From: Spartobacteria bacterium
Lineage (GTDB): Bacteria > Verrucomicrobiota > Verrucomicrobiia > Chthoniobacterales > UBA10450
NCBI GenBank assembly: GCA_003169975.1
Contig: PNAA01000041.1
Coordinates: 124,657-188,656, forward strand
Direction: 5' to 3'
Length of the DNA: 64,000 nt
This document shows, piece after piece, positions 1 to 64,000 of the stretch. The translations under genes and the position numbers were made by a program. The notes under the pieces were generated by a model. It searched no databases and had not been told where the DNA came from. It saw only the letters and a program-made list of their open reading frames with translations. How positions within the stretch are numbered: position 1 is the first letter of the stretch; every line of letters starts with the position of its first letter.

Positions 1-1
1 C

Positions 2-292
2 GACTGGAAGGGACGCGATTCGCTCAGCTTGAATCAAAACGTCGCCCTCGAGGAAGCGCATCAACTGGCGGAACGTGATGCCAGCGCGGTGAGGGCCTTT
101 GTCGGCTATGCGGGCTGGACGGCAGGCCAACTGGAGAACGAGTTGCGCCAGAATGCGTGGGTTCTGCAAAGGCCGAATCGCGCCGCGTTGACCCCCGAGC
201 GATTGCCCAAGCTGTGGTTCGAAATCATGCGCGGTCTCGGGCCCTGGTTCAAGATGCTCTCCGCGGCGCCGGATGATCCTTCTTTGAACTAG
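2..292 (+). CDS. YqgE/AlgH family protein, 3' part only
   Basis: This is the C-terminal part of a protein whose start lies before the window; the frame is open from base 2. The visible 96 residues contain the sequence VGYAGWTAGQLENEL at about residues 36-50. That matches the conserved AGYAGWxxGQLExEL block of the YqgE/AlgH (UPF0301, DUF179) family, and the segment ends as these proteins do, with a Trp- and Leu-rich tail. The molecular role of the family is unsettled, although it is widespread in Gram-negative bacteria. A TTG at 29 could open a shorter frame, but the in-frame coding sequence before it argues for a truncated gene. Alanine dehydrogenase follows 34 bases downstream on the same strand. 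Confidence 0.75.
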   Translation, partial: DWKGRDSLSLNQNVALEEAHQLAERDASAVRAFVGYAGWTAGQLENELRQNAWVLQRPNRAALTPERLPKLWFEIMRGLGPWFKMLSAAPDDPSLN

Positions 293-326
293 CTTCGCGC
301 GGTTTTCGATGCGAAGCAGTGGGAAT

Positions 327-1454
327 ATGATCATCGGCATCCCGAAAGAGATTAAGCAGCAGGAAAACCGCGTCAGCCTGCTGCCTTCCGCGGCCTATCA
401 ATTGAGCAAACGCGGACACACCGTGCTGGTCGAGAAAAGCGCTGGCGTTGGCACAGGTTATCCCGATTCCGATTACACGGCAGCCGGCGCGAAGATCATC
501 GACCAGGCGCGCGACCTTTTTCGGCAGGCCGACATGATCGTGAAAGTGAAGGAACCGCTCCCGGCCGAATACGAGCTTCTGCGCAAGGGACAGATCCTCT
601 TCACGTACCTGCATCTGGCGGCGAGTCGGTCGCTGACCGAAGCGCTTTTGAAATCCGGCGTGACGGGCGTGGCCTACGAAACGATCCAAGTAGGCAACCG
701 CCTGCCATTGCTCGAACCGATGAGCGAGATCGCCGGGCGCATGTCGGTCGTGATGGGTGCCTATTTTCTCGCGAAACACAACGGCGGCAACGGCGTGCTG
801 CTCGGCGGCGTGCCTGGCGTGCTCCCAGGGAAAGTGGTCGTGCTTGGCGGCGGCACCTCGGGCGTCAACGCCGCGCGAATGGCGACTGGCCTGGGCGCCG
901 ATGTCACGATTCTGGAAGTGGATCTCGAACGGATGCGTTTCCTCGACATCACGATGCACTCGGCGCACACGCTTTACTCGAGCGAGGCGCATTTGCAGGA
1001 ATTGATGCCGTCGGTCGATCTATTGATCGGGGCCGTACTCGTCCCGGGAGCCAAGGCGCCGAAGCTGATTACGCGCGAAATGTTGCGCGAGATGCGGCCG
1101 GGCAGCGTGGTCGTCGATATCGCGATCGATCAGGGCGGCTGTGTGGAAACCTCGCGACCGACGACCCATCTCGACCCGGTCTATGTCGAGGAAGGAGTGA
1201 TTCATTACTGTGTGGCCAACATGCCCGCCGCCTACGCAAGGACCGCGACCCAGGCGCTCACGAATATCACTTACCGCTACGTCGAATTGCTCGCCGATCT
1301 CGGTTTGAAGGAAGCGTGCGAACGCCAACCGGCCTTGACCGGCGGAATCAACACGATGGATGGCCGCCTCACGCACCGCGCCGTGGCCGAAGCACACGGG
1401 ATGGAGTACGAGCCGCCTTTCCAACCCGCTCCCGGCGGCGCGTTTCCTTCCTAG
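327..1454 (+). CDS. ald: Alanine dehydrogenase
   Basis: The enzyme is a soluble oxidoreductase that interconverts L-alanine and pyruvate plus ammonia with NAD. The protein is 375 residues, close to the usual 370. It starts with the family signature [10 protein letters not shown], carries the substrate-binding Lys75 in VKVKEPL and the catalytic His96 in TYLHLAAS, and has an NAD-binding Rossmann glycine cluster ([15 protein letters not shown]) near residue 175. The Asp in VDIAIDQGG near residue 268 fits the second catalytic position. The ATG at 327 was preferred to an upstream ATG at 309 because the family begins at this Met. Nothing in the neighbours suggests a dedicated operon. Confidence 0.95.
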
Positions 1455-1569
1455 GCGCGAATTTTGCCCGAGAGGAAACTTCCATCCGAAAATAAAAATG
1501 CCGCAGAGCCGAAAACTTCGCTTGCTCCGAATCAATAGTTACCCCAACATGGCCGTTCATCCACAACCT

Positions 1570-1827
1570 ATGAAGAAATATATCTGCATTCTGGCTAGCG
1601 CCGCGCTTCTCGTGGCGTGCGAACAAAAAACCGAAACTGCGGCTCCGGCTGCATCTCCCGCCGAGACAACCTCGTCGGAGACAACCACGACCACGACCAC
1701 GACGAGCCCCGCTGAATCTCCGATGGCGACCACGGCTCCGATGGAATCATCGACTCCAATGGAAGCTACAAGCCCGGCTGCAGCCGAGGGCAGCACCACG
1801 GAGACCACGCCGGCGCCGACTCCCTAA
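1570..1827 (+). CDS. Small Thr/Ala-rich lipoprotein
   Basis: This short gene encodes 85 residues. The N-terminus has Lys-Lys followed by a hydrophobic stretch and a lipobox ending LLVAC at about residue 15, so the mature protein should be lipid-anchored through that Cys. The rest is low-complexity Thr, Ser, Ala, Glu and Pro, including a run of eight Thr, and has no folded domain that I can recognise. I infer an envelope-anchored spacer or a fast-evolving surface lipoprotein. A strong hairpin with a T-run follows at 1851-1887. The start ATG at 1570 is chosen because it places the lipobox correctly; an upstream in-frame ATG would bury it. Confidence 0.7.
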   Translation: MKKYICILASAALLVACEQKTETAAPAASPAETTSSETTTTTTTTSPAESPMATTAPMESSTPMEATSPAAAEGSTTETTPAPTP

Positions 1828-1850
1828 ACCCCGGCTTAGCTTCAACCGCA

Positions 1851-1887
1851 GAATCTTCCTGGGGGCATTTGCCCGGAGGAAGATTTT
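1851..1887 (+). terminator. Rho-independent terminator after the lipoprotein gene
   Basis: AATCTTCC (1852-1859) pairs with GGAAGATT (1878-1885), and inside it GGGC pairs with GCCC around an ATTT loop. A short T-run ends the structure. It lies 24 bases after the stop codon of the lipoprotein gene and before the convergent GH15 gene. Confidence 0.7.
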
Positions 1888-1967
1888 GCTGTACTCCAAC
1901 GCCAGGAGGGCGTGTCGGACCGCACGCGTCCGCTAAACATGCCGTCACGCGTGCTTCGAATCCGCTG

Positions 1968-3770
1968 CTACCGCGCCTGGTTTGTTCGAAGGACGCGCGC
2001 GGTGTTGATTAGGCCGACGTGGGTAAAGGCCTGCGGAAAATTTCCCAATTGCCGCTCTTCTTTCGGATCGTATTCTTCGGACAACAAGCCCACATCGTTG
2101 CGCAAATCGAGCAACCGCTCGAAGAGCAGGCGGGCCTCTTTTTTGCGACCAGTGAGGTGCCAGCAATCCGCCAGCCAGAATGAGCAGGGAAGAAAAACAC
2201 CTTCTCTTCCGGGCAATCCATCCACCCTTTTTTCCTCGGGCCGATAACGCAGGACCAGGCCGTCCTCCAGCAAATCGCGCTCCACGGCTGCGATCGTGTT
2301 CCGGACCCGTCCATCATTCGGCGGAAGGAATCCAACCAGCGGCAACATGAGAACGCTCGCGTCCATCGCATCGGATCCGTAGGACTGGGTAAAAGCCTGT
2401 TTTTTCGAGTTGTAGCCGCGTTCGCAGACCTCGCGATGAATCTGGTCGCGCAATTTTTTCCAGCGCCCGAGGTGATCGTTGGCGGAACAGCCGCACTGCT
2501 CGACCATCTTCACCGCGCGATCGAAGGCCACCCAGGCCATCACCTTCGAGTGGGTAAATTGCTGGCGCGGGCCACGCACTTCCCAGATTCCTTCATCCGG
2601 CTCGTGCCATTTGGACTCCAGAAAATTGAGTACTGCAACCTGCATCCGCCAGTCCGCCTCGCTCGTCTCCAGACCGGCCCGATGCGCTTGATAGATCGCG
2701 TCCACCACTTCGCCGTAAACGTCGAGTTGAAACTGGTTGGACGCGGCGTTGCCCTCCCGGACCGGCTGGGAATTTTCGTAGCCGTTCAGCCACGCCAACT
2801 CGTGCTCGATCAGCCGCCGCTCGCCGCGGACGCCGTACATGATTTGCAACTGCGCAGGGCTGCCGGCAATCGCGCGCAAGAGCCATTCACGCCACGCGCT
2901 GGCCTCTTCGCGAAAGCCGGCGCTGAGCAGCGAAAAAAGGGTAAAGGTCGCGTCGCGTAGCCAGCAGAAACGGTAATCCCAGTTCCGGATGCCCCCGATC
3001 TCTTCCGGCAACGAAGTCGTCAGCGCCGCGACGATCCCGCCGGTCGGCGCGTAGGTAAGTCCCTTCAGGGTGAGCAACGATCGCATGACCGCGTCCCGCC
3101 ATCGGCCCTGGTGATCGCACTGTTTCGACCAATCGCTCCAGTAGCTTTCCGTTTCGCGGAGCGCTTTCTCGGGATCGACCTCCCGCGGCGGCGGCTCGTG
3201 CGAAGCATACCAAGTCAGGACGAAAGGCACGCGCTCGCCCTGCTGCACCGTGAACTCAGCGACCGTTTTGAGATCTTCGCCGTGGGTCTCGAGCGGAGTG
3301 TGCAAAATCAATGCATCGGGACCAGCGATCGCTTCGAGACCGCCATGACGCCGGCGCACCCACGGCACGATCGACCCGTAGTCAAACCGGATGATCAACT
3401 CCATCCGGATTTTCACCCTTCCCCGAAGACCCTCGATGATCCGGACGATGTCGGGATTCGTCCCGCGCGGCGGCATGAAGTCGATGTAGCGGACTGCGCC
3501 TTCGCTCGTCTGCAGGTCGGTTTCCAGGATCAACGTGTCGCCGCGATAACGGCGTTCACGCTTTCGAATTTTCCCCTGCGGAGTCAGCGTCCAAGTGCCA
3601 TTTTCTGATCCACCTAACAATGCCGCGAAACACGCCCCAGAGTCGAAGCGCGGCAGGCAGAGCCAGTCCACGCCACCATCCCGACTAATGAGGGCGCCGC
3701 TCTGCGTGTCGCTGACAAAGGCATAATCCTCGATCCGCGACCTCGTTGCGGTAGCACTACTTTTCTTCAT
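1968..3770 (-). CDS. Glycoside hydrolase family 15 (glucoamylase/trehalase type)
   Basis: This 600-residue protein has the bacterial GH15 layout. An N-terminal beta-sandwich begins with IEDYAFVSDTQSGALISRDG and DWLCLPRFDS near residues 13-45, and an alpha/alpha-barrel catalytic domain follows from about residue 215. The block RNWDYRFCWLRDATFTL near residue 263 is the family hallmark. Members release glucose from alpha-glucans or split trehalose; sequence alone does not separate the two. There is no clear signal peptide, so it is probably cytoplasmic. The gene stands alone between a terminator and a decayed gene on the other strand. Confidence 0.88.
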   Translation of the reverse strand: MKKSSATATRSRIEDYAFVSDTQSGALISRDGGVDWLCLPRFDSGACFAALLGGSENGTWTLTPQGKIRKRERRYRGDTLILETDLQTSEGAVRYIDFMPPRGTNPDIVRIIEGLRGRVKIRMELIIRFDYGSIVPWVRRRHGGLEAIAGPDALILHTPLETHGEDLKTVAEFTVQQGERVPFVLTWYASHEPPPREVDPEKALRETESYWSDWSKQCDHQGRWRDAVMRSLLTLKGLTYAPTGGIVAALTTSLPEEIGGIRNWDYRFCWLRDATFTLFSLLSAGFREEASAWREWLLRAIAGSPAQLQIMYGVRGERRLIEHELAWLNGYENSQPVREGNAASNQFQLDVYGEVVDAIYQAHRAGLETSEADWRMQVAVLNFLESKWHEPDEGIWEVRGPRQQFTHSKVMAWVAFDRAVKMVEQCGCSANDHLGRWKKLRDQIHREVCERGYNSKKQAFTQSYGSDAMDASVLMLPLVGFLPPNDGRVRNTIAAVERDLLEDGLVLRYRPEEKRVDGLPGREGVFLPCSFWLADCWHLTGRKKEARLLFERLLDLRNDVGLLSEEYDPKEERQLGNFPQAFTHVGLINTARVLRTNQAR

Positions 3771-3834
3771 CGAAGTTCAAGACACAAAATTTTCGAACGG
3801 CGCTTCCATCGACCAAGTCACTAATTGATATCGC

Positions 3835-4410
3835 ATGAAAATGAAATTGACTCGAAACTCTATTGTTTCGGCGGCGGAAATGGCGCTGGCAGTCAGCCTT
3901 CTTCCCGGCGCCGCCTCCCCCGACTCCGCCAGAAATAACCGCCTCGCCTTCTCCCGCAGCCAACGCTTCGCCGACCTTGGGCATCGACCAGAATAAACCA
4001 GCTCGATGAAAGGCTCGATTCCATCTTTGCCGATACAATCCGTCATCGATCGCATGGGGCGGATGCAAGCACGGATGGAACAGATTTTCCGAGATGCTTT
4101 CCCCAACGACCTAACGAGTGGCTTGAACACGCTCCAACTCGGCTCCGCCGTCCATCTTGACGATCAGAAGAATAAATACGTCGTCCATTTTTACCTGCCC
4201 GATAAGGACCTGAAAAATGTCGACGTAAAACTCAGGAACGGAAAGTTGCGCCTGACGGCTTCGGAGACGGAAAGCACAGCAGAAAGGAATGAGCCAGATG
4301 CAATCCGGCCATTACGAACAGCTGATCACGCTCCCCGGACCGGTCAAGGCAGGGAATGCAGGTCGAGCGCAAGAACGGCACGATCGTCGTTACCTTGCCG
4401 AAGGCTTGAT
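3835..4410 (+). pseudogene. Small heat shock protein (Hsp20-like), frameshifted
   Basis: A signal-peptide-like start (MKMKLTRNSIVSAAEMALAV) at 3835 is followed by coding fragments in different frames. 4006-4300 reads as an amphipathic helix and the beginning of an alpha-crystallin-like domain, including AVHLDDQKNKYVVHFYLPD and LKNVDVKLRNGKLRL. The reading then moves to another frame around 4301 (QSGHYEQLITLPGPVKAG) and to a third at 4356 (MQVERKNGTIVVTLPKA, stop at 4410). At least three frame changes are therefore needed to give one protein. Either the gene is decayed or this stretch has sequencing errors. The Hsp20 assignment rests on the order of beta-strand motifs and is moderate. Confidence 0.5.
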
Positions 4411-4453
4411 GGCAGGAAGGAGAAAGGCCGGCGCCTAGCTGGGCGGGCGCCCG

Positions 4454-4960
4454 CTACTCCGCCGACTCCTGCGCGAGCTGCGCGATGCCATCGCGCGTGA
4501 GGCGGAAAATCGTCCACTCCTCGTTCGGCCGGGCCCCTAGCTTGCGGTAAAACTTGATGGCCGGTTCATTCCAATCGAGCACCGCCCATTCGAAGCGCCC
4601 GCACTCGCGCTCGCGGGCGATTTGCGCGAGGCGCACCAGCAGGGCGCGGCCGTAACCTCTGCCGCGAACCTCCGGCCTAACGAAAAGATCCTCGAGATAG
4701 AGTCCGCGGCGCCCGAGCCAGGTGGAGAAATTGTGAAAGAAAAGCGCGAAGCAGACCGGCACGCCACCTTCCTCACCGAGCAGCACTTCCGCCGCCGGAC
4801 GCGCGCCAAAGAGCGCTTCCTCCAGGGCCGCTTCCGTCGCGACCACTTCCTGAGGCGCGCGCTCGTATTCGGCCAGCTCGCGGATCAGCGAGAGGATTGT
4901 CGGCACGTCCCCGCGCGCTGATAGGCGGATCGCGAAATCGGGCGCGCTGATCTCAGACAC
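4454..4960 (-). CDS. GNAT acetyltransferase, diamine/thialysine (SSAT-like) type
   Basis: The 168-residue protein is one GNAT domain. Motif A is visible as LYLEDLFVRPEVRGRGYGRALL near residues 86-107, with the RGRGYG acetyl-CoA pyrophosphate loop. The C-terminal part EWAVLDWNEPAIKFYRKLGA closely follows eukaryotic-type spermidine/spermine N1-acetyltransferases and thialysine acetyltransferases. The predicted role is acetyl transfer from acetyl-CoA to a small amine. A polyamine link would fit the deoxyhypusine/homospermidine synthase-like gene at 35317, but that is inference. It is convergent with the Hsp20 pseudogene and lies just downstream of topoisomerase IB on the same strand. Confidence 0.85.
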   Translation of the reverse strand: MSEISAPDFAIRLSARGDVPTILSLIRELAEYERAPQEVVATEAALEEALFGARPAAEVLLGEEGGVPVCFALFFHNFSTWLGRRGLYLEDLFVRPEVRGRGYGRALLVRLAQIARERECGRFEWAVLDWNEPAIKFYRKLGARPNEEWTIFRLTRDGIAQLAQESAE

Positions 4961-5025
4961 CGGATACCAGTTAGCTCTTCGGCCTCAAAGCGCAACTCGG
5001 CGTTCCCGCCGCTCCCGGCCGGGTT

Positions 5026-6138
5026 TCAACCTTTCTTCGCCAGCTTCTCCTGCAGAAAGGCGAGCACCGCGGCTTCCTCCGCCCGCAGGTCGCTCAACGA
5101 ATCTTCGAGCGTCTCCTCGGTGCGTTTCCTCAGGCCTGCGATCAAGTTACCGTCCAGATAGGTTTCCAACACCGCGGGGTGAACGTAACACTTGCGGCAG
5201 ACCGCCGGGGTGTTGCCGAGCACCCTGGCGACCGCCGTGATCGCATCTTTGATGTTCTTCTTCGCTTGCGATTTATTCTCGAAGGGCTCCTGCGCCTGCA
5301 AAGCCATCGCGGCCATGACCGTGCCGGCCCACGTGCGAAAATCCTTCGCGGTAAACTCTTCGCCGGTCATCTCGCGCAGGTATTGGTTCACCTCGTCGGA
5401 GGTCACCTGGTGCTGTCCCCCCTTGTCGTCGAGATACTGGAAGATTTCCTGGCCGGGCAATTCCTGCAGTTTTTTGATAATCCGGGCCACGCGCCGGTCT
5501 TCGGTGTCGATGTCATGTGCCTGGCCGCTCTTGCCGCGGAACCGAAACCGGACCTTCGCTCCTTTCACCCGGACATGGCGATTCCGCATTGTCGTTAGGC
5601 CAAATGATTTGTTTTCCTTCGCGTATTCTTCATTCCCGACGCGGATGAAAGTCTTCTCAAGGAGCTGGACCACCGTCGCGAGGACTTTCTCGCGCGGGAG
5701 GCCACGTCGCTTCAGGTCGCGATTCATCCGCCGCCGGATCCCGGGCAGCGCCTGACCAAAAATGATCATCTTTCCGTATTTGTTCTCGTCGCGCTCTTCG
5801 CGCCAGCGTTCGTGATAACGGTATTGTTTGCGCCCACGGTCGTCGCGCCCAGTCGCCTGGAGGTGGCCGTTCGGCGACGGACAAATCCAAACGTCCGTGT
5901 AGGCGGGCGGAACCGCGAGTCGGTTCAGGCGCAGGACGCGCGCTTCGTCGCGGATCTCTCTTCCCTCGGTATCGAAGTAGACAAATTTCCGGCCCCGGCG
6001 TCGCCGCGTGTAGCCGGGCTTTTCGTCACTCACGTAACGCAGCCCTGCCTCCTCCGCCGCCTCTTCGGGGTCGGTGACAATCTCGAGGTTGGCGATTTTT
6101 TTCCTTTCCTGGGACAGCTTGCGAGCAGTGGTGGGCAC
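5026..6138 (-). CDS. DNA topoisomerase IB (poxvirus type)
   Basis: The 370-residue protein has the bacterial TopIB organisation: an N-terminal beta domain with YTRRRRGRKFVYFDTEG, and a helical catalytic domain. The catalytic residues expected of the family are visible. They are the Arg in TFIRVGNEEYA (about residue 166), the Lys/Arg strand TTMRNRHVRVKG, the Arg in KDFRTWAGT and the nucleophile Tyr in KCYVHPAVLETYLDG. It relaxes supercoils through a 3'-phosphotyrosyl intermediate. Genes of this kind are sporadic in bacteria, and it is a single-gene unit here. The start ATG at 6138 gives a normal family length. Confidence 0.93.
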   Translation of the reverse strand: MPTTARKLSQERKKIANLEIVTDPEEAAEEAGLRYVSDEKPGYTRRRRGRKFVYFDTEGREIRDEARVLRLNRLAVPPAYTDVWICPSPNGHLQATGRDDRGRKQYRYHERWREERDENKYGKMIIFGQALPGIRRRMNRDLKRRGLPREKVLATVVQLLEKTFIRVGNEEYAKENKSFGLTTMRNRHVRVKGAKVRFRFRGKSGQAHDIDTEDRRVARIIKKLQELPGQEIFQYLDDKGGQHQVTSDEVNQYLREMTGEEFTAKDFRTWAGTVMAAMALQAQEPFENKSQAKKNIKDAITAVARVLGNTPAVCRKCYVHPAVLETYLDGNLIAGLRKRTEETLEDSLSDLRAEEAAVLAFLQEKLAKKG

Positions 6139-6185
6139 GCTTGCAATACGCGTAATGCATGGGCAAAGGTCGCCTCGGCATGGGT

Positions 6186-6686
6186 ATGAAAATTCTTGAA
6201 ACCGAAAGATTGCTCCTCCGCCGGCTGACGACGAAGGACGCCGACTTCATGCTGAAGCTCATGAATGAACCCGGCTTCATCAAATACGTCGCGGACCGTG
6301 GTCTGCGAACGACCGCAGATGCCGCGGAATACATTTCCCAAAAGATCATTCCGAGTTACGCGCGCTTCGGATTCGGATTTTATCGGGTGGATTTGAAGGA
6401 ATCCAAGACGGCGATCGGGATTTGCGGATTGGTGAAGAGGGGCACGCTTGAGGAGGTTGACATCGGGTTTTCCGTTCTCCAGCGATTTTGCGGCAAAGGT
6501 TACGCCTATGAGGCGGCCGCGGCAGTGATGCAATACGGGCGCAACGTGCTTGGATTACCTCGCATCGTCGGTGTCACCGCGCCGGACAACCGGGCTTCGA
6601 TCCATTTGCTTAAGAAACTCGGCCTGAAGTTGCAACGAAGGATCCATCTGCCCGGCTACGGGCCAGAGAGCTTACTGTTCGGTTAA
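6186..6686 (+). CDS. GNAT acetyltransferase, RimJ/RimL type
   Basis: This protein of 166 residues begins MKILETERLLLRRLT, the usual opening of ribosomal-protein-alanine acetyltransferase-like GNAT proteins. Motif A (EVDIGFSVLQRFCGKGYAYE) and the GVTAPDNRASIHLLKKLGL block near residue 140 complete the fold. The substrate cannot be told; members acetylate N-termini, antibiotics or amino acids. An in-frame ATG at 6159 would add nine residues. I prefer 6186 because the family starts at this Met. Confidence 0.85.
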   Translation: MKILETERLLLRRLTTKDADFMLKLMNEPGFIKYVADRGLRTTADAAEYISQKIIPSYARFGFGFYRVDLKESKTAIGICGLVKRGTLEEVDIGFSVLQRFCGKGYAYEAAAAVMQYGRNVLGLPRIVGVTAPDNRASIHLLKKLGLKLQRRIHLPGYGPESLLFG

Positions 6687-6808
6687 TCGCCCACGGGTCG
6701 ACAAAATCCCCGGGGACTGCGGAGATTCATTTCGCCCGAAGCGCGCTGGCGAAACGACGCCGTAGCGCGCATTCGATCACTCATCGCGGAGCACGGCACG
6801 GGCATTGC

Positions 6809-6814
6809 TATAAT
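6809..6814 (+). promoter_or_regulatory. Possible -10 box for the alpha/beta hydrolase gene
   Basis: A perfect TATAAT lies 16 bases before the ATG at 6831 in an AT-rich patch that stands out from its surroundings. No convincing -35 element is spaced 17 bases upstream, so this is only a weak promoter call. Confidence 0.3.
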
Positions 6815-6830
6815 TGTAATAATTACTAGC

Positions 6831-8702
6831 ATGAACCATCGAACTCTTTCCCGATTTGCGAAGCTCAATCTTGCCCTAATTGCTTCTCTTTTTTTCCTTG
6901 CGCCGGTTCCCCGAGCGGTCCGCGCGCAACCCGCATCGCAACAATCCGAGCCGACGGAGGTCTACGCCACCGCTTCCGACGGAACCATACTCCACTGGAT
7001 CGTTTACACGCCGACGGGCAGTGGCCCCTGGCCTGCAGTCCTCGTCATCCACGGCGGCGGCTTCAAAGGCGGAACCCCGACCAGCTCGCCGGAATCGGTC
7101 AGCTGCGGGCGCGATCTGGCCGCAGCTGGATTCATCGCTTTCTCGATCGAATATCGGCTGGCACCGGAAGGATTTCTGCCGGGCCAGGTATCCGACGGAC
7201 GTTTCCCCGACCAATCGGATGATGTCAAACTCGCCGTGCTGGCGGCGCGCAACGACGCCCGCTGCAATGGGCAGGTCGGTTCTGTCGGCGGTTCAGCCGG
7301 CGGCTATCAGACAGCCTTTGTCGCGGGCACGGGGACGATCGGCCAGGACCGGATCGATGTCGGCGTCAGCCTCTCTGGGGCCTACGATTTGTCAGACTTC
7401 AGCCCGGATCCAAACATTCAAGGCTTTGCCGCCGACGTAACGAACTACGTGGGGTGCACGACGTTTGATACCGGTTTGCTGCAAATGGCTTCTCCCGCCT
7501 ACCTCGTCGACGGCAGCACCGCACCCCTCTTCATAGTCCACACCGAGCAAGACCCAATGCCCTTCAGCCAGGTCGCGGATATGACGACGAAGCTCGATGC
7601 ACTGGGCGTAACAAATTACCAGGCTCTTACTCTACCCGGGTCCCAGCATTCGTTCACTTACTGGCCTTCGGTCAAAGATCAGGCGATTAGCTTTCTTGAG
7701 TCCTGGTTCGCGGGCGGCCCTCCGCCGCCATCACCTACTCCCACCCCGACAGCAACGCCGAATCCTTCTCCGACCGCGACGCCGAATCCCACCCCGACAG
7801 CAACACCGAATCCCACCCCGACAGCAACACCGAATCCAACCCCGACAGCAACACCGAATCCTTCTCCGACCGCGACGCCGGATCCAGGTGGCTCGCCCAC
7901 GCCGCCTCCGCTGGTCGCCCCTACTCCGACCCAAATGCTGCTTAATGTCTCGACCCGGGCGCGCGTGGAGAGTGGGAGCAGCGTCATGATCGGAGGCTTC
8001 ATCATCACCGGCGACGCGGCCAAGAAAGTGGCCATGCGGGCAATCGGGCCATCGCTGGCCGATGCGGGCGTGAGCGACGTGCTGGCCGACCCCGTTCTCG
8101 AATTGTATGACTCCACCGGAAGCCTGATCGCACAAAATGACAACTGCTCTTCGCTGCCTCCAGACAGCATCCCGGCGGATTTGAAGCCGACCGACGGGCA
8201 CGAATCCTTCATCTCCGTGACTCTGCCGCCCGGGAGTTACACCGCCGTGCTGCGGGGAGCAAACGGCGCAGCCGGCATCGGTTTGTTCGAGCTTTACGAT
8301 CTGGATCCTGCCAGCTCGCGTATTTCCAATATCTCCACCCGGGGCGACGTCGGAACCGGCAGCGACGTTATGATCGGAGGCTTTATCATCGGTGGCGCCG
8401 AACCGACGAAAGTGATTGTGCGAGCGATCGGCCCTTCGCTCGTCGCTGAGAATGTTTCGAATGCGCTGCCCGATCCGCTCCTCGAACTCTACGACAGCAA
8501 CGGCTCGCTCATCTTCACGAACGACAACTGGCGCACCACTCAGGAACAGCAAATCATCGATTCAGGCGTCCCGCCGAGCGATGACCGTGAAGCTGCGATC
8601 GTCGCCACGCTGGTTCCGGGAGGTTACACGGCGATGATTCGCGACGCGGGACAGGCCACTGGCATAGCCCTAGTCGAAGTCTACAACCTGGAGCCAAACT
8701 GA
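6831..8702 (+). CDS. Exported alpha/beta hydrolase with Pro-Thr linker and two C-terminal repeat modules
   Basis: The 623-residue protein begins with a signal peptide ending near AVRAQ (residue 33). An alpha/beta-hydrolase domain follows to about residue 300, with the oxyanion motif [10 protein letters not shown], the nucleophile elbow GGSAGGYQ and a late His in GSQHSFTYW; it resembles the dienelactone-hydrolase and BD-FAE feruloyl esterase groups. Residues 304-351 are six 8-residue units of PTPTATPN type encoded by a minisatellite. Two related modules of about 125 residues close the protein, each with MIGGFII, RAIGPSL, LELYDS and NDNW landmarks. The modules recur in the pseudogene at 38762-40719. 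I infer a secreted esterase acting on plant polymers or other esters. Confidence 0.85.
7740..7883 (+). repeat. 24-bp minisatellite coding for a Pro-Thr linker
   Basis: Six tandem 24-base units encode PTPTATPN or its variants PSPTATPN and PSPTATPD. They separate the hydrolase domain from the C-terminal modules. Tandem units of this kind change copy number by slippage without shifting the frame. Confidence 0.85.
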
Positions 8703-8717
8703 GTTCTTTAGGGCCGG

Positions 8718-8735
8718 CGGGACGCAGGCGTCCCG
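8718..8735. terminator. Compact hairpin between convergent genes
   Basis: CGGGACGC pairs perfectly with GCGTCCCG around a 2-base loop, between the stop of the hydrolase gene and the end of the DUF1844 gene. No T-run follows, so it may be a transcript-end stabiliser or a short REP-like hairpin rather than a classical terminator. Confidence 0.45.
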
Positions 8736-8770
8736 TTCGCGCTCCCAGGAAAATGGCACACCGCGCCAGC

Positions 8771-9214
8771 TTAGGCGCCGTAGGTCTTGGTGAACTTCTT
8801 CTTCGACTCCGTTTCGGGCTCGGGAACGGCGGACGACGGCGCCTCGCTCGAAGCTGGCGAGCCAGCCGCGGGAGCGCCGGGTTCAGCCTCGGGCGCTGCT
8901 CCCGGAGCGGCCGCCGGCGTGCCGCTCGGCCTCCCGCTCTGCGATGCCTCCACAAAAGCCATCTGCAGGCTCGAGAGCGCATTCCGCAGCACGGTTGATT
9001 CTTCGCTCGTTAGGTTGCCGCGGGTCTTTTCCTGAATCATCGCCAATTGGTCGATGAACATGCGAGCGACCTCCAGGTTGACCTCCGCCTGGCCGGTCTG
9101 CGGGTTGGGAATCTGGCCGAGAAAAAGGGCGGCGTTTTGCGCCTGCATCATGACGAACTCGATGAAACGCTGGGTTAATTCCCCGGACTGGGTGGTGGTT
9201 TGGACTTCGGCCAT
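8771..9214 (-). CDS. DUF1844 family protein
   Basis: The first 85 residues form the DUF1844 domain, recognised by RFIEFVMMQAQNAALFLGQIPN and the following VNLEVARMFIDQLAMIQEKT and NLTSEESTVLRNALSSLQMAF blocks. The family is short, helical and widespread in Planctomycetes, Verrucomicrobia, Acidobacteria and deltaproteobacteria, and its function is unknown. The C-terminal 60 residues are low-complexity Ala/Pro/Glu/Ser with a Lys-rich end. It lies 37 bases downstream of the M16 peptidase gene on the same strand and is probably co-transcribed with it. Confidence 0.85.
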   Translation of the reverse strand: MAEVQTTTQSGELTQRFIEFVMMQAQNAALFLGQIPNPQTGQAEVNLEVARMFIDQLAMIQEKTRGNLTSEESTVLRNALSSLQMAFVEASQSGRPSGTPAAAPGAAPEAEPGAPAAGSPASSEAPSSAVPEPETESKKKFTKTYGA

Positions 9215-9251
9215 ATGAGTAGTGAGGTTGAGGAGTTCGGTTAAGCGGCGA

Positions 9252-11831
9252 TTAAATCTTGGACGCTGGCCTCACAGTAGCGAGAACGTAAGGCTGTTGA
9301 AAATATTTTGCCGCCACCCTTTGGACGTCGTCTGGCGTGATCAACCTGATCTCGTCTTCCAGCTTCCGGTAGTGGTCGAAACCGAGGCCATAGAGCTCGT
9401 CGAGCGCCGCCATGTAGCCAAAGGAGTCGTTGCTTTGGTTGGCGATTCGCTGCTGGCCGATGAGCTTTTTCTTCGCCCGCGTCAACTCTTCATTCGTTAG
9501 GCCGGAAGCGGCCAGCTTTCCAATTTCATCGAGGAGCGCGGCCTTGACCGGTTCGAGCTTGGCGGGGTCGGTCCCGAGATAAAAGGCGAACAACCCCGGA
9601 ACCAGGCCCTGCATCTGGCTTGTGCCAACGTAATAGGCGAGCCCCATCTCCTCGCGGATGCGGACGAAAAAGCGCGACCCGAGATCGCTGCTCGCTTCGT
9701 CGATCAGTTCCAGCGCGTAGCGATCCGGGCTGAACAGGTCGGCGCCACGGTAACCGACCATCAGGACGCCCTGAGCCTTCTCCTTCACTTCCTCGACCGC
9801 GATCGTTCTCGTGAGCAGGGGCGGTGACGACACGTCGGTGAGGGCGAGTTCGCCCGGGGGCATCGCGGCGAGTATTTGCTCGAAAAGTTGCTTCACCTCA
9901 ACGGCCTTCACGCTGCCGAAAACAGAGATGACGCCGTTCTTCGCCACAAGATAACGCGTGCGGAAAGCGAGCAGATCCTTCTGCGTAAGCTGTGCGATAG
10001 CTTCGGGCGTTCCCTTCGCCCGCAGAGCATAGGGATGCTGGCCAAAAAGCGCGGCGCGCAGGATGTTGCGCGCGACCGTTGTCAGCTGTTCTTCGTCATC
10101 GCGGAGCCCGGCGAGCTGCACTTCTTTTTCCCGGGCGACGGCTTTTTCGGGCATCGTGGCGTTGAGCAAAATGTCGCCAAGCACCTCCGCGCCGAGTCGC
10201 AGATCGGGTCTTGTGACCTCGAGCGAAATGTTGAAGCTGTTATTGCCCGCGTCGCTCCCCAGGGTGCCGCCGACGGCCTCGATCGTGTCGGCAATCTGCT
10301 CGGCGGTGCGGGTTTTGGTTCCTTTCACCAACACCTTGGCCATCAAGCGGGTCAGGCCGCTGGTCGCCCGCGTCTCGGCGAGCAACCCGCCGCGGAAAAC
10401 CGCGACCATCGAAACAAGCGGCAGCCGCGAATCCTCGCGCACGAGAAGGCGCAATCCATTCGAGAGTTCGAATTTCTCCACCTCGCCGGCCGAACCGGCG
10501 GTCGTCTCGGTCGTCTTCGCGGCCAGCGTGCCGCGGGGATTTAAGGAGACAACCGTCAGATTGTTCTCAACCAGATATTGCGCGGCGACGCGCTGGATTT
10601 CCTCACGCGAAACCTTCTGCATCGCTCCCAGGTAATCGCGCGTAAAATTGAGATTCCGGGTGACCAGCCAGTTGGAGCCCAGGTCGGAGGCCTGGCCGCG
10701 CATCGTGGTGAGCGAGCCTAACGAATGACCCAGCGAAATCTTTTCCGCCTTCGCCAGCTCCTCGGCGGTCACGCCCGTGGCTTGCAATTCGGCGATGATT
10801 TGCAAAATCAGCCGCTCCGCCTCCACCCGATTGGTTGGATCAAGCGTCGCATCGACCCCGAGCACTCCGGGATCACCCGGAGTGTAGGAAAACGCGGAAA
10901 CGCCAAAAACGAGGCCCGCTTCTTCGCGCACCTTGCGGTAGAGCCGCGAGCTGCGGCCGTCGCCGAGAATCGTCGAGAGCAGGTCGAGGGCGGGCACGTC
11001 GGGATGGGTGATCTCCGGGATGTGCCAGGCGAGCGCGAGCCGCGTCAATTCCGTGGCAAACTCTTCATTCACCTCGCGCCGGCCCTGTTGCGGCGGCTCT
11101 TCCGGGATGAAAATCGGCTCGAGCGAGCGAGCGGGATAGGCGGCAAAGTATTGCTGCAATTGCGCTTGGATCGCACCCGCGTCCACATCTCCGACCACGA
11201 CAAACGTCAGATTGTTAGGCACGTACCGGGTCTGATAGTAGCGCAGCACGTCCTGCTGGGTGAGTTGATCGAAAATTTGAATCTCGCCGATTACCGGCAA
11301 GCGATACGGATGCCGTTGGTAGGCCGTCTTAAACATGAGCTGCCCAATCCTCCGGTCGGGATCGTCGTAGCTCATCGCAAATTCACGCCGAATCACCTCC
11401 TGCTCCTTGCTGTACTCTGCCGGCGGGAGCGTCGAGTTCATCATCGCATCGGACAAAATGTCGAGCGCACTGGTGACCCCTTCCTTCGGCACATCGATCC
11501 AGTAAACCGTGCGATCAAAGGAAGTGTAGGCGTTGATATAGCCGCCCTCGTCCTGGACGCTTTGCGCGATCGCGTTGGTCGTGCGGGTCTTAGTCCCCTT
11601 GAAGAGCATGTGCTCGAGGATATGAGAAAGACCGGCACCGAGATGCCGGCCTTCGTTGATGCTGCCGGTGCCGCACCAGGCCTGCACGCTCGCGACCGGC
11701 GCGCTCCGGTCGGTTTGCACGATGATCGTTAGGCCGTTAGGCAGCGTCCACTGCTGCGCGGTGACTGGCGGAAAGGTGATTGCCGGAGAACTGCCCGGCG
11801 CCGCCGCGTTGAATCGAGCGCTGGTCAACAT
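9252..11831 (-). CDS. M16 (insulinase/pitrilysin-type) metallopeptidase, two tandem M16 units
   Basis: The 859-residue protein contains two M16A/M16C pairs. The first holds the inverted zinc motif HILEH (His70, Glu73, His74), with the distal Glu near residue 150 in SKEQEVIRREF. The second, from about residue 440, has TSGLTRLMAKVLVKGTKTRT in the same place and lacks the zinc ligands, so it is a non-catalytic partner domain. This single-chain arrangement replaces the usual active/inactive subunit pair. The N-terminus lacks a convincing signal peptide from this ATG, so location is uncertain. Two copies of the CGTTAGGC octamer sit back to back in its 5' part (11727-11742). Confidence 0.92.
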   Translation of the reverse strand: MLTSARFNAAAPGSSPAITFPPVTAQQWTLPNGLTIIVQTDRSAPVASVQAWCGTGSINEGRHLGAGLSHILEHMLFKGTKTRTTNAIAQSVQDEGGYINAYTSFDRTVYWIDVPKEGVTSALDILSDAMMNSTLPPAEYSKEQEVIRREFAMSYDDPDRRIGQLMFKTAYQRHPYRLPVIGEIQIFDQLTQQDVLRYYQTRYVPNNLTFVVVGDVDAGAIQAQLQQYFAAYPARSLEPIFIPEEPPQQGRREVNEEFATELTRLALAWHIPEITHPDVPALDLLSTILGDGRSSRLYRKVREEAGLVFGVSAFSYTPGDPGVLGVDATLDPTNRVEAERLILQIIAELQATGVTAEELAKAEKISLGHSLGSLTTMRGQASDLGSNWLVTRNLNFTRDYLGAMQKVSREEIQRVAAQYLVENNLTVVSLNPRGTLAAKTTETTAGSAGEVEKFELSNGLRLLVREDSRLPLVSMVAVFRGGLLAETRATSGLTRLMAKVLVKGTKTRTAEQIADTIEAVGGTLGSDAGNNSFNISLEVTRPDLRLGAEVLGDILLNATMPEKAVAREKEVQLAGLRDDEEQLTTVARNILRAALFGQHPYALRAKGTPEAIAQLTQKDLLAFRTRYLVAKNGVISVFGSVKAVEVKQLFEQILAAMPPGELALTDVSSPPLLTRTIAVEEVKEKAQGVLMVGYRGADLFSPDRYALELIDEASSDLGSRFFVRIREEMGLAYYVGTSQMQGLVPGLFAFYLGTDPAKLEPVKAALLDEIGKLAASGLTNEELTRAKKKLIGQQRIANQSNDSFGYMAALDELYGLGFDHYRKLEDEIRLITPDDVQRVAAKYFQQPYVLATVRPASKI

Positions 11832-11868
11832 GGCAGGGAAGGCGGGCCACCGGCGCTAACCGTCCCGC

Positions 11869-12306
11869 TCATGAAAGCTTGGGCGCGGGCAGGGCCGGTG
11901 GGAATTTGACTGGCGTCATCGCGGTCTCGGGCAGAAACGGTTTCACAAACGCGTCGTGAAAGCTGTAGACCGATTTAAAATCCTCGAGCGTGTCCTGTTC
12001 TGTCTTTCCAAAAATGCCGGAGCCGATCAGGTTGAAAACCATCTTGCCGATATCTTCGCAGCGCTCGATTCCCCAGTAGGAAAAAACGGTCAGCGCCATC
12101 GGGCCGAATTCCTTCAGCGCGTAAAGCCGCACCCCTTCAAGCAACTCCGGACCCGCGACGTGGCGGACCGCGGCACCCTTGGATTTCTTCTGCTGCTTGG
12201 TCGTGTAATCGAGCGCGTCGCGCAGGAAGACGTAGGCGTCGCGATGATAACGACGGTCGGTCGCGACGATGGCGTCGAGAGCTTCAGCAAATCCGATTTT
12301 CTGCAT
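11869..12306 (-). CDS. Minf_1886 family protein (TIGR04138)
   Basis: This 145-residue protein has the pattern FAEALDAIVATDRRYHRDAYVFLRDAL, then LLEGVRLYALKEFGPMALTVFSYWGI and the GIFGKTEQDTLEDFKSVYSF end. That pattern defines a small family found mainly in Planctomycetes and Verrucomicrobia. No activity is known. It is useful here as a lineage marker. The gene sits upstream of the M16 peptidase on the same strand with a 37-base gap. Confidence 0.85.
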   Translation of the reverse strand: MQKIGFAEALDAIVATDRRYHRDAYVFLRDALDYTTKQQKKSKGAAVRHVAGPELLEGVRLYALKEFGPMALTVFSYWGIERCEDIGKMVFNLIGSGIFGKTEQDTLEDFKSVYSFHDAFVKPFLPETAMTPVKFPPALPAPKLS

Positions 12307-12384
12307 GGCAAAGGAACTGCTCAGGACGAGCGAGCGCTATGATAATCAGCATACGCCGCGGGAGCAAATGGCGTAGAGTGTAAT

Positions 12385-13113
12385 ATGCGGCCGGTGCTGC
12401 TCCTCGCTCTGCTCTTCGCCCTCGCCCGCACGGCGCCGGCCGAGAACCATTTTTTCGGTTCGTCCCGGCAACTCGCCCAAATGGTGCACGAGAAATTTCT
12501 CCAGGAGCATCCGACATCGGTCCCGGGCCACCTGGCCTACGCGGAGTTTCTCTCCGAAAACGGAAATCTGCGCGCGGCGGTCATGCATTGGCGCTCCGCG
12601 CAACGGCTCGCGCCGGAGAACGCCGCGATCGCCAATTCGTTAGGGGGAGCCTATCTGCGCATGGGGCGCGCGGCGGACTCCGCGGAGCAGTTTGCCCGCG
12701 CGATCGGGCTCGCCAGCGAAAATGCCGCTTATCATTTCAATCTCGCGAACGTGGAATTCATGCTCCGGCACGAACTGAGCGCGGCCTGGCAGGTAGATGA
12801 GCCGGACCTGCTCCGCCGGGCGCTCGCGGAGTTCCGCGAAGCGAGCCGGCTTTCGCCTCGCGACATGGAATATGCCCGCGCTTACGCCGAAAGCTTCTAC
12901 GGCATGCCCGACCCGGATTGGTCAGAGGCCGCGGAAGCGTGGAAACATGTGCTCGCTCTATCGCCACAGGGAGATTTTGCCTATTTGCAACTCGCCCGGG
13001 TCAGCTTGCACCGCGGCGACGCCACCGAAGCGCGACGTTGCCTCGATCGAATCATCGACGCGCGGCACGACGGTTTGAAACGGAAGCTCCAGGCACAGGC
13101 GGATCAGTTGTAG
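12385..13113 (+). CDS. Exported TPR-repeat protein
   Basis: The 242-residue protein has a signal peptide (MRPVLLLALLFALARTAPAE) and at least four tetratricopeptide-like helical pairs, for example GHLAYAEFLSENGNLRAAV, AAIANSLGGAYLRMGRAADS and DFAYLQLARVSLHRGDATEA. Such proteins act as scaffolds in the periplasm. There is no catalytic motif, and the partner is not evident from the context. It is divergent from the Minf_1886 gene. Confidence 0.7.
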   Translation: MRPVLLLALLFALARTAPAENHFFGSSRQLAQMVHEKFLQEHPTSVPGHLAYAEFLSENGNLRAAVMHWRSAQRLAPENAAIANSLGGAYLRMGRAADSAEQFARAIGLASENAAYHFNLANVEFMLRHELSAAWQVDEPDLLRRALAEFREASRLSPRDMEYARAYAESFYGMPDPDWSEAAEAWKHVLALSPQGDFAYLQLARVSLHRGDATEARRCLDRIIDARHDGLKRKLQAQADQL

Positions 13114-13166
13114 ACTCAAGCCGGCTTTCTCCCGCGCGTCGCCGAGCGAAGCGCCCGTCATGCGCC

Positions 13167-14468
13167 TCAATTCATCTCCATCTCGATCGAATCGAGATAG
13201 ACCGAAATAGGATCGCGGCGACGCGGCTGCGCTTCGTCCGCCGCCCTGGCCGTCTCGAGCAATTGGGAGAAGGCGCCACTCATCGCCTTTGTCTGGGTGG
13301 CCTCGTACCAATTGAGGTAATCGTCGATCTCTCTCGCCTGATGCTCGATCACTTCCCGGTAGCTCGCGACGCGCTCGAGCCGCGCGCGCACCTTGCGCGT
13401 CTTGCCGCGCGCGAGGAGTTCCGCCAGCCCATAATCCTCCTGCACGAGCGACCGGTAAGAGGGATGGGCGCGCGCGCTCAGGAGCTGCAGTTGCTGACTG
13501 ACCTGCCGGAGAACGGCCCGGTGAGCCGGCAGTTTGCGGAAGGTCTCGTAGTCGCCTAACGAGTAATCGTGCGACGTGCCGTCGGGAGCCGTGATGGAGA
13601 AGCGCAGCAGGCGATCGAGCCGGGCGGCAGTGTCCGCGGCGCTCAACATCTCATAGCGATCGGTCGCGGAGAGATGGGCCACGCTCAAAGTCCACCATCT
13701 GCGGGGAGATTGGCCGAGCGTCTCCGGGAAATGTGCGCGCAGATCGGCCAGCGCGTCGTTCGGCGCGGCGGGCAGATCGACGATGAACTGCGCCAGCTTT
13801 TGCCGGCCGCCGGGGGAATCGAGCAGGAATTGGAGGAGCGCCATGGCGCAGGCGTCGTCCAGCTTGCGCGACGCCGCATCGAGCGGCGGGCGCCGCTGCC
13901 TAACGACATCGTCGAGGGGCATGATCCTGTTCGAGGCGACGATGGTCTGGAGCAGTCGCGCGTCGACATCGGAATCGTGCCCGGGTTGCAGCTCGAGCAC
14001 ACCATCGACCAGCCAGTCGGGCGGCGCGACATAGGGCGTCCCGGCAGCGATGTTGCCCCGGTCGCGATACATCATTTCGATCAAAATCGCGCGAAGCAAT
14101 TCCCGCTGCACGGCCCGGCCCTTTAGTTCACCATCGACGAACAGATTGAGCTGAAGTTTGAGACCATATCCCAACTGGCTGACGTCGAGTTGGCCCGCGG
14201 GCGCATCCGGGAAGTTGGCCCGCGGATAATCGAGGTTGATGATGAGAGGCGTCTTCCAGTTGTCCCGGAGATCAAGCAAACGCAGGAGGTTTGCCTTGGT
14301 TCGTTCCGCCAGGTCGCACATCGCCCCGCGGACGGAGACCTCGTCGCCGTAGACCAGGAACTGGCGCGAGGCGCTGGTGCTGCGCGGCTTGCCCGCGGGA
14401 AACGCCGCACCGGCGGTCAGGCAGCTGACAATTGCGAGGAAAAGGAAAGTTCGGCACGGCGCGGACAT
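13167..14468 (-). CDS. Exported protein of unknown function, peptidase-MA-like outline without HExxH
   Basis: The 433-residue protein has an N-terminal signal peptide (hydrophobic residues 7-25). The middle contains PPDWLVDGVLELQPG, which resembles the PPxWLxEGLA segment after the zinc motif in peptidase-MA-type gluzincins. The upstream helix reads ELLRAILIEMMYRDR and has no HExxH, so zinc catalysis is unlikely. The C-terminal 120 residues are helical and charged. I treat it as an exported hypothetical protein. The fold relation is inference and the function is unknown. Confidence 0.6.
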   Translation of the reverse strand: MSAPCRTFLFLAIVSCLTAGAAFPAGKPRSTSASRQFLVYGDEVSVRGAMCDLAERTKANLLRLLDLRDNWKTPLIINLDYPRANFPDAPAGQLDVSQLGYGLKLQLNLFVDGELKGRAVQRELLRAILIEMMYRDRGNIAAGTPYVAPPDWLVDGVLELQPGHDSDVDARLLQTIVASNRIMPLDDVVRQRRPPLDAASRKLDDACAMALLQFLLDSPGGRQKLAQFIVDLPAAPNDALADLRAHFPETLGQSPRRWWTLSVAHLSATDRYEMLSAADTAARLDRLLRFSITAPDGTSHDYSLGDYETFRKLPAHRAVLRQVSQQLQLLSARAHPSYRSLVQEDYGLAELLARGKTRKVRARLERVASYREVIEHQAREIDDYLNWYEATQTKAMSGAFSQLLETARAADEAQPRRRDPISVYLDSIEMEMN

Positions 14469-14565
14469 CGGTGAGGAAGGCGAAGGATATGATTTTTTGC
14501 GATCGAAGCGCGAAAATTACGCCTCTATGTGCTATTTTGTGGAAGTCTAATAAAAGGAGAAAACG

Positions 14566-15111
14566 ATGAAAATGAGAAAAGCTTTCATACTGGCAATGGC
14601 GGCGGGAGGTTTGATCGCGTTCGCTCTGCCCGTCGATGCGCAATCGCGGGGAGATCGGCGCGGCGGCAGTCCCAATCACGGCGACATGCGCCGCGGAGGC
14701 GGAGGCCACGATCGCGACGGCGGTCGATTTTTTCGCGGCGGTAACCGGGTGAATTTCTTCTTCGGCGGCGCCTTCGGTTATCCTTTTTACGGTTACCCGT
14801 ACTTTGGCTATCCCTACGGCTACGCACCTTACGGCTACGGTTATCCGGCCGGCGCCTATTATTCCTACGATCCGCGCGGCGTGTACCAGGGGCGGGTGGT
14901 GAGCGGCGGAGGCAACCGCCTTTCCCTCGCCGCGCAGGTCCAACAACAACTCGCCGCCGCCGGTTACTACCAGGGAGCAGTCGATGGGATTGTCGGCGAG
15001 GGCACGCGACGCGCGATTCGGAATTATGAGCGGGCCAACGGCCTGCCCGTCGATGGCCGAATCGACGATCAGCTGCTGGCCACGATGGGCCTCGGCCAAG
15101 GGGCGGGCTAA
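14566..15111 (+). CDS. Exported Gly/Tyr-rich protein with C-terminal peptidoglycan-binding domain
   Basis: A clear AGGAG ribosome binding site (14555-14559) precedes the ATG. The 181 residues comprise a signal peptide ending at VDAQS, a Gly/Arg/Asp-rich stretch, and a Tyr-Gly-Pro-rich section with repeated YPYFGYPYGYAPYGYG-like units near residues 68-92. A PG_binding_1 domain follows (VQQQLAAAGYYQGAVDGIVG, then TRRAIRNYERANGLPVDG). The domain binds peptidoglycan stem structures, so the protein is probably held in the periplasm at the wall. Confidence 0.8.
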   Translation: MKMRKAFILAMAAGGLIAFALPVDAQSRGDRRGGSPNHGDMRRGGGGHDRDGGRFFRGGNRVNFFFGGAFGYPFYGYPYFGYPYGYAPYGYGYPAGAYYSYDPRGVYQGRVVSGGGNRLSLAAQVQQQLAAAGYYQGAVDGIVGEGTRRAIRNYERANGLPVDGRIDDQLLATMGLGQGAG

Positions 15112-15142
15112 CCTGCGCCCTCTCGCCAGCCGCAGGATTTGA

Positions 15143-15883
15143 TTACCGGGCGACGATCAGCGTCACCGACTGCGGGTGAAACTCGATGCCGGCGAGCTTG
15201 GCGACGGAGTTGCGCTCTCGGGCCAGCGAATCCCACGCCTTTTGCAGGAGGACGTCGGCGTACTTGATGAGCTTCGGATGGATCGGCATGCGGCCGATAT
15301 AGCCGCCGGTGGCTTCGCTGCTGATTTTGCCGTTGCTGATGGCGACGCGATACGAACTCCCGCTGTAAATGGAGAGTCCGTAGAATTGGCGTTCGGTGTT
15401 GATCCCGCAAATTCCCTCCTGGAACTGCACAAAGATGCGGAGAAGCGGGAAGACGCCCTCTTTGGCGGGGCTGTCCTTGCGGCGCAGGTTGGAACCGATG
15501 TAGCTGTTGACCTGCTCTTCGCTGTAAACCAATGAGGCTGTTTGATGACTGGAAATGGCTGAGACCATGTCCATGCCAATCATGGGCGCGAAACCGTAAC
15601 TCTTGGGCGGCGGCGGTAGGTCCGGCGGTAGAATCATCTCGATGAGGGCCGCGGTGGCGCAGGCGCCGAGCAGCACTTTTCCCAGCATGATGGCCGCCCG
15701 CCCTGCGCGCCCGCTTCCCGAATCGAACATCTTCTTCAGATGCTTTTGCGTGCCGGCATCAACGTCCTCGGCGACCTTCTCCCGGGCTACGGCGCTCCGA
15801 TCCAGGCGCGCACCGCAGTTGTGGCAATAGATTCGCTCCGGCTCGTTTTCGTGCTGGCAATCCGAACAGACGAGCTTGGTCAC
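15143..15883 (-). CDS. Zinc-ribbon membrane protein of unknown function
   Basis: The 246-residue protein opens with a zinc ribbon, CSDCQHENEPERIYCHNCGA (two Cys-x2-Cys pairs). It has one hydrophobic segment at about residues 63-82 (AIMLGKVLLGACATAALIEM) and then a soluble domain of about 150 residues with an unrecognised fold. Start is GTG at 15883, overlapping the stop of the FmdB gene in a GTGA junction, so the two are translationally coupled. The pairing of two zinc-ribbon proteins suggests a shared process that I cannot name. Confidence 0.65.
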   Translation of the reverse strand: MTKLVCSDCQHENEPERIYCHNCGARLDRSAVAREKVAEDVDAGTQKHLKKMFDSGSGRAGRAAIMLGKVLLGACATAALIEMILPPDLPPPPKSYGFAPMIGMDMVSAISSHQTASLVYSEEQVNSYIGSNLRRKDSPAKEGVFPLLRIFVQFQEGICGINTERQFYGLSIYSGSSYRVAISNGKISSEATGGYIGRMPIHPKLIKYADVLLQKAWDSLARERNSVAKLAGIEFHPQSVTLIVAR

Positions 15884-16239
15884 GAGCCAGAATCCTTCCT
15901 CGTTTTCACGTCCGATTTCTGCCCGGACGCGGTCGGGGCTTTGGGTTTGCTCTCTATCTTGCCCGCGGCACCTTCACCACTGCTTTTCTCGCCACCCGAC
16001 GCCGAGTCTTTTTTGGCTGCCTCCTTGTAAGAGTTGCTCCGGTAGTCGGTGATGTAGAAACCAGAGCCCTTGAAAATCAGGCCTGCACCGGTCCCCAGTA
16101 AGCGCGTGACTTTCCCTTTGCCCCATTTGGATTGGCAGCACAACTCTTTCGGGCAGATCTTGTAGGCTTCATCGCGCATCGATTGGTAGGCATCAAAATT
16201 TTTTCCGCATTTCTGACAGGCGTATTCGTAGGTGGGCAT
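15880..16239 (-). CDS. FmdB-type zinc-ribbon protein
   Basis: The first 45 residues (MPTYEYACQKCGKNFDAYQS, with CPKELCC later) form the FmdB/CxxC-CxxC regulatory-protein zinc ribbon. This is followed by a helix GLIFKGSGFYITDYR typical of the family. The C-terminal 50 residues are charged low-complexity sequence. FmdB-like proteins are small and widespread, and their role is poorly known. The gene is the first of a two-gene unit with the membrane zinc-ribbon gene, overlapping it by four bases. Confidence 0.85.
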   Translation of the reverse strand: MPTYEYACQKCGKNFDAYQSMRDEAYKICPKELCCQSKWGKGKVTRLLGTGAGLIFKGSGFYITDYRSNSYKEAAKKDSASGGEKSSGEGAAGKIESKPKAPTASGQKSDVKTRKDSGS

Positions 16240-16374
16240 GGGTTCGGACCAGATAATTGGGCGACGGTCGCCAGTCTCAGCAAAATTAAGCAGAATTCAA
16301 GCCGTACCCTGTGTTCGGCCCGGGGCCTGCTGTCTTGACTTTCGAAAAGCGCCCGCGTTAGTTCGCTTCCCGTC

Positions 16375-17004
16375 GTGAAAATGTCTCTCGATTACTCTCT
16401 ATTGCGCCCCTTCACGGCGTTCGGCGCCCTCGCTTTCCTCGTCCTCGCGGGCTGCGCCGAGGAAGATCCCCGGCTGGCTGACGGACAAACGCAATATCTC
16501 GGTGGTGTCTACGGAAATGAGCCGGTCGCCTCGACCGCGCCGAATGATAATGTTTCTTATTGGGATGGCGATGGTGTTCCCGGGAAACCGTCGGTCAAGA
16601 TCAGTCTCGGAGAGCAGCGCGCCTATTTTTACAAGGGCGGACAGCTGGTCGGAATATCGCAACTATCGACCGGCCGTGAAGGGCTCAACACGCCGATGGG
16701 TCAATACAAGATCACACAAAAAGATATCGATCACGCTTCGAGCCGCTTCGGCGATTATGTCGATGCCAACGACAACGTCATCGTCCCAAATATCGATAAC
16801 GAGAAAGATCCGAAACCGCCCGGCACGCACTACAAGGGCGCGCCGATGCCTTACTTCATGCGCATCGTGGGCGGCGTCGGCATGCACGCCGGCTATTTGC
16901 CCGGTTATCCGGCGTCGCACGGCTGCATCCGGATGCCGGAATTCATGGCGGAGGATTTCTTCAGGTCCGTCGAAAAAGGAACCCCCGTTACCGTTACTCC
17001 CTAG
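16375..17004 (+). CDS. L,D-transpeptidase (YkuD) lipoprotein
   Basis: This 209-residue protein has a lipobox (FLVLAGC at about residues 20-26) and a YkuD domain from residue 65. The catalytic signature HGCIRMP (Cys near residue 182) is intact, as is the upstream GMHAGYLPG His. YkuD enzymes form 3-3 crosslinks in peptidoglycan or attach proteins to it, on the periplasmic face. Start is GTG at 16375, with ATG at 16381 as an alternative. It precedes the DAHP synthase gene by 73 bases, so co-transcription is possible but unproved. Confidence 0.9.
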
Positions 17005-17077
17005 CGGTCCGCTTTCGCCACTCAGCACAAGGGTTGCCCCCCGTCGCGCAGAGGTTACACTCCCTGCTCTTCGCGCC

Positions 17078-18094
17078 ATGATCATCATCACTCAACCCGC
17101 CGTGACCGATGCGCAGATCGACCACATCGTCGCGCGGATCGAGGAATTCGGTCTGCGCCCGCAAGTGATGCGCGGCGAGACACGGGTCGTGATCGGCGTG
17201 ATCGGTCCCGACGACCTGATCCGGGGCAAACCGATCGCCGCCATCCCGGGAGTCGAGTCGGTTGTCCCCGTGATGAAGCCCTACAAACTCGTTTCCCAGG
17301 AAAACGGCTCCTTGCCGCCGCCGGTGTCGATCGGCGGAGTGAAAATTGGCAGCGGCCAGCGCGTCGTTCTGATCTCCGGACCATGCTCAGTCGAGAGCAA
17401 ACAACAGTTGCTCTCGATCGCGAACTCAGTAAAAAATGCCGGCGCCCGCGTCCTCCGTGGTGGAGCTTTCAAACCGCGGACCTCGCCTTACAGCTTCCAG
17501 GGCCTTGGCGAAGATGGGCTCCGCTTTCTCGCTGAGGCGCGGGCCGAGACCGGTTTGCCGATCATCACCGAAATCATGGACACGCGCGATCTGCCGGTGA
17601 TCGAAAAGTACGCCGATTGTTTGCAGATCGGTGCGCGCAACATGCAGAATTTTGCCCTCTTGAAGGAAGTGGGGCGCAGCCGACTGCCGGTGCTGCTGAA
17701 GCGAGGCCTGAGCGCGACGATCAACGACCTGCTGATGAGCGCGGAATATGTCCTGAGCGAAGGAAACCCCAACGTTCTGCTTTGTGAGCGCGGCATCCGC
17801 ACCTTTGAAACCATGACGCGCAACACGCTCGATCTGAACGCGGTTCCGATTTTGAAAGCGAAGACGCGCTTGCCGGTGGTGGTCGATCCGACGCACGGCA
17901 TTGGACTGCGCGACTACGTTCCGCAGATGGCCCTGGCAGCGGTCGCCGCGGGGGCCGACGCGTTGATGATCGAGGTGCACAACGAGCCCGAGCGCGCGCG
18001 GAGCGACGGCGAACAGGCGCTGCGCCCGGAAATCTTTACCGACCTCGTTAGGCGGATTCGGGCGGTCGCCGAGGCCGTCGGCCGCGAACTCTAA
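17078..18094 (+). CDS. aroF: 3-deoxy-7-phosphoheptulonate synthase, AroA-beta type with N-terminal ferredoxin-like domain
   Basis: The enzyme condenses phosphoenolpyruvate and erythrose-4-phosphate, the first step of the shikimate pathway. Residues 1-70 form the ferredoxin-like/ACT regulatory domain ([20 protein letters not shown]). The catalytic TIM barrel follows, with [40 protein letters not shown] and [10 protein letters not shown]. The 338-residue length is normal. Start ATG at 17078 fits the family; the open frame extends further upstream only because it overlaps the transpeptidase gene. Confidence 0.94.
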
Positions 18095-18117
18095 CCGCAT
18101 TTCCGCACGGCGACAGG

Positions 18118-21100
18118 ATGGCGGCGGAAAAATCGAGCAGCGCAGAACTTCTCCAGATCGTCGCAACCACCGAGCCGATCGCGCGCCAGCTGCAGGCACT
18201 AAGGCAGGGTGCGCGGCCGGTCGCGTTTTCGCATGTCGTCGCAGCGGCGCGCTCTTTTCTTGTCGCACTCATCGCCGGTGAGATCCCCAAGACTCTCTGG
18301 GTTATCTGCCCAAACGTCCGCACCCAGGAGTTGCTGCATGAAAGCCTGACGAACTGGCGACCCGACGCGCTCTTCCTGCCCGAAGCCGGGTTTCTCGCCG
18401 TCGAAAATATTCTGCCGGACCAGGAGATCGCCGCCGAACGACTCGCGCTCCTCAGTCGGGTCGAGGAAAGCAATCAGCGCCAGGTCATCGTGGCGACGCG
18501 CGCAAGTCTCGATCAGCCGGCGCCCCGGCGCGGCCTGCTCCGGGCGGCTGCGTTGCGCCTGCGCCGCGGCGCGCCGCAGCCGCTCGAGCGCGTCGTCAAT
18601 TCGTTAGGCGAAGCCGGCTACGAGCGGGTCGCTCAGGTCACGACGCGCGGGCAGTTCGCCGTCCGCGGGGGGATTCTCGATGTTTTTTCGTGGCAGGCGC
18701 AAGCGCCGCTGCGAACCGAGTTTTTCGGCGACGAAATTGAGTCGCTGCGCGAATTCGACCTCGATACCCAGGTCTCGCTGCGCAATCTAAACCACGCCGA
18801 GCTCTTGTTAGGCTCGGCCGATGATCAGAGTGGAACGGTGCGCGATTACATCGCAACGGATCATCTCAGAATAGCGATCGAAGACGAGGAGGAGAACGCG
18901 GACGTCCTGATTACCGAGGGTTGGACAGCACGTCATCCCGAGCGCAGCGCAGCGGAGCGGCACGAAGCCGAGGGATTCCGTGATGGAACCGTTCAGGTAA
19001 CGCCACGGGATCCTTCAACTCCTCCGCGCTCCGCTCAGGATGACGTGGAGGTCGAAGACTTCAGCGCGGCCTTTGTCGATTGCGAGCTGGGCGAATTTGA
19101 TACCGGGGAATTCATCATCACCGAGGCGAAACGGCGGCAGTTCTTCGCCCGCCTCACGACCTGGCAGGAGAACGGAGCGCGCATCGCGATTTACTTCCAG
19201 ACCGAAGGCGAGATCGAGCGCTTCCGCGAGATCATGGCGGAGGCGAAGGTTTCGTTAGGCGGAATCGACCTCGTCGAGGGCACGCTCGCCCGCGGCTTCT
19301 GCTTTCCAGCAGCCCACCTCGTCGTCCTGGCCGCCGCGGAGCTTTTCGGCCGCGCGCCAACGCACGGTCGGCGGCGTTTGCAGCGGACCGCGAAATTCGG
19401 GACCCAGCGCGCGCAAATTGATTTCAGCGAACTCAACGAAGGCGACCTTGTCGTTCATCTCGAGCGCGGCATCGGCCGCTTCCTTGGCCTGCAAAGATTC
19501 GGCGGTGCGGAGGCTTGCGAAGTGCTCGCGATCGAGTTCGCGGAAGAAGCCAAACTCTACGTCCCGCTCGAGCAGGCCTACCTCGTCTCGCGCTATGTCG
19601 GCGTCGGGAAAAAATCGCCGGCGCTCAGCTCTCTGGCCGACGCGAAGTGGACGCGCGCCAAGAAAAACGCCGCCGCCTCGATTTTCGATTACGCGGGCAA
19701 GATGCTCGCGCTCCAGGCAGAACGCGAAACTCAGCGCGGTCATGCTTTCGGCCACGACACCAAATGGCAGCTCGAGTTCGAACATTCGTTCCCGTTCCGC
19801 GAGACGCCCGACCAACTGAAAGTGATCGCCGAGACGAAACGCGACATGGAAGAGCCGCGCTCGATGGATCGCCTGATCTGCGGCGACGTCGGTTTCGGCA
19901 AAACCGAAGTGGCCATTCGCGCCGCCTTCAAAGCGGTGATGGAAGGCAAACAGGTCGCCGTCCTCACGCCAACCACGGTGCTCGCACAGCAGCATTTCGA
20001 AACCTTCCGGCAGCGGATGCTCGATTACCCGGTGCGAATCGAAATGCTGAGCCGTTTCCGCTCCCACGCGGAACAGCGCAAGGTGCTCGAGCAATTGCGC
20101 GAGGGCGGCGTCGATGTCGTCGTCGGGACGCATCGGCTCATCTCCGGCGACGTGGTTTTCAAGGATCTCGGCCTGGTGGTGATCGACGAAGAACAGCGTT
20201 TCGGCGTGCTGCATAAGGAAAAGTTCAAAGAACTCTTCAAGCTCGTCGACGTTCTCACGCTCTCGGCAACGCCGATTCCGCGCACGCTTTACTTATCGTT
20301 AGTCGGGGTCAAAGACATGTCGACGATCGAGACGCCCCCGCTCAATCGTCTTCCGGTCGAGACGGTCATTTGCGGCTACGACGAGCGCATTATTCGCGAC
20401 GCGATCCAGCGCGAGCTTGAACGCCAGGGGCAGGTCTACTTCCTCCACAACCGGGTGATGTCGATCGCGAGAGTGCGCGACCGGATCGCGGAACTTTGCC
20501 CGGGCTCCCGGGTCGAGATCGGCCATGGTCAGATGGACGCGGATGAACTCGAAGCCGTCATGCAGCGCTTCGTCGCGGGAAAAATCGATGTGCTGGTTTG
20601 CACCACGATCATCGAAAGCGGGCTCGATATTCCGAATGCGAACACGATTATCATCGATCGCGCGGATCGTTTCGGGCTGGCCGATCTTTACCAATTGCGG
20701 GGACGGGTCGGGCGCGCGGAGCACAAAGCCTATGCCTATCTGCTTCTCCCGCGCGAGCTGATGACCGTCGGCGCGGCGCGCAAACGGATCAATGCCATCC
20801 AGCAATACAGCTCGTTAGGCGCGGGCTTTCGCATCGCGATGCGCGACCTGGAGATTCGCGGTGCGGGCAGCATTCTCGGCACCGCCCAGAGCGGTCACAT
20901 CGTCGCGGTGGGTTTCGACCTTTACTGCCAGCTCTTGAAACAAGCGGTCGCCCAACTGAAAGGCGAAAAGCTTCGCCCCCGGCTCGAAGTGGAGGTGCGG
21001 CTCGACTTCGTCGCCACGAACGAAGGCGAATATCTCGCCGCCGGCCCGGCCCGGCTCATCCCCGCGTTTATCCCGACGGCATATATCAGCGACGCCGCGC

Positions 21101-21405
21101 TGCGCATCCAGGCCTACCGGAATCTAGCCGAGATCACGACCGCCGAGATGCTCCAGCGACTGCGGCGCGACTGGCGCGATCGCTTCGGAAAGTGGCCGCC
21201 AGCGGTTGACAATTTACTCCTCATCAGCGAAAGCAAGCTTGCCGCCGCCCGCGGTCAGGTCAACCGGGTCGAGGTGCGCGAGGACAAATTGATGCTCAGC
21301 CGGCGGGGCGACTTTATCCTTGTCGATGGCAAATTTCCTCGTTTAACTTCCGGTAGGATCGATCTCAATCTCCCTGAGGTATGGCAATGGTTAAAGCAAC
21401 TTTGA
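18118..21405 (+). CDS. mfd: Transcription-repair coupling factor Mfd
   Basis: Mfd displaces stalled RNA polymerase and recruits UvrA. The 1095-residue protein has a UvrB-like N-terminal module, an RNA-polymerase-interacting domain near residue 440 ([20 protein letters not shown]) and an SF2 translocase. The translocase shows Walker [12 protein letters not shown] at about residue 589, DEEQ at about 690 and the motif [13 protein letters not shown], and a TRCF domain closes the chain. Residues about 272-309 (from [15 protein letters not shown] to [11 protein letters not shown]) are encoded by a palindromic repeat element inserted without breaking the frame. The SurA-like gene overlaps its 3' end by 25 bases. 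Confidence 0.95.
18931..19045 (+). repeat. Palindromic repeat (GTCATCCCGAGCG family) inside mfd
   Basis: The left end reads GTCATCCCGAGCGCAGCG and the right end reads CGCTCAGGATGAC, which are near-complementary. GAGGGATTCC (18970-18979) and GGGATCCTTC (19008-19017) form an inner pair. The same ends occur in intergenic copies at 31660-31787 and 35211-35303. This copy is translated as about 38 residues of Mfd. Confidence 0.8.
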
Positions 21406-22382
21406 ACTTCATTTGGCGTTATCCGATGGCGATGCTCCTCGCCTTCTCCTGCCTCGGCGTGGCGAGCACCGCTCCAACCCTTGGTGCGGAGTCGGTCAAC
21501 GGCATCGCGGCGGTGGTGAACGACAAGGTCATTACCTATTCCGAAGTGCGCGATGTCTGCGAGCCGCGCGAGCGTTTGCTCCGCTCGCAGTATTCCGGCG
21601 ATGAGTTGGTCAAAAAAATCACCGATCTGCGCAAGGCGGCTTTACAGGATTTGATCGATCGCCAGCTCATCATCCAGGCTTTCGAGAAGGAAAAGTTCGC
21701 GATTCCGTCGCACTTCGTCGATGAACGGGTCGACGCCGTGATTAAGGAAAATTTCGGCGGCGACCGCAATGCGTTCATCAAGACGATGGAGGCGCAGAAG
21801 TACACGATGTCCAAGTTCCGCGATCTCGAACGGAACAAGATCATCGTCCAGGCGATGCGCTCCAAGAATGTGAAGTCGAACCTCCTCGTCCCGCCCGCGA
21901 AGATCGATGAATACTACCGCCAGCACCGCGACCAATTCTCGAGCAAAGCGCAGGTCAAACTCCGGATGATCATGATCCCGGGACATCTCGATTCCGGCGG
22001 CGGCGCGGCGCAAAAATCGATGGCGGAGGAGATTCGCGACAAGCTCATCACCGGTGCGGATTTCGACAAGATGGCGCAGATGTATTCGGAAGATAGCACG
22101 CGGGATCTGGGTGGCGATTGGGGTTGGATCGATGACAAGACGCTCTCCGCGCCCCTTTCCGAAGTCGCCTTCAGCCTCAAGCCCGGGGAGATCAGCAAGG
22201 TCGTCGATATCGGCGGCAATCATTACATTCTGAAAGTGGAAGCGCGGCAGGGCGGCGAAGCAAAACCGCTCAAGGACGTGCGTGCCGATATCGAGGCAAA
22301 ATTGCGGCAGGACCAGGCGCAGCAATTGCAGGAACACTGGCTCGCGAGCCTGCGCGCGAAAGCTTACATCAAAACCTTCTAA
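21381..22382 (+). CDS. SurA/PrsA-like periplasmic peptidyl-prolyl isomerase
   Basis: The 333-residue protein has a signal peptide (hydrophobic 16-30), a SurA N-terminal helical domain beginning VNGIAAVVNDKVITYSEV, and one parvulin domain. The parvulin domain runs from about residue 195 and includes LITGADFDKMAQMYSED, RDLGGDWGWID, APLSEVAFSLKPGEISKVV and NHYILKVEAR. It should help fold outer membrane proteins. The start ATG at 21381 overlaps mfd by 25 bases; a second ATG at 21387 is also possible. Close spacing with mfd and pdxA suggests one transcript. Confidence 0.9.
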   Translation: MAMVKATLNFIWRYPMAMLLAFSCLGVASTAPTLGAESVNGIAAVVNDKVITYSEVRDVCEPRERLLRSQYSGDELVKKITDLRKAALQDLIDRQLIIQAFEKEKFAIPSHFVDERVDAVIKENFGGDRNAFIKTMEAQKYTMSKFRDLERNKIIVQAMRSKNVKSNLLVPPAKIDEYYRQHRDQFSSKAQVKLRMIMIPGHLDSGGGAAQKSMAEEIRDKLITGADFDKMAQMYSEDSTRDLGGDWGWIDDKTLSAPLSEVAFSLKPGEISKVVDIGGNHYILKVEARQGGEAKPLKDVRADIEAKLRQDQAQQLQEHWLASLRAKAYIKTF

Positions 22383-22424
22383 GGACGGCGACCGTTGATG
22401 GTTGATGCCTGATTGCCGCGCCGC

Positions 22425-23309
22425 ATGCGCCCACGCATTGGCATTACCTTGGGCGATCCCGCAGGCATCGGACCGGAGATTATCCACGGCGCGCTCGCTT
22501 CGGGCAGATTACCCGACGCGGATTATCGCCTTCTCGGCGAAGCGGAAGGGCACTCGTTAGGCAAACCCACCCCTGCCAGCGCACGCGCCGCCCATGCCGC
22601 GCTCGAAGAGGCGGCCAGACTCGCCGTCGCGGGAGAGATCGATGCCGTTGTTACCGGGCCGATTCACAAGGCGCGCATGTATGAGATCGGATTTCAATTT
22701 CCGGGCCAAACGGAATTCTTCGCCATCCGTTGCGCAGTGGAAGACTTCGCCATGCTGCTCACGGGCGCGGGGCTCACCGTCGCCCTCGTGACCACGCACA
22801 TCCCACTCCGCTCCGTATCGGAAGATTTGCGGACCGGCGAGATTGTGCGCGTCGGTTCTCTCCTCGCAAATTTTCTCGCGCGCCGCGGCGGTCGGTGCCG
22901 AATCGCCGTTGCTGGGCTGAACCCGCATGCTGGAGAATCCGGTACGCTCGGTTGCGAAGAGATCGACATCATCGTCCCGGCCATCGCCCAACTGCAATCA
23001 CCGATCGGCGATCCGCAATCCGCAATCTTCTCCGGCCCGTTTTCACCCGACACCGTCTTCCATCGCGCGGTGGAAGGAGAATTCGACGCGGTCCTTTGCA
23101 TGTATCACGATCAGGGATTGATCCCGCTCAAACTCCACGCCTTTCACGAAGGGGTGAACGTCACTCTCGGTCTCCCCTTCCCGCGCACCAGCCCCGATCA
23201 CGGCACCGCCTTTGCCATCGCGGGTCAGGGAATCGCGCGCCCTGACAGCATGGTCGCCGCGATTCGACTCGCCGTGGAACTCGCGCAAACCTCCGCGCCC
23301 GCAAAATGA
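22425..23309 (+). CDS. pdxA: 4-hydroxythreonine-4-phosphate dehydrogenase
   Basis: PdxA oxidises 4-phosphohydroxy-L-threonine in the DXP-dependent pathway to pyridoxal phosphate. Family landmarks are GITLGDPAGIGPE at the start, TGPIHKARM, FPGQTEFFA, GLNPHAGESGTLG, YHDQGLIPLKL and TLGLPFPRTSPDHGTAF. The metal-ligand histidines lie in these blocks. At 294 residues it is a little shorter than the usual 330. A short insertion (QSPIGDPQSAIF) coded by repeats of CCGCAATC type precedes SGPF. ATG at 22425 is preferred to TTG at 22413. Confidence 0.93.
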   Translation: MRPRIGITLGDPAGIGPEIIHGALASGRLPDADYRLLGEAEGHSLGKPTPASARAAHAALEEAARLAVAGEIDAVVTGPIHKARMYEIGFQFPGQTEFFAIRCAVEDFAMLLTGAGLTVALVTTHIPLRSVSEDLRTGEIVRVGSLLANFLARRGGRCRIAVAGLNPHAGESGTLGCEEIDIIVPAIAQLQSPIGDPQSAIFSGPFSPDTVFHRAVEGEFDAVLCMYHDQGLIPLKLHAFHEGVNVTLGLPFPRTSPDHGTAFAIAGQGIARPDSMVAAIRLAVELAQTSAPAK

Positions 23310-23929
23310 ACACCCGCATTTCGCCGCTTCATCTCGCACTGCTTTTCGTGACGGCGCTGGTCTTCGCCTGGTCCGGCTGGCGGCCCTATGATCGTCTCAC
23401 GTGGTGGCTCGAAACCACTCCGGGCATCCTTGGAGCATTACTCCTGATCGCAACCTATACCCGCTTCCGATTCACCACGCTTTGTTACACGCTCATCGCT
23501 CTGCACATCATGCTGCTTTGCGTCGGCGGGCATTACACCTACGCACGCGTGCCGCTCTTCAACTGGCTCGAACCGATCTTTGGCTGGCATCGGAATCATT
23601 TCGATCGGCTCGGACATTTCGCGCAGGGCTTTGTCCCGGCGCTGATCGCACGCGAATTGTTCATTCGGCTGCGTGTCGTGTCGTCGAGCGGCTGGCGATG
23701 CGCAATCGTTATCCTGATCTGCATGGGAATCAGTGCGCTCTACGAACTTTTGGAATGGGTCACCGCGCTCACGGCCGGCTCGGCCTCCACCGCTTTCCTC
23801 GGCACGCAGGGCGATGTCTGGGACACGCAGGAAGACATGTTCATGGCCTTGATCGGCGCGATTTGCGCGCTCGTTTTCATGAGCCGCTGGCAAAATAAGC
23901 AGATGCGCAAATTGCCGAGCCGACTTTGA
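23306..23929 (+). CDS. DUF2238 (YjdF-type) membrane protein
   Basis: The 207-residue protein has about six hydrophobic segments. It contains the conserved family sequence GGHYTYARVPLFNWL, then RNHFDRLGHFAQGFVPALIARE and the C-terminal GDVWDTQEDMFMALIGA. DUF2238 proteins are inner membrane proteins of unknown function. The start overlaps the pdxA stop in an ATGA junction, which implies translational coupling. Confidence 0.87.
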   Translation: MNTRISPLHLALLFVTALVFAWSGWRPYDRLTWWLETTPGILGALLLIATYTRFRFTTLCYTLIALHIMLLCVGGHYTYARVPLFNWLEPIFGWHRNHFDRLGHFAQGFVPALIARELFIRLRVVSSSGWRCAIVILICMGISALYELLEWVTALTAGSASTAFLGTQGDVWDTQEDMFMALIGAICALVFMSRWQNKQMRKLPSRL

Positions 23930-23936
23930 AGTATCC

Positions 23937-24012
23937 AACCACGGATTACACGGATTTCACGGATCAGGGGAGAACTGCGGCGCCTGTTTTCCCATCCGTG
24001 TAATCCGCGGTT
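23937..24012. repeat. Inverted repeat with CCACGGATTACACGGA arms
   Basis: AACCACGGATTACACGGA (23937-23954) is matched by TCCGTGTAATCCGCGGTT (23995-24012) as a near-perfect inverted repeat with a 40-base spacer. It fills the gap between the DUF2238 gene and the ABC permease gene. From memory, this arm sequence is common as an intergenic element in unrelated bacterial genomes. Confidence 0.75.
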
Positions 24013-24024
24013 AGAATCTCTTCC

Positions 24025-24831
24025 ATGCAGCCGCGGAAATACCTCACCGTCTTCAACCTCGGGATCCAGAACACGTTTGTGTATCGCTGGAATTATTTGC
24101 TGCGCGCGGTCTTTGGCGTAATTCCGCTGGTCGGCACGATCTTCCTTTGGCGGGCGATTTTCCACGAGAGCGGCGGCGGCATGCGCGGCTACGACTACGG
24201 CTCGATGATTTACTATTACCTGCTTACGATTCTGGTGAGCAACCTCGTCACGCCGACCGAGGACGAATGGCAGATCGCGGCTGATATTCGCGAGGGCCAG
24301 ATCAATTCCTTCCTCACCAAGCCGGTAAATTATCTGGGTTATCGCTTCAGCATTTTCCTCAGCGGCCGGCTCGTTTACACCGCGGTCACGATTCTACCGA
24401 TCGCGGCAATCTTCCTCTATTTTCGCCGTTTCATTATTCTGCCTAACGACCCGCTGATCTGGCTCGCCGCGTTCGTTTCCCTCGTTCTGTCGGCTTTGAT
24501 CCAGTTTTTTCTGACCTATGCGCTCTCCATGATGGCCTTCTGGATTCTCGAGATCTCGACCATCGTTTTCATTGTCTACAGCTTCGAATATTTCCTCGGC
24601 GGCCAGATGTTCCCGCTCGATATCATGCCGCCGACGATCCAGGCGGTGATGAAATGGCTGCCCTTCTATTACGAGCTGTTTTGCCCGATCGCGATCTTCC
24701 AGGGACGATTGCGCGGCACGGAGATGCTCGGTGCGCTCGCCATCCAATGCGGCTGGATGCTGGCGATGTGGGCCGCGGCCAACTTGATGTGGAAACGCGG
24801 CCTCGGTCATTACCAGGCGGTCGGCGGTTGA
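24025..24831 (+). CDS. ABC-2 type transporter permease
   Basis: This protein has 268 residues with six predicted membrane segments. It resembles the ABC-2 (DUF990-type) permeases: an N-terminal NTFVYRWNYLLRAVFG segment, cytoplasmic REGQINSFLTKPVNYLGYR and a C-terminal LPFYYELFCPIAIFQG. Such permeases normally work with an ATPase and often a second permease, but neither is adjacent. The partner genes are presumably elsewhere in the chromosome. The substrate cannot be inferred. Confidence 0.82.
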   Translation: MQPRKYLTVFNLGIQNTFVYRWNYLLRAVFGVIPLVGTIFLWRAIFHESGGGMRGYDYGSMIYYYLLTILVSNLVTPTEDEWQIAADIREGQINSFLTKPVNYLGYRFSIFLSGRLVYTAVTILPIAAIFLYFRRFIILPNDPLIWLAAFVSLVLSALIQFFLTYALSMMAFWILEISTIVFIVYSFEYFLGGQMFPLDIMPPTIQAVMKWLPFYYELFCPIAIFQGRLRGTEMLGALAIQCGWMLAMWAAANLMWKRGLGHYQAVGG

Positions 24832-24834
24832 GCA

Positions 24835-24947
24835 CCCGGAAGTTAGTCGTCTCGAATGACTCGGCGGGCAGCCTTCCAGCCTGCCCGACCCCCCCCGGCG
24901 GACTGGAAGGCCGCCGGCCAAGTCAGGCTGGAAGCCTAACTTCCGGT
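24835..24947. repeat. Inverted repeat with CCGGAAGTTAG arms
   Basis: CCCGGAAGTTAG (24835-24846) pairs with CTAACTTCCGG (24936-24946). Inside, GCAGCCTTCCAGCCTG and CAGGCTGGAAGCC are also complementary, so the element can fold as a long branched stem. It occupies the gap between the ABC permease gene and the polyprenyl synthase gene. Confidence 0.7.
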
Positions 24948-24984
24948 TGCGCAACATCCCGGCATTTCCCACATTCGCGGGATC

Positions 24985-25866
24985 GTGGATTTGAAACGCT
25001 ATCTCGCTGCACGCCAAAAAGAGGTCGATCGCGCGCTTAATCGCTTTCTCCCGAAGGCATCGACCAAGCCGGCGACGATTCACAGGGCGATGCGCTACTC
25101 GCTTTTCGCCGGGGGCAAACGGCTGCGCCCGATCCTTTGTCTCGCCGCGGCCGAAGCCTGTGGCGGCCTAACGAATGCCGCGCTCCCGCTTGCCTGCGCG
25201 ATGGAGTGCATCCACACCTACTCGCTTATCCACGACGATCTCCCGAGCATGGATAACGACGATTTCCGGCGGGGTCGTGCCACCTGTCATAAGGTTTTCG
25301 GTGATGGCATCGCCATCCTGGCGGGCGATGCGTTACTCACGATCGCGTTCGAAATCGCGGCTGCCGCAGACGCATGGCCGCGCTACGATCTGCGCACCAT
25401 TTTTCGTGAAATATCGATTGCCGCAGGCAGCCGGAAGTTAATCGCCGGCCAGGTCGCGGACCTCGAGGGCGAGGGCCAACGAATCAACCGCGCGCAACTG
25501 CGTTACATCCACGAGAACAAGACGGCCGCCTTATTGACCACCTCCGTCCGCCTCGGCGCGATGAGCGCCAACGCGACGCCCACTCAACTTGATGCGATCG
25601 GCGATTTCGGCCGGGCGCTCGGACTCGCCTTCCAGGTGATCGATGACATCCTCGATGTCACCCAGACGAGCGAGAAGCTCGGCAAGAGCGCCGGGAAGGA
25701 TGCCGCCGCGCAGAAAGCGACTTATCCGGCCGTGCTCGGTCTCAAGAAATCGAGAGCGGAGGCCGGGCGGCTGACGCGCCAGGCGCACGCCGCGTTGCGG
25801 CCGTTAGGCAAACGCGCCGAGACCCTGGGCGCGCTCGCGAATTATCTCCTGGAGCGCGAGTACTGA
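24985..25866 (+). CDS. ispA: Polyprenyl (farnesyl/geranyl) diphosphate synthase
   Basis: This cytoplasmic prenyltransferase adds isopentenyl diphosphate units to an allylic diphosphate. The 293-residue length fits farnesyl or geranylgeranyl synthases. The first Asp-rich motif DDLPSMDNDD (about residue 89) and the second DDILD (about residue 217) are intact, with GGKRLRP before them. The start is GTG at 24985. The exact chain length of the product is not settled by sequence, so the symbol is given by family. Confidence 0.9.
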   Translation: MDLKRYLAARQKEVDRALNRFLPKASTKPATIHRAMRYSLFAGGKRLRPILCLAAAEACGGLTNAALPLACAMECIHTYSLIHDDLPSMDNDDFRRGRATCHKVFGDGIAILAGDALLTIAFEIAAAADAWPRYDLRTIFREISIAAGSRKLIAGQVADLEGEGQRINRAQLRYIHENKTAALLTTSVRLGAMSANATPTQLDAIGDFGRALGLAFQVIDDILDVTQTSEKLGKSAGKDAAAQKATYPAVLGLKKSRAEAGRLTRQAHAALRPLGKRAETLGALANYLLEREY

Positions 25867-25874
25867 TGTCGACG

Positions 25875-25954
25875 TCGCGCTTTGCGCGACGCGGCGGGAA
25901 CCATCGCTCCTCGTTAGGCGAAGGCGCCCTCCCGCGCTTCGCAGAGCGAAGCGT

Positions 25955-25957
<3 letters not shown>
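25875..25957. repeat. Paired-hairpin element between ispA and tsaD
   Basis: GTCGCGC-TTT-GCGCGAC (25874-25890) and CGCTTCGC-AGA-GCGAAGCG (about 25936-25954) are two 3-base-loop hairpins flanking a short spacer that includes a CGTTAGGC copy. The two genes are convergent here, so the element may also end transcription from both sides. Confidence 0.6.
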
Positions 25958-26998
<1,041 letters not shown>

Positions 26999-27018
26999 TA
27001 CTCCATGACTCTCCTCCC

Positions 27019-28350
27019 CTACTTCTTCACCGCCTCGACTCTCGGCGAGGTCTGCTGCGCGTAAATCATGACGCCTTTAAGCGCGTCGATCCCGCGCATC
27101 ATTTGCAGGTCATTCGCCTTGATGATGCCGATAGTCTCGGCGGCCTGGATCTTGTCGTTGTTGCGCAGGACGGCCACCGCGCGGTCCTGCTCCGGCGTCA
27201 GCGGCACGAGGATATTGGGCGCCACGCCGTTGCCCTGGATGACCGTCTTGCTCGGGGTGTAATATTTCGCGGTCGTAAAGCGGAGCGCCGAGCCGTCGGG
27301 CATCTGCATCACGTTTTGCACCGAGCCTTTGCCGAAAGTCGTCTCGCCCACCACGATCGCACGATGCAAATCTTTCAGCGCGCCAGCTACGATCTCGGAG
27401 CCGCTGGCGCTTCCTTCATTCACCAGGACCACGAGCGGAAAGCGCGGCCGCTCCTTCACCCCGCCCGGCGTCGAGTAATCGTGCTTTTGCGACGTAGCGC
27501 GGCCCTGGGTGGAGACGACTTTGGTGTTCGGCGGCAGAAACTGCCCGAGGACGTCGACCGCGCTGTTGAGCAAACCGCCGGGGTTGTTGCGCAAGTCCAG
27601 CACGAGCGCCTGCATCCCCTGCTTCTGCAAATTGTCGAGGGCCTGGCCGAACTCTTCCGCAGTCGGCTCGTTGAATTGCACGATGCGCACATAGCCCACC
27701 TTGAACGGCCCGGTCAGCTCCGGTTCGAGCAGCCGCGCACCCTTCACGCTCGGCACTTTGATTTCTTTACGCTCGAGCGGGTAATCTTTGATCTCCTTCG
27801 TCGAGGGCCGCAAAATCGTGAGAGTGATCTTCTGGCCAGGCTCACCGCGCAGGACGCTGATCGCGTCTTGCAGTCCGAGCCTTTCGGTCGAAGCACCATT
27901 GATTTTCAGGATCTGATCGCCGGCGAGAATGCCCGCCTTGGCCGCGGGCGTATCCTCCATCGGCGTGACGACGGTGAGTAATCCATCCCGGACCGCCACC
28001 TCCACGCCGAGGCCGTTAAAGCGGCTGCGGGTGTCGTCCTGCATATCCTTGAAGTCGTCGGGATCCATGAATTGACTGTGCGGATCGAGCGATGAGAGCA
28101 TTCCCTTCATCGCGGCATAGATCAGGTCGTGATAACTGACCTTGCTGCCGTCGACATAGTCCTGCCGGATCAGCTCGACCGCTTTCGCGAAAGTCGCGAT
28201 CTCCGAGTAGCCGGTATCCTCGTTCGCCCCCGTCGTGGCCGGCTCCGGATCGGCCGCGCCCGCCGCGCCGACGCAAGCAGCGAGGAAAATTCCTCCGGCA
28301 ACGAGCGGACGAACTAGACTGAACAACCGAGGACGCCTCATAATTATCAT
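27019..28350 (-). CDS. C-terminal processing protease (S41A, CtpA-like)
   Basis: This is an exported serine protease of about 443 residues, with a signal peptide (residues 9-32, ending GAAGA). A PDZ domain runs near residues 95-170 (GLGVEVAVRDGLLTV, PAAKAGILAGDQILKING), followed by an S41 catalytic domain. The catalytic Ser is in NEGSASGSEIVAGAL and the Lys in TTFGKGSVQ. Such proteases trim periplasmic or lipoprotein substrates. The ATG at 28350 is chosen because it places the signal peptide at the N-terminus. It is divergent from the DUF885 gene. Confidence 0.92.
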   Translation of the reverse strand: MIIMRRPRLFSLVRPLVAGGIFLAACVGAAGAADPEPATTGANEDTGYSEIATFAKAVELIRQDYVDGSKVSYHDLIYAAMKGMLSSLDPHSQFMDPDDFKDMQDDTRSRFNGLGVEVAVRDGLLTVVTPMEDTPAAKAGILAGDQILKINGASTERLGLQDAISVLRGEPGQKITLTILRPSTKEIKDYPLERKEIKVPSVKGARLLEPELTGPFKVGYVRIVQFNEPTAEEFGQALDNLQKQGMQALVLDLRNNPGGLLNSAVDVLGQFLPPNTKVVSTQGRATSQKHDYSTPGGVKERPRFPLVVLVNEGSASGSEIVAGALKDLHRAIVVGETTFGKGSVQNVMQMPDGSALRFTTAKYYTPSKTVIQGNGVAPNILVPLTPEQDRAVAVLRNNDKIQAAETIGIIKANDLQMMRGIDALKGVMIYAQQTSPRVEAVKK

Positions 28351-28443
28351 GCTTGGACGCGAACGAACCGATTGTCGTTCATTCTCCAGATTTTGCCAAT
28401 GGGGAGGCATGACAAGGCCTACATCCACTTCTAAAGTGCGCCC

Positions 28444-30219
28444 ATGAAATCGACTGGCCGCCGCCTGCTCCTCCTCGCGCTTTCGTTAGGCGCGGCCAAT
28501 CAACTTTGGGCGCAAACCGCTGCGACGCCGTCCGCGGACGCTGATTTCGACAAGCTCGCGCTCGATTTCACCAGCGGTTACCTGGCCGCCCGGCCGCTGC
28601 AAGGTGTCGCCCTGGGGTTCCACCAATACGACGGCAAGATCGGCGACTACAGCCGGCTCGCGATCGATGCAGAAGTGGAACGGCTCAAGCGCTTTCAGAA
28701 TCAACTGGGCAAACTCGACGCGAGCAAATTGAGCAAGGGCGCCGCGATCGATCGATGCATCCTGCAGGCGGCGATTGCCGGCGAGCTTTTCAAGATCGTG
28801 GACATGGACGTTTTCGATAAAAACCCGATGACATACGCGGGCGCGCTCAACGTCAACATCTACATCAAGCGCGATTTCAAGCCTTTGGAGGACCGGGTGC
28901 GCGACATCGTCACGATCGAGGACCAGGCCGCCAACATCATGACCGCCGCCAAGACGAATCTGCTGCCGATCCTGCCCAAACCCTATGTCGAGCTCGCGAT
29001 CCAGATTGCGAATGGCTCGGCTGATTTCCTGGAGAAGGATCTGGCTGGAGCGCTCAAGGACGTGAAGGACGAAGGGCTCACGACGGCCTTTCAGGACTCG
29101 AACAAAAAGGCGGCGGCGGCGCTGCGTGATTTCGCGGCCTGGCTGACGAAAGAGCGGCTGCCGAAAGCGACCGCGGACTTCGCCCTGGGCGCGAAAAAAT
29201 TTCAGCAGATGCTGACCGGCACGGAGATGGTTGACCTTCCGCCGGACAAGATTCTGGCCATCGGGCTGCAGCGCTTAAAAGAGGAACAGGATATTTTCGC
29301 CGCCGCCGCCAGGATCATCGATCCGCAGAAAAAACCGGTCGAAGTTTTCAAGCAGATCCAGAGCGAACATCCGAAGCCAGGCGAGCTGGTGACCGACGTG
29401 GCGAAGGACCTCGACCAGATTCGGCAATGGGTGCTCGATCACCACATTGTCGCGATCCCATCCGATGTTCGCGCGACCGTGACGGCCACGCCGCAGTTCG
29501 ATCGCGCGACGACCCTCGCCTCGATGGATACGCCGGGGCCGTTCGAGAAAAAAGCCACGCAGGCCTATTACTACGTCACGCCGGTGGAGGATAATTGGAC
29601 TGACAAACAGAAGGATGAATGGCTGACCTCGTTTAACTATTACACCACTGATGTCGTTTCCATTCACGAGGCTTATCCGGGGCATTACGTGCAGTTCCTG
29701 CACCTGAACGCTTCGCCGGCGACGCAGGTCGAAAAGATTTTCAGAAGCTATGCCTTCATCGAAGGCTGGGCCCATTACGGCGAGAAAATGATGCTCGACG
29801 AAGGCTTCGGCAGCGCGCCGAATCCGACGCCGGAGCAAAAAGTGCGGGCGGCGAAGTATCGCATGGCGCAGGCGGACGAAGCGCTCCTTCGGCTCTGTCG
29901 GCTGTGCGTCTCGATCAAGATGCACACCCAGGGAATGTCAGTCGCCGACGCGGCGAAGTTTTTCCACGAGAACTGCTACTACGAAGAGAAACCGTCGCTT
30001 TCCGAAGCGATGCGCGGGACGTTTGACCCAGGCTACGTGAACTACACGTTAGGCAAGCTCCAGATTCTTAAGCTGCGCGACGATTACAAAGCGCAGGAAG
30101 GCGCGAATTTTTCGCTCGAGAAATTCCACAACGAGCTGCTGAACCACGGCGCACCGCCGATCCGTTTGTTGCGCGAGATCCTGCTCAAAGACGAGTCGAA
30201 GTGGGGCGCGGTCCTGTAG
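28444..30219 (+). CDS. DUF885 family exported peptidase-like protein
   Basis: The protein has 591 residues with a signal peptide (ending LWAQ). The DUF885 fold is helical. The zinc-type block HEAYPGHYVQ at about residue 409 and EGWAHYGEKMMLDEG at about residue 440 supply the HExxxGH and Glu ligands of this gluzincin-like family. Members include carboxypeptidase-like enzymes, but the substrate here is unknown. The gene is monocistronic between a divergent protease and a convergent rmuC. Confidence 0.88.
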   Translation: MKSTGRRLLLLALSLGAANQLWAQTAATPSADADFDKLALDFTSGYLAARPLQGVALGFHQYDGKIGDYSRLAIDAEVERLKRFQNQLGKLDASKLSKGAAIDRCILQAAIAGELFKIVDMDVFDKNPMTYAGALNVNIYIKRDFKPLEDRVRDIVTIEDQAANIMTAAKTNLLPILPKPYVELAIQIANGSADFLEKDLAGALKDVKDEGLTTAFQDSNKKAAAALRDFAAWLTKERLPKATADFALGAKKFQQMLTGTEMVDLPPDKILAIGLQRLKEEQDIFAAAARIIDPQKKPVEVFKQIQSEHPKPGELVTDVAKDLDQIRQWVLDHHIVAIPSDVRATVTATPQFDRATTLASMDTPGPFEKKATQAYYYVTPVEDNWTDKQKDEWLTSFNYYTTDVVSIHEAYPGHYVQFLHLNASPATQVEKIFRSYAFIEGWAHYGEKMMLDEGFGSAPNPTPEQKVRAAKYRMAQADEALLRLCRLCVSIKMHTQGMSVADAAKFFHENCYYEEKPSLSEAMRGTFDPGYVNYTLGKLQILKLRDDYKAQEGANFSLEKFHNELLNHGAPPIRLLREILLKDESKWGAVL

Positions 30220-30223
30220 ACGT

Positions 30224-30262
30224 TTCGCTCCGCGAAACGCGGGCGTGCGCGCCGCCCGCTCC
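30224..30262. repeat. Two adjacent hairpins between convergent genes
   Basis: GTTTCGC-TCC-GCGAAAC is followed at once by GCGGGCG-TGCGCG-CGCCCGC, just after the stop of the DUF885 gene and before the end of rmuC. It probably serves as a transcript-end structure and belongs to the paired-hairpin class seen elsewhere in the window. Confidence 0.6.
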
Positions 30263-30267
30263 AAAAA

Positions 30268-31605
30268 TTATTCTCCCTCCTCTTCCCCTGCTTCCGGCGC
30301 GAGCAACTCCGGCAGCAGCGGCTCGGGATTACTCGGCGACTCCTCCACCGCGCGCAGTTTCTTGGTGATCGCGCGCGCGCGGATATCGACTTCGTCGATC
30401 TTGTTCGTGGCCTCCTGCAGCTTCTTCTTCACCCCGTCGAGCACGCCGCCGAATTTCCCAAACTCCGTCTTCACCGCGGCGAGTAGATTCCAGACCTCGC
30501 TCGAGCGTTCCTGAATCGCCAGGGTGCGAAATCCCATCTGCAAACTGTTGAGCAACGCCGCCAGCGTGGTTGGCCCGGCGAAGACCACTTTGCATTCCCG
30601 TTGCACCTGCTCGACCAGGCCAACGCGCCGGATCGCTTCCGCATACAGCCCTTCGGTCGGCAGAAACATCAAGGCGAAGTCGGTCGTCCGCGGCGGGTTG
30701 ATGTATTTCGCGCAAATTTCCTTCGCGCTTTTCCGCAGCGCCGTCTCCAGGTTCTTCATCGCCTCCTCCGTCGCCGTCAGGTCCGAGGTTTCCTGCGCGG
30801 CGATCAGCCGGTAGTAATCCTCGACCGGAAATTTCGCATCAATCGGTAACCAGACCGGCACACCATTTTGGTCGCCCGGCAGCTTGATCGCGAACTCCAC
30901 CTGCTCGTTGCCGCCCTCCCGCGTCCGGACGTTGCGCGCGAACTGATCCGGCGTGAGCACCTGCTCGAGCAACGCGCCGAGCTGCACTTCGCCCCAGCCG
31001 CCGCGCGTTTTCACATTCGTGAGGACGCGCTGCAACCCGCCGACGTCACTCGCCAGTTGCTGCATCGCGCCGAGCCCCTGGTGCACGCGCTCGAGCCGTT
31101 CGCTCACCATCTGGAACGATTCGCCGAGCCGTTTCTCCAGCGTGCCCTGCAACTTCTCGTCCACCGTCGCGCGCATTTTTTCGATCTGCTGCGAATTGTC
31201 TTCCTGCAGTTGTTTCAAACGCTGGTCGACCACCGCCCGCAGACTTTCAAGCCGCGCTTCGTTCGATTCCGTGAGCTTGCCGGTCTGGGCGGAAACCGTC
31301 TCGAGCTGGCCCTTCAACATGGCGCCGATCTCGACGATCGATTTCAGGTTTGACTCGCCGAGATTTTGCAGCGCCGCGTTCAGTTCCTCCCGTTGCGCCT
31401 TGGCCGCGCTCAGCGCTTCTTCGCGACTGCGCGCTGCCTCCTCCCGGAGCATGCGCTCCTCGCGTTCCTGCGCGCGGTCGAGAGCCTCGAAGCGTTCGAT
31501 CAATTGCGCGTCGTCCGAGCGGCGGCGGCGGATCAGCAGGAAAATCCCCGCCACCACGACCACGCCGGCGATGAGCCCGATCAGGGCGGCGAAAAGCGAA
31601 TCCAC
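30268..31605 (-). CDS. rmuC: RmuC family protein
   Basis: RmuC is a membrane-anchored protein of the PD-(D/E)xK superfamily linked to limiting recombination at inverted repeats. The 445-residue protein has an N-terminal membrane helix (residues 5-26), a coiled coil of about 150 residues rich in Glu, Arg and Gln, and the RmuC domain. The domain includes NVKTRGGWGEVQLGALLEQ, VWLPIDAKFPVEDYYRL, TDFALMFLPTEGLYAEA and FAGPTTLAALLNSLQMGFR. It may be relevant that the region around it is rich in inverted repeats, though that is only an association. Confidence 0.92.
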   Translation of the reverse strand: MDSLFAALIGLIAGVVVVAGIFLLIRRRRSDDAQLIERFEALDRAQEREERMLREEAARSREEALSAAKAQREELNAALQNLGESNLKSIVEIGAMLKGQLETVSAQTGKLTESNEARLESLRAVVDQRLKQLQEDNSQQIEKMRATVDEKLQGTLEKRLGESFQMVSERLERVHQGLGAMQQLASDVGGLQRVLTNVKTRGGWGEVQLGALLEQVLTPDQFARNVRTREGGNEQVEFAIKLPGDQNGVPVWLPIDAKFPVEDYYRLIAAQETSDLTATEEAMKNLETALRKSAKEICAKYINPPRTTDFALMFLPTEGLYAEAIRRVGLVEQVQRECKVVFAGPTTLAALLNSLQMGFRTLAIQERSSEVWNLLAAVKTEFGKFGGVLDGVKKKLQEATNKIDEVDIRARAITKKLRAVEESPSNPEPLLPELLAPEAGEEEGE

Positions 31606-31659
31606 TCCTAGCGATTAACAGTGGCGCGATTCGCTTTCAAGCGGCGCGCACACCAGGTT

Positions 31660-31787
31660 GTCATCCCGAGCGGAGCCGAGGGATCCCGTCGCGCTACCGA
31701 GAAGCTCGCTCGCCTGCCTCCACGTTGATTCTGTTTTCGCTGCGTTCCAGGGAACGCCCCGGATCCCTCGGCTGCGCTCGGGATGAC
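31660..31787. repeat. Palindromic repeat (GTCATCCCGAGCG family) between btuB and rmuC
   Basis: The ends are GTCATCCCGAGCGGAGC and GCTGCGCTCGGGATGAC, with inner GAGGGATCCCG and CGGATCCCTCG. The right end finishes on the first base of the complement of the receptor stop codon. It lies between two minus-strand genes and could attenuate read-through. Confidence 0.8.
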
Positions 31788-33820
31788 TAAAAGGAAAGAC
31801 GAATCCCACCGTACGCCGCTCGGCCCAGCGCCGGAAAACCAAAAACCTCCGCGTAATGCTCGTTCGTTAGGTTATCGATCCGGCCGAAAATCGTGAGGTG
31901 CGAGTTGTAAACATATTCGGCCGCGAAATTCACGAAGGAGTAGTCTTCAATATCGAAATTCGGTCCGCCAAAATTCAACTCCTCCCGCGCGTTGACGAAT
32001 TTCGCCTCCGCCGTCGTGCGCAATTTTCTGAACCAGAAATAAGAGGCGGAAAAGTAGACTTCATTGCGCGGACGCCGCGGCAGACGCGCACCCGGCAGTT
32101 GCGTGATATCGGCTGAGGAGGTGTTCACCGCATCGAGGTAGGTATAGCTCGCCGAGAAGACCAGATCGGCGATTGGCCGCAGCTCCATTTCCGCCTCCAG
32201 CCCCTGGGTCAACGCCGCCCCCAGGTTGAGCGTGTCGAAGAGTCCGTTAAAACCGATTAGATTTGAAAGGTCGTTATGGAAATACGTGGCGGCGACTTTC
32301 ACGCGATCTTCCCAGAGGCGTTGCTCGACCCCGATCTCCCACCCGAGGTCCTTCTCCGGCTTGAGTCCAAAGTTGTTCCCGAAAATCTTGTCCTGGCTGC
32401 TCGGCGGACTGAACCCGGTCGCAACGCTGGCGTGCACGATCGAATCGGTCGGCGCGATCTTGTAGCTGCCGGCCAGGCGATAGGTCCAGATCCCGCCGAA
32501 CTGGTTGAAGTGATCGTAGCGGCCGCCGGCGACGAGGTTCAGGCCGGGCAGCGGGGTGGCGCTCGCTTCCAGAAAGATCGCGCGCTCGTCCGTGTAATCG
32601 CTGACGAAGGTCGGCTGCGGCCCGAAAGCCTGCGTGACGAAAGGCCGCGCCTGGCCGGCATTGACTTCGCTGAAGAAAAAACCCGAGGTGAGAGTCAACC
32701 ACTTGGCCGGGCGAAAGTTGTTTTGATAGTCGATCGTTAGGCGGGTGAAGAGGGCGCGCGTCGGGCCGACGAAGCCGTCCTGGTTGGGATCGTTCACCTG
32801 CCTCTCTTCGTCGTAGGCGACGATCAACTTGTGCTCCCATTCGTCGGACGGTTTCCAATCGATGTGCGGCGCGATCAGCCAGCGTTCGGTGAGAAAATTA
32901 TCGAGCGGCTTCGGGTCGAAAATCGTGTTTGGATTGCCGGTGTCGGCCCGCGAGTAGGTGAAAAGGCTGCTAATTCGCAACTGGTCATCCGGCGACCACC
33001 CGACATTGCCGACAAAATCCCAGAGCCGGTATTGATTGTTAGGCCGGGCGTTGTCGGTATCGAGCCGGCTCCCGCCAAAGGAATAATCGACCTGCCCGAT
33101 CTTGCCTGAGGTGGCGAGCGTTTCGCGAAAGGTGTCGAAGCTGCCGCCCTCGAAGCTCGCGCTGGTTTCCGGCGTTGCGCTCCCCTGTTTGGTGAAAATC
33201 TGAATCACGCCGGCGAGCGCGCGCGGCCCATAAACCGTGCTCTGTGGTCCGCGCACGACTTCAATCCGATCGATGTTATCGATCGTCAGATCGGCGAAAT
33301 TGAAAAGGCCGGCCAGCCCCTGGTTGATGGGCACGCCGTCGATCAGCACCTGCGTGTGTTCGCTGCGCAGACCGCGGGTAAAAACGGAGGTGAGTTGTCC
33401 CGGTGAACCACTCTGCACGACGGAGAGGCCCGGCAGCTGGCGCAACGCATCGGCCACACGCTCGGTCTGTTTGTCCTCGAAATCCTGCGACGTGATGACG
33501 TCCACGCTCGCGGGCGCCTCATCTTTCGGGATCGGAAGGCGCGTCGCGCTCACTACGATCTCGGCCGTTTCCGGCGGCGCGACCGCGTCCTGCGCGTGCG
33601 AAATGCCTAACGACGCCAAAAAACAGAGTATCGCGACAAACCAGCGCTCCGGGTAGCGCACGCATTCTGCGTGCTGGCGACGGTGTTTCACCGTCGCAAA
33701 CTTTTCCTCCGAATAGATTCCGCTCCGGGAAGTTCGTCGCGGTGGAACACCGCGACCAGCACGCAGAATGCGTGCGCTACCCGGGCTTTCTGCCGCCCCG
33801 CCAAACGCCGGTCCGAACAT
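31787..33820 (-). CDS. btuB: TonB-dependent receptor, BtuB (cobalamin) type
   Basis: This is an outer membrane barrel importer. The TonB box/plug starts at EIVVSATRLPIPKDEAPASV; plug landmarks are LRQLPGLSVVQSG, VFTRGLRSEHTQVLIDG and IEVVRGPQSTVYGPRALAGVI, and the chain ends in the C-terminal Phe typical of barrels. A cobalamin riboswitch in the leader (33998-34175) supports vitamin B12 or a related corrinoid as cargo. The ATG at 33820 has a GGAGG site ten bases upstream. However, residues about 12-57 are encoded by a paired-hairpin element, which pushes the hydrophobic signal segment (FVAILCFLASLGISHAQ) to about residues 61-77. An internal GTG at 33661 is an alternative start but has no visible ribosome binding site. 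Confidence 0.88.
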   Translation of the reverse strand: MFGPAFGGAAESPGSARILRAGRGVPPRRTSRSGIYSEEKFATVKHRRQHAECVRYPERWFVAILCFLASLGISHAQDAVAPPETAEIVVSATRLPIPKDEAPASVDVITSQDFEDKQTERVADALRQLPGLSVVQSGSPGQLTSVFTRGLRSEHTQVLIDGVPINQGLAGLFNFADLTIDNIDRIEVVRGPQSTVYGPRALAGVIQIFTKQGSATPETSASFEGGSFDTFRETLATSGKIGQVDYSFGGSRLDTDNARPNNQYRLWDFVGNVGWSPDDQLRISSLFTYSRADTGNPNTIFDPKPLDNFLTERWLIAPHIDWKPSDEWEHKLIVAYDEERQVNDPNQDGFVGPTRALFTRLTIDYQNNFRPAKWLTLTSGFFFSEVNAGQARPFVTQAFGPQPTFVSDYTDERAIFLEASATPLPGLNLVAGGRYDHFNQFGGIWTYRLAGSYKIAPTDSIVHASVATGFSPPSSQDKIFGNNFGLKPEKDLGWEIGVEQRLWEDRVKVAATYFHNDLSNLIGFNGLFDTLNLGAALTQGLEAEMELRPIADLVFSASYTYLDAVNTSSADITQLPGARLPRRPRNEVYFSASYFWFRKLRTTAEAKFVNAREELNFGGPNFDIEDYSFVNFAAEYVYNSHLTIFGRIDNLTNEHYAEVFGFPALGRAAYGGIRLSF
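33649..33785. repeat. Four-hairpin element at the 5' end of btuB
   Basis: Starting at 33649, the left half carries GCACGCA-TTC-TGCGTGC and GCGACGGTG-TTT-CACCGTCGC. The right half, ending at 33785, carries CGCGGTG-GAA-CACCGCG and GCACGCA-GAA-TGCGTGC. The two halves are also inverted copies of each other over about 48 bases. The element is read through in frame by the receptor gene. Confidence 0.8.
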
Positions 33821-33930
33821 GATCTAACAACCTCCATTTTGTGAGAGGCGGACTCGTCACGTTGCGCGGCGCTCTCGTCTCTCATTCTTCTTTTTCGCGA
33901 AGAAGTTTTGTCGTGCCGATTTCCGTTGGA

Positions 33931-33972
33931 GCCGGGGTCGGTGACCCCGGCCACCGGGATCACCGATCCCGG
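33931..33972. repeat. Hairpin doublet in the btuB leader
   Basis: GCCGGGGTC-GGT-GACCCCGGC is followed two bases later by CCGGGATC-ACC-GATCCCGG. It lies between the B12 box of the riboswitch and the receptor start. It may be a paired-hairpin element that landed in the leader, or it may serve as part of the expression platform. Confidence 0.6.
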
Positions 33973-33997
33973 CTACAGCGGCACGAATGAGGTGGAG

Positions 33998-34175
33998 CGG
34001 GCAAATATTCTGGCTCCTGGCTTTCGGCCCCGATTGCTCGGAGCACGCCTTCTTCCCGCCTTCACCGCCGCGGCCGCGTTCGCGGCCCAGCGATTGACTC
34101 ATGGGAAGTCGTATCCAGTTACAGCAGCGCAACTGCTCCCGGTTCACACGGGATTTCTCGCGCCGATCCACTTTT
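33998..34175 (-). promoter_or_regulatory. Cobalamin riboswitch upstream of btuB
   Basis: Read on the minus strand, the leader contains AGAAATCCCGTGTGAACCGG, then GCAGTTGCGCTGCTGTAACT and GAGTCAATCGCTGGG. A GGGAAGAAGGCG segment follows, and then a B12 box reading AAAGCCAGGAGCCAG followed by TTTGCC (34024-33999). This order and these words match the cobalamin aptamer consensus (CCGGTGxAAxCCGG, GCxACTGTAA, GAGTCACTG, GCCAGGAGACCTGCC). Binding of adenosylcobalamin or a relative should repress the receptor gene. Exact ends and the switching helix cannot be fixed by eye. Confidence 0.75.
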
Positions 34176-34262
34176 CAAACTCGCAAAGAACTGCCGCCAG
34201 AAGTAGCGGCTTGCGCTTCTGCGTTCAAGATTTATTTGTCAGGCTTCCTAAAACTGCGCGCC

Positions 34263-35207
34263 GTGCACTTAAAGAACCTCAATTTCCTCATCACCGGCGG
34301 CGCTGGCTTCATCGGCTCGAACCTCGTGCTGGCGTTGCAGGAAAAATATCCCGCCGCGCGTTTGACGGTGATCGATGATTTTCGCTCGGGCGAATTCAAG
34401 AATTTACGCGGCTATCGGGGCGATTTCGTGGCGGCCGATCTGGCCTCGCTCGATTGGCGCGCGCAGTTTGGCGACGAAAAATTCGACGGGATCTTCCACC
34501 TCGCTTCGATCACCGATACGACGCTGCATGACCAGTTCCCGCAGGTGCACGATAACGTGGAGAGCTTTCGCCGGTTGCTCCATTTCGCGCAGCCCACTCG
34601 CACCCGCGTGGTCTACGCCTCCTCGGCCGCGACCTACGGAGCGGCCAGTGGCGTCAACTTGGAAGCGCACGAGGCCGCACCGGCGAACGTCTACGCATTC
34701 TCCAAGGTGATCATGGACAACCTCACGCGCCGCGCCGCGGCCGACGATCCGGATTGGAAGATTGTCGGCCTGCGTTATTTCAATGTTTACGGTCCGCGCG
34801 AAGCGCACAAAGGCGTGCCGGCGAGCATGATTTTGCATCTCTCACGACAGATAAAAGCCGGCAAACGGCCACGCGTCTTCAAGCATGGCGAGCAGAAGCG
34901 CGATTTCGTTTACGTGAAAGACATCGTGCAGGGAACGCTGTGCGCGCTGGAGGCGAGGGAGAGCGGGATCTACAATCTCGGCTCCGGTCAGGCGCGGTCG
35001 TTCAACGAACTGATCGAGGTCCTGAACCATTCGTTAGGCACAAACTTCGAGCCGGAATACTTCGACAACCCGCATCCACACTACCAGAACCACACCGAGG
35101 CCGACCTGACGAATGTGCGCAAATCGTTAGGCTATGAGCCGCAATTTTCCCTCGAAGCAGGCGTGGCGGATTACATGAAGTGGTTGTATCCGGCGCGCAC
35201 GGAGTAA
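34263..35207 (+). CDS. hldD: ADP-L-glycero-D-manno-heptose 6-epimerase-like protein
   Basis: This cytoplasmic SDR enzyme would invert C6 of ADP-heptose for lipopolysaccharide inner core. The NAD motif ITGGAGFIGSN is at the N-terminus. The catalytic Ser and YxxxK are in YASSAATYG and NVYAFSKVI. RYFNVYGPREAHKG and YQNHTEADLTNVRKSLGY are characteristic of HldD rather than of UDP-glucose epimerases. The start is taken as GTG at 34263. An in-frame ATG at 34101 would overlap the antisense cobalamin riboswitch and adds sequence that does not look like protein. Confidence 0.88.
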   Translation: MHLKNLNFLITGGAGFIGSNLVLALQEKYPAARLTVIDDFRSGEFKNLRGYRGDFVAADLASLDWRAQFGDEKFDGIFHLASITDTTLHDQFPQVHDNVESFRRLLHFAQPTRTRVVYASSAATYGAASGVNLEAHEAAPANVYAFSKVIMDNLTRRAAADDPDWKIVGLRYFNVYGPREAHKGVPASMILHLSRQIKAGKRPRVFKHGEQKRDFVYVKDIVQGTLCALEARESGIYNLGSGQARSFNELIEVLNHSLGTNFEPEYFDNPHPHYQNHTEADLTNVRKSLGYEPQFSLEAGVADYMKWLYPARTE

Positions 35208-35210
35208 ATT

Positions 35211-35303
35211 GTCATCCCGAGCGGAGCGCAGCGCGGCCGAGGGATCTCGTGAAGAACCCTTAAAGCTCACGTCACGGGATCCCTCGACTGCGTTCGGGAT
35301 GAC
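35211..35303. repeat. Palindromic repeat (GTCATCCCGAGCG family) after hldD
   Basis: GTCATCCCGAGCGGAGCG at the left and CTGCGTTCGGGATGAC at the right are complementary, with inner GAGGGATC and GATCCCTC. It is the shortest copy (93 bases) and starts three bases after the hldD stop codon. It ends just before the deoxyhypusine-synthase-like gene. Confidence 0.8.
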
Positions 35304-35316
35304 CTAACGAACAACT

Positions 35317-36351
35317 ATGAAACCAAAAAAATCCGATCTCCTTGTCGATGTTGTTGAGCACATCGACATCAAACAACACAACGTGGTTCCGTTGGTCGAG
35401 GCGATGAGCAAAATGGCTTTCTCGTCCCGCGACCTGGGGCGCGCCGCGCAGATCTACGACCAGATGCTGCAGGACGAAAACTGCGCCATCATTCTTTGCC
35501 TCGCGGGCTCATTGATCTCCGCCGGCTTAAAACAGGTGCTGGTCGATTTGGTCGAGAATAACATGGTGGACGCGATTGTTTCGACCGGCGCGATCATCGT
35601 CGACCAGGACTTCTTCGAGGCCCTCGGCTACAAGCACTACAAGGGTGACATTTTCATGAGCGACGACGTTTTGCGCAAGCTGGCGATCGATCGCATTTAC
35701 GACACCTACATCGACGAAGACGAGCTCCGGATTTGCGACGCGACGACCGGCGAGATCGCCGATTCGCTCGAGCCACGCCCGTATTCCTCCCGCGAGTTCA
35801 TTCGCGAGATGGGGCGCTACCTGCAAAAACGCGGGAAGACGACGAACTCGGTCGTCCTCTCAGCGTTCGAGAAGGGCGTGCCGATTTTTTGTCCCGCGTT
35901 CAGCGATTGCAGCGCGGGCTTTGGCTTGATCCATCATCAATTCAAAAACCCGGATAAACATGTGAGCATCGACTCGGCGAAGGATTTTCTCGAGCTGACG
36001 AAGGTCAAGATCGCCTCGAAACAGAGCGGCCTGCTCATGATCGGCGGCGGCGTGCCGAAGAACTTCGCGCAGGACACGGTGGTGGCGGGCGAATACCTCG
36101 GGTTCAACGTCGGGATGCACAAATATGCGGTGCAAATCACCGTCGCCGACGACCGCGATGGCGCGCTCTCCGGTTCCACGCTGAAAGAGGCCAACTCGTG
36201 GGGCAAAGTCGATCTCGGCGCCGAGCAGATGGTTTACGCGGAGGCCACGGTGGCGCTGCCGCTCATTGCCGGCTACGCCTATCACAAGCGCAGCTGGAAG
36301 AACCGGCCCGCGCACAATTACGCGGCGTTGCTGGACCGGGCCTTGATGTAG
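35317..36351 (+). CDS. Deoxyhypusine synthase-like protein (possible homospermidine synthase)
   Basis: The 344-residue protein belongs to the deoxyhypusine synthase family. It shows FCLAG-like CLAGSLISAGLKQVLVDLVENN, STGAIIVDQD, GGGVPKNFAQDTV and the region EANSWGKVDLGAEQMVYAEATVALP. Lys297 in WGK aligns with the catalytic Lys that forms the imine with the aminobutyl group. Bacteria lack eIF5A, and known bacterial homologues make homospermidine from putrescine or spermidine. That reaction is the best guess here. The SSAT-like acetyltransferase at 4454 is the only other candidate polyamine gene in the window. Confidence 0.88.
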   Translation: MKPKKSDLLVDVVEHIDIKQHNVVPLVEAMSKMAFSSRDLGRAAQIYDQMLQDENCAIILCLAGSLISAGLKQVLVDLVENNMVDAIVSTGAIIVDQDFFEALGYKHYKGDIFMSDDVLRKLAIDRIYDTYIDEDELRICDATTGEIADSLEPRPYSSREFIREMGRYLQKRGKTTNSVVLSAFEKGVPIFCPAFSDCSAGFGLIHHQFKNPDKHVSIDSAKDFLELTKVKIASKQSGLLMIGGGVPKNFAQDTVVAGEYLGFNVGMHKYAVQITVADDRDGALSGSTLKEANSWGKVDLGAEQMVYAEATVALPLIAGYAYHKRSWKNRPAHNYAALLDRALM

Positions 36352-36427
36352 CCGTCGCCCTGTGGGCGGCGCGAGAGAGGCCGTTGCCAGCTTCCTCCCA
36401 CGCTTCGCACAGCGAAGCGGCTACAAT
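36350..36427. repeat. Paired-hairpin element after the deoxyhypusine synthase-like gene
   Basis: CGCCC-TGT-GGGCG and CGCTTCGC-ACA-GCGAAGCG lie inside outer ends GTAGCCG and CGGCTAC. The second hairpin is the same as one near 25936 except for its loop. The flanking genes are convergent. Confidence 0.65.
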
Positions 36428-36442
36428 GCCTGGGCTGACGGA

Positions 36443-36850
36443 TCAGCCTTCCCAGAAAAACTTCGTCGGCCGTTCCATCTCGCCGGCGAGGCTGCGATGG
36501 ACGGGGCACCCGAGTGCGGTCTTTTCCAACAATTCACGCTGCGGATGAGCGGCCGGCAACGGAATATGCACCTCGGTCGTTAGGCGACTGATCCGGCGCG
36601 GATCGCTCGCCATTTCCTTCGCCACCTGCACCATCATCCCTTTTAACTCGACTCCGTGACGCTCGGCCACGATCGCCATGGTCGTCGCGATACAGGTGCC
36701 CAAGGCCGTCGCCACGAGGTCGGTCGGGGAGAACGCTTCGCCTTTCCCCTGATTATCGAGCGGCGCGTCGGTCGCGAGCGGCGCGCCGGAAGGACCGTGG
36801 GTCGCGTTGCAATGGAGTTTCCCATCGTAGTCGATCGAAATTTGAACCAT
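36443..36850 (-). CDS. OsmC family protein
   Basis: This 135-residue protein of the OsmC/Ohr peroxiredoxin-like family has DLVATALGTCIATTMAIVAE (about residues 43-62) with the first redox Cys and EKTALGCPVHRSLAGE with the second. OsmC proteins reduce organic hydroperoxides in the cytoplasm. It resembles the shorter YhfA-like or OsmC-like branch rather than Ohr. The gene is 47 bases downstream of the GH26-like gene on the same strand. Confidence 0.88.
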   Translation of the reverse strand: MVQISIDYDGKLHCNATHGPSGAPLATDAPLDNQGKGEAFSPTDLVATALGTCIATTMAIVAERHGVELKGMMVQVAKEMASDPRRISRLTTEVHIPLPAAHPQRELLEKTALGCPVHRSLAGEMERPTKFFWEG

Positions 36851-36897
36851 GGGAAAATCATCGGACGCTCCCGGCGAATTAGCAAAAGCGCATCCGC

Positions 36898-37992
36898 CTA
36901 ACGTTGGCGCCGAAGGAGCGGTGTCGCTTGAATTTGGGCGCGGTGCTTTTCCAGCTCAGTGCGAAAGACGCCCGTTAACGCTGGGTCGTGGAGAATGATC
37001 ATGTCCGAGTTATGCGCGGTTAGATCGTCGTTCTCCCAGCTCTCGTTCCACCAGCAGAAGCCGATGATCGCGGGCCAGCGCCCACCGAAAAGATCCTGCA
37101 GGGCGTCCCGCGCCCAATCCGACGCCGCGACCTTGCGATGATGGATGTCGCAGCCGAATTCGGCGACGATGATCGGCTTGCCCGGCGAGAGTTTCGTTAG
37201 GCGAGGATAAACCTGATCGATCTCTTCGCGAAAGCTCTCCAGCTCGGAGGTGCGCGGAGTGAGCGGGCCATAAGCGCTGATCGCCATCCAGGTGCAGTAG
37301 TTTTCACCGGGAAAATAGTTTTCCAACCGGTTCCAGCGCACGACCGGAACATCGTCCCAGTTCACATGCCAAACCCATTGCAAGTTATCCGCGCCGGTCG
37401 CGCGCATCAGGTCGACGATGTGGCGATAGGCTTCGACGTAGCGCGCCGGCCCCGCGGCCCGGCCGTTCCATTTCCCATTCCAGGCAAACCAATCCCCGTT
37501 GGGCTCCGTTCCCCATTCGATCAGAATCGGGCCGCCGGATGACCTCGCGCCTTCAGCCCAGCGCGTGAGGTCGTTGTCGAAGCGCCCCGCGCAAATATTC
37601 GCCAGGCTGAAAACTTTCTCGGCGTGCTGCTGGTCCAGGTCGGAACGCAGCATCAGGCGAACGTAGGGAACCTTGCCTAACGATCGGATCCAGCTGCAAG
37701 TCGCTGCGGGAAAAGCCCGCGATTCGAACCAGTTGTCGGAAAAGTAGATCCAGCTCGTCCGTTTCCCGATCGCCTGCTCGAACTGCCCGACGTCCACCGC
37801 GGTGACGTTATGCTCGTTCGCGTCATCGCTCCCGGGCGAGACGGCACTGAAGAAAAAGCCCTGGTAAAGTTTCCCGGGCGGCGGCGGAGCAACAGGCTCG
37901 CGCGCGGCGGCCGCAATGACCACGGCAGCGTGGCTGGCGGCAAGTGCCACCAGGAGGACCTTTAACTTCCCCTGCCGAAGACCATTTCGCAC
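36898..37992 (-). CDS. Exported glycoside hydrolase, GH26 (beta-mannanase)-like
   Basis: The protein has 364 residues and begins with GTG, with a hydrophobic signal segment (residues 10-29). The TIM-barrel part contains IEWGTEPNGDWFAWNGKWNG, where Glu would be the acid/base, and KPIIVAEFGCD, where Glu would be the nucleophile. Both lie at the ends of strands 4 and 7, as in GH26 and clan GH-A. FCWWNESWEND follows as expected. The substrate could be mannan or another beta-glycan. The family assignment is moderate because GH26 is divergent. Confidence 0.75.
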   Translation of the reverse strand: MRNGLRQGKLKVLLVALAASHAAVVIAAAAREPVAPPPPGKLYQGFFFSAVSPGSDDANEHNVTAVDVGQFEQAIGKRTSWIYFSDNWFESRAFPAATCSWIRSLGKVPYVRLMLRSDLDQQHAEKVFSLANICAGRFDNDLTRWAEGARSSGGPILIEWGTEPNGDWFAWNGKWNGRAAGPARYVEAYRHIVDLMRATGADNLQWVWHVNWDDVPVVRWNRLENYFPGENYCTWMAISAYGPLTPRTSELESFREEIDQVYPRLTKLSPGKPIIVAEFGCDIHHRKVAASDWARDALQDLFGGRWPAIIGFCWWNESWENDDLTAHNSDMIILHDPALTGVFRTELEKHRAQIQATPLLRRQR

Positions 37993-38008
37993 GTCAGGAG
38001 CATTCGCC

Positions 38009-38425
38009 TCAGCGTTGACCGAGCCAAATAATGCCAGCGATCACAACCAGAAAATAAGGAACGAGTGCGGCCGCGCCGGGATATTCCTTCGCCATCCGTT
38101 GGCCGAAAAAGAGGGCCAACAAAGCGAGACCGGCGAGGATCGCGCCGTAGAAGGCAATCGTGGAATCGTGCCGGAGCAGGATCATCACACAGCCGATGGC
38201 GCTCAGAGCACCGGCGGAGAGTTCCATGATCGTGATGACGCCAAGTAAAACGGGCACCATTCCAGCCAGTGGGCTTTTCGCGAAGTGACCGGTGAGCCAT
38301 TCGAGATTGCCGCGACGGTCGATGATCTTGTCGATCCCGGATTGGAGGAAAAGGATCGCGAAGAAAGCGGAGATAAGGATTTGGAGAACGAAGATCGCAC
38401 CGTCGGAGGTGTGGAGATTTGGCAT
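38009..38425 (-). CDS. DoxX-like four-helix membrane protein
   Basis: The 138-residue protein has four hydrophobic segments and the DoxX/SURF4 pattern ILFLQSGIDKIIDRRGN near residue 25. This resembles members that sit with quinol-linked or unknown redox functions. No enzymatic residue can be named. The gene reads toward and lies 16 bases upstream of the GH26-like gene, so both may share a transcript. Confidence 0.72.
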   Translation of the reverse strand: MPNLHTSDGAIFVLQILISAFFAILFLQSGIDKIIDRRGNLEWLTGHFAKSPLAGMVPVLLGVITIMELSAGALSAIGCVMILLRHDSTIAFYGAILAGLALLALFFGQRMAKEYPGAAALVPYFLVVIAGIIWLGQR

Positions 38426-38534
38426 GCGGTGATTCTAACACGACGCGTCAAATGCGGCGCCGGCGACGGTCTGGCAATTAGCCCTTGCACGCTGGAACCC
38501 ACTGGACATTATTGCTGTCCGCCAAATTTCGGCT

Positions 38535-38609
<75 letters not shown>

Positions 38610-38761
38610 AAGCCTTTGCCGGAAGCCCTGCATCGAGGCGTCTCGCCCATCGACGCTTGAGGCGCCGGCAGGCGACGAGGCTCGAACCCGTCCAGCTCCG
38701 CCCGGGGCGCGGACGTAAGAGCGTGCTCGACTCGGCTCGCCCCCTGACATATTCATTTTTG

Positions 38762-40719
38762 ATGCCAGGGATGCGGTCGCCAACGGGCCGGCGGCGGCCG
38801 TCCCGCTGCGCGCTCGCGTGTGTCTGTGCGATCGCCCTCGCTCGGTCGAGCGGCACGCGGGCGGGCGATTACTTTGTGAATCCGAGCGGCACCAACGGTG
38901 CTTTCACGACGGTGCAAAGCGCGGTGGATGCGGTGGTCGGACAGACGAGAACCAATCGCGCGAACATTTTCCTCGCGCCGGCGGAGTACGTGGAACATAT
39001 GACGGTCGATAAACCGTTCGTAACGTTCATCGGCCAAGGCGCGGGGCTCGAGGACGTGAACATTTCGTTCAACAGTACGCACGCTAGCCGTGGTCCTTGG
39101 GGCGCCGCTACCTTGATCGGCAACAGCGCGACCGCGTTCATGGCGCGCAATCTAACTTTCGAAAACTTCGCCCCCGACCGCAACATTACGGCGGCTCTCG
39201 CGCTCCAATCCAACGCCGATCGCGCGATTTTCGATAACGTACAGTTTCTCGGCTATCAGGACACTCTGCTCGTCGATGGCCGGGCGCGGCAGTATTTTCG
39301 CGGCAGCTTCATCACCGGCGACGCGGATTTCATTTTCGGGGACGCGACGGCAGTATTCGACCAGTGCACGATCGAGAGCACCGACTATGGCAGATTACGG
39401 CCGCCGACACGGCACGAATAACCGCGAAAGGACTGATCTTCCTGGATTGCACCCTGGTGGCAGGCGCGGATCGCAGTCCATTGGACGACGGGACTTCCGC
39501 GCCGAACAATTCGGTGTTTCTAGGTCGGCCATGGCTTTGGTCCCGAACCGGATCAAATGCCGAGCGTCATCTACATTCGCACGCGGATGGGGACGCACAT
39601 CGCGCATGCCGGCTGGGATCCGTGGAATTCCATCCTCGATCCCTCCCTCGACCGCGATCCGCGCACACGAGTTTCCGAGTGGGACAGCATGAATCTCGCC
39701 GATGCGCTCCTCCAGGATTCAAATAACGACGGCACACCCGATGGCCGCGTGCCGTGGGCAGACCCGATGATCGTGGCCCAGGCGGCCAATTACACCCTGC
39801 AAAATATCTTCGGACCGGTGGAATTCTGGAACTCGGCGACGCAGCCCGACACGCCCGGTATTCCCTACGTCAGTCAGGGTGATTCGTGGGATCCGCAGGC
39901 GCAATTGCTCCCGCTGCCGGCCAGACCTGGCGCGCATCCGCAGCTCTTCGACGCCTCGACGCGGCTGCATGTTGGCATGGGTGACAGCGTCGGTATCGGC
40001 GGCTTCATCATCACCGGGGTGGCGCCGAAGAAGGTGATTCTTCGCGCGCTCGGCGCATCTCTGAACGCGTTTGGATTGGACAACGTCCTGGCGATCCGGT
40101 CCTCGAACTCCACGGCGCAGATGGCAGTCTGATGACCGCGAATGACAACTGGCAGGATGACGTAGCCTCAGCCTCGGAGCTGGCAACGATCGGATTGACG
40201 CCGGCGGATGCCTCGGAATCCGCGCTCGTCATTACGCTTCTGCCGGGGCAATATACGGCGATCGTCCGCGGAAATAACGCAGGGACCGGCACCGCGCTTG
40301 GCCGAGGTCTATGACGGCGGCCTGGCGGCGGATTCGCAACTTGCAAACATCAGCACACGCGGATTTGTGGGGGCCAACGATGATGTCATGATCGGCGGCT
40401 TTATTATCGGAGGAAATGGGCAGGGCAACGGACGGGTCGTCATCCGAGCATGGGACCATCGCTGTCCGGCGCCGGGATAACGGGTGCATTACAAGATCCT
40501 TTCCTGGAGCTCAAGGACGCGAACGGTTCCACGTTGATCAGCAACGATGACTGGCAGCAGAGGCAGAGGATGGAAATTAGCCAAACCGGTCTGGTGCCGA
40601 CTGACATTCGTGAGTCAGCTCTGGTGATTTCATTACCCAATGGCAATTACACCGGGATCGTATGCGGCAAGAATGACGCGACAGGCATAGCCGTCGTCGA
40701 AGTCTACAGCGTAATGTAG
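38762..40719 (+). pseudogene. Pectinesterase with C-terminal repeat modules, broken by five small indels
   Basis: The remains of an exported carbohydrate esterase family 8 protein can be pieced together. A signal peptide follows ATG 38762, then the right-handed beta-helix with NLTFENFAPD, GYQDTLLVDGRARQYFRGSF and GDADFIFGDATAVF (active-site Asp residues), then GLIFLDCTLVAG and NNSVFLGRPW, and GTHIAHAGWDPWNS. Two modules with MIGGFII and NDNW landmarks follow, like those in 6831-8702. Frame changes fall near 39390, 39545, 40093, 40300 and 40452; restoring one base at each would give a continuous protein. A decayed gene is the simplest reading, and sequencing error is the alternative. Confidence 0.8.
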
Positions 40720-40849
40720 CCCGCACCCGCTCCGCGCGGCAATCTTTAGGAGGGTAGCGATATTGAAAGAAGCAAGCCGAAATCTCGCGCCACCTCAAAA
40801 TGTTGAATCCAAAAGGCATGCCCGTTGCATCTCACAGCAAAGGACAAAT

Positions 40850-41557
40850 ATGAAAATCACCTTCTTCAGGATCAAACTCTTCACTTACTTTTGCTGCATC
40901 GTCGCTCTCGCCTGCACGGCGCACGGCCAAAGCCCCACCGCTCCGCCCGAGACCGCGGCGACGGCGATGACGCCGGCCGCCAGTGTTAAGGACACCCCGG
41001 CCGCCGCTTCGCCCGTGGCGCCCGTCACGAGCGCAACGGCCGCCCCATCCGTCGCTCCCTCGGCCAGCCCTGACACCGAGGAGGACTTCGACAAGGCGAT
41101 CGAGAAGAAGATCCGCAAGCACTTCAACGTCGATTTCGATCGCGGTCACTCGGGTGAGCACTCCGGAGACGATGTCCCGTGGATCGCGGTCCCGATCGTG
41201 TTGATCGTGTTTCTTTCCATTTTCGGTGTTCCGGTCGTGATCGTGGGCCTGATCATGTATTTCAGCTTTTCGAAGAGCCGCGCCCTCCACAAGACGGTCC
41301 GGTTGATGGTCGAGAAAGGCCAGCCCGTTCCCGAGGCCCTCTTGAATCCGCCACCCGTTGTCCGGCAGCGCTCCGATTTGCGTCGCGGCGTCGTCCTCCT
41401 GATGGTCGGCGCGGGTTTAATGGTCTTCTTCGGCGCCGTCAACGACTGGGAAGGCGGCGTCTGGAGCCTGGGCATCATTCCGTTTCTGATCGGATTGGGC
41501 TACCTGCTCGTCTGGAGACTGGACGTCCACAAGGAAGACCCTTCCCCCAAGGTGTAA
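40850..41557 (+). CDS. Membrane protein with DUF6249-like domain
   Basis: The 235-residue protein has a signal-like N-terminus (to AHGQ), an Ala/Thr/Pro-rich linker of 55 residues, a charged helix, and three hydrophobic segments near residues 110-132, 185-200 and 205-222. An AGGACA ribosome binding site precedes ATG 40850. Its place directly before an ECF sigma factor (GTG 41567, nine bases after the stop) suggests co-transcription. Its layout resembles the DUF6249 proteins found beside sigma factors. The function is unknown. Confidence 0.7.
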   Translation: MKITFFRIKLFTYFCCIVALACTAHGQSPTAPPETAATAMTPAASVKDTPAAASPVAPVTSATAAPSVAPSASPDTEEDFDKAIEKKIRKHFNVDFDRGHSGEHSGDDVPWIAVPIVLIVFLSIFGVPVVIVGLIMYFSFSKSRALHKTVRLMVEKGQPVPEALLNPPPVVRQRSDLRRGVVLLMVGAGLMVFFGAVNDWEGGVWSLGIIPFLIGLGYLLVWRLDVHKEDPSPKV

Positions 41558-41566
41558 ACTCCCTGC

Positions 41567-42103
41567 GTGCCGCTCAATGATGCCGATCTTGTCGCACGGG
41601 TTCTTCTCGATGATGATCACCACGCCTTCGCCGAACTGGTGCGCAATCACCAGTCGGCGGTGCGTGGTCTCCTGCGGCAGCTCACGCGGAGCGACTTCGC
41701 CCTGGCCGACGATCTGGCCCAGGAAACTTTTCTGCGCGCTTACAAAAACATCCGCAGCTTTCGCGGCGAGGCGAAATTTTCGACCTGGCTTTATCGCATT
41801 GCCTATAACTGCTTCCGCGAGGAGGCCCGCAAGCGAAAGGAATTGGTTGGCATCGACGAGGCGCGACTCGAGGCCCAGCAGGATCCGCAAACCGTCGACC
41901 CAGCCCTGAAACACGATCTCATGCATGCGCTCCAACTTCTTCCTCTGCCCGAGCGGTCGGCAATTTTGCTTTGCTGCCAGAATGGTTTATCGCATGATGA
42001 AGCAGCGCGCGTTCTCGATATTCCGCTCGGCACCGTCAAGACCAACGTCTTGCGCGGTCGGGAGAAATTGAAAAAGACGCTCGCCGCGTGGGGACCCAAC
42101 TGA
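41567..42103 (+). CDS. ECF-type RNA polymerase sigma factor
   Basis: The 178-residue protein has sigma region 2 (HAFAELVRNHQSAVRGLLRQL, DLAQETFLRAYKNI, FSTWLYRIAYN) and region 4 (LQLLPLPERSAILLCCQNG, SHDEAARVLDIPLGTVKTNVLRGR). It should direct RNA polymerase to a small regulon. The GTG start at 41567 follows the membrane protein gene closely. The next gene encodes a short membrane protein that probably acts as its partner. Confidence 0.92.
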   Translation: MPLNDADLVARVLLDDDHHAFAELVRNHQSAVRGLLRQLTRSDFALADDLAQETFLRAYKNIRSFRGEAKFSTWLYRIAYNCFREEARKRKELVGIDEARLEAQQDPQTVDPALKHDLMHALQLLPLPERSAILLCCQNGLSHDEAARVLDIPLGTVKTNVLRGREKLKKTLAAWGPN

Positions 42104-42105
42104 CG

Positions 42106-42441
42106 ATGGACGAACAACTCCAGGAAGACTGGCTTGAAGCCCAGTTGCGGCAGGAGACGCCGTATATCGACGATGATGGCTTCACCGCGCGTGTCGTGCA
42201 GAGTTTGCCAGCCCCCGCCAGGCGTCGCTCCTTCCGCGAGACGATTCTGATTTGCGTCACCCTGCTGGCCAGCATGGTCACTTACTTCGTCTCCGACGGG
42301 GGCCGCTTTCTCATCACCGCCGTCTATCGTCTCGCCTCGATGCCCGTGCTCTTCGTCGGTCTGGTGGCGATTTGCTGCGCGCTCGTGCTGAGCGCGGTCG
42401 CCGCCGGCGCGGCGCTCTCTAACGTCCGCGAGCAACGTTAG
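42106..42441 (+). CDS. Short membrane protein, probable anti-sigma partner
   Basis: The 111-residue protein has an acidic N-terminal 35 residues (DEQLQEDWLEAQLRQETPYI, then DDDGFTARVVQSLPAP) and two or three hydrophobic helices. This layout is typical of small DUF5056-like proteins encoded after ECF sigma genes. It starts two bases after the sigma stop codon. Inhibition of the sigma factor is inferred from position and layout, because no ZAS or RskA motif is visible. Confidence 0.65.
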   Translation: MDEQLQEDWLEAQLRQETPYIDDDGFTARVVQSLPAPARRRSFRETILICVTLLASMVTYFVSDGGRFLITAVYRLASMPVLFVGLVAICCALVLSAVAAGAALSNVREQR

Positions 42442-43394
42442 GCGGGACTCACCTCGCCGCCGGCTTCCGTCTCGAAAATCTGGCGCGCTTCGGCCGCGTC
42501 CCGCGTAATCTGCTCGCGCAACACGGCCAGATTTTCAAATTTGCGTTCCGGCCGCAGGTAACGCAAAAACCGCACCTCGATGTCTTCCCCGTAAAGATCG
42601 CGATCGAAATCGAAAAGATGAAACTCGAGCACCCGCTGTGGCGCGTCCGCCGCCACCGTGGGACGCACCCCAAGATTGACCACCCCGTGCATGACCCTTC
42701 CGTCGAGCCGGCCTTCGGCCGCATAAACGCCGTTAGGCGGAAACTGCTCGCTGTGCGCGCTCAGGTTCGCCGTCGGGAAACCAAGACTGCGGCCGAGACG
42801 GTTTCCCTCCTCCACCGTTCCCAGAATGGTGTATTCGCGCCCGAGCATTTTCGCCGCCAGCGCCAAGTCTCCGCTCTCCACCGCACGGCGAATCGCCGTG
42901 CTGCTCACGATCACGCCGTCGCGCGTGACCGGTTCCACTCCGACGACATGGAAATTCATTTCCGCGCCCAGCTTTTTTAGCAACGTCAGGTTGCCCGCAC
43001 GGTTCTTGCCGAAGGACCATTCCTGACCGACGCAAATTTCGCGCAGCGGCCTCGCCGCCTCGACCAGTTGCTTAACGAATTCTTCGGGTGGCGTCGAAGC
43101 CAGCCGCTGATCAAAGGCCAGGACGAGCAAATGTGAAACCCCGAGCTCGCGCAGGAGCGCGATCTTGTGCTCCGTCGCAGTGAGCAGCCGCGGACTTTCC
43201 TGCGGCCGCAGGAATCTCGTCGGGTGGGGATCGAAAGTGACCACCACCGCCGTGCCGCCGGCTTCCCGGGCATGACGAACGGCGCTGCCAATGACCGCCC
43301 GATGCCCGAGATGAACCCCGTCGAAGACGCCGATGGCGAGAAAGACCGGCCCGGGGACTTGCGCCAGCTCCGGAATGGAACGCAGGATGCGCAT
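42438..43394 (-). CDS. ribF: Bifunctional riboflavin kinase/FAD synthetase
   Basis: RibF phosphorylates riboflavin and adenylates FMN. The N-terminal adenylyltransferase has IGVFDGVHLGHRAV and the FGKNRAGN segment. The C-terminal kinase has LGRSLGFPTANLS, GVYAAEGRLDG and VNLGVRPTV. The 318-residue length is normal. It is the last gene of the nusA operon, 14 bases after truB. It is convergent with the anti-sigma-like gene, with a four-base overlap of the two 3' ends. Confidence 0.95.
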   Translation of the reverse strand: MRILRSIPELAQVPGPVFLAIGVFDGVHLGHRAVIGSAVRHAREAGGTAVVVTFDPHPTRFLRPQESPRLLTATEHKIALLRELGVSHLLVLAFDQRLASTPPEEFVKQLVEAARPLREICVGQEWSFGKNRAGNLTLLKKLGAEMNFHVVGVEPVTRDGVIVSSTAIRRAVESGDLALAAKMLGREYTILGTVEEGNRLGRSLGFPTANLSAHSEQFPPNGVYAAEGRLDGRVMHGVVNLGVRPTVAADAPQRVLEFHLFDFDRDLYGEDIEVRFLRYLRPERKFENLAVLREQITRDAAEARQIFETEAGGEVSPA

Positions 43395-43407
43395 GCAGGA
43401 ACCTTCG

Positions 43408-44130
43408 TTAGGCGCCGCGCATCCGGGAGACTTCGGGCAGGGTCAGAATTTTCGAGAGGATATCGACCGGATCGGCGGTCTTGATCTCCTCCACCGTCAC
43501 GGCGCGGGTCAGATCAAATCGGCCGGAGCGGGTGCGCCGCAGCTCCTGCAGATGCGCGCCGCAGCCGAGCGTTTCACCGATGTCGTGCGCGTAGGTGCGG
43601 ACGTAAAACCCTTTGCTGCACAAGACGGTAAAATCGATCTCGGGCGAAGCGATGCGATCGATGCTGTAGCGATAAACGTGCACGAGGCGCGGCGCGCGCT
43701 CGACCACTTTTCCCTGGCGCGCCAGTTTGTAAAGCGGCACGCCGCCCTGCTTGATCGCCGAAACCATCGGCGGCATCTGGTAAAAATCGCCGCAGAATTT
43801 CTCGAACGCCGCGCGGACATTTTCCTCGGTCAAATCCGGCACGGGCCGCTCCTCCGTCACCTGGCCGGCGCGATCCTGGGTGTCGGTTGTTTTGCCTAAC
43901 GAAAGCGTGCCGACGTATTCCTTGTCCTCGCTCATCAGCAGGTCCTGGATTTTCGTCCCACGGCCGAGGGTGAGAATGAGCAGCCCGGTGGCGATCGGAT
44001 CGAGCGTCCCGCAATGGCCGACCTTCTTGATCTGCAGCTGCCGCCTGACGAGAGCGACGACATCGTGCGACGTCATCCCCGCGGCTTTATCGACGAGCAG
44101 GACTCCGTCGGGTGTAGCGGTTAGTGCCAT
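43408..44130 (-). CDS. truB: tRNA pseudouridine-55 synthase
   Basis: TruB isomerises U55 in the T-loop of tRNAs. The catalytic Asp is in VGHCGTLDPIATGLLI near residue 43, preceded by LLVDKAAGMTSHDVV. YVGTLSLGKTTDTQDRAG and GFYVRTYAHDIGETLGCGAHL are family blocks. At 240 residues it lacks the longer PUA extension of the E. coli enzyme. ATG at 44130 is chosen; the extra open frame upstream runs into the hairpin element. Confidence 0.95.
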   Translation of the reverse strand: MALTATPDGVLLVDKAAGMTSHDVVALVRRQLQIKKVGHCGTLDPIATGLLILTLGRGTKIQDLLMSEDKEYVGTLSLGKTTDTQDRAGQVTEERPVPDLTEENVRAAFEKFCGDFYQMPPMVSAIKQGGVPLYKLARQGKVVERAPRLVHVYRYSIDRIASPEIDFTVLCSKGFYVRTYAHDIGETLGCGAHLQELRRTRSGRFDLTRAVTVEEIKTADPVDILSKILTLPEVSRMRGA

Positions 44131-44161
44131 GGGAAAACGATCCTTGGTCGCGGACGACAAT

Positions 44162-44217
44162 CTCCGGAGGGACATGCTTCTGCATGTCCTGGACGTGCGG
44201 AAGCACGTCCCTCCGAG
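44162..44217. repeat. Paired-hairpin (cruciform) element between nrnA and truB
   Basis: GGACATGC-TTCT-GCATGTCC and GGACGTGC-GGAA-GCACGTCC stand side by side inside outer arms CTCCGGAGG and CCTCCGAG. It lies inside the operon, between the nrnA stop and the truB start, and could alter expression of the downstream genes. Confidence 0.8.
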
Positions 44218-45252
44218 TTAGGGCAGGCGGTTAACAACATCACAGGCAGCTTCAATCACGCGATTCGCCACATCTTCCAATGCCCCCGGCACCCGCGCGC
44301 CGGCCGCCAGTTTGTGGCCACCGCCCTTGAAACGGAGACAAATTTCGCAAACGTCGGCTCGTTCGTCTTTCGAACGCATGCTGACGCGCACTTTGCCGCC
44401 TTCCAGTTCCTCAAAGAAAATCGCAATGATCACGCCCTGGATCGCGCGCAGATGATCAATCAATCCTTCGTTGTCTTCGGGGATAACGCCCAGTTCGTTC
44501 GCCGTTGCGCTCGGAAGACTGAAGCTCGCCACCTTGCCATCGGCATCAAAACTCATCCGATCGAGCAGCACGCGCAGGAGTTCGATCCGTCGCCGCGGAT
44601 AGCTTTCGTAAAGCTTCTGGCTTAACTCGCCCACTTTGATTCCGCAGCGAAGAACGTCGGCCGCGATTTCGAAAGTGCGCGCGGTCGTGTTGGGATACTG
44701 GAATGAACCCGTGTCGGTTGAAATCGCGGCAAAGAGATTCTCCGCGATCGGTTCGTCGAGCGGCAAATCCTGGCTCTGGAGCAGTTCAAAAAGGATCTGG
44801 CCGGTGGCCGGGGCGATTGGGTCGATGTGCACCAAATCGCCGTAACGCGGGTTGCTCGGGTGATGGTCGATGTTGATCCAGACTTTGGCGCTGCCGATGG
44901 CCGCCAGGCAATTTTCGCCGAGACGCTGACGGGTCGCGGTGTCGAGCGCGAGGACGACGTCGAAATCTTCCCGCTCGTTAGGCGGAGTGGAGACCAATTC
45001 ACCGCCCGGGAGGAAGGAGAATTTCTCGAGCAATCCCTCTTCGTTCCAAACTTTTACTTTCTTGCCCAGCTTCTGGAGCGCGAGGCCCATCGCGATCTGG
45101 CTGCCGAGCGCGTCGCCGTCCGGACGGACGTGACTGAGCACCACGAAAGTCTCGTGTTGGCGCAAAACCTCCGCGATTTCCGCGAAAGTTGAATTCGTTA
45201 GGGCGGGTGGAGCGGCGGCTGTGTCAGCCGTAGGTTCGGCGGTAGCGTTCAT
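44218..45252 (-). CDS. nrnA: DHH family nanoRNase/pAp phosphatase
   Basis: The 344-residue protein has the DHH phosphoesterase motifs: VLSHVRPDGDALGS near residue 40, ALDTATRQRLG, NIDHHPSNPRYGD near residue 127 and AISTDTGSFQYPN. A DHHA1 domain ends with RFKGGGHKLAAGA. NrnA degrades very short RNAs and 3'-phosphoadenosine 5'-phosphate. The N-terminal 20 residues are Thr/Ala-rich. The gene overlaps the 3' end of rbfA by four bases and belongs to the nusA operon, its usual position. Confidence 0.92.
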   Translation of the reverse strand: MNATAEPTADTAAAPPALTNSTFAEIAEVLRQHETFVVLSHVRPDGDALGSQIAMGLALQKLGKKVKVWNEEGLLEKFSFLPGGELVSTPPNEREDFDVVLALDTATRQRLGENCLAAIGSAKVWINIDHHPSNPRYGDLVHIDPIAPATGQILFELLQSQDLPLDEPIAENLFAAISTDTGSFQYPNTTARTFEIAADVLRCGIKVGELSQKLYESYPRRRIELLRVLLDRMSFDADGKVASFSLPSATANELGVIPEDNEGLIDHLRAIQGVIIAIFFEELEGGKVRVSMRSKDERADVCEICLRFKGGGHKLAAGARVPGALEDVANRVIEAACDVVNRLP

Positions 45253-45602
45253 TTGTTTTCGGCGCTGGGCGGAGGTTCAATTTCCTGCAGGATCTCGAGG
45301 ACGCGGTCGCCGCGTTCGATCGAGTCGTCGAGGTGGAAAACCAGATGTGGGGTGTATTTCAAGACGACGTGTTTCGAAAGATCGGCCTGGAGCGCGGTCC
45401 GACTCGCTTCCAGTTTCGGGAGGACTTCCTTGCGCCCCTTGGAACCGAGGACGCTGATGTAGACGTGGGCCGATTTGAGATCGGGGGTGACGTCCACCTG
45501 GTTTATCGTCACGAGCAAATTCTCAAAAGTCATCGCGCGCACGAGGAGACCGCTCAGCTCCCGTTTCAGGAGTTCATTGACGCGCAAAAGTCGGTGTTTC
45601 AT
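45249..45602 (-). CDS. rbfA: 30S ribosome-binding factor A
   Basis: RbfA is a KH-fold assembly factor for the small ribosomal subunit. The 117 residues begin KHRLLRVNELLKRELSGLL and include VTINQVDVTPDLKSAHVYISVLG and YTPHLVFHLDDSIERGDRVLEIL. The gene follows infB in the usual order and overlaps the start of nrnA. Confidence 0.93.
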   Translation of the reverse strand: MKHRLLRVNELLKRELSGLLVRAMTFENLLVTINQVDVTPDLKSAHVYISVLGSKGRKEVLPKLEASRTALQADLSKHVVLKYTPHLVFHLDDSIERGDRVLEILQEIEPPPSAENK

Positions 45603-45660
45603 TGGTAGTGACGCAAGTTGTAGCCGGCGGCGCTAACGCCGAACGGGTCAACGCCCTCGG

Positions 45661-48000
45661 CTAGAGTTTCTGCGCAACCTGCTCGAGTTGGTAACACTCG
45701 ATCACGTCGCCGACTTGATATTCGTTGAAGTCGCCCAGCTTGATACCGCACTCCAGACCGACGCGCACTTCCTTCACGTCGTCCTGAAAACGGCGCAGGG
45801 TGGAGAGACCGCCATCGTAAACCGGCTGGCGCCGGCGCAGCACACGGGCGCGTGCGGTGCGCGCGATGCGCCCATCGGTCACGAGGCAGCCGGCGACAAT
45901 CCCTCGGCTTAACTGGAAAACCTGCTTCACCTCGGCGTGGCCGATGACGGTCTCGCGATGCTCGGGATCGAGCAGACCCGCCATCGCTTCCTTCATCTGG
46001 TCGATCAGTTCGTAAATGATGCTGTAAAGCTTGACCTGGACGCCTTCGCGCTTCGCCGCGCCGACCGCGTTGCTCTCGACCTTGATGTTGAACCCGACGA
46101 CGACGGCATTCGACGCGCTGGCGAGCAGGATGTCGGACTCGGAAATCGGCCCGACCCCGGAGTGAATCATTTCCAGATCGATCTTCTTGCTCTGGATTTG
46201 GCCTAACGATGCGGTAAGCGCCTCGAGCGAACCCTGGGCGTCGCACTTCAAAACGAGGCGCAGCACTTTCTTGCCGTCGGCCACTTCAAGCAGACTTTCG
46301 AGCGTTGCGCGCTGCGGAACACTCAGCTTTTCGGTGCGCCGGTTGGCCAGCCGCTCCTCACTCAAGAGCTTGGCGGACTTTTCCGATTCCATGACGAGGA
46401 ATTCGTCGCCGGCGTTAGGCAAACCGGTAAAGCCGAGGACCTTCACCGGAGTCGAGGGCCCCGCGGACTTGATCGTTTTGCCCTGGTCGTCGACCAACGA
46501 CTTCACCTTGCCGCCGTAACTGCCGCAAATAAAAGGCTCACCGACCTTGAGCGTGCCCATCTGCACGATCACCGTCGCGGTCGGGCCGCGGCCCGCCTCC
46601 ACCTGCGCCTCGATCACGGTCCCGCGCGGGGTGGCGGTCGGCGAAGCTTTCAGTTCCATCACTTCCGCCTGGGCCACCATGTTCTCGAGCAACTCTTCGA
46701 CGCCGATTCCCTTGGTCGCGGAAACCGGCACGACGATCGTTTCGCCGCCCCAATCCTCGGGCGTGAGGTCGTGCTCCTGGAGCTGTTGCTTCGCCCGGTC
46801 GATATTCGCCGACGGCAAATCGATCTTGTTGATCGCCACCATGATCTTCACATGCGGCGCGGCCTTGGCGTGATGGATCGCTTCGATCGTTTGCGGCATC
46901 AAGCCGTCATCCGCCGCGACGACGAGCACGACGATATCAGTCACATTCGCGCCCCGCGCGCGCATCGCGGTGAAGGCCGCGTGGCCGGGGGTGTCGAGAA
47001 AGGTGATGCGGGTTCCTTTGTGATCGACCGTGTAAGCGCCGATGTGCTGGGTAATGCCGCCGGCTTCTCCCGCTGCCACGCGCGTCTTGCGGATCGCATC
47101 CATGAGCGACGTCTTGCCGTGGTCGACGTGCCCCATGAAAGTGATGATCGGCGCGCGCAGCTTGAGCTCTTCTTCCTTTTCGATGACCGGCGGCGGAGGC
47201 GCGACCACCACCTGCTCGATTTTGTGCACGCCGCCCCCTTTTTCGCGGCGCTCCATCTCGAAGACGAAGCCGTGCTTCTCGCAAACTTTCGTCGCCACTT
47301 CGGGCTCCACCGTCAGGTTGGGATTCGCGAAAATGTTGAAGTCGTCCATCAGTTCGCGGATAAGCTGGAAATTCTTCAGCCCGAGCTGCGCCGCGAGATC
47401 CTTCACGATAATCGGCGGCTTGATGTGAATGATCTTGCGGCCGTCCTCGGTCTCGGACTCGACTTCCGTATCCGCTTTCTCAGGTGCGGCGACGGCGGGT
47501 GTTTCAAGCGCCGCCTCACGCGCGGGCTCCGTCGTGGCCGGGGTCGCACGGATGCGTGAAATCGGCGGAAGAATGGTGCGCTTTACCGCCTCATCGGACG
47601 AAACGCGCTTCGGTTTCGCGATGTGCGGTTCAATCAGCGAGACACTTTCCACCACCGGTTTCGGCGGCGGTTCGGGCGCAACCGGCGCGGGTTTGGTCGG
47701 TTGTTTTTTCGCCGTGATCGGGGTAAAAGCCGATCTCGGTGAAATAACCTCCGGTTTGGCTGGAGACGGCACCGGCTTTGCCGGCACGCCGGCCCCCTTC
47801 GCTTCGACCGCGACCGAAACTGCTGCCCCGTCGGACGCTGGGGCGGCGGCGACTTCTTCTTTCCCGGCCGCCTTGGATGTTTTTGCGGTCTTGGCTGCGG
47901 GGCGGGAACGAATCGACGACTTAGCAGGCGCGGCGGACTTCGCCGCTTTGCGGGCCAGCGCTTTGGGCGCCGTGGTTTTGATCGTCGTTTTTGTTGGCAT
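45661..48000 (-). CDS. infB: Translation initiation factor IF-2
   Basis: IF-2 is the GTPase that brings initiator tRNA to the small subunit. The N-terminal 180 residues are Lys/Ala/Pro-rich low complexity. An IF2_N-like helical domain follows ([20 protein letters not shown]). The G domain has [18 protein letters not shown] and NKID, and the C-terminal barrels end at [20 protein letters not shown] 48000 is preferred to TTG 48003. The gene sits between nusA and rbfA with a 55-base gap from nusA. Confidence 0.97.
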
Positions 48001-48054
48001 CAATGTTCCTCAAAAATCTGCTCATAGCCGTGAGCGGTTTAGCGCGCAGCCATT

Positions 48055-49305
48055 TTACGAAGAGACAGCCTCCCGGTGTACTGCCTCGTAAATTTCGCGC
48101 GCCTTCTCTTCTTCCACGCCAAGAATATCAACCAGGTCGGCCAGTTCAGCGTCGCGCAATCCTTCCAAATTGGTAAAGCCCATTTTCACCAGCGTCATTG
48201 CCTGCTCCTCGGTGATGGGCAACGAAGTGGCGAGCGTCTGCGCGGCGTGGGCCACTTTTTGTTCCACCGCGGTGGTGCTCGGCGCTTCCTTTTCGATGTT
48301 AATCTCCCAGCCGGTCAGGCGCGACGTGAGACGGGCGTTTTGCCCTTTTTTCCCGATCGCGAGCGAGAGCTGATCTTCATCGACCGAAATGGTCGCGCTC
48401 TTTTTCTCCAGATCGAAAACGAGGTTCTTGACCTTCGCCGGCTTGAGGGCCTCGAGGACAAATTCCTTCGGATCGGAGCTCCAGCGAATGATATCGACCT
48501 TCTCGTTGTTCAACTCGCGCACAATGTTTTTCACCCGCGAACCGCGCATCCCGACGCAAGCACCGACTGGGTCGACCTTCGGATTGTCGCTGAAGACGGC
48601 GATCTTCGTCCGATAACCGGCTTCGCGCGCAATCCCGCGAATTTCGACCGTGCCGTCCGCGATCTCACTCACCTCGAGCTCGAAAAGTCGCCTAACGAAA
48701 TTCGGATGGCTGCGCGAGATAATGATTTCCGGCCCGCGAATGCCGTTCTCGACCGCGACGACGTAGGCGCGCAACCGATCCCCCACGTTGTAATCCTCGA
48801 CCACGACCCGCTCGCGCTGCGGCATGATCGCTTCAAATTTTCCGAGATCGAGAATCACGTCGGAACGATCGAAGCGTCGCACCGTGCCGCTCACGATCTC
48901 GCCCGCGCGATCCTTGAATTCCTCGTAGATCATCTCCTTCTCGACCTGGCGGATGCGCTGCATCATCGCCTGCTTGGCAGTCTGGGCGGCGATCCGCCCG
49001 AAATTTTTCGGGGTCACTTCCACTTCGACCGCTTCCCCAATGGCCGCGTCGGACTTGATCCGGCGCGCCTTATCGAGGGAGATTTCGTCCTGCGGGTTGG
49101 TCACCGTTTCGACCACGAGCAGATTCGCGAGCGCGCGAATTTCGCCGGTCTTCGGGTCGATATCGATATGCAAATCGCGCGAGGCACTGACGCTTTTCTT
49201 GGAAGCGGAAAGCAGGGCATTGGAAACCGCCTCGATCAGGATTTCGCGTTTGATTCCGCGCTCCCGCTCGAGGTAATCCAACATGGCGATAAACTCAGCG
49301 TTCAT
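48055..49305 (-). CDS. nusA: Transcription termination/antitermination protein NusA
   Basis: NusA binds RNA polymerase and modulates pausing and termination. The 416-residue protein has the N-terminal RNAP-binding domain (MNAEFIAMLDYLERERGIK), S1 (GEIVSGTVRRFDRSDVILDLG), KH1/KH2 (VDPVGACVGMRGSRVKNIV, AIGKKGQNARLTSRLTGWEI) and one C-terminal helix-hairpin acidic-repeat-like domain. ATG at 49305 matches the family start. It is the first recognisable gene of the operon. The usual rimP gene is not directly upstream here. Confidence 0.96.
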   Translation of the reverse strand: MNAEFIAMLDYLERERGIKREILIEAVSNALLSASKKSVSASRDLHIDIDPKTGEIRALANLLVVETVTNPQDEISLDKARRIKSDAAIGEAVEVEVTPKNFGRIAAQTAKQAMMQRIRQVEKEMIYEEFKDRAGEIVSGTVRRFDRSDVILDLGKFEAIMPQRERVVVEDYNVGDRLRAYVVAVENGIRGPEIIISRSHPNFVRRLFELEVSEIADGTVEIRGIAREAGYRTKIAVFSDNPKVDPVGACVGMRGSRVKNIVRELNNEKVDIIRWSSDPKEFVLEALKPAKVKNLVFDLEKKSATISVDEDQLSLAIGKKGQNARLTSRLTGWEINIEKEAPSTTAVEQKVAHAAQTLATSLPITEEQAMTLVKMGFTNLEGLRDAELADLVDILGVEEEKAREIYEAVHREAVSS

Positions 49306-49579
49306 GGAAATTAGCGTCCACCGACAAAAAAGAGTGGGACACCAGCTCCCACTCCAATCCAGCAACGGACTAGGTCGTGAAGCTACTTTTGGCGAGGCGG
49401 TTCGTCAAGTTGCGATCCGGCCGGCCCGAAGGGTGCTTGCGACGGGAACCCGCTCTTGAATGAACCGCGGAGAACGCGGCGTTCGCGGAGGAAGAGTTGG
49501 ATTTAGATAGCCCCTGCGCTCTCGGGGGTTGACGATCTGCGGTGGCCGGGGGCGGCGACCCCGGCTACAATCTTCGCCG
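49306..49579. other. Intergenic region upstream of nusA with one hairpin
   Basis: About 270 bases separate the divergent nusA and glycosyltransferase genes. The only structure I see is GCCGGGG-GCGGCGA-CCCCGGC at 49547-49567, a single hairpin followed by TACA. No small gene is supported. The nusA promoter should lie in this stretch, but I cannot point to convincing boxes. Confidence 0.5.
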
Positions 49580-50998
49580 ATGTCGCGCGCAAGGGCGGTT
49601 CCTTTGGTCTTGCTGGTCTGGGCGGCAATCTTTTTGCCGCGCCTCGGTTCGCTCGAGATCAAGAGCGAGGAAGGCCGGCGAATTCTTCCGGCGGTGACGA
49701 TGCTGGAGACCGGCAATTACATTGTGCCGCAGGTCGGGAGCGAACCGTATTTCCGCAAACCGCCGCTGGTCAACTGGCTGGTCGCCGGCTCTTTCAAAAT
49801 CTTCGGCGTCCGCAACGAATGGACCGCCCGCCTGCCATCGGTGCTCTGCGTGCTCGCGGTGGCCCTCGCCTTTATCGGCGTCGCGCGGCGGAGTCTTGGG
49901 CCAAATGGATCGCTCGTCGCCGCACTCATGTGGCTAACGAACTTCGGCCTGCTCGAAAAGGGCCGGATGATCGAGATCGAAGCGCTCTATGTTTCGCTCA
50001 CGGCGCTGGCCTGCATTTTCTGGCTGAGCTGGTGGAAGGAACCGGGACGACGCTGGCTTGTCTGGACGGTGCCGGGGATCTTCCTAGGGCTCGGCCTCCT
50101 CGCCAAGGGGCCGCTCAATCTTCTTTTCTTCTACGCGGTCGTGATCGCGGTCCTGTGGCAGGCGCGCGAGCTGAAGCGGCTGTGGAGCGGACCGCACTTC
50201 GTTGGCCTGATCCTGATATTGGGCATCTTCGTGGCCTGGGCGATCCCCTGTTTGGAAATGGTGCAGGCGGGTCATGTCGCGAGCGTCTGGTCGAGGCAGT
50301 TTTCCGGCCGGGTGAGCGGCGAGGACTTCAAGTTTGGCGACTGGGTGCAAAATATCCCTCGTGGGCTCATCTATTTGCTACCCTGGACAATTCTGCTGCC
50401 CTTCGCCCGTTTCGCCCTTCTGGAGGACGAAGCGGAACGAAAATTCTGCCGCGCCTTGTCGTTAGGCATGGCGGTGCCCTTCGTCATCGTCAACCTGCTG
50501 CCGGGCGCGCTGCCGCGCTACACGATGCCGCTGCTGGCGCCGGCCATCTGGTTGCTCGCGATCTTCATTCGGTCACACGCCTTGCTTTGGCCCAGGGCCT
50601 TACGGAAGGCGATCACTTGGACGATCATCGTTATCACGAGCGCGATGTTGATTTATTCGCTCGCCATCATTCCCGTTCTGCAAGGCCGCGAAAAGATCCG
50701 CCCGATCGCCGCGCAGCTCGCCGCCGCCATCCCGCCTAACGAATCGCTTTATGCCGTCGATCCCGATTACCAGCCCTTCCTCTTTTACCTCCAGCGGCCG
50801 ATCGTCTACCTGAGCCAGGTCACCGACCTGCCGCGGGAGGCGCGTTACCTTTTGGTCCAGCCGGCGGACGAAAAGGCGGCGGAGGAGTCCGCGCTCTGGG
50901 CGCCGCAACGGGCGGAGCCGATCCTGCGGATCAAGGATTATCGGGGACGGCGCGTCATCCTCTTGCGGGTGCAGGACAATTCACCCCGGTCGGATTGA
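49580..50998 (+). CDS. ArnT/PMT-type membrane glycosyltransferase
   Basis: This is a 472-residue GT-C glycosyltransferase with about ten hydrophobic segments. The first periplasmic loop has the family pattern KSEEGRRILPAVTMLETGNY, followed by PYFRKPPLVNWLVAGSFKIFG. These match the ArnT/dolichyl-phosphate-mannose-protein mannosyltransferase group, which moves a sugar from a polyprenyl phosphate to lipid A or protein on the periplasmic side. Acceptor and donor are unknown. ATG 49580 gives the usual N-terminus. Confidence 0.87.
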   Translation: MSRARAVPLVLLVWAAIFLPRLGSLEIKSEEGRRILPAVTMLETGNYIVPQVGSEPYFRKPPLVNWLVAGSFKIFGVRNEWTARLPSVLCVLAVALAFIGVARRSLGPNGSLVAALMWLTNFGLLEKGRMIEIEALYVSLTALACIFWLSWWKEPGRRWLVWTVPGIFLGLGLLAKGPLNLLFFYAVVIAVLWQARELKRLWSGPHFVGLILILGIFVAWAIPCLEMVQAGHVASVWSRQFSGRVSGEDFKFGDWVQNIPRGLIYLLPWTILLPFARFALLEDEAERKFCRALSLGMAVPFVIVNLLPGALPRYTMPLLAPAIWLLAIFIRSHALLWPRALRKAITWTIIVITSAMLIYSLAIIPVLQGREKIRPIAAQLAAAIPPNESLYAVDPDYQPFLFYLQRPIVYLSQVTDLPREARYLLVQPADEKAAEESALWAPQRAEPILRIKDYRGRRVILLRVQDNSPRSD

Positions 50999-51020
50999 CA
51001 AACGGGCCGAAACGAATTCG

Positions 51021-51032
51021 TTAGCAAGCTAA
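51021..51032. promoter_or_regulatory. SlyA/MarR-type operator palindrome
   Basis: The 12-base perfect palindrome TTAGCAAGCTAA is identical to the consensus reported for SlyA of Salmonella and E. coli. It extends to CGTTAGC-AA-GCTAACG. It lies two bases before the ATG of a MarR/SlyA-like gene, so a bound dimer would cover the ribosome binding site and probably the transcription start region. Autoregulation of the efflux operon is the natural inference. Confidence 0.8.
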
Positions 51033-51034
51033 CG

Positions 51035-51511
51035 ATGACCGAGATCGATCCCGAGAAAATTGGCCAGCTGATCAACGAGACCGCGCGCGTCTGGCGCCAC
51101 AAGCTCGACCAGCGCCTCCGCCCGCTTGGCCTGAGCCAGGCGAAATGGCGCACAATCGCCCATCTCGCACGCGGTCGGCTGACGCAATGCGACCTCGCGG
51201 AAAGGCTCAGCATCGAGGAGCCGACGCTGGCCCGCCTCCTCACCCGCCTCGAGAGCGGCGGCTGGGTCAAACGCGAAAGCGCGCAGCACGATCGACGCTG
51301 CAAAACAGTCCACCTGCAACGCAAGTCGAGCCGGCTTCTTCAACAAATCGAAGGAACCGCCGGGGAGTTGCGGCACGAACTCCTGGAGACGATTTCGCCC
51401 GACGATTTGCAAACTTGCCTGCGCGTCCTGGCCGAGATTCGGCACAGGGCGGCAACCGCTGCCACGAATCCCGTTAAGGGGCTCGGGCCGGCAAGAAAGC
51501 GAAAACAATGA
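51035..51511 (+). CDS. MarR/SlyA family transcriptional regulator
   Basis: The 158-residue winged-helix protein opens QLINETARVWRHKLDQRLRPLGLSQAKWRTIAHLARG. It has the recognition helix segment QCDLAERLSIEEPTLARLLTRLESGGWV and the wing RESAQHDRRCKTVHL, which follow SlyA closely. SlyA-type regulators bind TTAGCAAGCTAA, and such a site overlaps this start. The stop codon overlaps the adaptor start in an ATGA junction, so regulator and pump are co-transcribed. An effector, perhaps a phenolic or drug, would release repression. Confidence 0.93.
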   Translation: MTEIDPEKIGQLINETARVWRHKLDQRLRPLGLSQAKWRTIAHLARGRLTQCDLAERLSIEEPTLARLLTRLESGGWVKRESAQHDRRCKTVHLQRKSSRLLQQIEGTAGELRHELLETISPDDLQTCLRVLAEIRHRAATAATNPVKGLGPARKRKQ

Positions 51512-52749
51512 TCTCCGCCCACAAGATGAATATCGCCGGTCGCGAACTGGCCGGGAATCTCGAGCGTCGATCGGGGCGCAAATGGACTTACCTCGCCGCC
51601 GGGACGGCCGGGCTCATCGCGATCCTTTTCCTGGTGCACACCTGCAGCACCCCAGAGAAGCCGTCCGGACCGCCGCCACGCCCCGTTTCCGTCGCCAAAG
51701 TGATCACGAAGGACGCGCCACTTTATCTCGACGAGATCGGTAACTGCGCCGCCAACGAAAGCGTGCAGGTGCAAGCACAGGTCAGTGGGCAGATTGTGTC
51801 CCGCGATTTCAAGGACGGCGCGGATGTCAAGAAGGGCGATCTGCTGTTTACAATCGACCAGCGGCCCTATCAGGCGGCGCTGGGCCAGGCGCAGGGTCAG
51901 CTGGCGCAGGCCAACGCGCAGCTCGCGCTCGATCAGTTGAACCTGAAGCGGCAAGAGGATTTGCGCGCCCGCAATGTCATCTCGCAACAGGACTTTGATA
52001 CCGCCGAGGCGACCGCGAAGAGCGACGAGGCCAAAGTGCAAAGCGCGCAGGCGGCCGTCTCCGCGACTCAGGTGAATTTGAATTTCTGCGAAATCCGTTC
52101 GCCGATCAATGGCCGCGCCGGTCTGCGCCAGGTCGATGTCGGCAACACCGTGACCGCCGGCAGCAATGGCGGGAGCGGCGGCGCGGTCCTGGTGCAGATC
52201 GACAATCTCGATCCGATCTACACCGACTTCACGATCTCGGAGCCCGATTTGCCCCTCGTTAGGCAATATCTTGGAGGGGCGAATCTGAAAGTCCTGACCG
52301 ACGCCGAGAACGACAACATCCCGGCCCGCGAGGGCCAGCTCTATTTTATTGCCAACACCTTGCAGCCCGGAACGGGAACCGTGCAGGCCCGCGCCGTCAC
52401 GCCGAACCCCGATCACCTGCTCTGGCCTTCGCAGTTCGTCCACGTCCGTCTGATTCTCGACATCATCAAGGGCGCGAAGCTCGTGCCGAACGGGGCCGTC
52501 CAGGTCGGCCAGAACGGGCCCTATATTTTCGTCGTGAAAAAGGATTCCACCCTCGACCTCCGCCAGGTGAAGCCGGGGCAGAAGCAAAGCGGCGATCTCA
52601 CCGTCATCAAGCAAGGCGTGGAGCCGGGCGAGACGGTCGTGGTGCGCGGCCAGCTGCAACTTGCCCCCGGCACCAAGGTGATCGCGAAGGAGGAGGAACA
52701 AAGTCCTCCTCAGGAAAGCGGCGGGAACGACGCCGACTCAACGCCCTAA
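51508..52749 (+). CDS. RND efflux periplasmic adaptor (membrane fusion protein)
   Basis: The 413-residue protein is anchored by one N-terminal hydrophobic segment (residues 29-46). It has the lipoyl half-motifs VQVQAQVSGQIVSRDFKDG and FCEIRSPINGRAGLRQVDVG on either side of an alpha-hairpin (about residues 110-185). Beta-barrel and membrane-proximal domains follow, resembling the MdtA/AcrA branch. It links the inner membrane pump to an outer membrane channel. No TolC-like gene is in the operon, so the channel must be encoded elsewhere. Three bases separate it from the pump gene. Confidence 0.93.
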   Translation: MISAHKMNIAGRELAGNLERRSGRKWTYLAAGTAGLIAILFLVHTCSTPEKPSGPPPRPVSVAKVITKDAPLYLDEIGNCAANESVQVQAQVSGQIVSRDFKDGADVKKGDLLFTIDQRPYQAALGQAQGQLAQANAQLALDQLNLKRQEDLRARNVISQQDFDTAEATAKSDEAKVQSAQAAVSATQVNLNFCEIRSPINGRAGLRQVDVGNTVTAGSNGGSGGAVLVQIDNLDPIYTDFTISEPDLPLVRQYLGGANLKVLTDAENDNIPAREGQLYFIANTLQPGTGTVQARAVTPNPDHLLWPSQFVHVRLILDIIKGAKLVPNGAVQVGQNGPYIFVVKKDSTLDLRQVKPGQKQSGDLTVIKQGVEPGETVVVRGQLQLAPGTKVIAKEEEQSPPQESGGNDADSTP

Positions 52750-52752
52750 CGA

Positions 52753-55700
52753 ATGGCAAAATCGGACGATAACGGACACGACGACGAACAGCCAAACGGC
52801 GCGACGGAGGGCCTGCCGGCGTCGCGCGCCGGCGCGCTGAGCGAAAACACACCGGCCAAGAAGCTGGTGCAATTTTCCTCCGGCCTCTCGCGACCCTTCA
52901 TCCAGCGACCGGTGATGACGATGCTCTTGACGGCGTCGATCATCGTCTTCGGTATTCTGACTTATAATCAACTGGCGGTGAACGATCTGCCGGCGGTCGA
53001 TTACCCCGTCATCCAGGTGAGTGCCTCCTATCCGGGGGCGAATCCGGAAACGATGGCGAACAGCATCGCCACCCCGCTGGAAAAACAGTTTACCCAGATT
53101 CCCGGGCTCGCTCTGACCACCAGCACCAGCTCCCAGGGCAACACCTCGATCACCCTGCAATTCGACCTGAGCAAAGGGATCGATGCCGCCGCGACTGACG
53201 TGCAGTCCGCCATCCAAAGGGCCGCCGGCCAGTTGCCGAGCGATCTCCCCAGCCCACCCACCTTCATCAAGTCCAATCCGAACGATCAACCGGTCATGTA
53301 CGTCGCCCTAACGAGTGACACGTTAAGCGACGGCGAGCTTTACCGCTATGGCTCGACCGAGGTGGCGCAGCGAATCAACATTTTGCCCGGGGTTTCCCAG
53401 GTCAACATCTACGGCGTGAAAGGTGCGATCCGGGTGAAGGTCGATCCCGGCGCGCTGGCTTCGCGCGGCCTGACCTTCGCGGATTTGTCGGCCGCAATCA
53501 GCGCCGGCACCGCTTACTCCGGCGCGGGCCAGTTCGACGGAGTAAACAAGTCGATCACGCTCCGGCCTAACGGGCAGATCACGACCGCCGAGGGGTATCG
53601 CAATCTTATTATCAAGCAAAACGGTAACGCCTCCCCGGTCTACCTCCGGGATGTGGCCCGCGTCATCGATGGGGTGGAGAACGAGCGGCTCTCGCGCCAC
53701 TTCTTCGTCCGTGACTTTCATCCGCCGGCCTCGGTCATCGTTTTCGCAGTCTCGCGACAAGCCGGGGCGAACGCCGTCGCCGTGGCGCGCTCGGTGCGCG
53801 ACCTGTTGCCGGGCCTGCAGCGCGAACTGCCGGGCTCAATCCGTTTGATCCCGGTTTTTGATCGCTCGCAGTCGATCGTTAACTCCCTGCATGACGTGCA
53901 GGCGACGCTCGCCATCGCCTTCGCGCTCGTCATCTTTGTCATCTTCGTTTTTCTGGGCCGCGCCAGCGACACGCTCATTCCAATGGTGGCGCTGCCGATG
54001 TCGTTCCTCATCACCTTCGTCGCGATGTGGTGGTTTGGCTTTTCGATCAACAATCTGACCTTGATGGCGCTGACTCTGGCCATCGGTTTCCTCGTCGATG
54101 ACGCCATCGTCTTCCTCGAGAACGTCGTGCGGCGCGCCGAAGCCGGAGAATCGATTTACCTCGCCACTCTCAACAGCGCGGGCGAAATTTCTTTCACCAT
54201 CCTTTCGATGACCCTGTCGCTTGCGGCGGTTTTCATTCCGCTCGCCTTCATGCCGGGATTGTTAGGGCGAATCTTTCGCGAGTTCGCCATCACTATCATC
54301 GTGGCCATTCTTGCCTCCGGTCTCGTTTCGTTAACTCTGACCCCGTTGATGTGTTCGCGGATTCTCGCCGAGCGCGGTCCCGGCCACCGTAAGACCTGGA
54401 CGGAGCGATTCTTCAGCCGCTTCTTCGACCCGACCCTCAGGTTCTACAGTCGTTCGCTCGACTGGTTTCTCGACCGCGGCTGGCTCGCCCTGCCGATTAT
54501 CGTCGCCTGCGCGCTCGGCGTATGGTTCTTCTTTAGCCAACTCCCCTTCACCTTGCTGCCAACCGGTGACAGCGGGACGATTCGCGGCTTTTTCATCGTG
54601 CAGGAGGGCGCCTCGCCCGACCAACAACGCCGGCTCCAGGAAAAGCTCGACCCCGTTCTGCAGGCTAACCCGGCAATCGATAAATATTTCACGGTCGCGG
54701 GGCGGTCCGGCCTGGGCGCGGGTGTTTTCACCGCTCTTTTTTTGAAAGACGCGAGCCAGCGCGCCGATATCGACACCGTGGCGGCACAGCTCCGGAAAGC
54801 GTGCAGCGAAATTCCGGGGATTTTCCCGACGCTCAATCCGCAGCCGGTCCTGCAGATTAACATCGGAGCGACCGGCAGCTCCTTCGGTCGCTACAGCTAC
54901 GTCCTGAGCGGCATTAACCCGAACGAAGTCTATGACGCGGCCGAAAAACTCGGAGCCCGGCTCGCCGAGTACGATGGCTTCGCCAGCCCGCCGCGTTCCG
55001 ATCTTTTCCGCAATACGCCTAACCTCGACATCAATATCGAGCGCGGGCGCGCCGGTCTTTACGGCGTCTCCACCAGCAACCTCGAGAGCCTGCTGCGCGC
55101 CGCCTATTCGCAGAATTACGTCTACCTGATCAAGCAAGCCGACGATCAATATCAGGTGATCGTCGAAGCGGACGATAAAGCCCGCGCCAGCCCGGAGGAT
55201 TTTCGGCAAATTTACGTCAAGCCCGACAACGGCACCAAGCTGATTCCGATCCGCGCGCTGACGAACTCGAAGGAGACGCTCGGCCTCCAGTCGGTCAATC
55301 ACACCAATCAATTCAGCAGCGTCACCTTTGGCTTCGATACCAAGCCGGGCGTCGCCCTGGGCGATGTCACCAACTATATCCAAAGAACCGCGGCCGAAGT
55401 TTTGCCGCCGACCGTAAAGGGCGAGTTGCAGGGCGAAGGCCTTGTCCTGCAACAACTCTTCGGCGCCCTGCCCTTTCTCATCCTCGCCGCCGTCTTCGTT
55501 ATGTATGTGATTCTCGGCATTCTTTACGAGAGCTACGTGCACCCAATCACGGTGCTTTCCACGCTCTTTCCCGCGGTCGTCGGTGGACTGATGACGCTTT
55601 GGCTTTTCCGGTCAACCCTCTCGCTTTATTCGGTGATCGGCCTCTTCCTCCTCATGGGTATCGTGAAGAAGAACGGCATCATGATCGTTGACTTCGCGCT

Positions 55701-56055
55701 CCATCGGCTGGACGAAGGCTACGATCGCCGCGCCGCGATTCACGAAGCGAGCGTGGAGCGTTTCCGCCCTATTATCATGACCACGCTCGCGGCCCTGATG
55801 GGCGCGCTGCCGATCGCCTTCGGCTTCGGGGCGGATGGCTCTTCGCGCCGTCCGCTCGGCCTGGTGATCGTCGGCGGATTGATCGTCTCACAATTGATCA
55901 CGCTCTACATCACACCCGTGATTTATCTGGCGCTCGAATGGTTCCAGGAGCGCGTGCTCGATCGCGTGCCCTTCCTGCGCAGCGCGCATACCCACCACGA
56001 AGCGGAAGCGGGAAAACACGAGGCCGCCACACCGGAACCGGTCGGCGCACATTAA
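52753..56055 (+). CDS. RND multidrug efflux transporter (AcrB/MdtB-C type)
   Basis: The 1100-residue inner membrane pump has 12 predicted membrane segments and two large periplasmic loops. The proton-relay Asp pair is in GFLVDDAIVFLENVVRR (about residues 449-450), and the matching Lys is in GIVKKNGIMIVDFAL near residue 970. RPVMTMLLTASIIVFGILTY and LPAVDYPVIQVSASYPGANP mark the hydrophobe/amphiphile RND start. A charged, disordered-looking N-terminal 45 residues and a His/Glu-rich tail are extra. Substrate is unknown. It is the last gene of the marR-adaptor-pump operon. Confidence 0.95.
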   Translation: MAKSDDNGHDDEQPNGATEGLPASRAGALSENTPAKKLVQFSSGLSRPFIQRPVMTMLLTASIIVFGILTYNQLAVNDLPAVDYPVIQVSASYPGANPETMANSIATPLEKQFTQIPGLALTTSTSSQGNTSITLQFDLSKGIDAAATDVQSAIQRAAGQLPSDLPSPPTFIKSNPNDQPVMYVALTSDTLSDGELYRYGSTEVAQRINILPGVSQVNIYGVKGAIRVKVDPGALASRGLTFADLSAAISAGTAYSGAGQFDGVNKSITLRPNGQITTAEGYRNLIIKQNGNASPVYLRDVARVIDGVENERLSRHFFVRDFHPPASVIVFAVSRQAGANAVAVARSVRDLLPGLQRELPGSIRLIPVFDRSQSIVNSLHDVQATLAIAFALVIFVIFVFLGRASDTLIPMVALPMSFLITFVAMWWFGFSINNLTLMALTLAIGFLVDDAIVFLENVVRRAEAGESIYLATLNSAGEISFTILSMTLSLAAVFIPLAFMPGLLGRIFREFAITIIVAILASGLVSLTLTPLMCSRILAERGPGHRKTWTERFFSRFFDPTLRFYSRSLDWFLDRGWLALPIIVACALGVWFFFSQLPFTLLPTGDSGTIRGFFIVQEGASPDQQRRLQEKLDPVLQANPAIDKYFTVAGRSGLGAGVFTALFLKDASQRADIDTVAAQLRKACSEIPGIFPTLNPQPVLQINIGATGSSFGRYSYVLSGINPNEVYDAAEKLGARLAEYDGFASPPRSDLFRNTPNLDINIERGRAGLYGVSTSNLESLLRAAYSQNYVYLIKQADDQYQVIVEADDKARASPEDFRQIYVKPDNGTKLIPIRALTNSKETLGLQSVNHTNQFSSVTFGFDTKPGVALGDVTNYIQRTAAEVLPPTVKGELQGEGLVLQQLFGALPFLILAAVFVMYVILGILYESYVHPITVLSTLFPAVVGGLMTLWLFRSTLSLYSVIGLFLLMGIVKKNGIMIVDFALHRLDEGYDRRAAIHEASVERFRPIIMTTLAALMGALPIAFGFGADGSSRRPLGLVIVGGLIVSQLITLYITPVIYLALEWFQERVLDRVPFLRSAHTHHEAEAGKHEAATPEPVGAH

Positions 56056-56114
56056 TGTAGGAGGGGCCTTTGCGCCGCGCGCCAACCGATCGGGGCACAA
56101 AGGCCCCTCCCACA
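56056..56114. terminator. Long hairpin between convergent genes
   Basis: TGTAGGAGGGGCCTTTG pairs with CAAAGGCCCCTCCCACA almost perfectly across a 25-base loop. It follows the pump stop codon and faces the end of the M20 gene, so it could end transcripts from both sides. It also has the look of a mobile intergenic repeat. Confidence 0.65.
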
Positions 56115-56128
56115 TTCCGGAAAACACC

Positions 56129-57370
56129 CTAACGAGACGTCATCCACTCCATCGCCTTCGACGCGAGCCGATCAAAAGCCCGCACCGCCAGCGCGAGATG
56201 TTCCTCTTTCGTGTCCTCGATCTTGTTGTGGCTGATCCCGTGCAGGCTTTGCACGAACATCATGACCGTCGGCACGCCGGCGCGCGCCACTTCGGCTGCA
56301 TCGTGCAAAGGGCCGGAGGGCAGACGATGCGATCTGCCGCAGACCTCGCGAATCGCTTCGTCGCAACAATCGATCAACTTCTCATCGAACGGCCGCGGCT
56401 CGATCTGCCAGAGCCGCTCCCAGCCAACGGAGACGCTCCCTTCCTGCGCGAATCGTGCGCTTGCCTCGCGCGCTTCCTGCAGCATCTGCGCCAGCGCCCG
56501 ACCATCGAGATGACGCTGATCGAGCGTAATCCGGCATTCCTCGACCACGCTGGTCACGATTCCCGGTTTCGTTAGGCAAGATCCAATTGTGCAGACGCCA
56601 CCGTGACGCTCCGCGATTCGGTAAATCTCCGGGCTCATCCTGGCCGCGGCGAGCAAGGCATCTTTGCGCCTGTTCATCGGGGTACTGCCGGAGTGTGCGG
56701 CCTGCCCGTGAAATGTGATCGCGTGCCGCTCGACACCGAAAGTTCCGAGGACCGCACCTAACGGCAGATCGAGATCGAGCAGCACCGGTCCCTGCTCGAT
56801 GTGCAGCTCGATGTAAGCCTTCGCGCTGGCGAGTTCGCGACCGGAATCCTTTACTTTTTCAAAATCGATCCCCTGTTCCCGGAGCGCAGCCGGCAGCGAA
56901 ATGCCATCCCTGTCCTGCAAGCCACGCGCTTCACCCATGTCGAGATTCCCCGAGCAGGCCGAAGAACCGAAAAGGCTCTTCCCGAAACGCGCACCCTCCT
57001 CATCGGCCCAATCCACCAGCCGCACTGTGACCGGCGGCCGGCCGTCGTTCTCGGCATGGATGCGCCGCAAGATTTCGAGCCCGGCGAGAGTGTTGAGACA
57101 ACCGTCGAGCCAGCCGCCATTGGGCACGGAATCGCTATGGCCGCCGATGAGAAGCGCGTCGTCCGACTCGCCACGCAGCGTCATCCAGAGATTGCCCGCC
57201 TCGTCGCGCTCGGTCTCCGCCCCGACTGCTCGCGCTTTCTCTTCCAGCCAACTGCTCGCCTTGGCCCAATGGGCGGTAAAGGCGACGCGCTGCGCCCCAT
57301 TTTCATCGCCGGTCAGGCGTCGCAGCTCCTTCAGCTCCCCAATCGTGCGTTCTGGATTCAGCTCGCCCAT
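56129..57370 (-). CDS. M20 family amidohydrolase (allantoate deiminase/N-carbamoyl-L-amino acid hydrolase type)
   Basis: The 413-residue zinc enzyme follows the hydantoinase/carbamoylase branch. Metal ligands are visible in LLIGGHSDSVPNGG (His), GWLDGCLNTLAG (Asp), WADEEGARFG (Glu), YIELHIEQGPVL (His) and SLHGISHNKIED (His). GQAAHSGSTPMNRRKDAL is the dimer-domain signature. It would cleave an N-carbamoyl or amide bond in ureide or pyrimidine degradation. The substrate is not determined by context, because no hydantoinase or allantoinase is adjacent. Confidence 0.88.
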   Translation of the reverse strand: MGELNPERTIGELKELRRLTGDENGAQRVAFTAHWAKASSWLEEKARAVGAETERDEAGNLWMTLRGESDDALLIGGHSDSVPNGGWLDGCLNTLAGLEILRRIHAENDGRPPVTVRLVDWADEEGARFGKSLFGSSACSGNLDMGEARGLQDRDGISLPAALREQGIDFEKVKDSGRELASAKAYIELHIEQGPVLLDLDLPLGAVLGTFGVERHAITFHGQAAHSGSTPMNRRKDALLAAARMSPEIYRIAERHGGVCTIGSCLTKPGIVTSVVEECRITLDQRHLDGRALAQMLQEAREASARFAQEGSVSVGWERLWQIEPRPFDEKLIDCCDEAIREVCGRSHRLPSGPLHDAAEVARAGVPTVMMFVQSLHGISHNKIEDTKEEHLALAVRAFDRLASKAMEWMTSR

Positions 57371-57548
57371 CGCCTAACCGTAGAAGGTGTCGGCAAGGTC
57401 ACAAGCCTGCATTCTCAGCGCGCGAACGGATCACATGTCGCCAACTCGTCGCGGCTCCCTTTGCTGCTAAGATCCGCTGTCGGCGGTTTCAGCGTTACGC
57501 CATCGCACGAAGGCTTGGCCCGGCGCGATCGACCCGTCTAAGTCGCGC

Positions 57549-59009
57549 TCAGTTAAACTGCATATTCTCGAGGTGAATCGGATCAGCGTAAAAGGCCGTC
57601 CCACAACCATTCGCCACGTACCGATAATAGAACGCGATATTGCCAGTTGCATCCAAAGCAACCAGATCGCTCGACAAACCGGACTGTGCCCGAGTGTAAT
57701 CGATCAAATAGTTATCCGTCGCATCTTCATAAACGCTGCTGCAGAAGTCGCTATAAATCGACGGGTCAATCAGGTAATGATAGACCTCGGTCGCAGTCTT
57801 GCCGACGATCGAATATTTGCGCGGCGCGCTGTAAGTGCGCGTCTCACCGGGTGGCATCTGGGTTAAACTGCCCGTGCCGTCATCCATGAGCAAAAGCTGG
57901 TCGGCCACGATGGAAACCGCATGCTGTCCGATCGGCGGCAGAGTGTCCGGCCCGAGTCTGAGCGCAAATGCTCGCAGAGAACGAAATTCGAACCAATGCT
58001 TGGTCGTATCACCGAGAATCCACTTAATCTTTCCGGTATCGTAATCGAGCGCGATAACAAAGTTTTCCCGGCTGGACACGATTAAGGAGTTATCTGAGGG
58101 TCGATAGGTCGTGGCGTTGTTGTGAAACCAGTCGAGCGGCCCCGGAAAGACGAACAGAGAGGGATCATCCCCGCCCGCGATCATCGCGGCGCTGACGATA
58201 TCCGCCAGGTTCCAGCTCCTGAGGACGTTTCCGGCCGCGTCCACCTCCATATCGACAGATTCTGCCCAGGCAGCCGTATCGACTTCCATCACGATGCCGT
58301 CCCGGCCGTAGTCGAAATTGTGATGGATGTTGGTCACTCCCAAACCGGCGTAGTCCGCGAGGATTTGACTCCTGCCGTCGAACTCCAGGCGCAACAGGCC
58401 GGTGACCGTACCGCAATAAATACCGTTGTCGAACAAGACGGCTTGCTGGCCACCTTGGGAGGCTGATCCGACCCACCGGACCTCGGAATCGGAATCAATA
58501 ATGACCGGGGTATCGTTCGTGACAGAACCCTTCAATAGAGCAAAGTCGTAGCTGAGCGTTGTGCTCTGCGACCTGGCTTGGATGATCGTCGGGCTGGTAT
58601 AGGTCCCGCCATCATACGCCGCCGTTGTAATTTTGACTTTATTCAGCTGGGTGGCCCCAGTGGTGAAATTGCTGAGCACCGTCACAGTGTTTTGGCGATT
58701 CTGGTAAAGGCCAAAGACTGGCAAGGTAAGTTTGCTGCCCAGCCCCGGTTGAAAATAGCCCGCTGCTTGCAGATAGGCGCTGGTGTAGGTCGCGGAGACC
58801 GGCCGGGTGCGCGATCCCTGTTTCGGGCGAATGGTAAAGCTGATCGTGCTCAGGTTGGTCGGATCGTTGATCTTCAAGCTGACGAAACTAATGAAGGGCG
58901 TACGACCCGGAACAATCTTGTCGATTGTGACTAAAGGCCGAACGGCTTCGGAATCGCCACTGCAGACGAGCGAAAGGGTGGCGCTGATAATAATAATCCA
59001 TTTTTTCAT
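57549..59009 (-). CDS. Exported arylsulfotransferase (ASST)-like beta-propeller protein
   Basis: This 486-residue protein has a signal peptide (MKKWIIIISATLSLVCSGDS) and an AAGGAA ribosome binding site. The second half shows the ASST pattern, with IHHNFDYGRDGIVME, DWFHNNATTYRPSDNSLIVS and NFVIALDYDTGKIKWILGD. The His residues in FHNN and QHAVS sit where ASST enzymes carry theirs. Family enzymes move sulfate between phenols without PAPS in the periplasm. Codon use is visibly more AT-rich than in neighbouring genes, and it lacks the CGTTAGGC octamer, which hints at later acquisition. Confidence 0.75.
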   Translation of the reverse strand: MKKWIIIISATLSLVCSGDSEAVRPLVTIDKIVPGRTPFISFVSLKINDPTNLSTISFTIRPKQGSRTRPVSATYTSAYLQAAGYFQPGLGSKLTLPVFGLYQNRQNTVTVLSNFTTGATQLNKVKITTAAYDGGTYTSPTIIQARSQSTTLSYDFALLKGSVTNDTPVIIDSDSEVRWVGSASQGGQQAVLFDNGIYCGTVTGLLRLEFDGRSQILADYAGLGVTNIHHNFDYGRDGIVMEVDTAAWAESVDMEVDAAGNVLRSWNLADIVSAAMIAGGDDPSLFVFPGPLDWFHNNATTYRPSDNSLIVSSRENFVIALDYDTGKIKWILGDTTKHWFEFRSLRAFALRLGPDTLPPIGQHAVSIVADQLLLMDDGTGSLTQMPPGETRTYSAPRKYSIVGKTATEVYHYLIDPSIYSDFCSSVYEDATDNYLIDYTRAQSGLSSDLVALDATGNIAFYYRYVANGCGTAFYADPIHLENMQFN

Positions 59010-59179
59010 AGGTTTACACTTTCCTTGCGGCGCTTCACCAGACGACTTCTCTCGTCGCGGCTCGATTGCACCATTGATTTTTTTGCGGCCCGAGCGTGGG
59101 AAACTGGCTCGCTCGTGTCAAGCTTTTAATTGCTGGCCTCCCAAGTGCCCGTTAGGCTCCACCGTCGGTCGGGGATCTT

Positions 59180-59220
59180 TGCCCCGCGCGCAAGAAAACG
59201 AACTGGACTCGCCGCGGCGA
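59180..59220. repeat. Single hairpin of the ...GTCCCTCC type
   Basis: GGACTCGCC-GC-GGCGAGTCC is followed by CTCC, the same outer sequence as the element at 44162-44217. It lies between the GH63-like and the ASST-like genes. A CGTTAGGC copy at 59150 is one of the few that is intergenic. Confidence 0.55.
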
Positions 59221-59232
59221 GTCCCTCCGGGA

Positions 59233-61917
59233 TCACAGATCCGTGAATGGATCGAGCTTCACGATCGTTCCACGGCTCCCTTGTTGCTGAATCAGCTTCG
59301 CGACCAGACCCGTCCACCCGGTCTGATGATTCGCGCCCAAGCCCGCGCCGGTGTCGCCGTGAAAATATTCGTGGAAAAGATAGCGGTCCCGATCGGCCGC
59401 GCTGCCTAACGAGTCACCGGAAGCGCGGGTGAAAGGTCGTTCCCCCTTTTCGTTGGGCAGCCAGAGTTTGATCAGGCGGTTCGAAAGCTCGTTCGCGATC
59501 TGATCGAGGGTCACGAACTGGCCGGAGCCGGTCGGGCATTCGACTTGGAAATCGTCGCCGTAGTAGTGATGGAATTTCTGGAGCGACTCGATCAGGAGAT
59601 AGTTGATCGGGAACCAGACCGGGCCGCGCCAGTTCGAGTTGCCGCCGAAGATGCCGGTCTGCGATTCCGCCGGCTCATAGTTGACCACCTTGCGTTCGCC
59701 CCGCACTTCCAGAACATAGGGATTTTTCTCATGAAACTTGCTCACTGAGCGCACGCCGTAGTCACTCAGAAATTCGTTAGGATCGAGCATTCGGCGGAGG
59801 AGGCATTTCATACGGTGCCCGCGGGTCAGGGCAATCAGGCGGCGCTCGCCGCTCCCCGGCTCTGACCAACGCGAAATCAAACCCGCAAGGTCGGGACGGT
59901 TCGTCAGATACCACTGGAGGCGCTCGTTGAAACCGGGCATCGCTTCGAGCAACGCCGGTTCGAGCACCTCGACCGCGAGCAACGGCATGAGCCCGACTAA
60001 CGACCGAACGCGCAGGGGCAGAAAGCGGTTGCCCGGCGTGTGCAGGACGTCATAGAAAAATTCGTCCGTCTCATCCCAGAGCCCGATTCCCTGCCCGCCG
60101 ACGTTGTTCATTGCCGCGGCAATCGCGAGAAAATGCTCGAAGAACTTGGTCGCGATGTTTTCGTAAACCGGGTTCGCGCGCGCCAGCTCGAGCGCGGTCC
60201 GCATCATCGTGAGGCAAAACATGCCCATCCAGCTCGTGCCGTCGCTCTGCTCGAGCCGGCTGCCATCGGGAAAGGAGGCGCTCCGGTCGAAGACGCCAAT
60301 GTTGTCGAGCCCAAGGAAACCGCCTTCGAAAATATTGCGACCGCCGGAGTCCTTCCGGTTCACCCACCAGGTGAAATTGATGAGCAGCTTGTGAAAGATG
60401 GTCTCGAGAAAGGCGCGGTCGCCTTTTCCGGTAGCGTGCTGCTCAATCTTGTAGATACGCCAGGCGGCCCAGCCGATGACGGGCGGATTGACGTCGCCGA
60501 AATTCCATTCGTAGGCCGGGATCTGGCCGTTGGGATGCTGGTACCATTCGCGCAGGATGATATCGAGCTGCGCCTTGGCAAAATGCGGATCGACGAGGGC
60601 GAGCGGGATGCAATGAAAGGCCAGGTCCCAGGCCGCGTACCAGGGATATTCCCAGGTGTCGGGCATCGACATCACCCGCTCGTTGTAGAGGTGGCGCCAT
60701 TCCGCGTTGCGTCCGGTCTTACGCTCGTTAGGCGGAGCCGGCTGGGCGGGATCGCCCTCCAGCCATTGCTCGACCACGTAGTAATAGAATTGCTTCGTCC
60801 AAAGCATCCCGGCAAGCGCCTGGCGCTGGATGGCATAGTGTTCGGGACTCAGGCGGCTCGGGGCCAGCGCGCGGTAGAACTCGTCCGCTTCCTCCTGGCG
60901 CTGGGCGAAGAGGCGGTCGAAGTCGCCGAAGGTTCGAATCGCCGGTTCGTTGATCCGCTGCAGACGCAACCGCACCGGTCGCGATTCGGACGGCACGAGC
61001 GAGAGCCGATACTGCGCTGCGGCCTTCGTCCCCATCCGCTGCGGATTCACCGCCGAGCCGTTCCCCCTCACGACCGCCTCGTGGAAGGCGTCCTTCACGT
61101 ACGGCGATCGGTTCGGCAACCCGTAGAGCAACTGCGCGTTGGTTTCGTTTTCCGTGAAGAAAAGCGGGCCCGCCCCTTCGCAAACCAAACGGTATTCGCC
61201 GAGCGCGTCGTGGCTCGCTTCGATCACCGGCAGCGCCTCGGAATGATCGCTCCCGACGCGCAGATTTGGCCGCAGCGCATCCGCGCTCCAGCTCCAGGTA
61301 TTGCGAAACCAGAGCGTCGGCAGGAGGTGGAGGTTGGCCGCTTCCGGCCCGCGGTTGGTGACCGTGGCCCGAATCAGAATGTCGTCCTCCGCCGCCTTGG
61401 CGTACTCGATCGTGATATCGAAATAGCGATCCTCACGGAGCACACCGGTATCCCAGAGCTCGAACTCTGGCTCCATCTTGGAACGTTCGGCGTTGCGCCC
61501 GACCAATTCCTCGTAGGGAAACGCCGCCTGCGGGTAACGATAAGTCATCCGCATGTAGGCATGACTCGGCGTGTTATCCTCGAAAAAGAAAATCTCCTTT
61601 ACGTCCTCGCCGTGGTTCCCCTGCGGACCAGTAAGGCCAAAGAGGCGCTCTTTCAGAATCGGATCGCGGCCATTCCAGAAGGCGAAAGCGAAGCAGAGCC
61701 GCTGCTTGAAATCGCAGATGCCGCCGATCCCATCCTCGCCCCAGCGATAGGCGCGGGAGCGAGCATGCTCGTGCGGGAAGTAATTCCAGGCATCGCCGTT
61801 GGCACTGTAATCCTCGCGCACCGTACCCCATTGCCGCTCGCTCAGGTACGGACCCCAGAGGTGCCAGCGCTGTTCGCGATGGTCATTCTGCGCAAGGCGT
61901 TCTTGTTCGGCGTTCAT
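59233..61917 (-). CDS. Glycoside hydrolase family 63-like glucosidase
   Basis: The 894-residue protein starts [20 protein letters not shown] and has [21 protein letters not shown] with [12 protein letters not shown], the opening of a large group of GH63-like glucosidases. The catalytic alpha/alpha barrel includes [20 protein letters not shown], near residue 430, and [15 protein letters not shown] with acidic candidates. [16 protein letters not shown] is a further landmark. There is no signal peptide. Its substrate is likely an alpha-glucoside or glucosyl/mannosyl-glycerate. It begins 24 bases after the S9 peptidase gene on the same strand. Confidence 0.88.
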
Positions 61918-61941
61918 TGTGGCAACGGCCTCATCGCACGG

Positions 61942-63951
61942 TCACTTGCGAAGATATTTCGCGTACCACCCAAGGTAGCGCTGGTAACGGTCAAGGATGT
62001 AGCTTGGCTTCTTGAGCCCGTGGAATTGCCCCGGGTAAATGACCAGCTCGGTCGGTACGCCTAACGTTCGCAACGCCTGATACATTTGTTCGCTGTTGAG
62101 GAGGGGGACATTGAAGTCGCTTTCGCCACAAAGGAACAGCGTCGGCGTCTTGATTTTGTCGGCGTGGAGAAAGGGATAGGAAATTTTTTCCCACACATCC
62201 GCGTGCGCCCACGGTGAACCAAGCTCGTATTCGTAATCGCGAATGTATTCGTCGGTGCCGTAGCCGGCCAAAATGTTCGAGATCGACGCGCCGCTGACGG
62301 CCGCCTTGAAACGGGTCGTGCTGGCGATGAGATAATTGGTCGACATCCCCCCGTAGCTCCATCCGCCGACCACCAGCCGGTCCGGATCGGCGAGCCAGCG
62401 CCTCACCGCATCGTCCACCGCCGCGAGATCGTCCTGCACGTCGACTCCGCCCCATGCGGCATAGATTCCCATCCCGTAATCGGTCCCGCGTCCGGTCGAG
62501 CCGCGCGGATTGGGCAGGACGACGGCGTAACCATTAGCGGCAAAAAGCTGCTTCTCGAAATCGAACTCGTTCGCGTATTGCGATTGCGGGCCGCCGTGCG
62601 GCCGAAGCAGCGTCGGTAACCTGCGTCCGGCGCTTTCGTTAGGCGGATGAACGATGAAACCGTGCACCTCGGTGCCATCCTGGCTTTTGAATTTGGTTTC
62701 TTCGACCCTGCCCAGCTGGATTTGCGCGATGAAGGCGTCGTTCTGTTTCGTTAGGTCACGCAGGTCGTCCTTCTCCGCCGCGAATATTTCGTAAGGCCGG
62801 TCGGGCGTGCTCGCGCGCACGATAACCTTGCCGTCGCGGCTCACATCGTAGGCCGTGATTTTCCGACGACCGCCGACGATCGTCCCCGGCGCGCCGCCGG
62901 CCGTTGGGACGCGCACGAGAACTTCCGCGCCATCATCTTCCAGCACGGCAAGGATCGATTTCCCGTCGGGCGACCAACGCGGCTGGACGAAGTTGCGATC
63001 GAGATCGGGCGTCAAAATTTTCGCAGCGCCACCGGCGGCGGGAATGATGGCGAGCGAATGGGTCGCGTATTCTATCTTCTTCGGGTCCCCGCCGTGGATA
63101 TAGGCGATCGTGTTACCATCCGGGCTCCAGGCGGGCGCACTTTCCCAGTCGGGATGCGCGTCTGCTTCCGGAGTTGTCGTGAGCTGGCGCTCTTTCGCGC
63201 CGGCCTTCGCTTCAATCAGGTAGATGTCCCAATTTTCCGTCCGGTCCGGCTCCGCCCCGCGTTTCGTGACGAAAGCGATTTCCTTTCCGTCAGGCGACCA
63301 TGCCGGCAGGACGTCATCGTGCGCGCCACTCGTCAGGTTCTCGAGCTTACGGCTCGCGAGATCGAGCAGCTTGAGGTGCGACCATCGATTCGTCAGGTAA
63401 CCATCGATGTCCTTCTTGAACTGATACCGGTCGATCACGATCGGCGGTACGGTTTTCTTTTCCTTCTCCTTCGCCTCGGGTTCGCGTGGGTCGGGATCAT
63501 GCGCGACGAGGACAAGGCGTTTGGAATCGGGCGACCAGGCGAAGTCATCGATGCTTCCCTTTTCCTTCGTCAAGTGTTCCGCTTCGCCGCCGGCGCTGGA
63601 AAGGATCCAGAGCTGATCGTTGTCGTTCTCATCCGTGCGGCTGGAGAGGAAGGCGAGCCATTTACCGTCCGGGCTCCAGCGGGGATGCGTCTGCTCGGTT
63701 TCGCCAAACGTGAGGGCGCGATTTTCCGAGCCGTCCCATTTCGCGAGCCAGAGGTTGCGCGGCTGTTTGTCCTTTGCCAGGTCAACCGTCCCGACCACGT
63801 AGGCCACGCTCTGGCCATCGGGCGAAAGATTGGGCTCATCGACATCGCGGATGGAGGCGAAATCCTCGGGCTTAAGCGGACGCTTTGGCCCCGCCGCGAA
63901 AATGGAAGGCAGACAAAGCGCAAGTGCGAGCAAGACAAAGCGACGGCGCAT
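61942..63951 (-). CDS. S9 family prolyl oligopeptidase (dipeptidyl/acylaminoacyl peptidase)
   Basis: The 669-residue protein has a signal peptide (MRRRFVLLALALCLPSIFAA). A seven-bladed propeller follows with repeated WSPDGK segments (for example RWSPDGKWLAFLSS and AWSPDGKEIAFVTKRG). An alpha/beta-hydrolase domain starts at about residue 430. The nucleophile is Ser near residue 532 in GGWSYGGMSTN, and the catalytic His is in PGQFHGLKKPSYI. It should trim peptides in the periplasm. It is the first of a probable two-gene unit with the GH63-like glucosidase. Confidence 0.94.
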   Translation of the reverse strand: MRRRFVLLALALCLPSIFAAGPKRPLKPEDFASIRDVDEPNLSPDGQSVAYVVGTVDLAKDKQPRNLWLAKWDGSENRALTFGETEQTHPRWSPDGKWLAFLSSRTDENDNDQLWILSSAGGEAEHLTKEKGSIDDFAWSPDSKRLVLVAHDPDPREPEAKEKEKKTVPPIVIDRYQFKKDIDGYLTNRWSHLKLLDLASRKLENLTSGAHDDVLPAWSPDGKEIAFVTKRGAEPDRTENWDIYLIEAKAGAKERQLTTTPEADAHPDWESAPAWSPDGNTIAYIHGGDPKKIEYATHSLAIIPAAGGAAKILTPDLDRNFVQPRWSPDGKSILAVLEDDGAEVLVRVPTAGGAPGTIVGGRRKITAYDVSRDGKVIVRASTPDRPYEIFAAEKDDLRDLTKQNDAFIAQIQLGRVEETKFKSQDGTEVHGFIVHPPNESAGRRLPTLLRPHGGPQSQYANEFDFEKQLFAANGYAVVLPNPRGSTGRGTDYGMGIYAAWGGVDVQDDLAAVDDAVRRWLADPDRLVVGGWSYGGMSTNYLIASTTRFKAAVSGASISNILAGYGTDEYIRDYEYELGSPWAHADVWEKISYPFLHADKIKTPTLFLCGESDFNVPLLNSEQMYQALRTLGVPTELVIYPGQFHGLKKPSYILDRYQRYLGWYAKYLRK

Positions 63952-63964
63952 GAGAGATCGAGCC

Positions 63965-64000
63965 CTACATGATCGCCACCCCGAGCGCGAGCAAAACCGA
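63965..64000 (-). CDS. Possible C-terminal end of a membrane protein gene
   Basis: On the minus strand the last 36 bases read SVLLALGVAIM followed by a stop. The hydrophobic pattern and the position, 14 bases upstream of the S9 peptidase start, fit the end of a membrane protein gene entering from outside the window. The visible part is too short to identify. Confidence 0.3.
   Translation of the reverse strand, partial: SVLLALGVAIM

Follow-up and report, generated by a model that had tools for sequence, protein, structure and literature searches.

The window analyzed here, a 64,000-nucleotide stretch of a Spartobacteria bacterium contig, carries two genes that share a C-terminal tail (Table 1). 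One encodes an exported α/β hydrolase, in which an esterase-like domain is joined through a Pro/Thr-rich linker to two copies of a module of ~122 residues; the two copies share 53% identity along 123 residues (E value, 5e-40), and the stop codon lies three residues past module 2. The other is the remains of a pectinesterase gene, whose module pieces match the modules well above chance (E values down to 7e-23, tblastn). The pectinesterase tail is spread over several frames, and therefore no intact protein is present; the gene may have decayed, or the sequence may contain errors. Between positions 38762 and 40719, the reading frame of this gene changes about five times, always from one to the other of two frames. 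The original prediction had placed the same two-module tail at the C-terminal end of both the hydrolase and the pectinesterase remains. This holds for the hydrolase and, in the form of broken copies over several frames, for the pectinesterase; the module length, sequence landmarks, and copy number given at that time were all correct.

Table 1. Features of the two module-bearing genes of the window and of dockerin-like tails in the same genome (positions refer to the window unless a locus is named)
Feature	Position	Strand	Evidence
Exported alpha/beta hydrolase, BD-FAE/Abhydrolase_3 with C-terminal module pair	6831..8702	+	623-aa frame, Pfam
Probable Sec signal peptide	6831..6929 (end approximate)	+	Hydrophobicity rule
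BD-FAE esterase-like domain, residues 59-255	7005..7595	+	Pfam PF20434, 8.5e-17
Pro/Thr-rich linker, enzyme to tail	7716..7937	+	Translation
Module 1, first beta-sandwich	7941..8303	+	Sequence searches, structure model
Module 2, second beta-sandwich	8325..8690	+	Sequence searches, structure models
Pectinesterase passenger, start of broken gene	38762..39418	+	PF01095, 2.4e-30
Broken module 1, two frames (39944-40090, 40093-40296)	39944..40296	+	tblastn pieces, HMM pieces
Broken module 2, two frames (40340-40480, 40447-40716)	40340..40716	+	tblastn pieces, HMM pieces
Dockerin-like tails	L038:7048-8250, L039:4208-6763, L049:7408-8736, L055:12974-13807, L064:8086-9852		

Collection of all module proteins of the genome (4.47 Mb, 97% complete), a check proposed along with the original prediction, gave 95 matches with module 2 as the query and 94 with profile A2. 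Manual grouping of these matches resulted in 47 module loci, which rules out that the module is confined to the two genes of the window. Thirty-five loci are intact frames with exactly two C-terminal modules, and no three-module frame was found in this genome; the other 12 have broken frames, are partial, or carry a single module, which points to rapid gene turnover or to errors in the assembly. Module 2 ends 0 to 4 residues before the protein end in 30 of the 35 intact pairs and 13 to 40 residues before it in five, and among 206 pairs from this and other genomes, 158 have exactly 8 residues between the modules. A shared upstream DNA motif, as found in PEP-CTERM genes, was searched for by comparing the 35 module genes with 272 other frames, and no clearly enriched word emerged. 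The genome also harbors a second class of C-terminal tails, dockerin-like repeats with a common “LP” terminus; they exceed the Dockerin_1 cut-off in L038 and L064 and lie below it or are unmatched in L039, L049, and L055.

The passengers of the pair in this genome are highly diverse. By Pfam, the enzymes comprise BD-FAE/Abhydrolase_3 esterases (three), a GDSL lipase, matrixins (three), and an arylsulfotransferase, together with two glucose/sorbosone dehydrogenases and a cyclophilin; NHL, Kelch, and DUF5122 propellers and ice-binding-like, FG-GAP/UnbV, HbpS-like, BNR, GH42, PKD, and fn3 domains are found as well, and several passengers have no Pfam match. A crude rule assigned a signal peptide to 26 of the 35 module proteins and to 76 of 201 neighboring frames, these controls, like those used for composition, being drawn from the same regions as the longest open frames there and possibly including some false genes. 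Compared with 176 such control frames, the 34 passengers of at least 150 residues (one shorter passenger was excluded) have an extracellular composition: they are lower in Lys plus Arg (median, 4.3 versus 10.9%) and Cys (0.43 versus 0.85) and higher in Thr (10.1 versus 5.5%), with Ser and Asn also raised. Shifts in the same directions are reported for PEP-CTERM proteins by Haft et al. (PMC1569441), according to whom LPXTG proteins are essentially alike.

AlphaFold2, with the 35 pairs of the genome as input, modeled the pair with a pLDDT of 91.2 and a pTM of 0.83; for one module (70 rows), the values were 95.5 and 0.89. Each modeled module is a β-sandwich with approximately eight strands and, in addition, one or two short helices. 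The structure modeling suggested at the outset thus returned two confident β-sandwiches, probably of the PPC/jelly-roll type. The best Foldseek match of the pair is the tandem collagen-binding domains s3a-s3b of ColG (E value, 3e-8, with a TM-score of only 0.30), and single modules matched the C-terminal part of Tk-SP, single ColG domains, and one PPC domain. PPC and related domains are among the best structural matches, with Z scores below 8 and TM-scores of about 0.5 to 0.6. VIA-align gave no match with a Z score of 8 or more; its scores ranged from 6 to 8 with a maximum of 7.8, a level at which the models would show a fold class, or common arrangement, and nothing beyond. By sequence, the best solved relative reached an E value of only 0.69.

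Among profile families, the NCBIfam model NF038127 (FDP_fam, DVUA0089 family protein) matches 30 of the 35 pairs at an E value of ≤0.01. For the hydrolase of the window, both the pair (44.2 bits) and the whole protein (38.7 bits) passed its cut-off of 29, and the match of the pair spans only positions 48 to 106 of 150 and hence not most of the model. The PPC profile PF04151 matches six of the 35 pairs at an E value of ≤1 (best, 7.6e-5). As a test of PPC membership, this profile gave a negative answer: the window pair is unmatched at an E value of ≤1, and L060 scored 17.4 bits, under the gathering score of 25.9. The module therefore sits near the PPC/DVUA0089 group without qualifying as PPC by profile score. 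An assigned carbohydrate-binding family, raised originally as a case against a general unit, did not appear, as there is no CBM among the Pfam matches of the 35 pairs at an E value of ≤1. No description of the module pair appeared among the open-licence papers listed in literature searches.

The named relatives that carry the module are metagenome bins of Chthoniobacterales (“Spartobacteria”). Module-positive genomes make up 21 of 387 sampled in the phylum, 21 of 147 in the order, and 72 of 120 in family f10, which we take to be Opitutaceae. In the window's own family, the distribution is one of many or none: 17 of 29 genomes have at least 21 to 30 scored matches each, one has a single match, and 11 have none, all copy numbers from the multigenome searches being lower bounds, with up to 11, about 37, and 30 candidates scored per genome in the phylum, f10, and order searches, respectively. 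Family f10 shows a more gradual distribution, with no more than five matches in about eleven of its 72 positives. Some relatives have far more candidate matches than the window's genome, up to 290 at first look in one of them. A phage or plasmid origin was also considered, and tblastn found no match in plasmid and phage collections.

The arrangement of the module is largely preserved across genomes. The 174 closed full-module frames from 135 loci comprise 161 C-terminal pairs, seven pairs followed by more than 15 residues, and six single modules, so that two modules are present in 168 of them; of the 187 frames whose 3′ end is closed, 170 stop 1 to 3 residues past the last module (both totals include a few frames from overlapping loci and from the loci L071 and L091 of the window's genome). 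After the final strand, the last residues of the pairs follow a single pattern, Y-x-[LVI]-[QKNPRH], and neither a membrane helix nor a basic cluster nor any short invariant motif is present at the C terminus of the pair. Conserved residues of module 2 include Arg6, Asn66, Asp67, Trp69, and Glu118. In a tree of 152 modules (35 pairs from the window's genome, 25 random pairs from the named relatives, and 16 from f10), modules 1 and 2 form largely separate lineages, with 13 label changes compared with a mean of 51 and a minimum of 40 after shuffling, and a single change divides one main group's modules from those of the other. This tree points to an old duplication, followed by later expansion inside each lineage.

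Some copies depart from the terminal position. The pair precedes an α/β hydrolase-like part in L120 and L183, a CHRD plus DUF1800 part in L191, and a further domain in L141; in L152, it follows Kelch repeats with 118 residues beyond it, and the single module of L115 is succeeded by collagen-like repeats and an FGE domain. N-terminal and internal pairs argue against a strictly terminal recognition tag; their occurrence among the seven pairs with more than 15 following residues better suits a binding domain. In L089 and L090 (assigned by elimination to G169 and G181 of genus g37, with two module matches per genome), a tail of 55 residues comes after the pair, and its hydrophobic stretch and basic end are membrane-anchor-like.

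Two passenger families were compared in a panel of 80 genomes, consisting of 35 many-copy, 9 low-copy or trace, and 36 negative genomes. Among 21 Ice_binding matches, five end in the pair, all of them in many-copy genomes, and nine end in PEP-CTERM-like tails (seven VPEP/IPEP and, by eye, two IPEAS/VPEAS), the remainder being four that leave the locus and three fragments. These PEP-CTERM-like calls are motifs read from the sequence; L224, the only one that was scored, reached 20.3 bits against PF07589, just below the cut-off of 20.7. In one genome (G525, contig C17, ~75346 to 79179), L224 with its PEP-CTERM-like tail and L212 with the pair are divergent neighbors that share the same ice-binding-like domain. 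Among 30 GDSL loci listed from many more, seven end in the pair, three in an autotransporter β-domain (PF03797, 2.6e-28 or better), and 19 in neither, and one leaves the locus. None of the 12 module-bearing frames of the two families ends in another tail. Homologous passengers thus carry the pair, a PEP-CTERM-like tail, or an autotransporter barrel, and the pair therefore occupies the place of known anchoring or surface-display tails.

The original prediction regarded the module as a unit of general use that attaches proteins to the surface, serves their secretion, or binds polymers. Given the diverse exported passengers, the fixed C-terminal place, and the tail exchange, a general unit of exported proteins fits well; no single one of the three functions is thereby established. 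With moderate confidence, we interpret the pair as an exchangeable C-terminal surface-localization tail that acts, most likely, by attaching noncovalently to the surface or matrix of the producing cell itself, and we infer the surface location, the ligand, and the export route. Sec would take passengers out of the cytoplasm, and passage through the outer membrane would follow a general route, for which a type II secretin would be the likeliest candidate. The pair would fold as two PPC-like β-sandwiches in a fixed tandem and hold the passenger noncovalently on the surface or matrix of the producer, with the two domains providing avidity; its job would be that of the PEP-CTERM tail or autotransporter barrel in related proteins. 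Against this interpretation, the presence of the pair may track genome size or lineage, and binding to a substrate polymer could yield part of the same pattern; in addition, the copy number in f10 is closer to a continuum, and the exchange is seen in two passenger families only.

Alternatively, the pair may be read by a dedicated C-terminal sorting machine, as is the case for the type IX CTD or PEP-CTERM, and perhaps be cleaved off. It would then be the address tag of an undescribed Verrucomicrobiota sorting system with its own translocon or transpeptidase, carried by dozens to perhaps more than 100 proteins per genome, acquired or lost as one unit, and replacing PEP-CTERM tails and autotransporter barrels. 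The exact extreme C terminus with its one terminal residue pattern, the fixed 8-residue spacing, the separate lineages of modules 1 and 2, and the many-or-none pattern in the window's family all point in this direction, yet we consider it unlikely, because the end of the pair lacks the features of such signals, some pairs are N-terminal or internal, and no partner was found among four families searched in the 80 genomes. Exosortase does not discriminate: matches occur in 34 of 35 many-copy genomes (the exception being G556), in 30 of 36 negative genomes, and in 8 of the 9 with low copy numbers. A type II-like secretin match is present in all 80 genomes (one over the cut-off), a C25 peptidase exceeds the cut-off in two of 80, and SprA was matched in none of 80, but 14 control genomes were likewise silent. 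The co-occurring sorting machinery that the original prediction proposed to look for thus did not emerge among these four candidates. The number of PEP-CTERM proteins shows no trade-off with the module over 41 genomes, as counted with TIGR02595, a model that detects these tails poorly. We favor attachment to the surface or matrix of the producer over a sorting machine, substrate binding, and a folding cap because the pair forms a folded double sandwich whose class is that of binding domains, carries no membrane anchor, and is sometimes nonterminal.

Two gene families, named from their sequence, recur near module genes: one is Ser/Thr kinase-like and occurs at 24 loci in 13 genomes, and the other is ECF sigma factor-like and occurs at 11 loci in 8 genomes. 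No association is drawn from these raw counts; the loci include L039, L049, L105, L107, L120, L139, L169, and L174.

PPC-type substrate binding, by which extracellular enzymes would be held on external polymers in the manner of the ColG tandem collagen-binding domains or the PPC pair of protease E495, is less probable still. It accords with the ColG tandem as the top Foldseek match, with the Tk-SP, ColG, and PPC matches of single modules, with the PF04151 matches, and with the protein binding that PMC3327674 describes for the PPC domains of E495; however, passengers as different as ice-binding-like proteins, cyclophilin, lipase, sugar dehydrogenase, haem-degrading-like proteins, and propellers share no common substrate, the pair stands in the place of anchoring tails on homologous passengers, and the TM-score to ColG is low. 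A folding or stability cap (an intramolecular chaperone or degradation shield) spread by gene duplication and having no role in location appears very unlikely, since it predicts neither that the pair is exchanged for PEP-CTERM-like tails and autotransporter barrels nor that the two modules are conserved and distinct, even though the lineage-specific paralogous expansion, with two main families that part by a single tree change, and the broken, partial, or single state of 12 of the 47 loci as a sign of rapid gene turnover would agree with it.

If the pair is indeed a surface-localization tail, it would allow direct reading of which proteins soil Verrucomicrobiota, a group known mostly from metagenomes alone, display on their surface, and the positive and negative genomes would constitute a labeled set for finding the machinery behind the pair.

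Several known systems resemble the pair in part. The type IX CTD is a folded β-sandwich at the extreme C terminus of diverse Sec-exported proteins, and the pair is likewise a folded β-sandwich structure at the C-terminal end of diverse exported proteins. To our knowledge, the CTD is single, C-terminal, and never internal, unlike the two tandem modules described here, some pairs of which are N-terminal or internal. The autotransporter β-domain, a barrel in the membrane that mediates the export of the passenger attached to it, occupies the same place as the pair on homologous GDSL lipases in related genomes; the pair, in contrast, forms no barrel. With PPC domains, the pair shares a β-sandwich, possibly of the jelly-roll type, a C-terminal position in secreted proteins, and a tandem arrangement that PPC domains adopt at times, but its passengers are not mainly proteases. 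The DVUA0089 family of NF038127 has a name that carries no function, and its match leaves out the tandem arrangement, the fixed C terminus, and the module's first third. A further parallel is offered by PEP-CTERM/exosortase, for which Haft et al. (PMC1569441) describe a C-terminal tail on many diverse exported proteins, lineage-specific expansion, extracellular composition, tail-less homologues, and many or no copies per genome, the last being true of the pair in the window's own family. The pair itself was rejected as a PEP-CTERM tail: that signal is 24 residues long with a motif, a helix, and a basic cluster, whereas the pair comprises ~250 folded residues without a PEP motif, transmembrane helix, or basic cluster, and exosortase does not track it. 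Although no partner gene emerged among the families searched, the pair displays the hallmarks from which Haft et al. (PMC1569441) proposed PEP-CTERM as a sorting signal.
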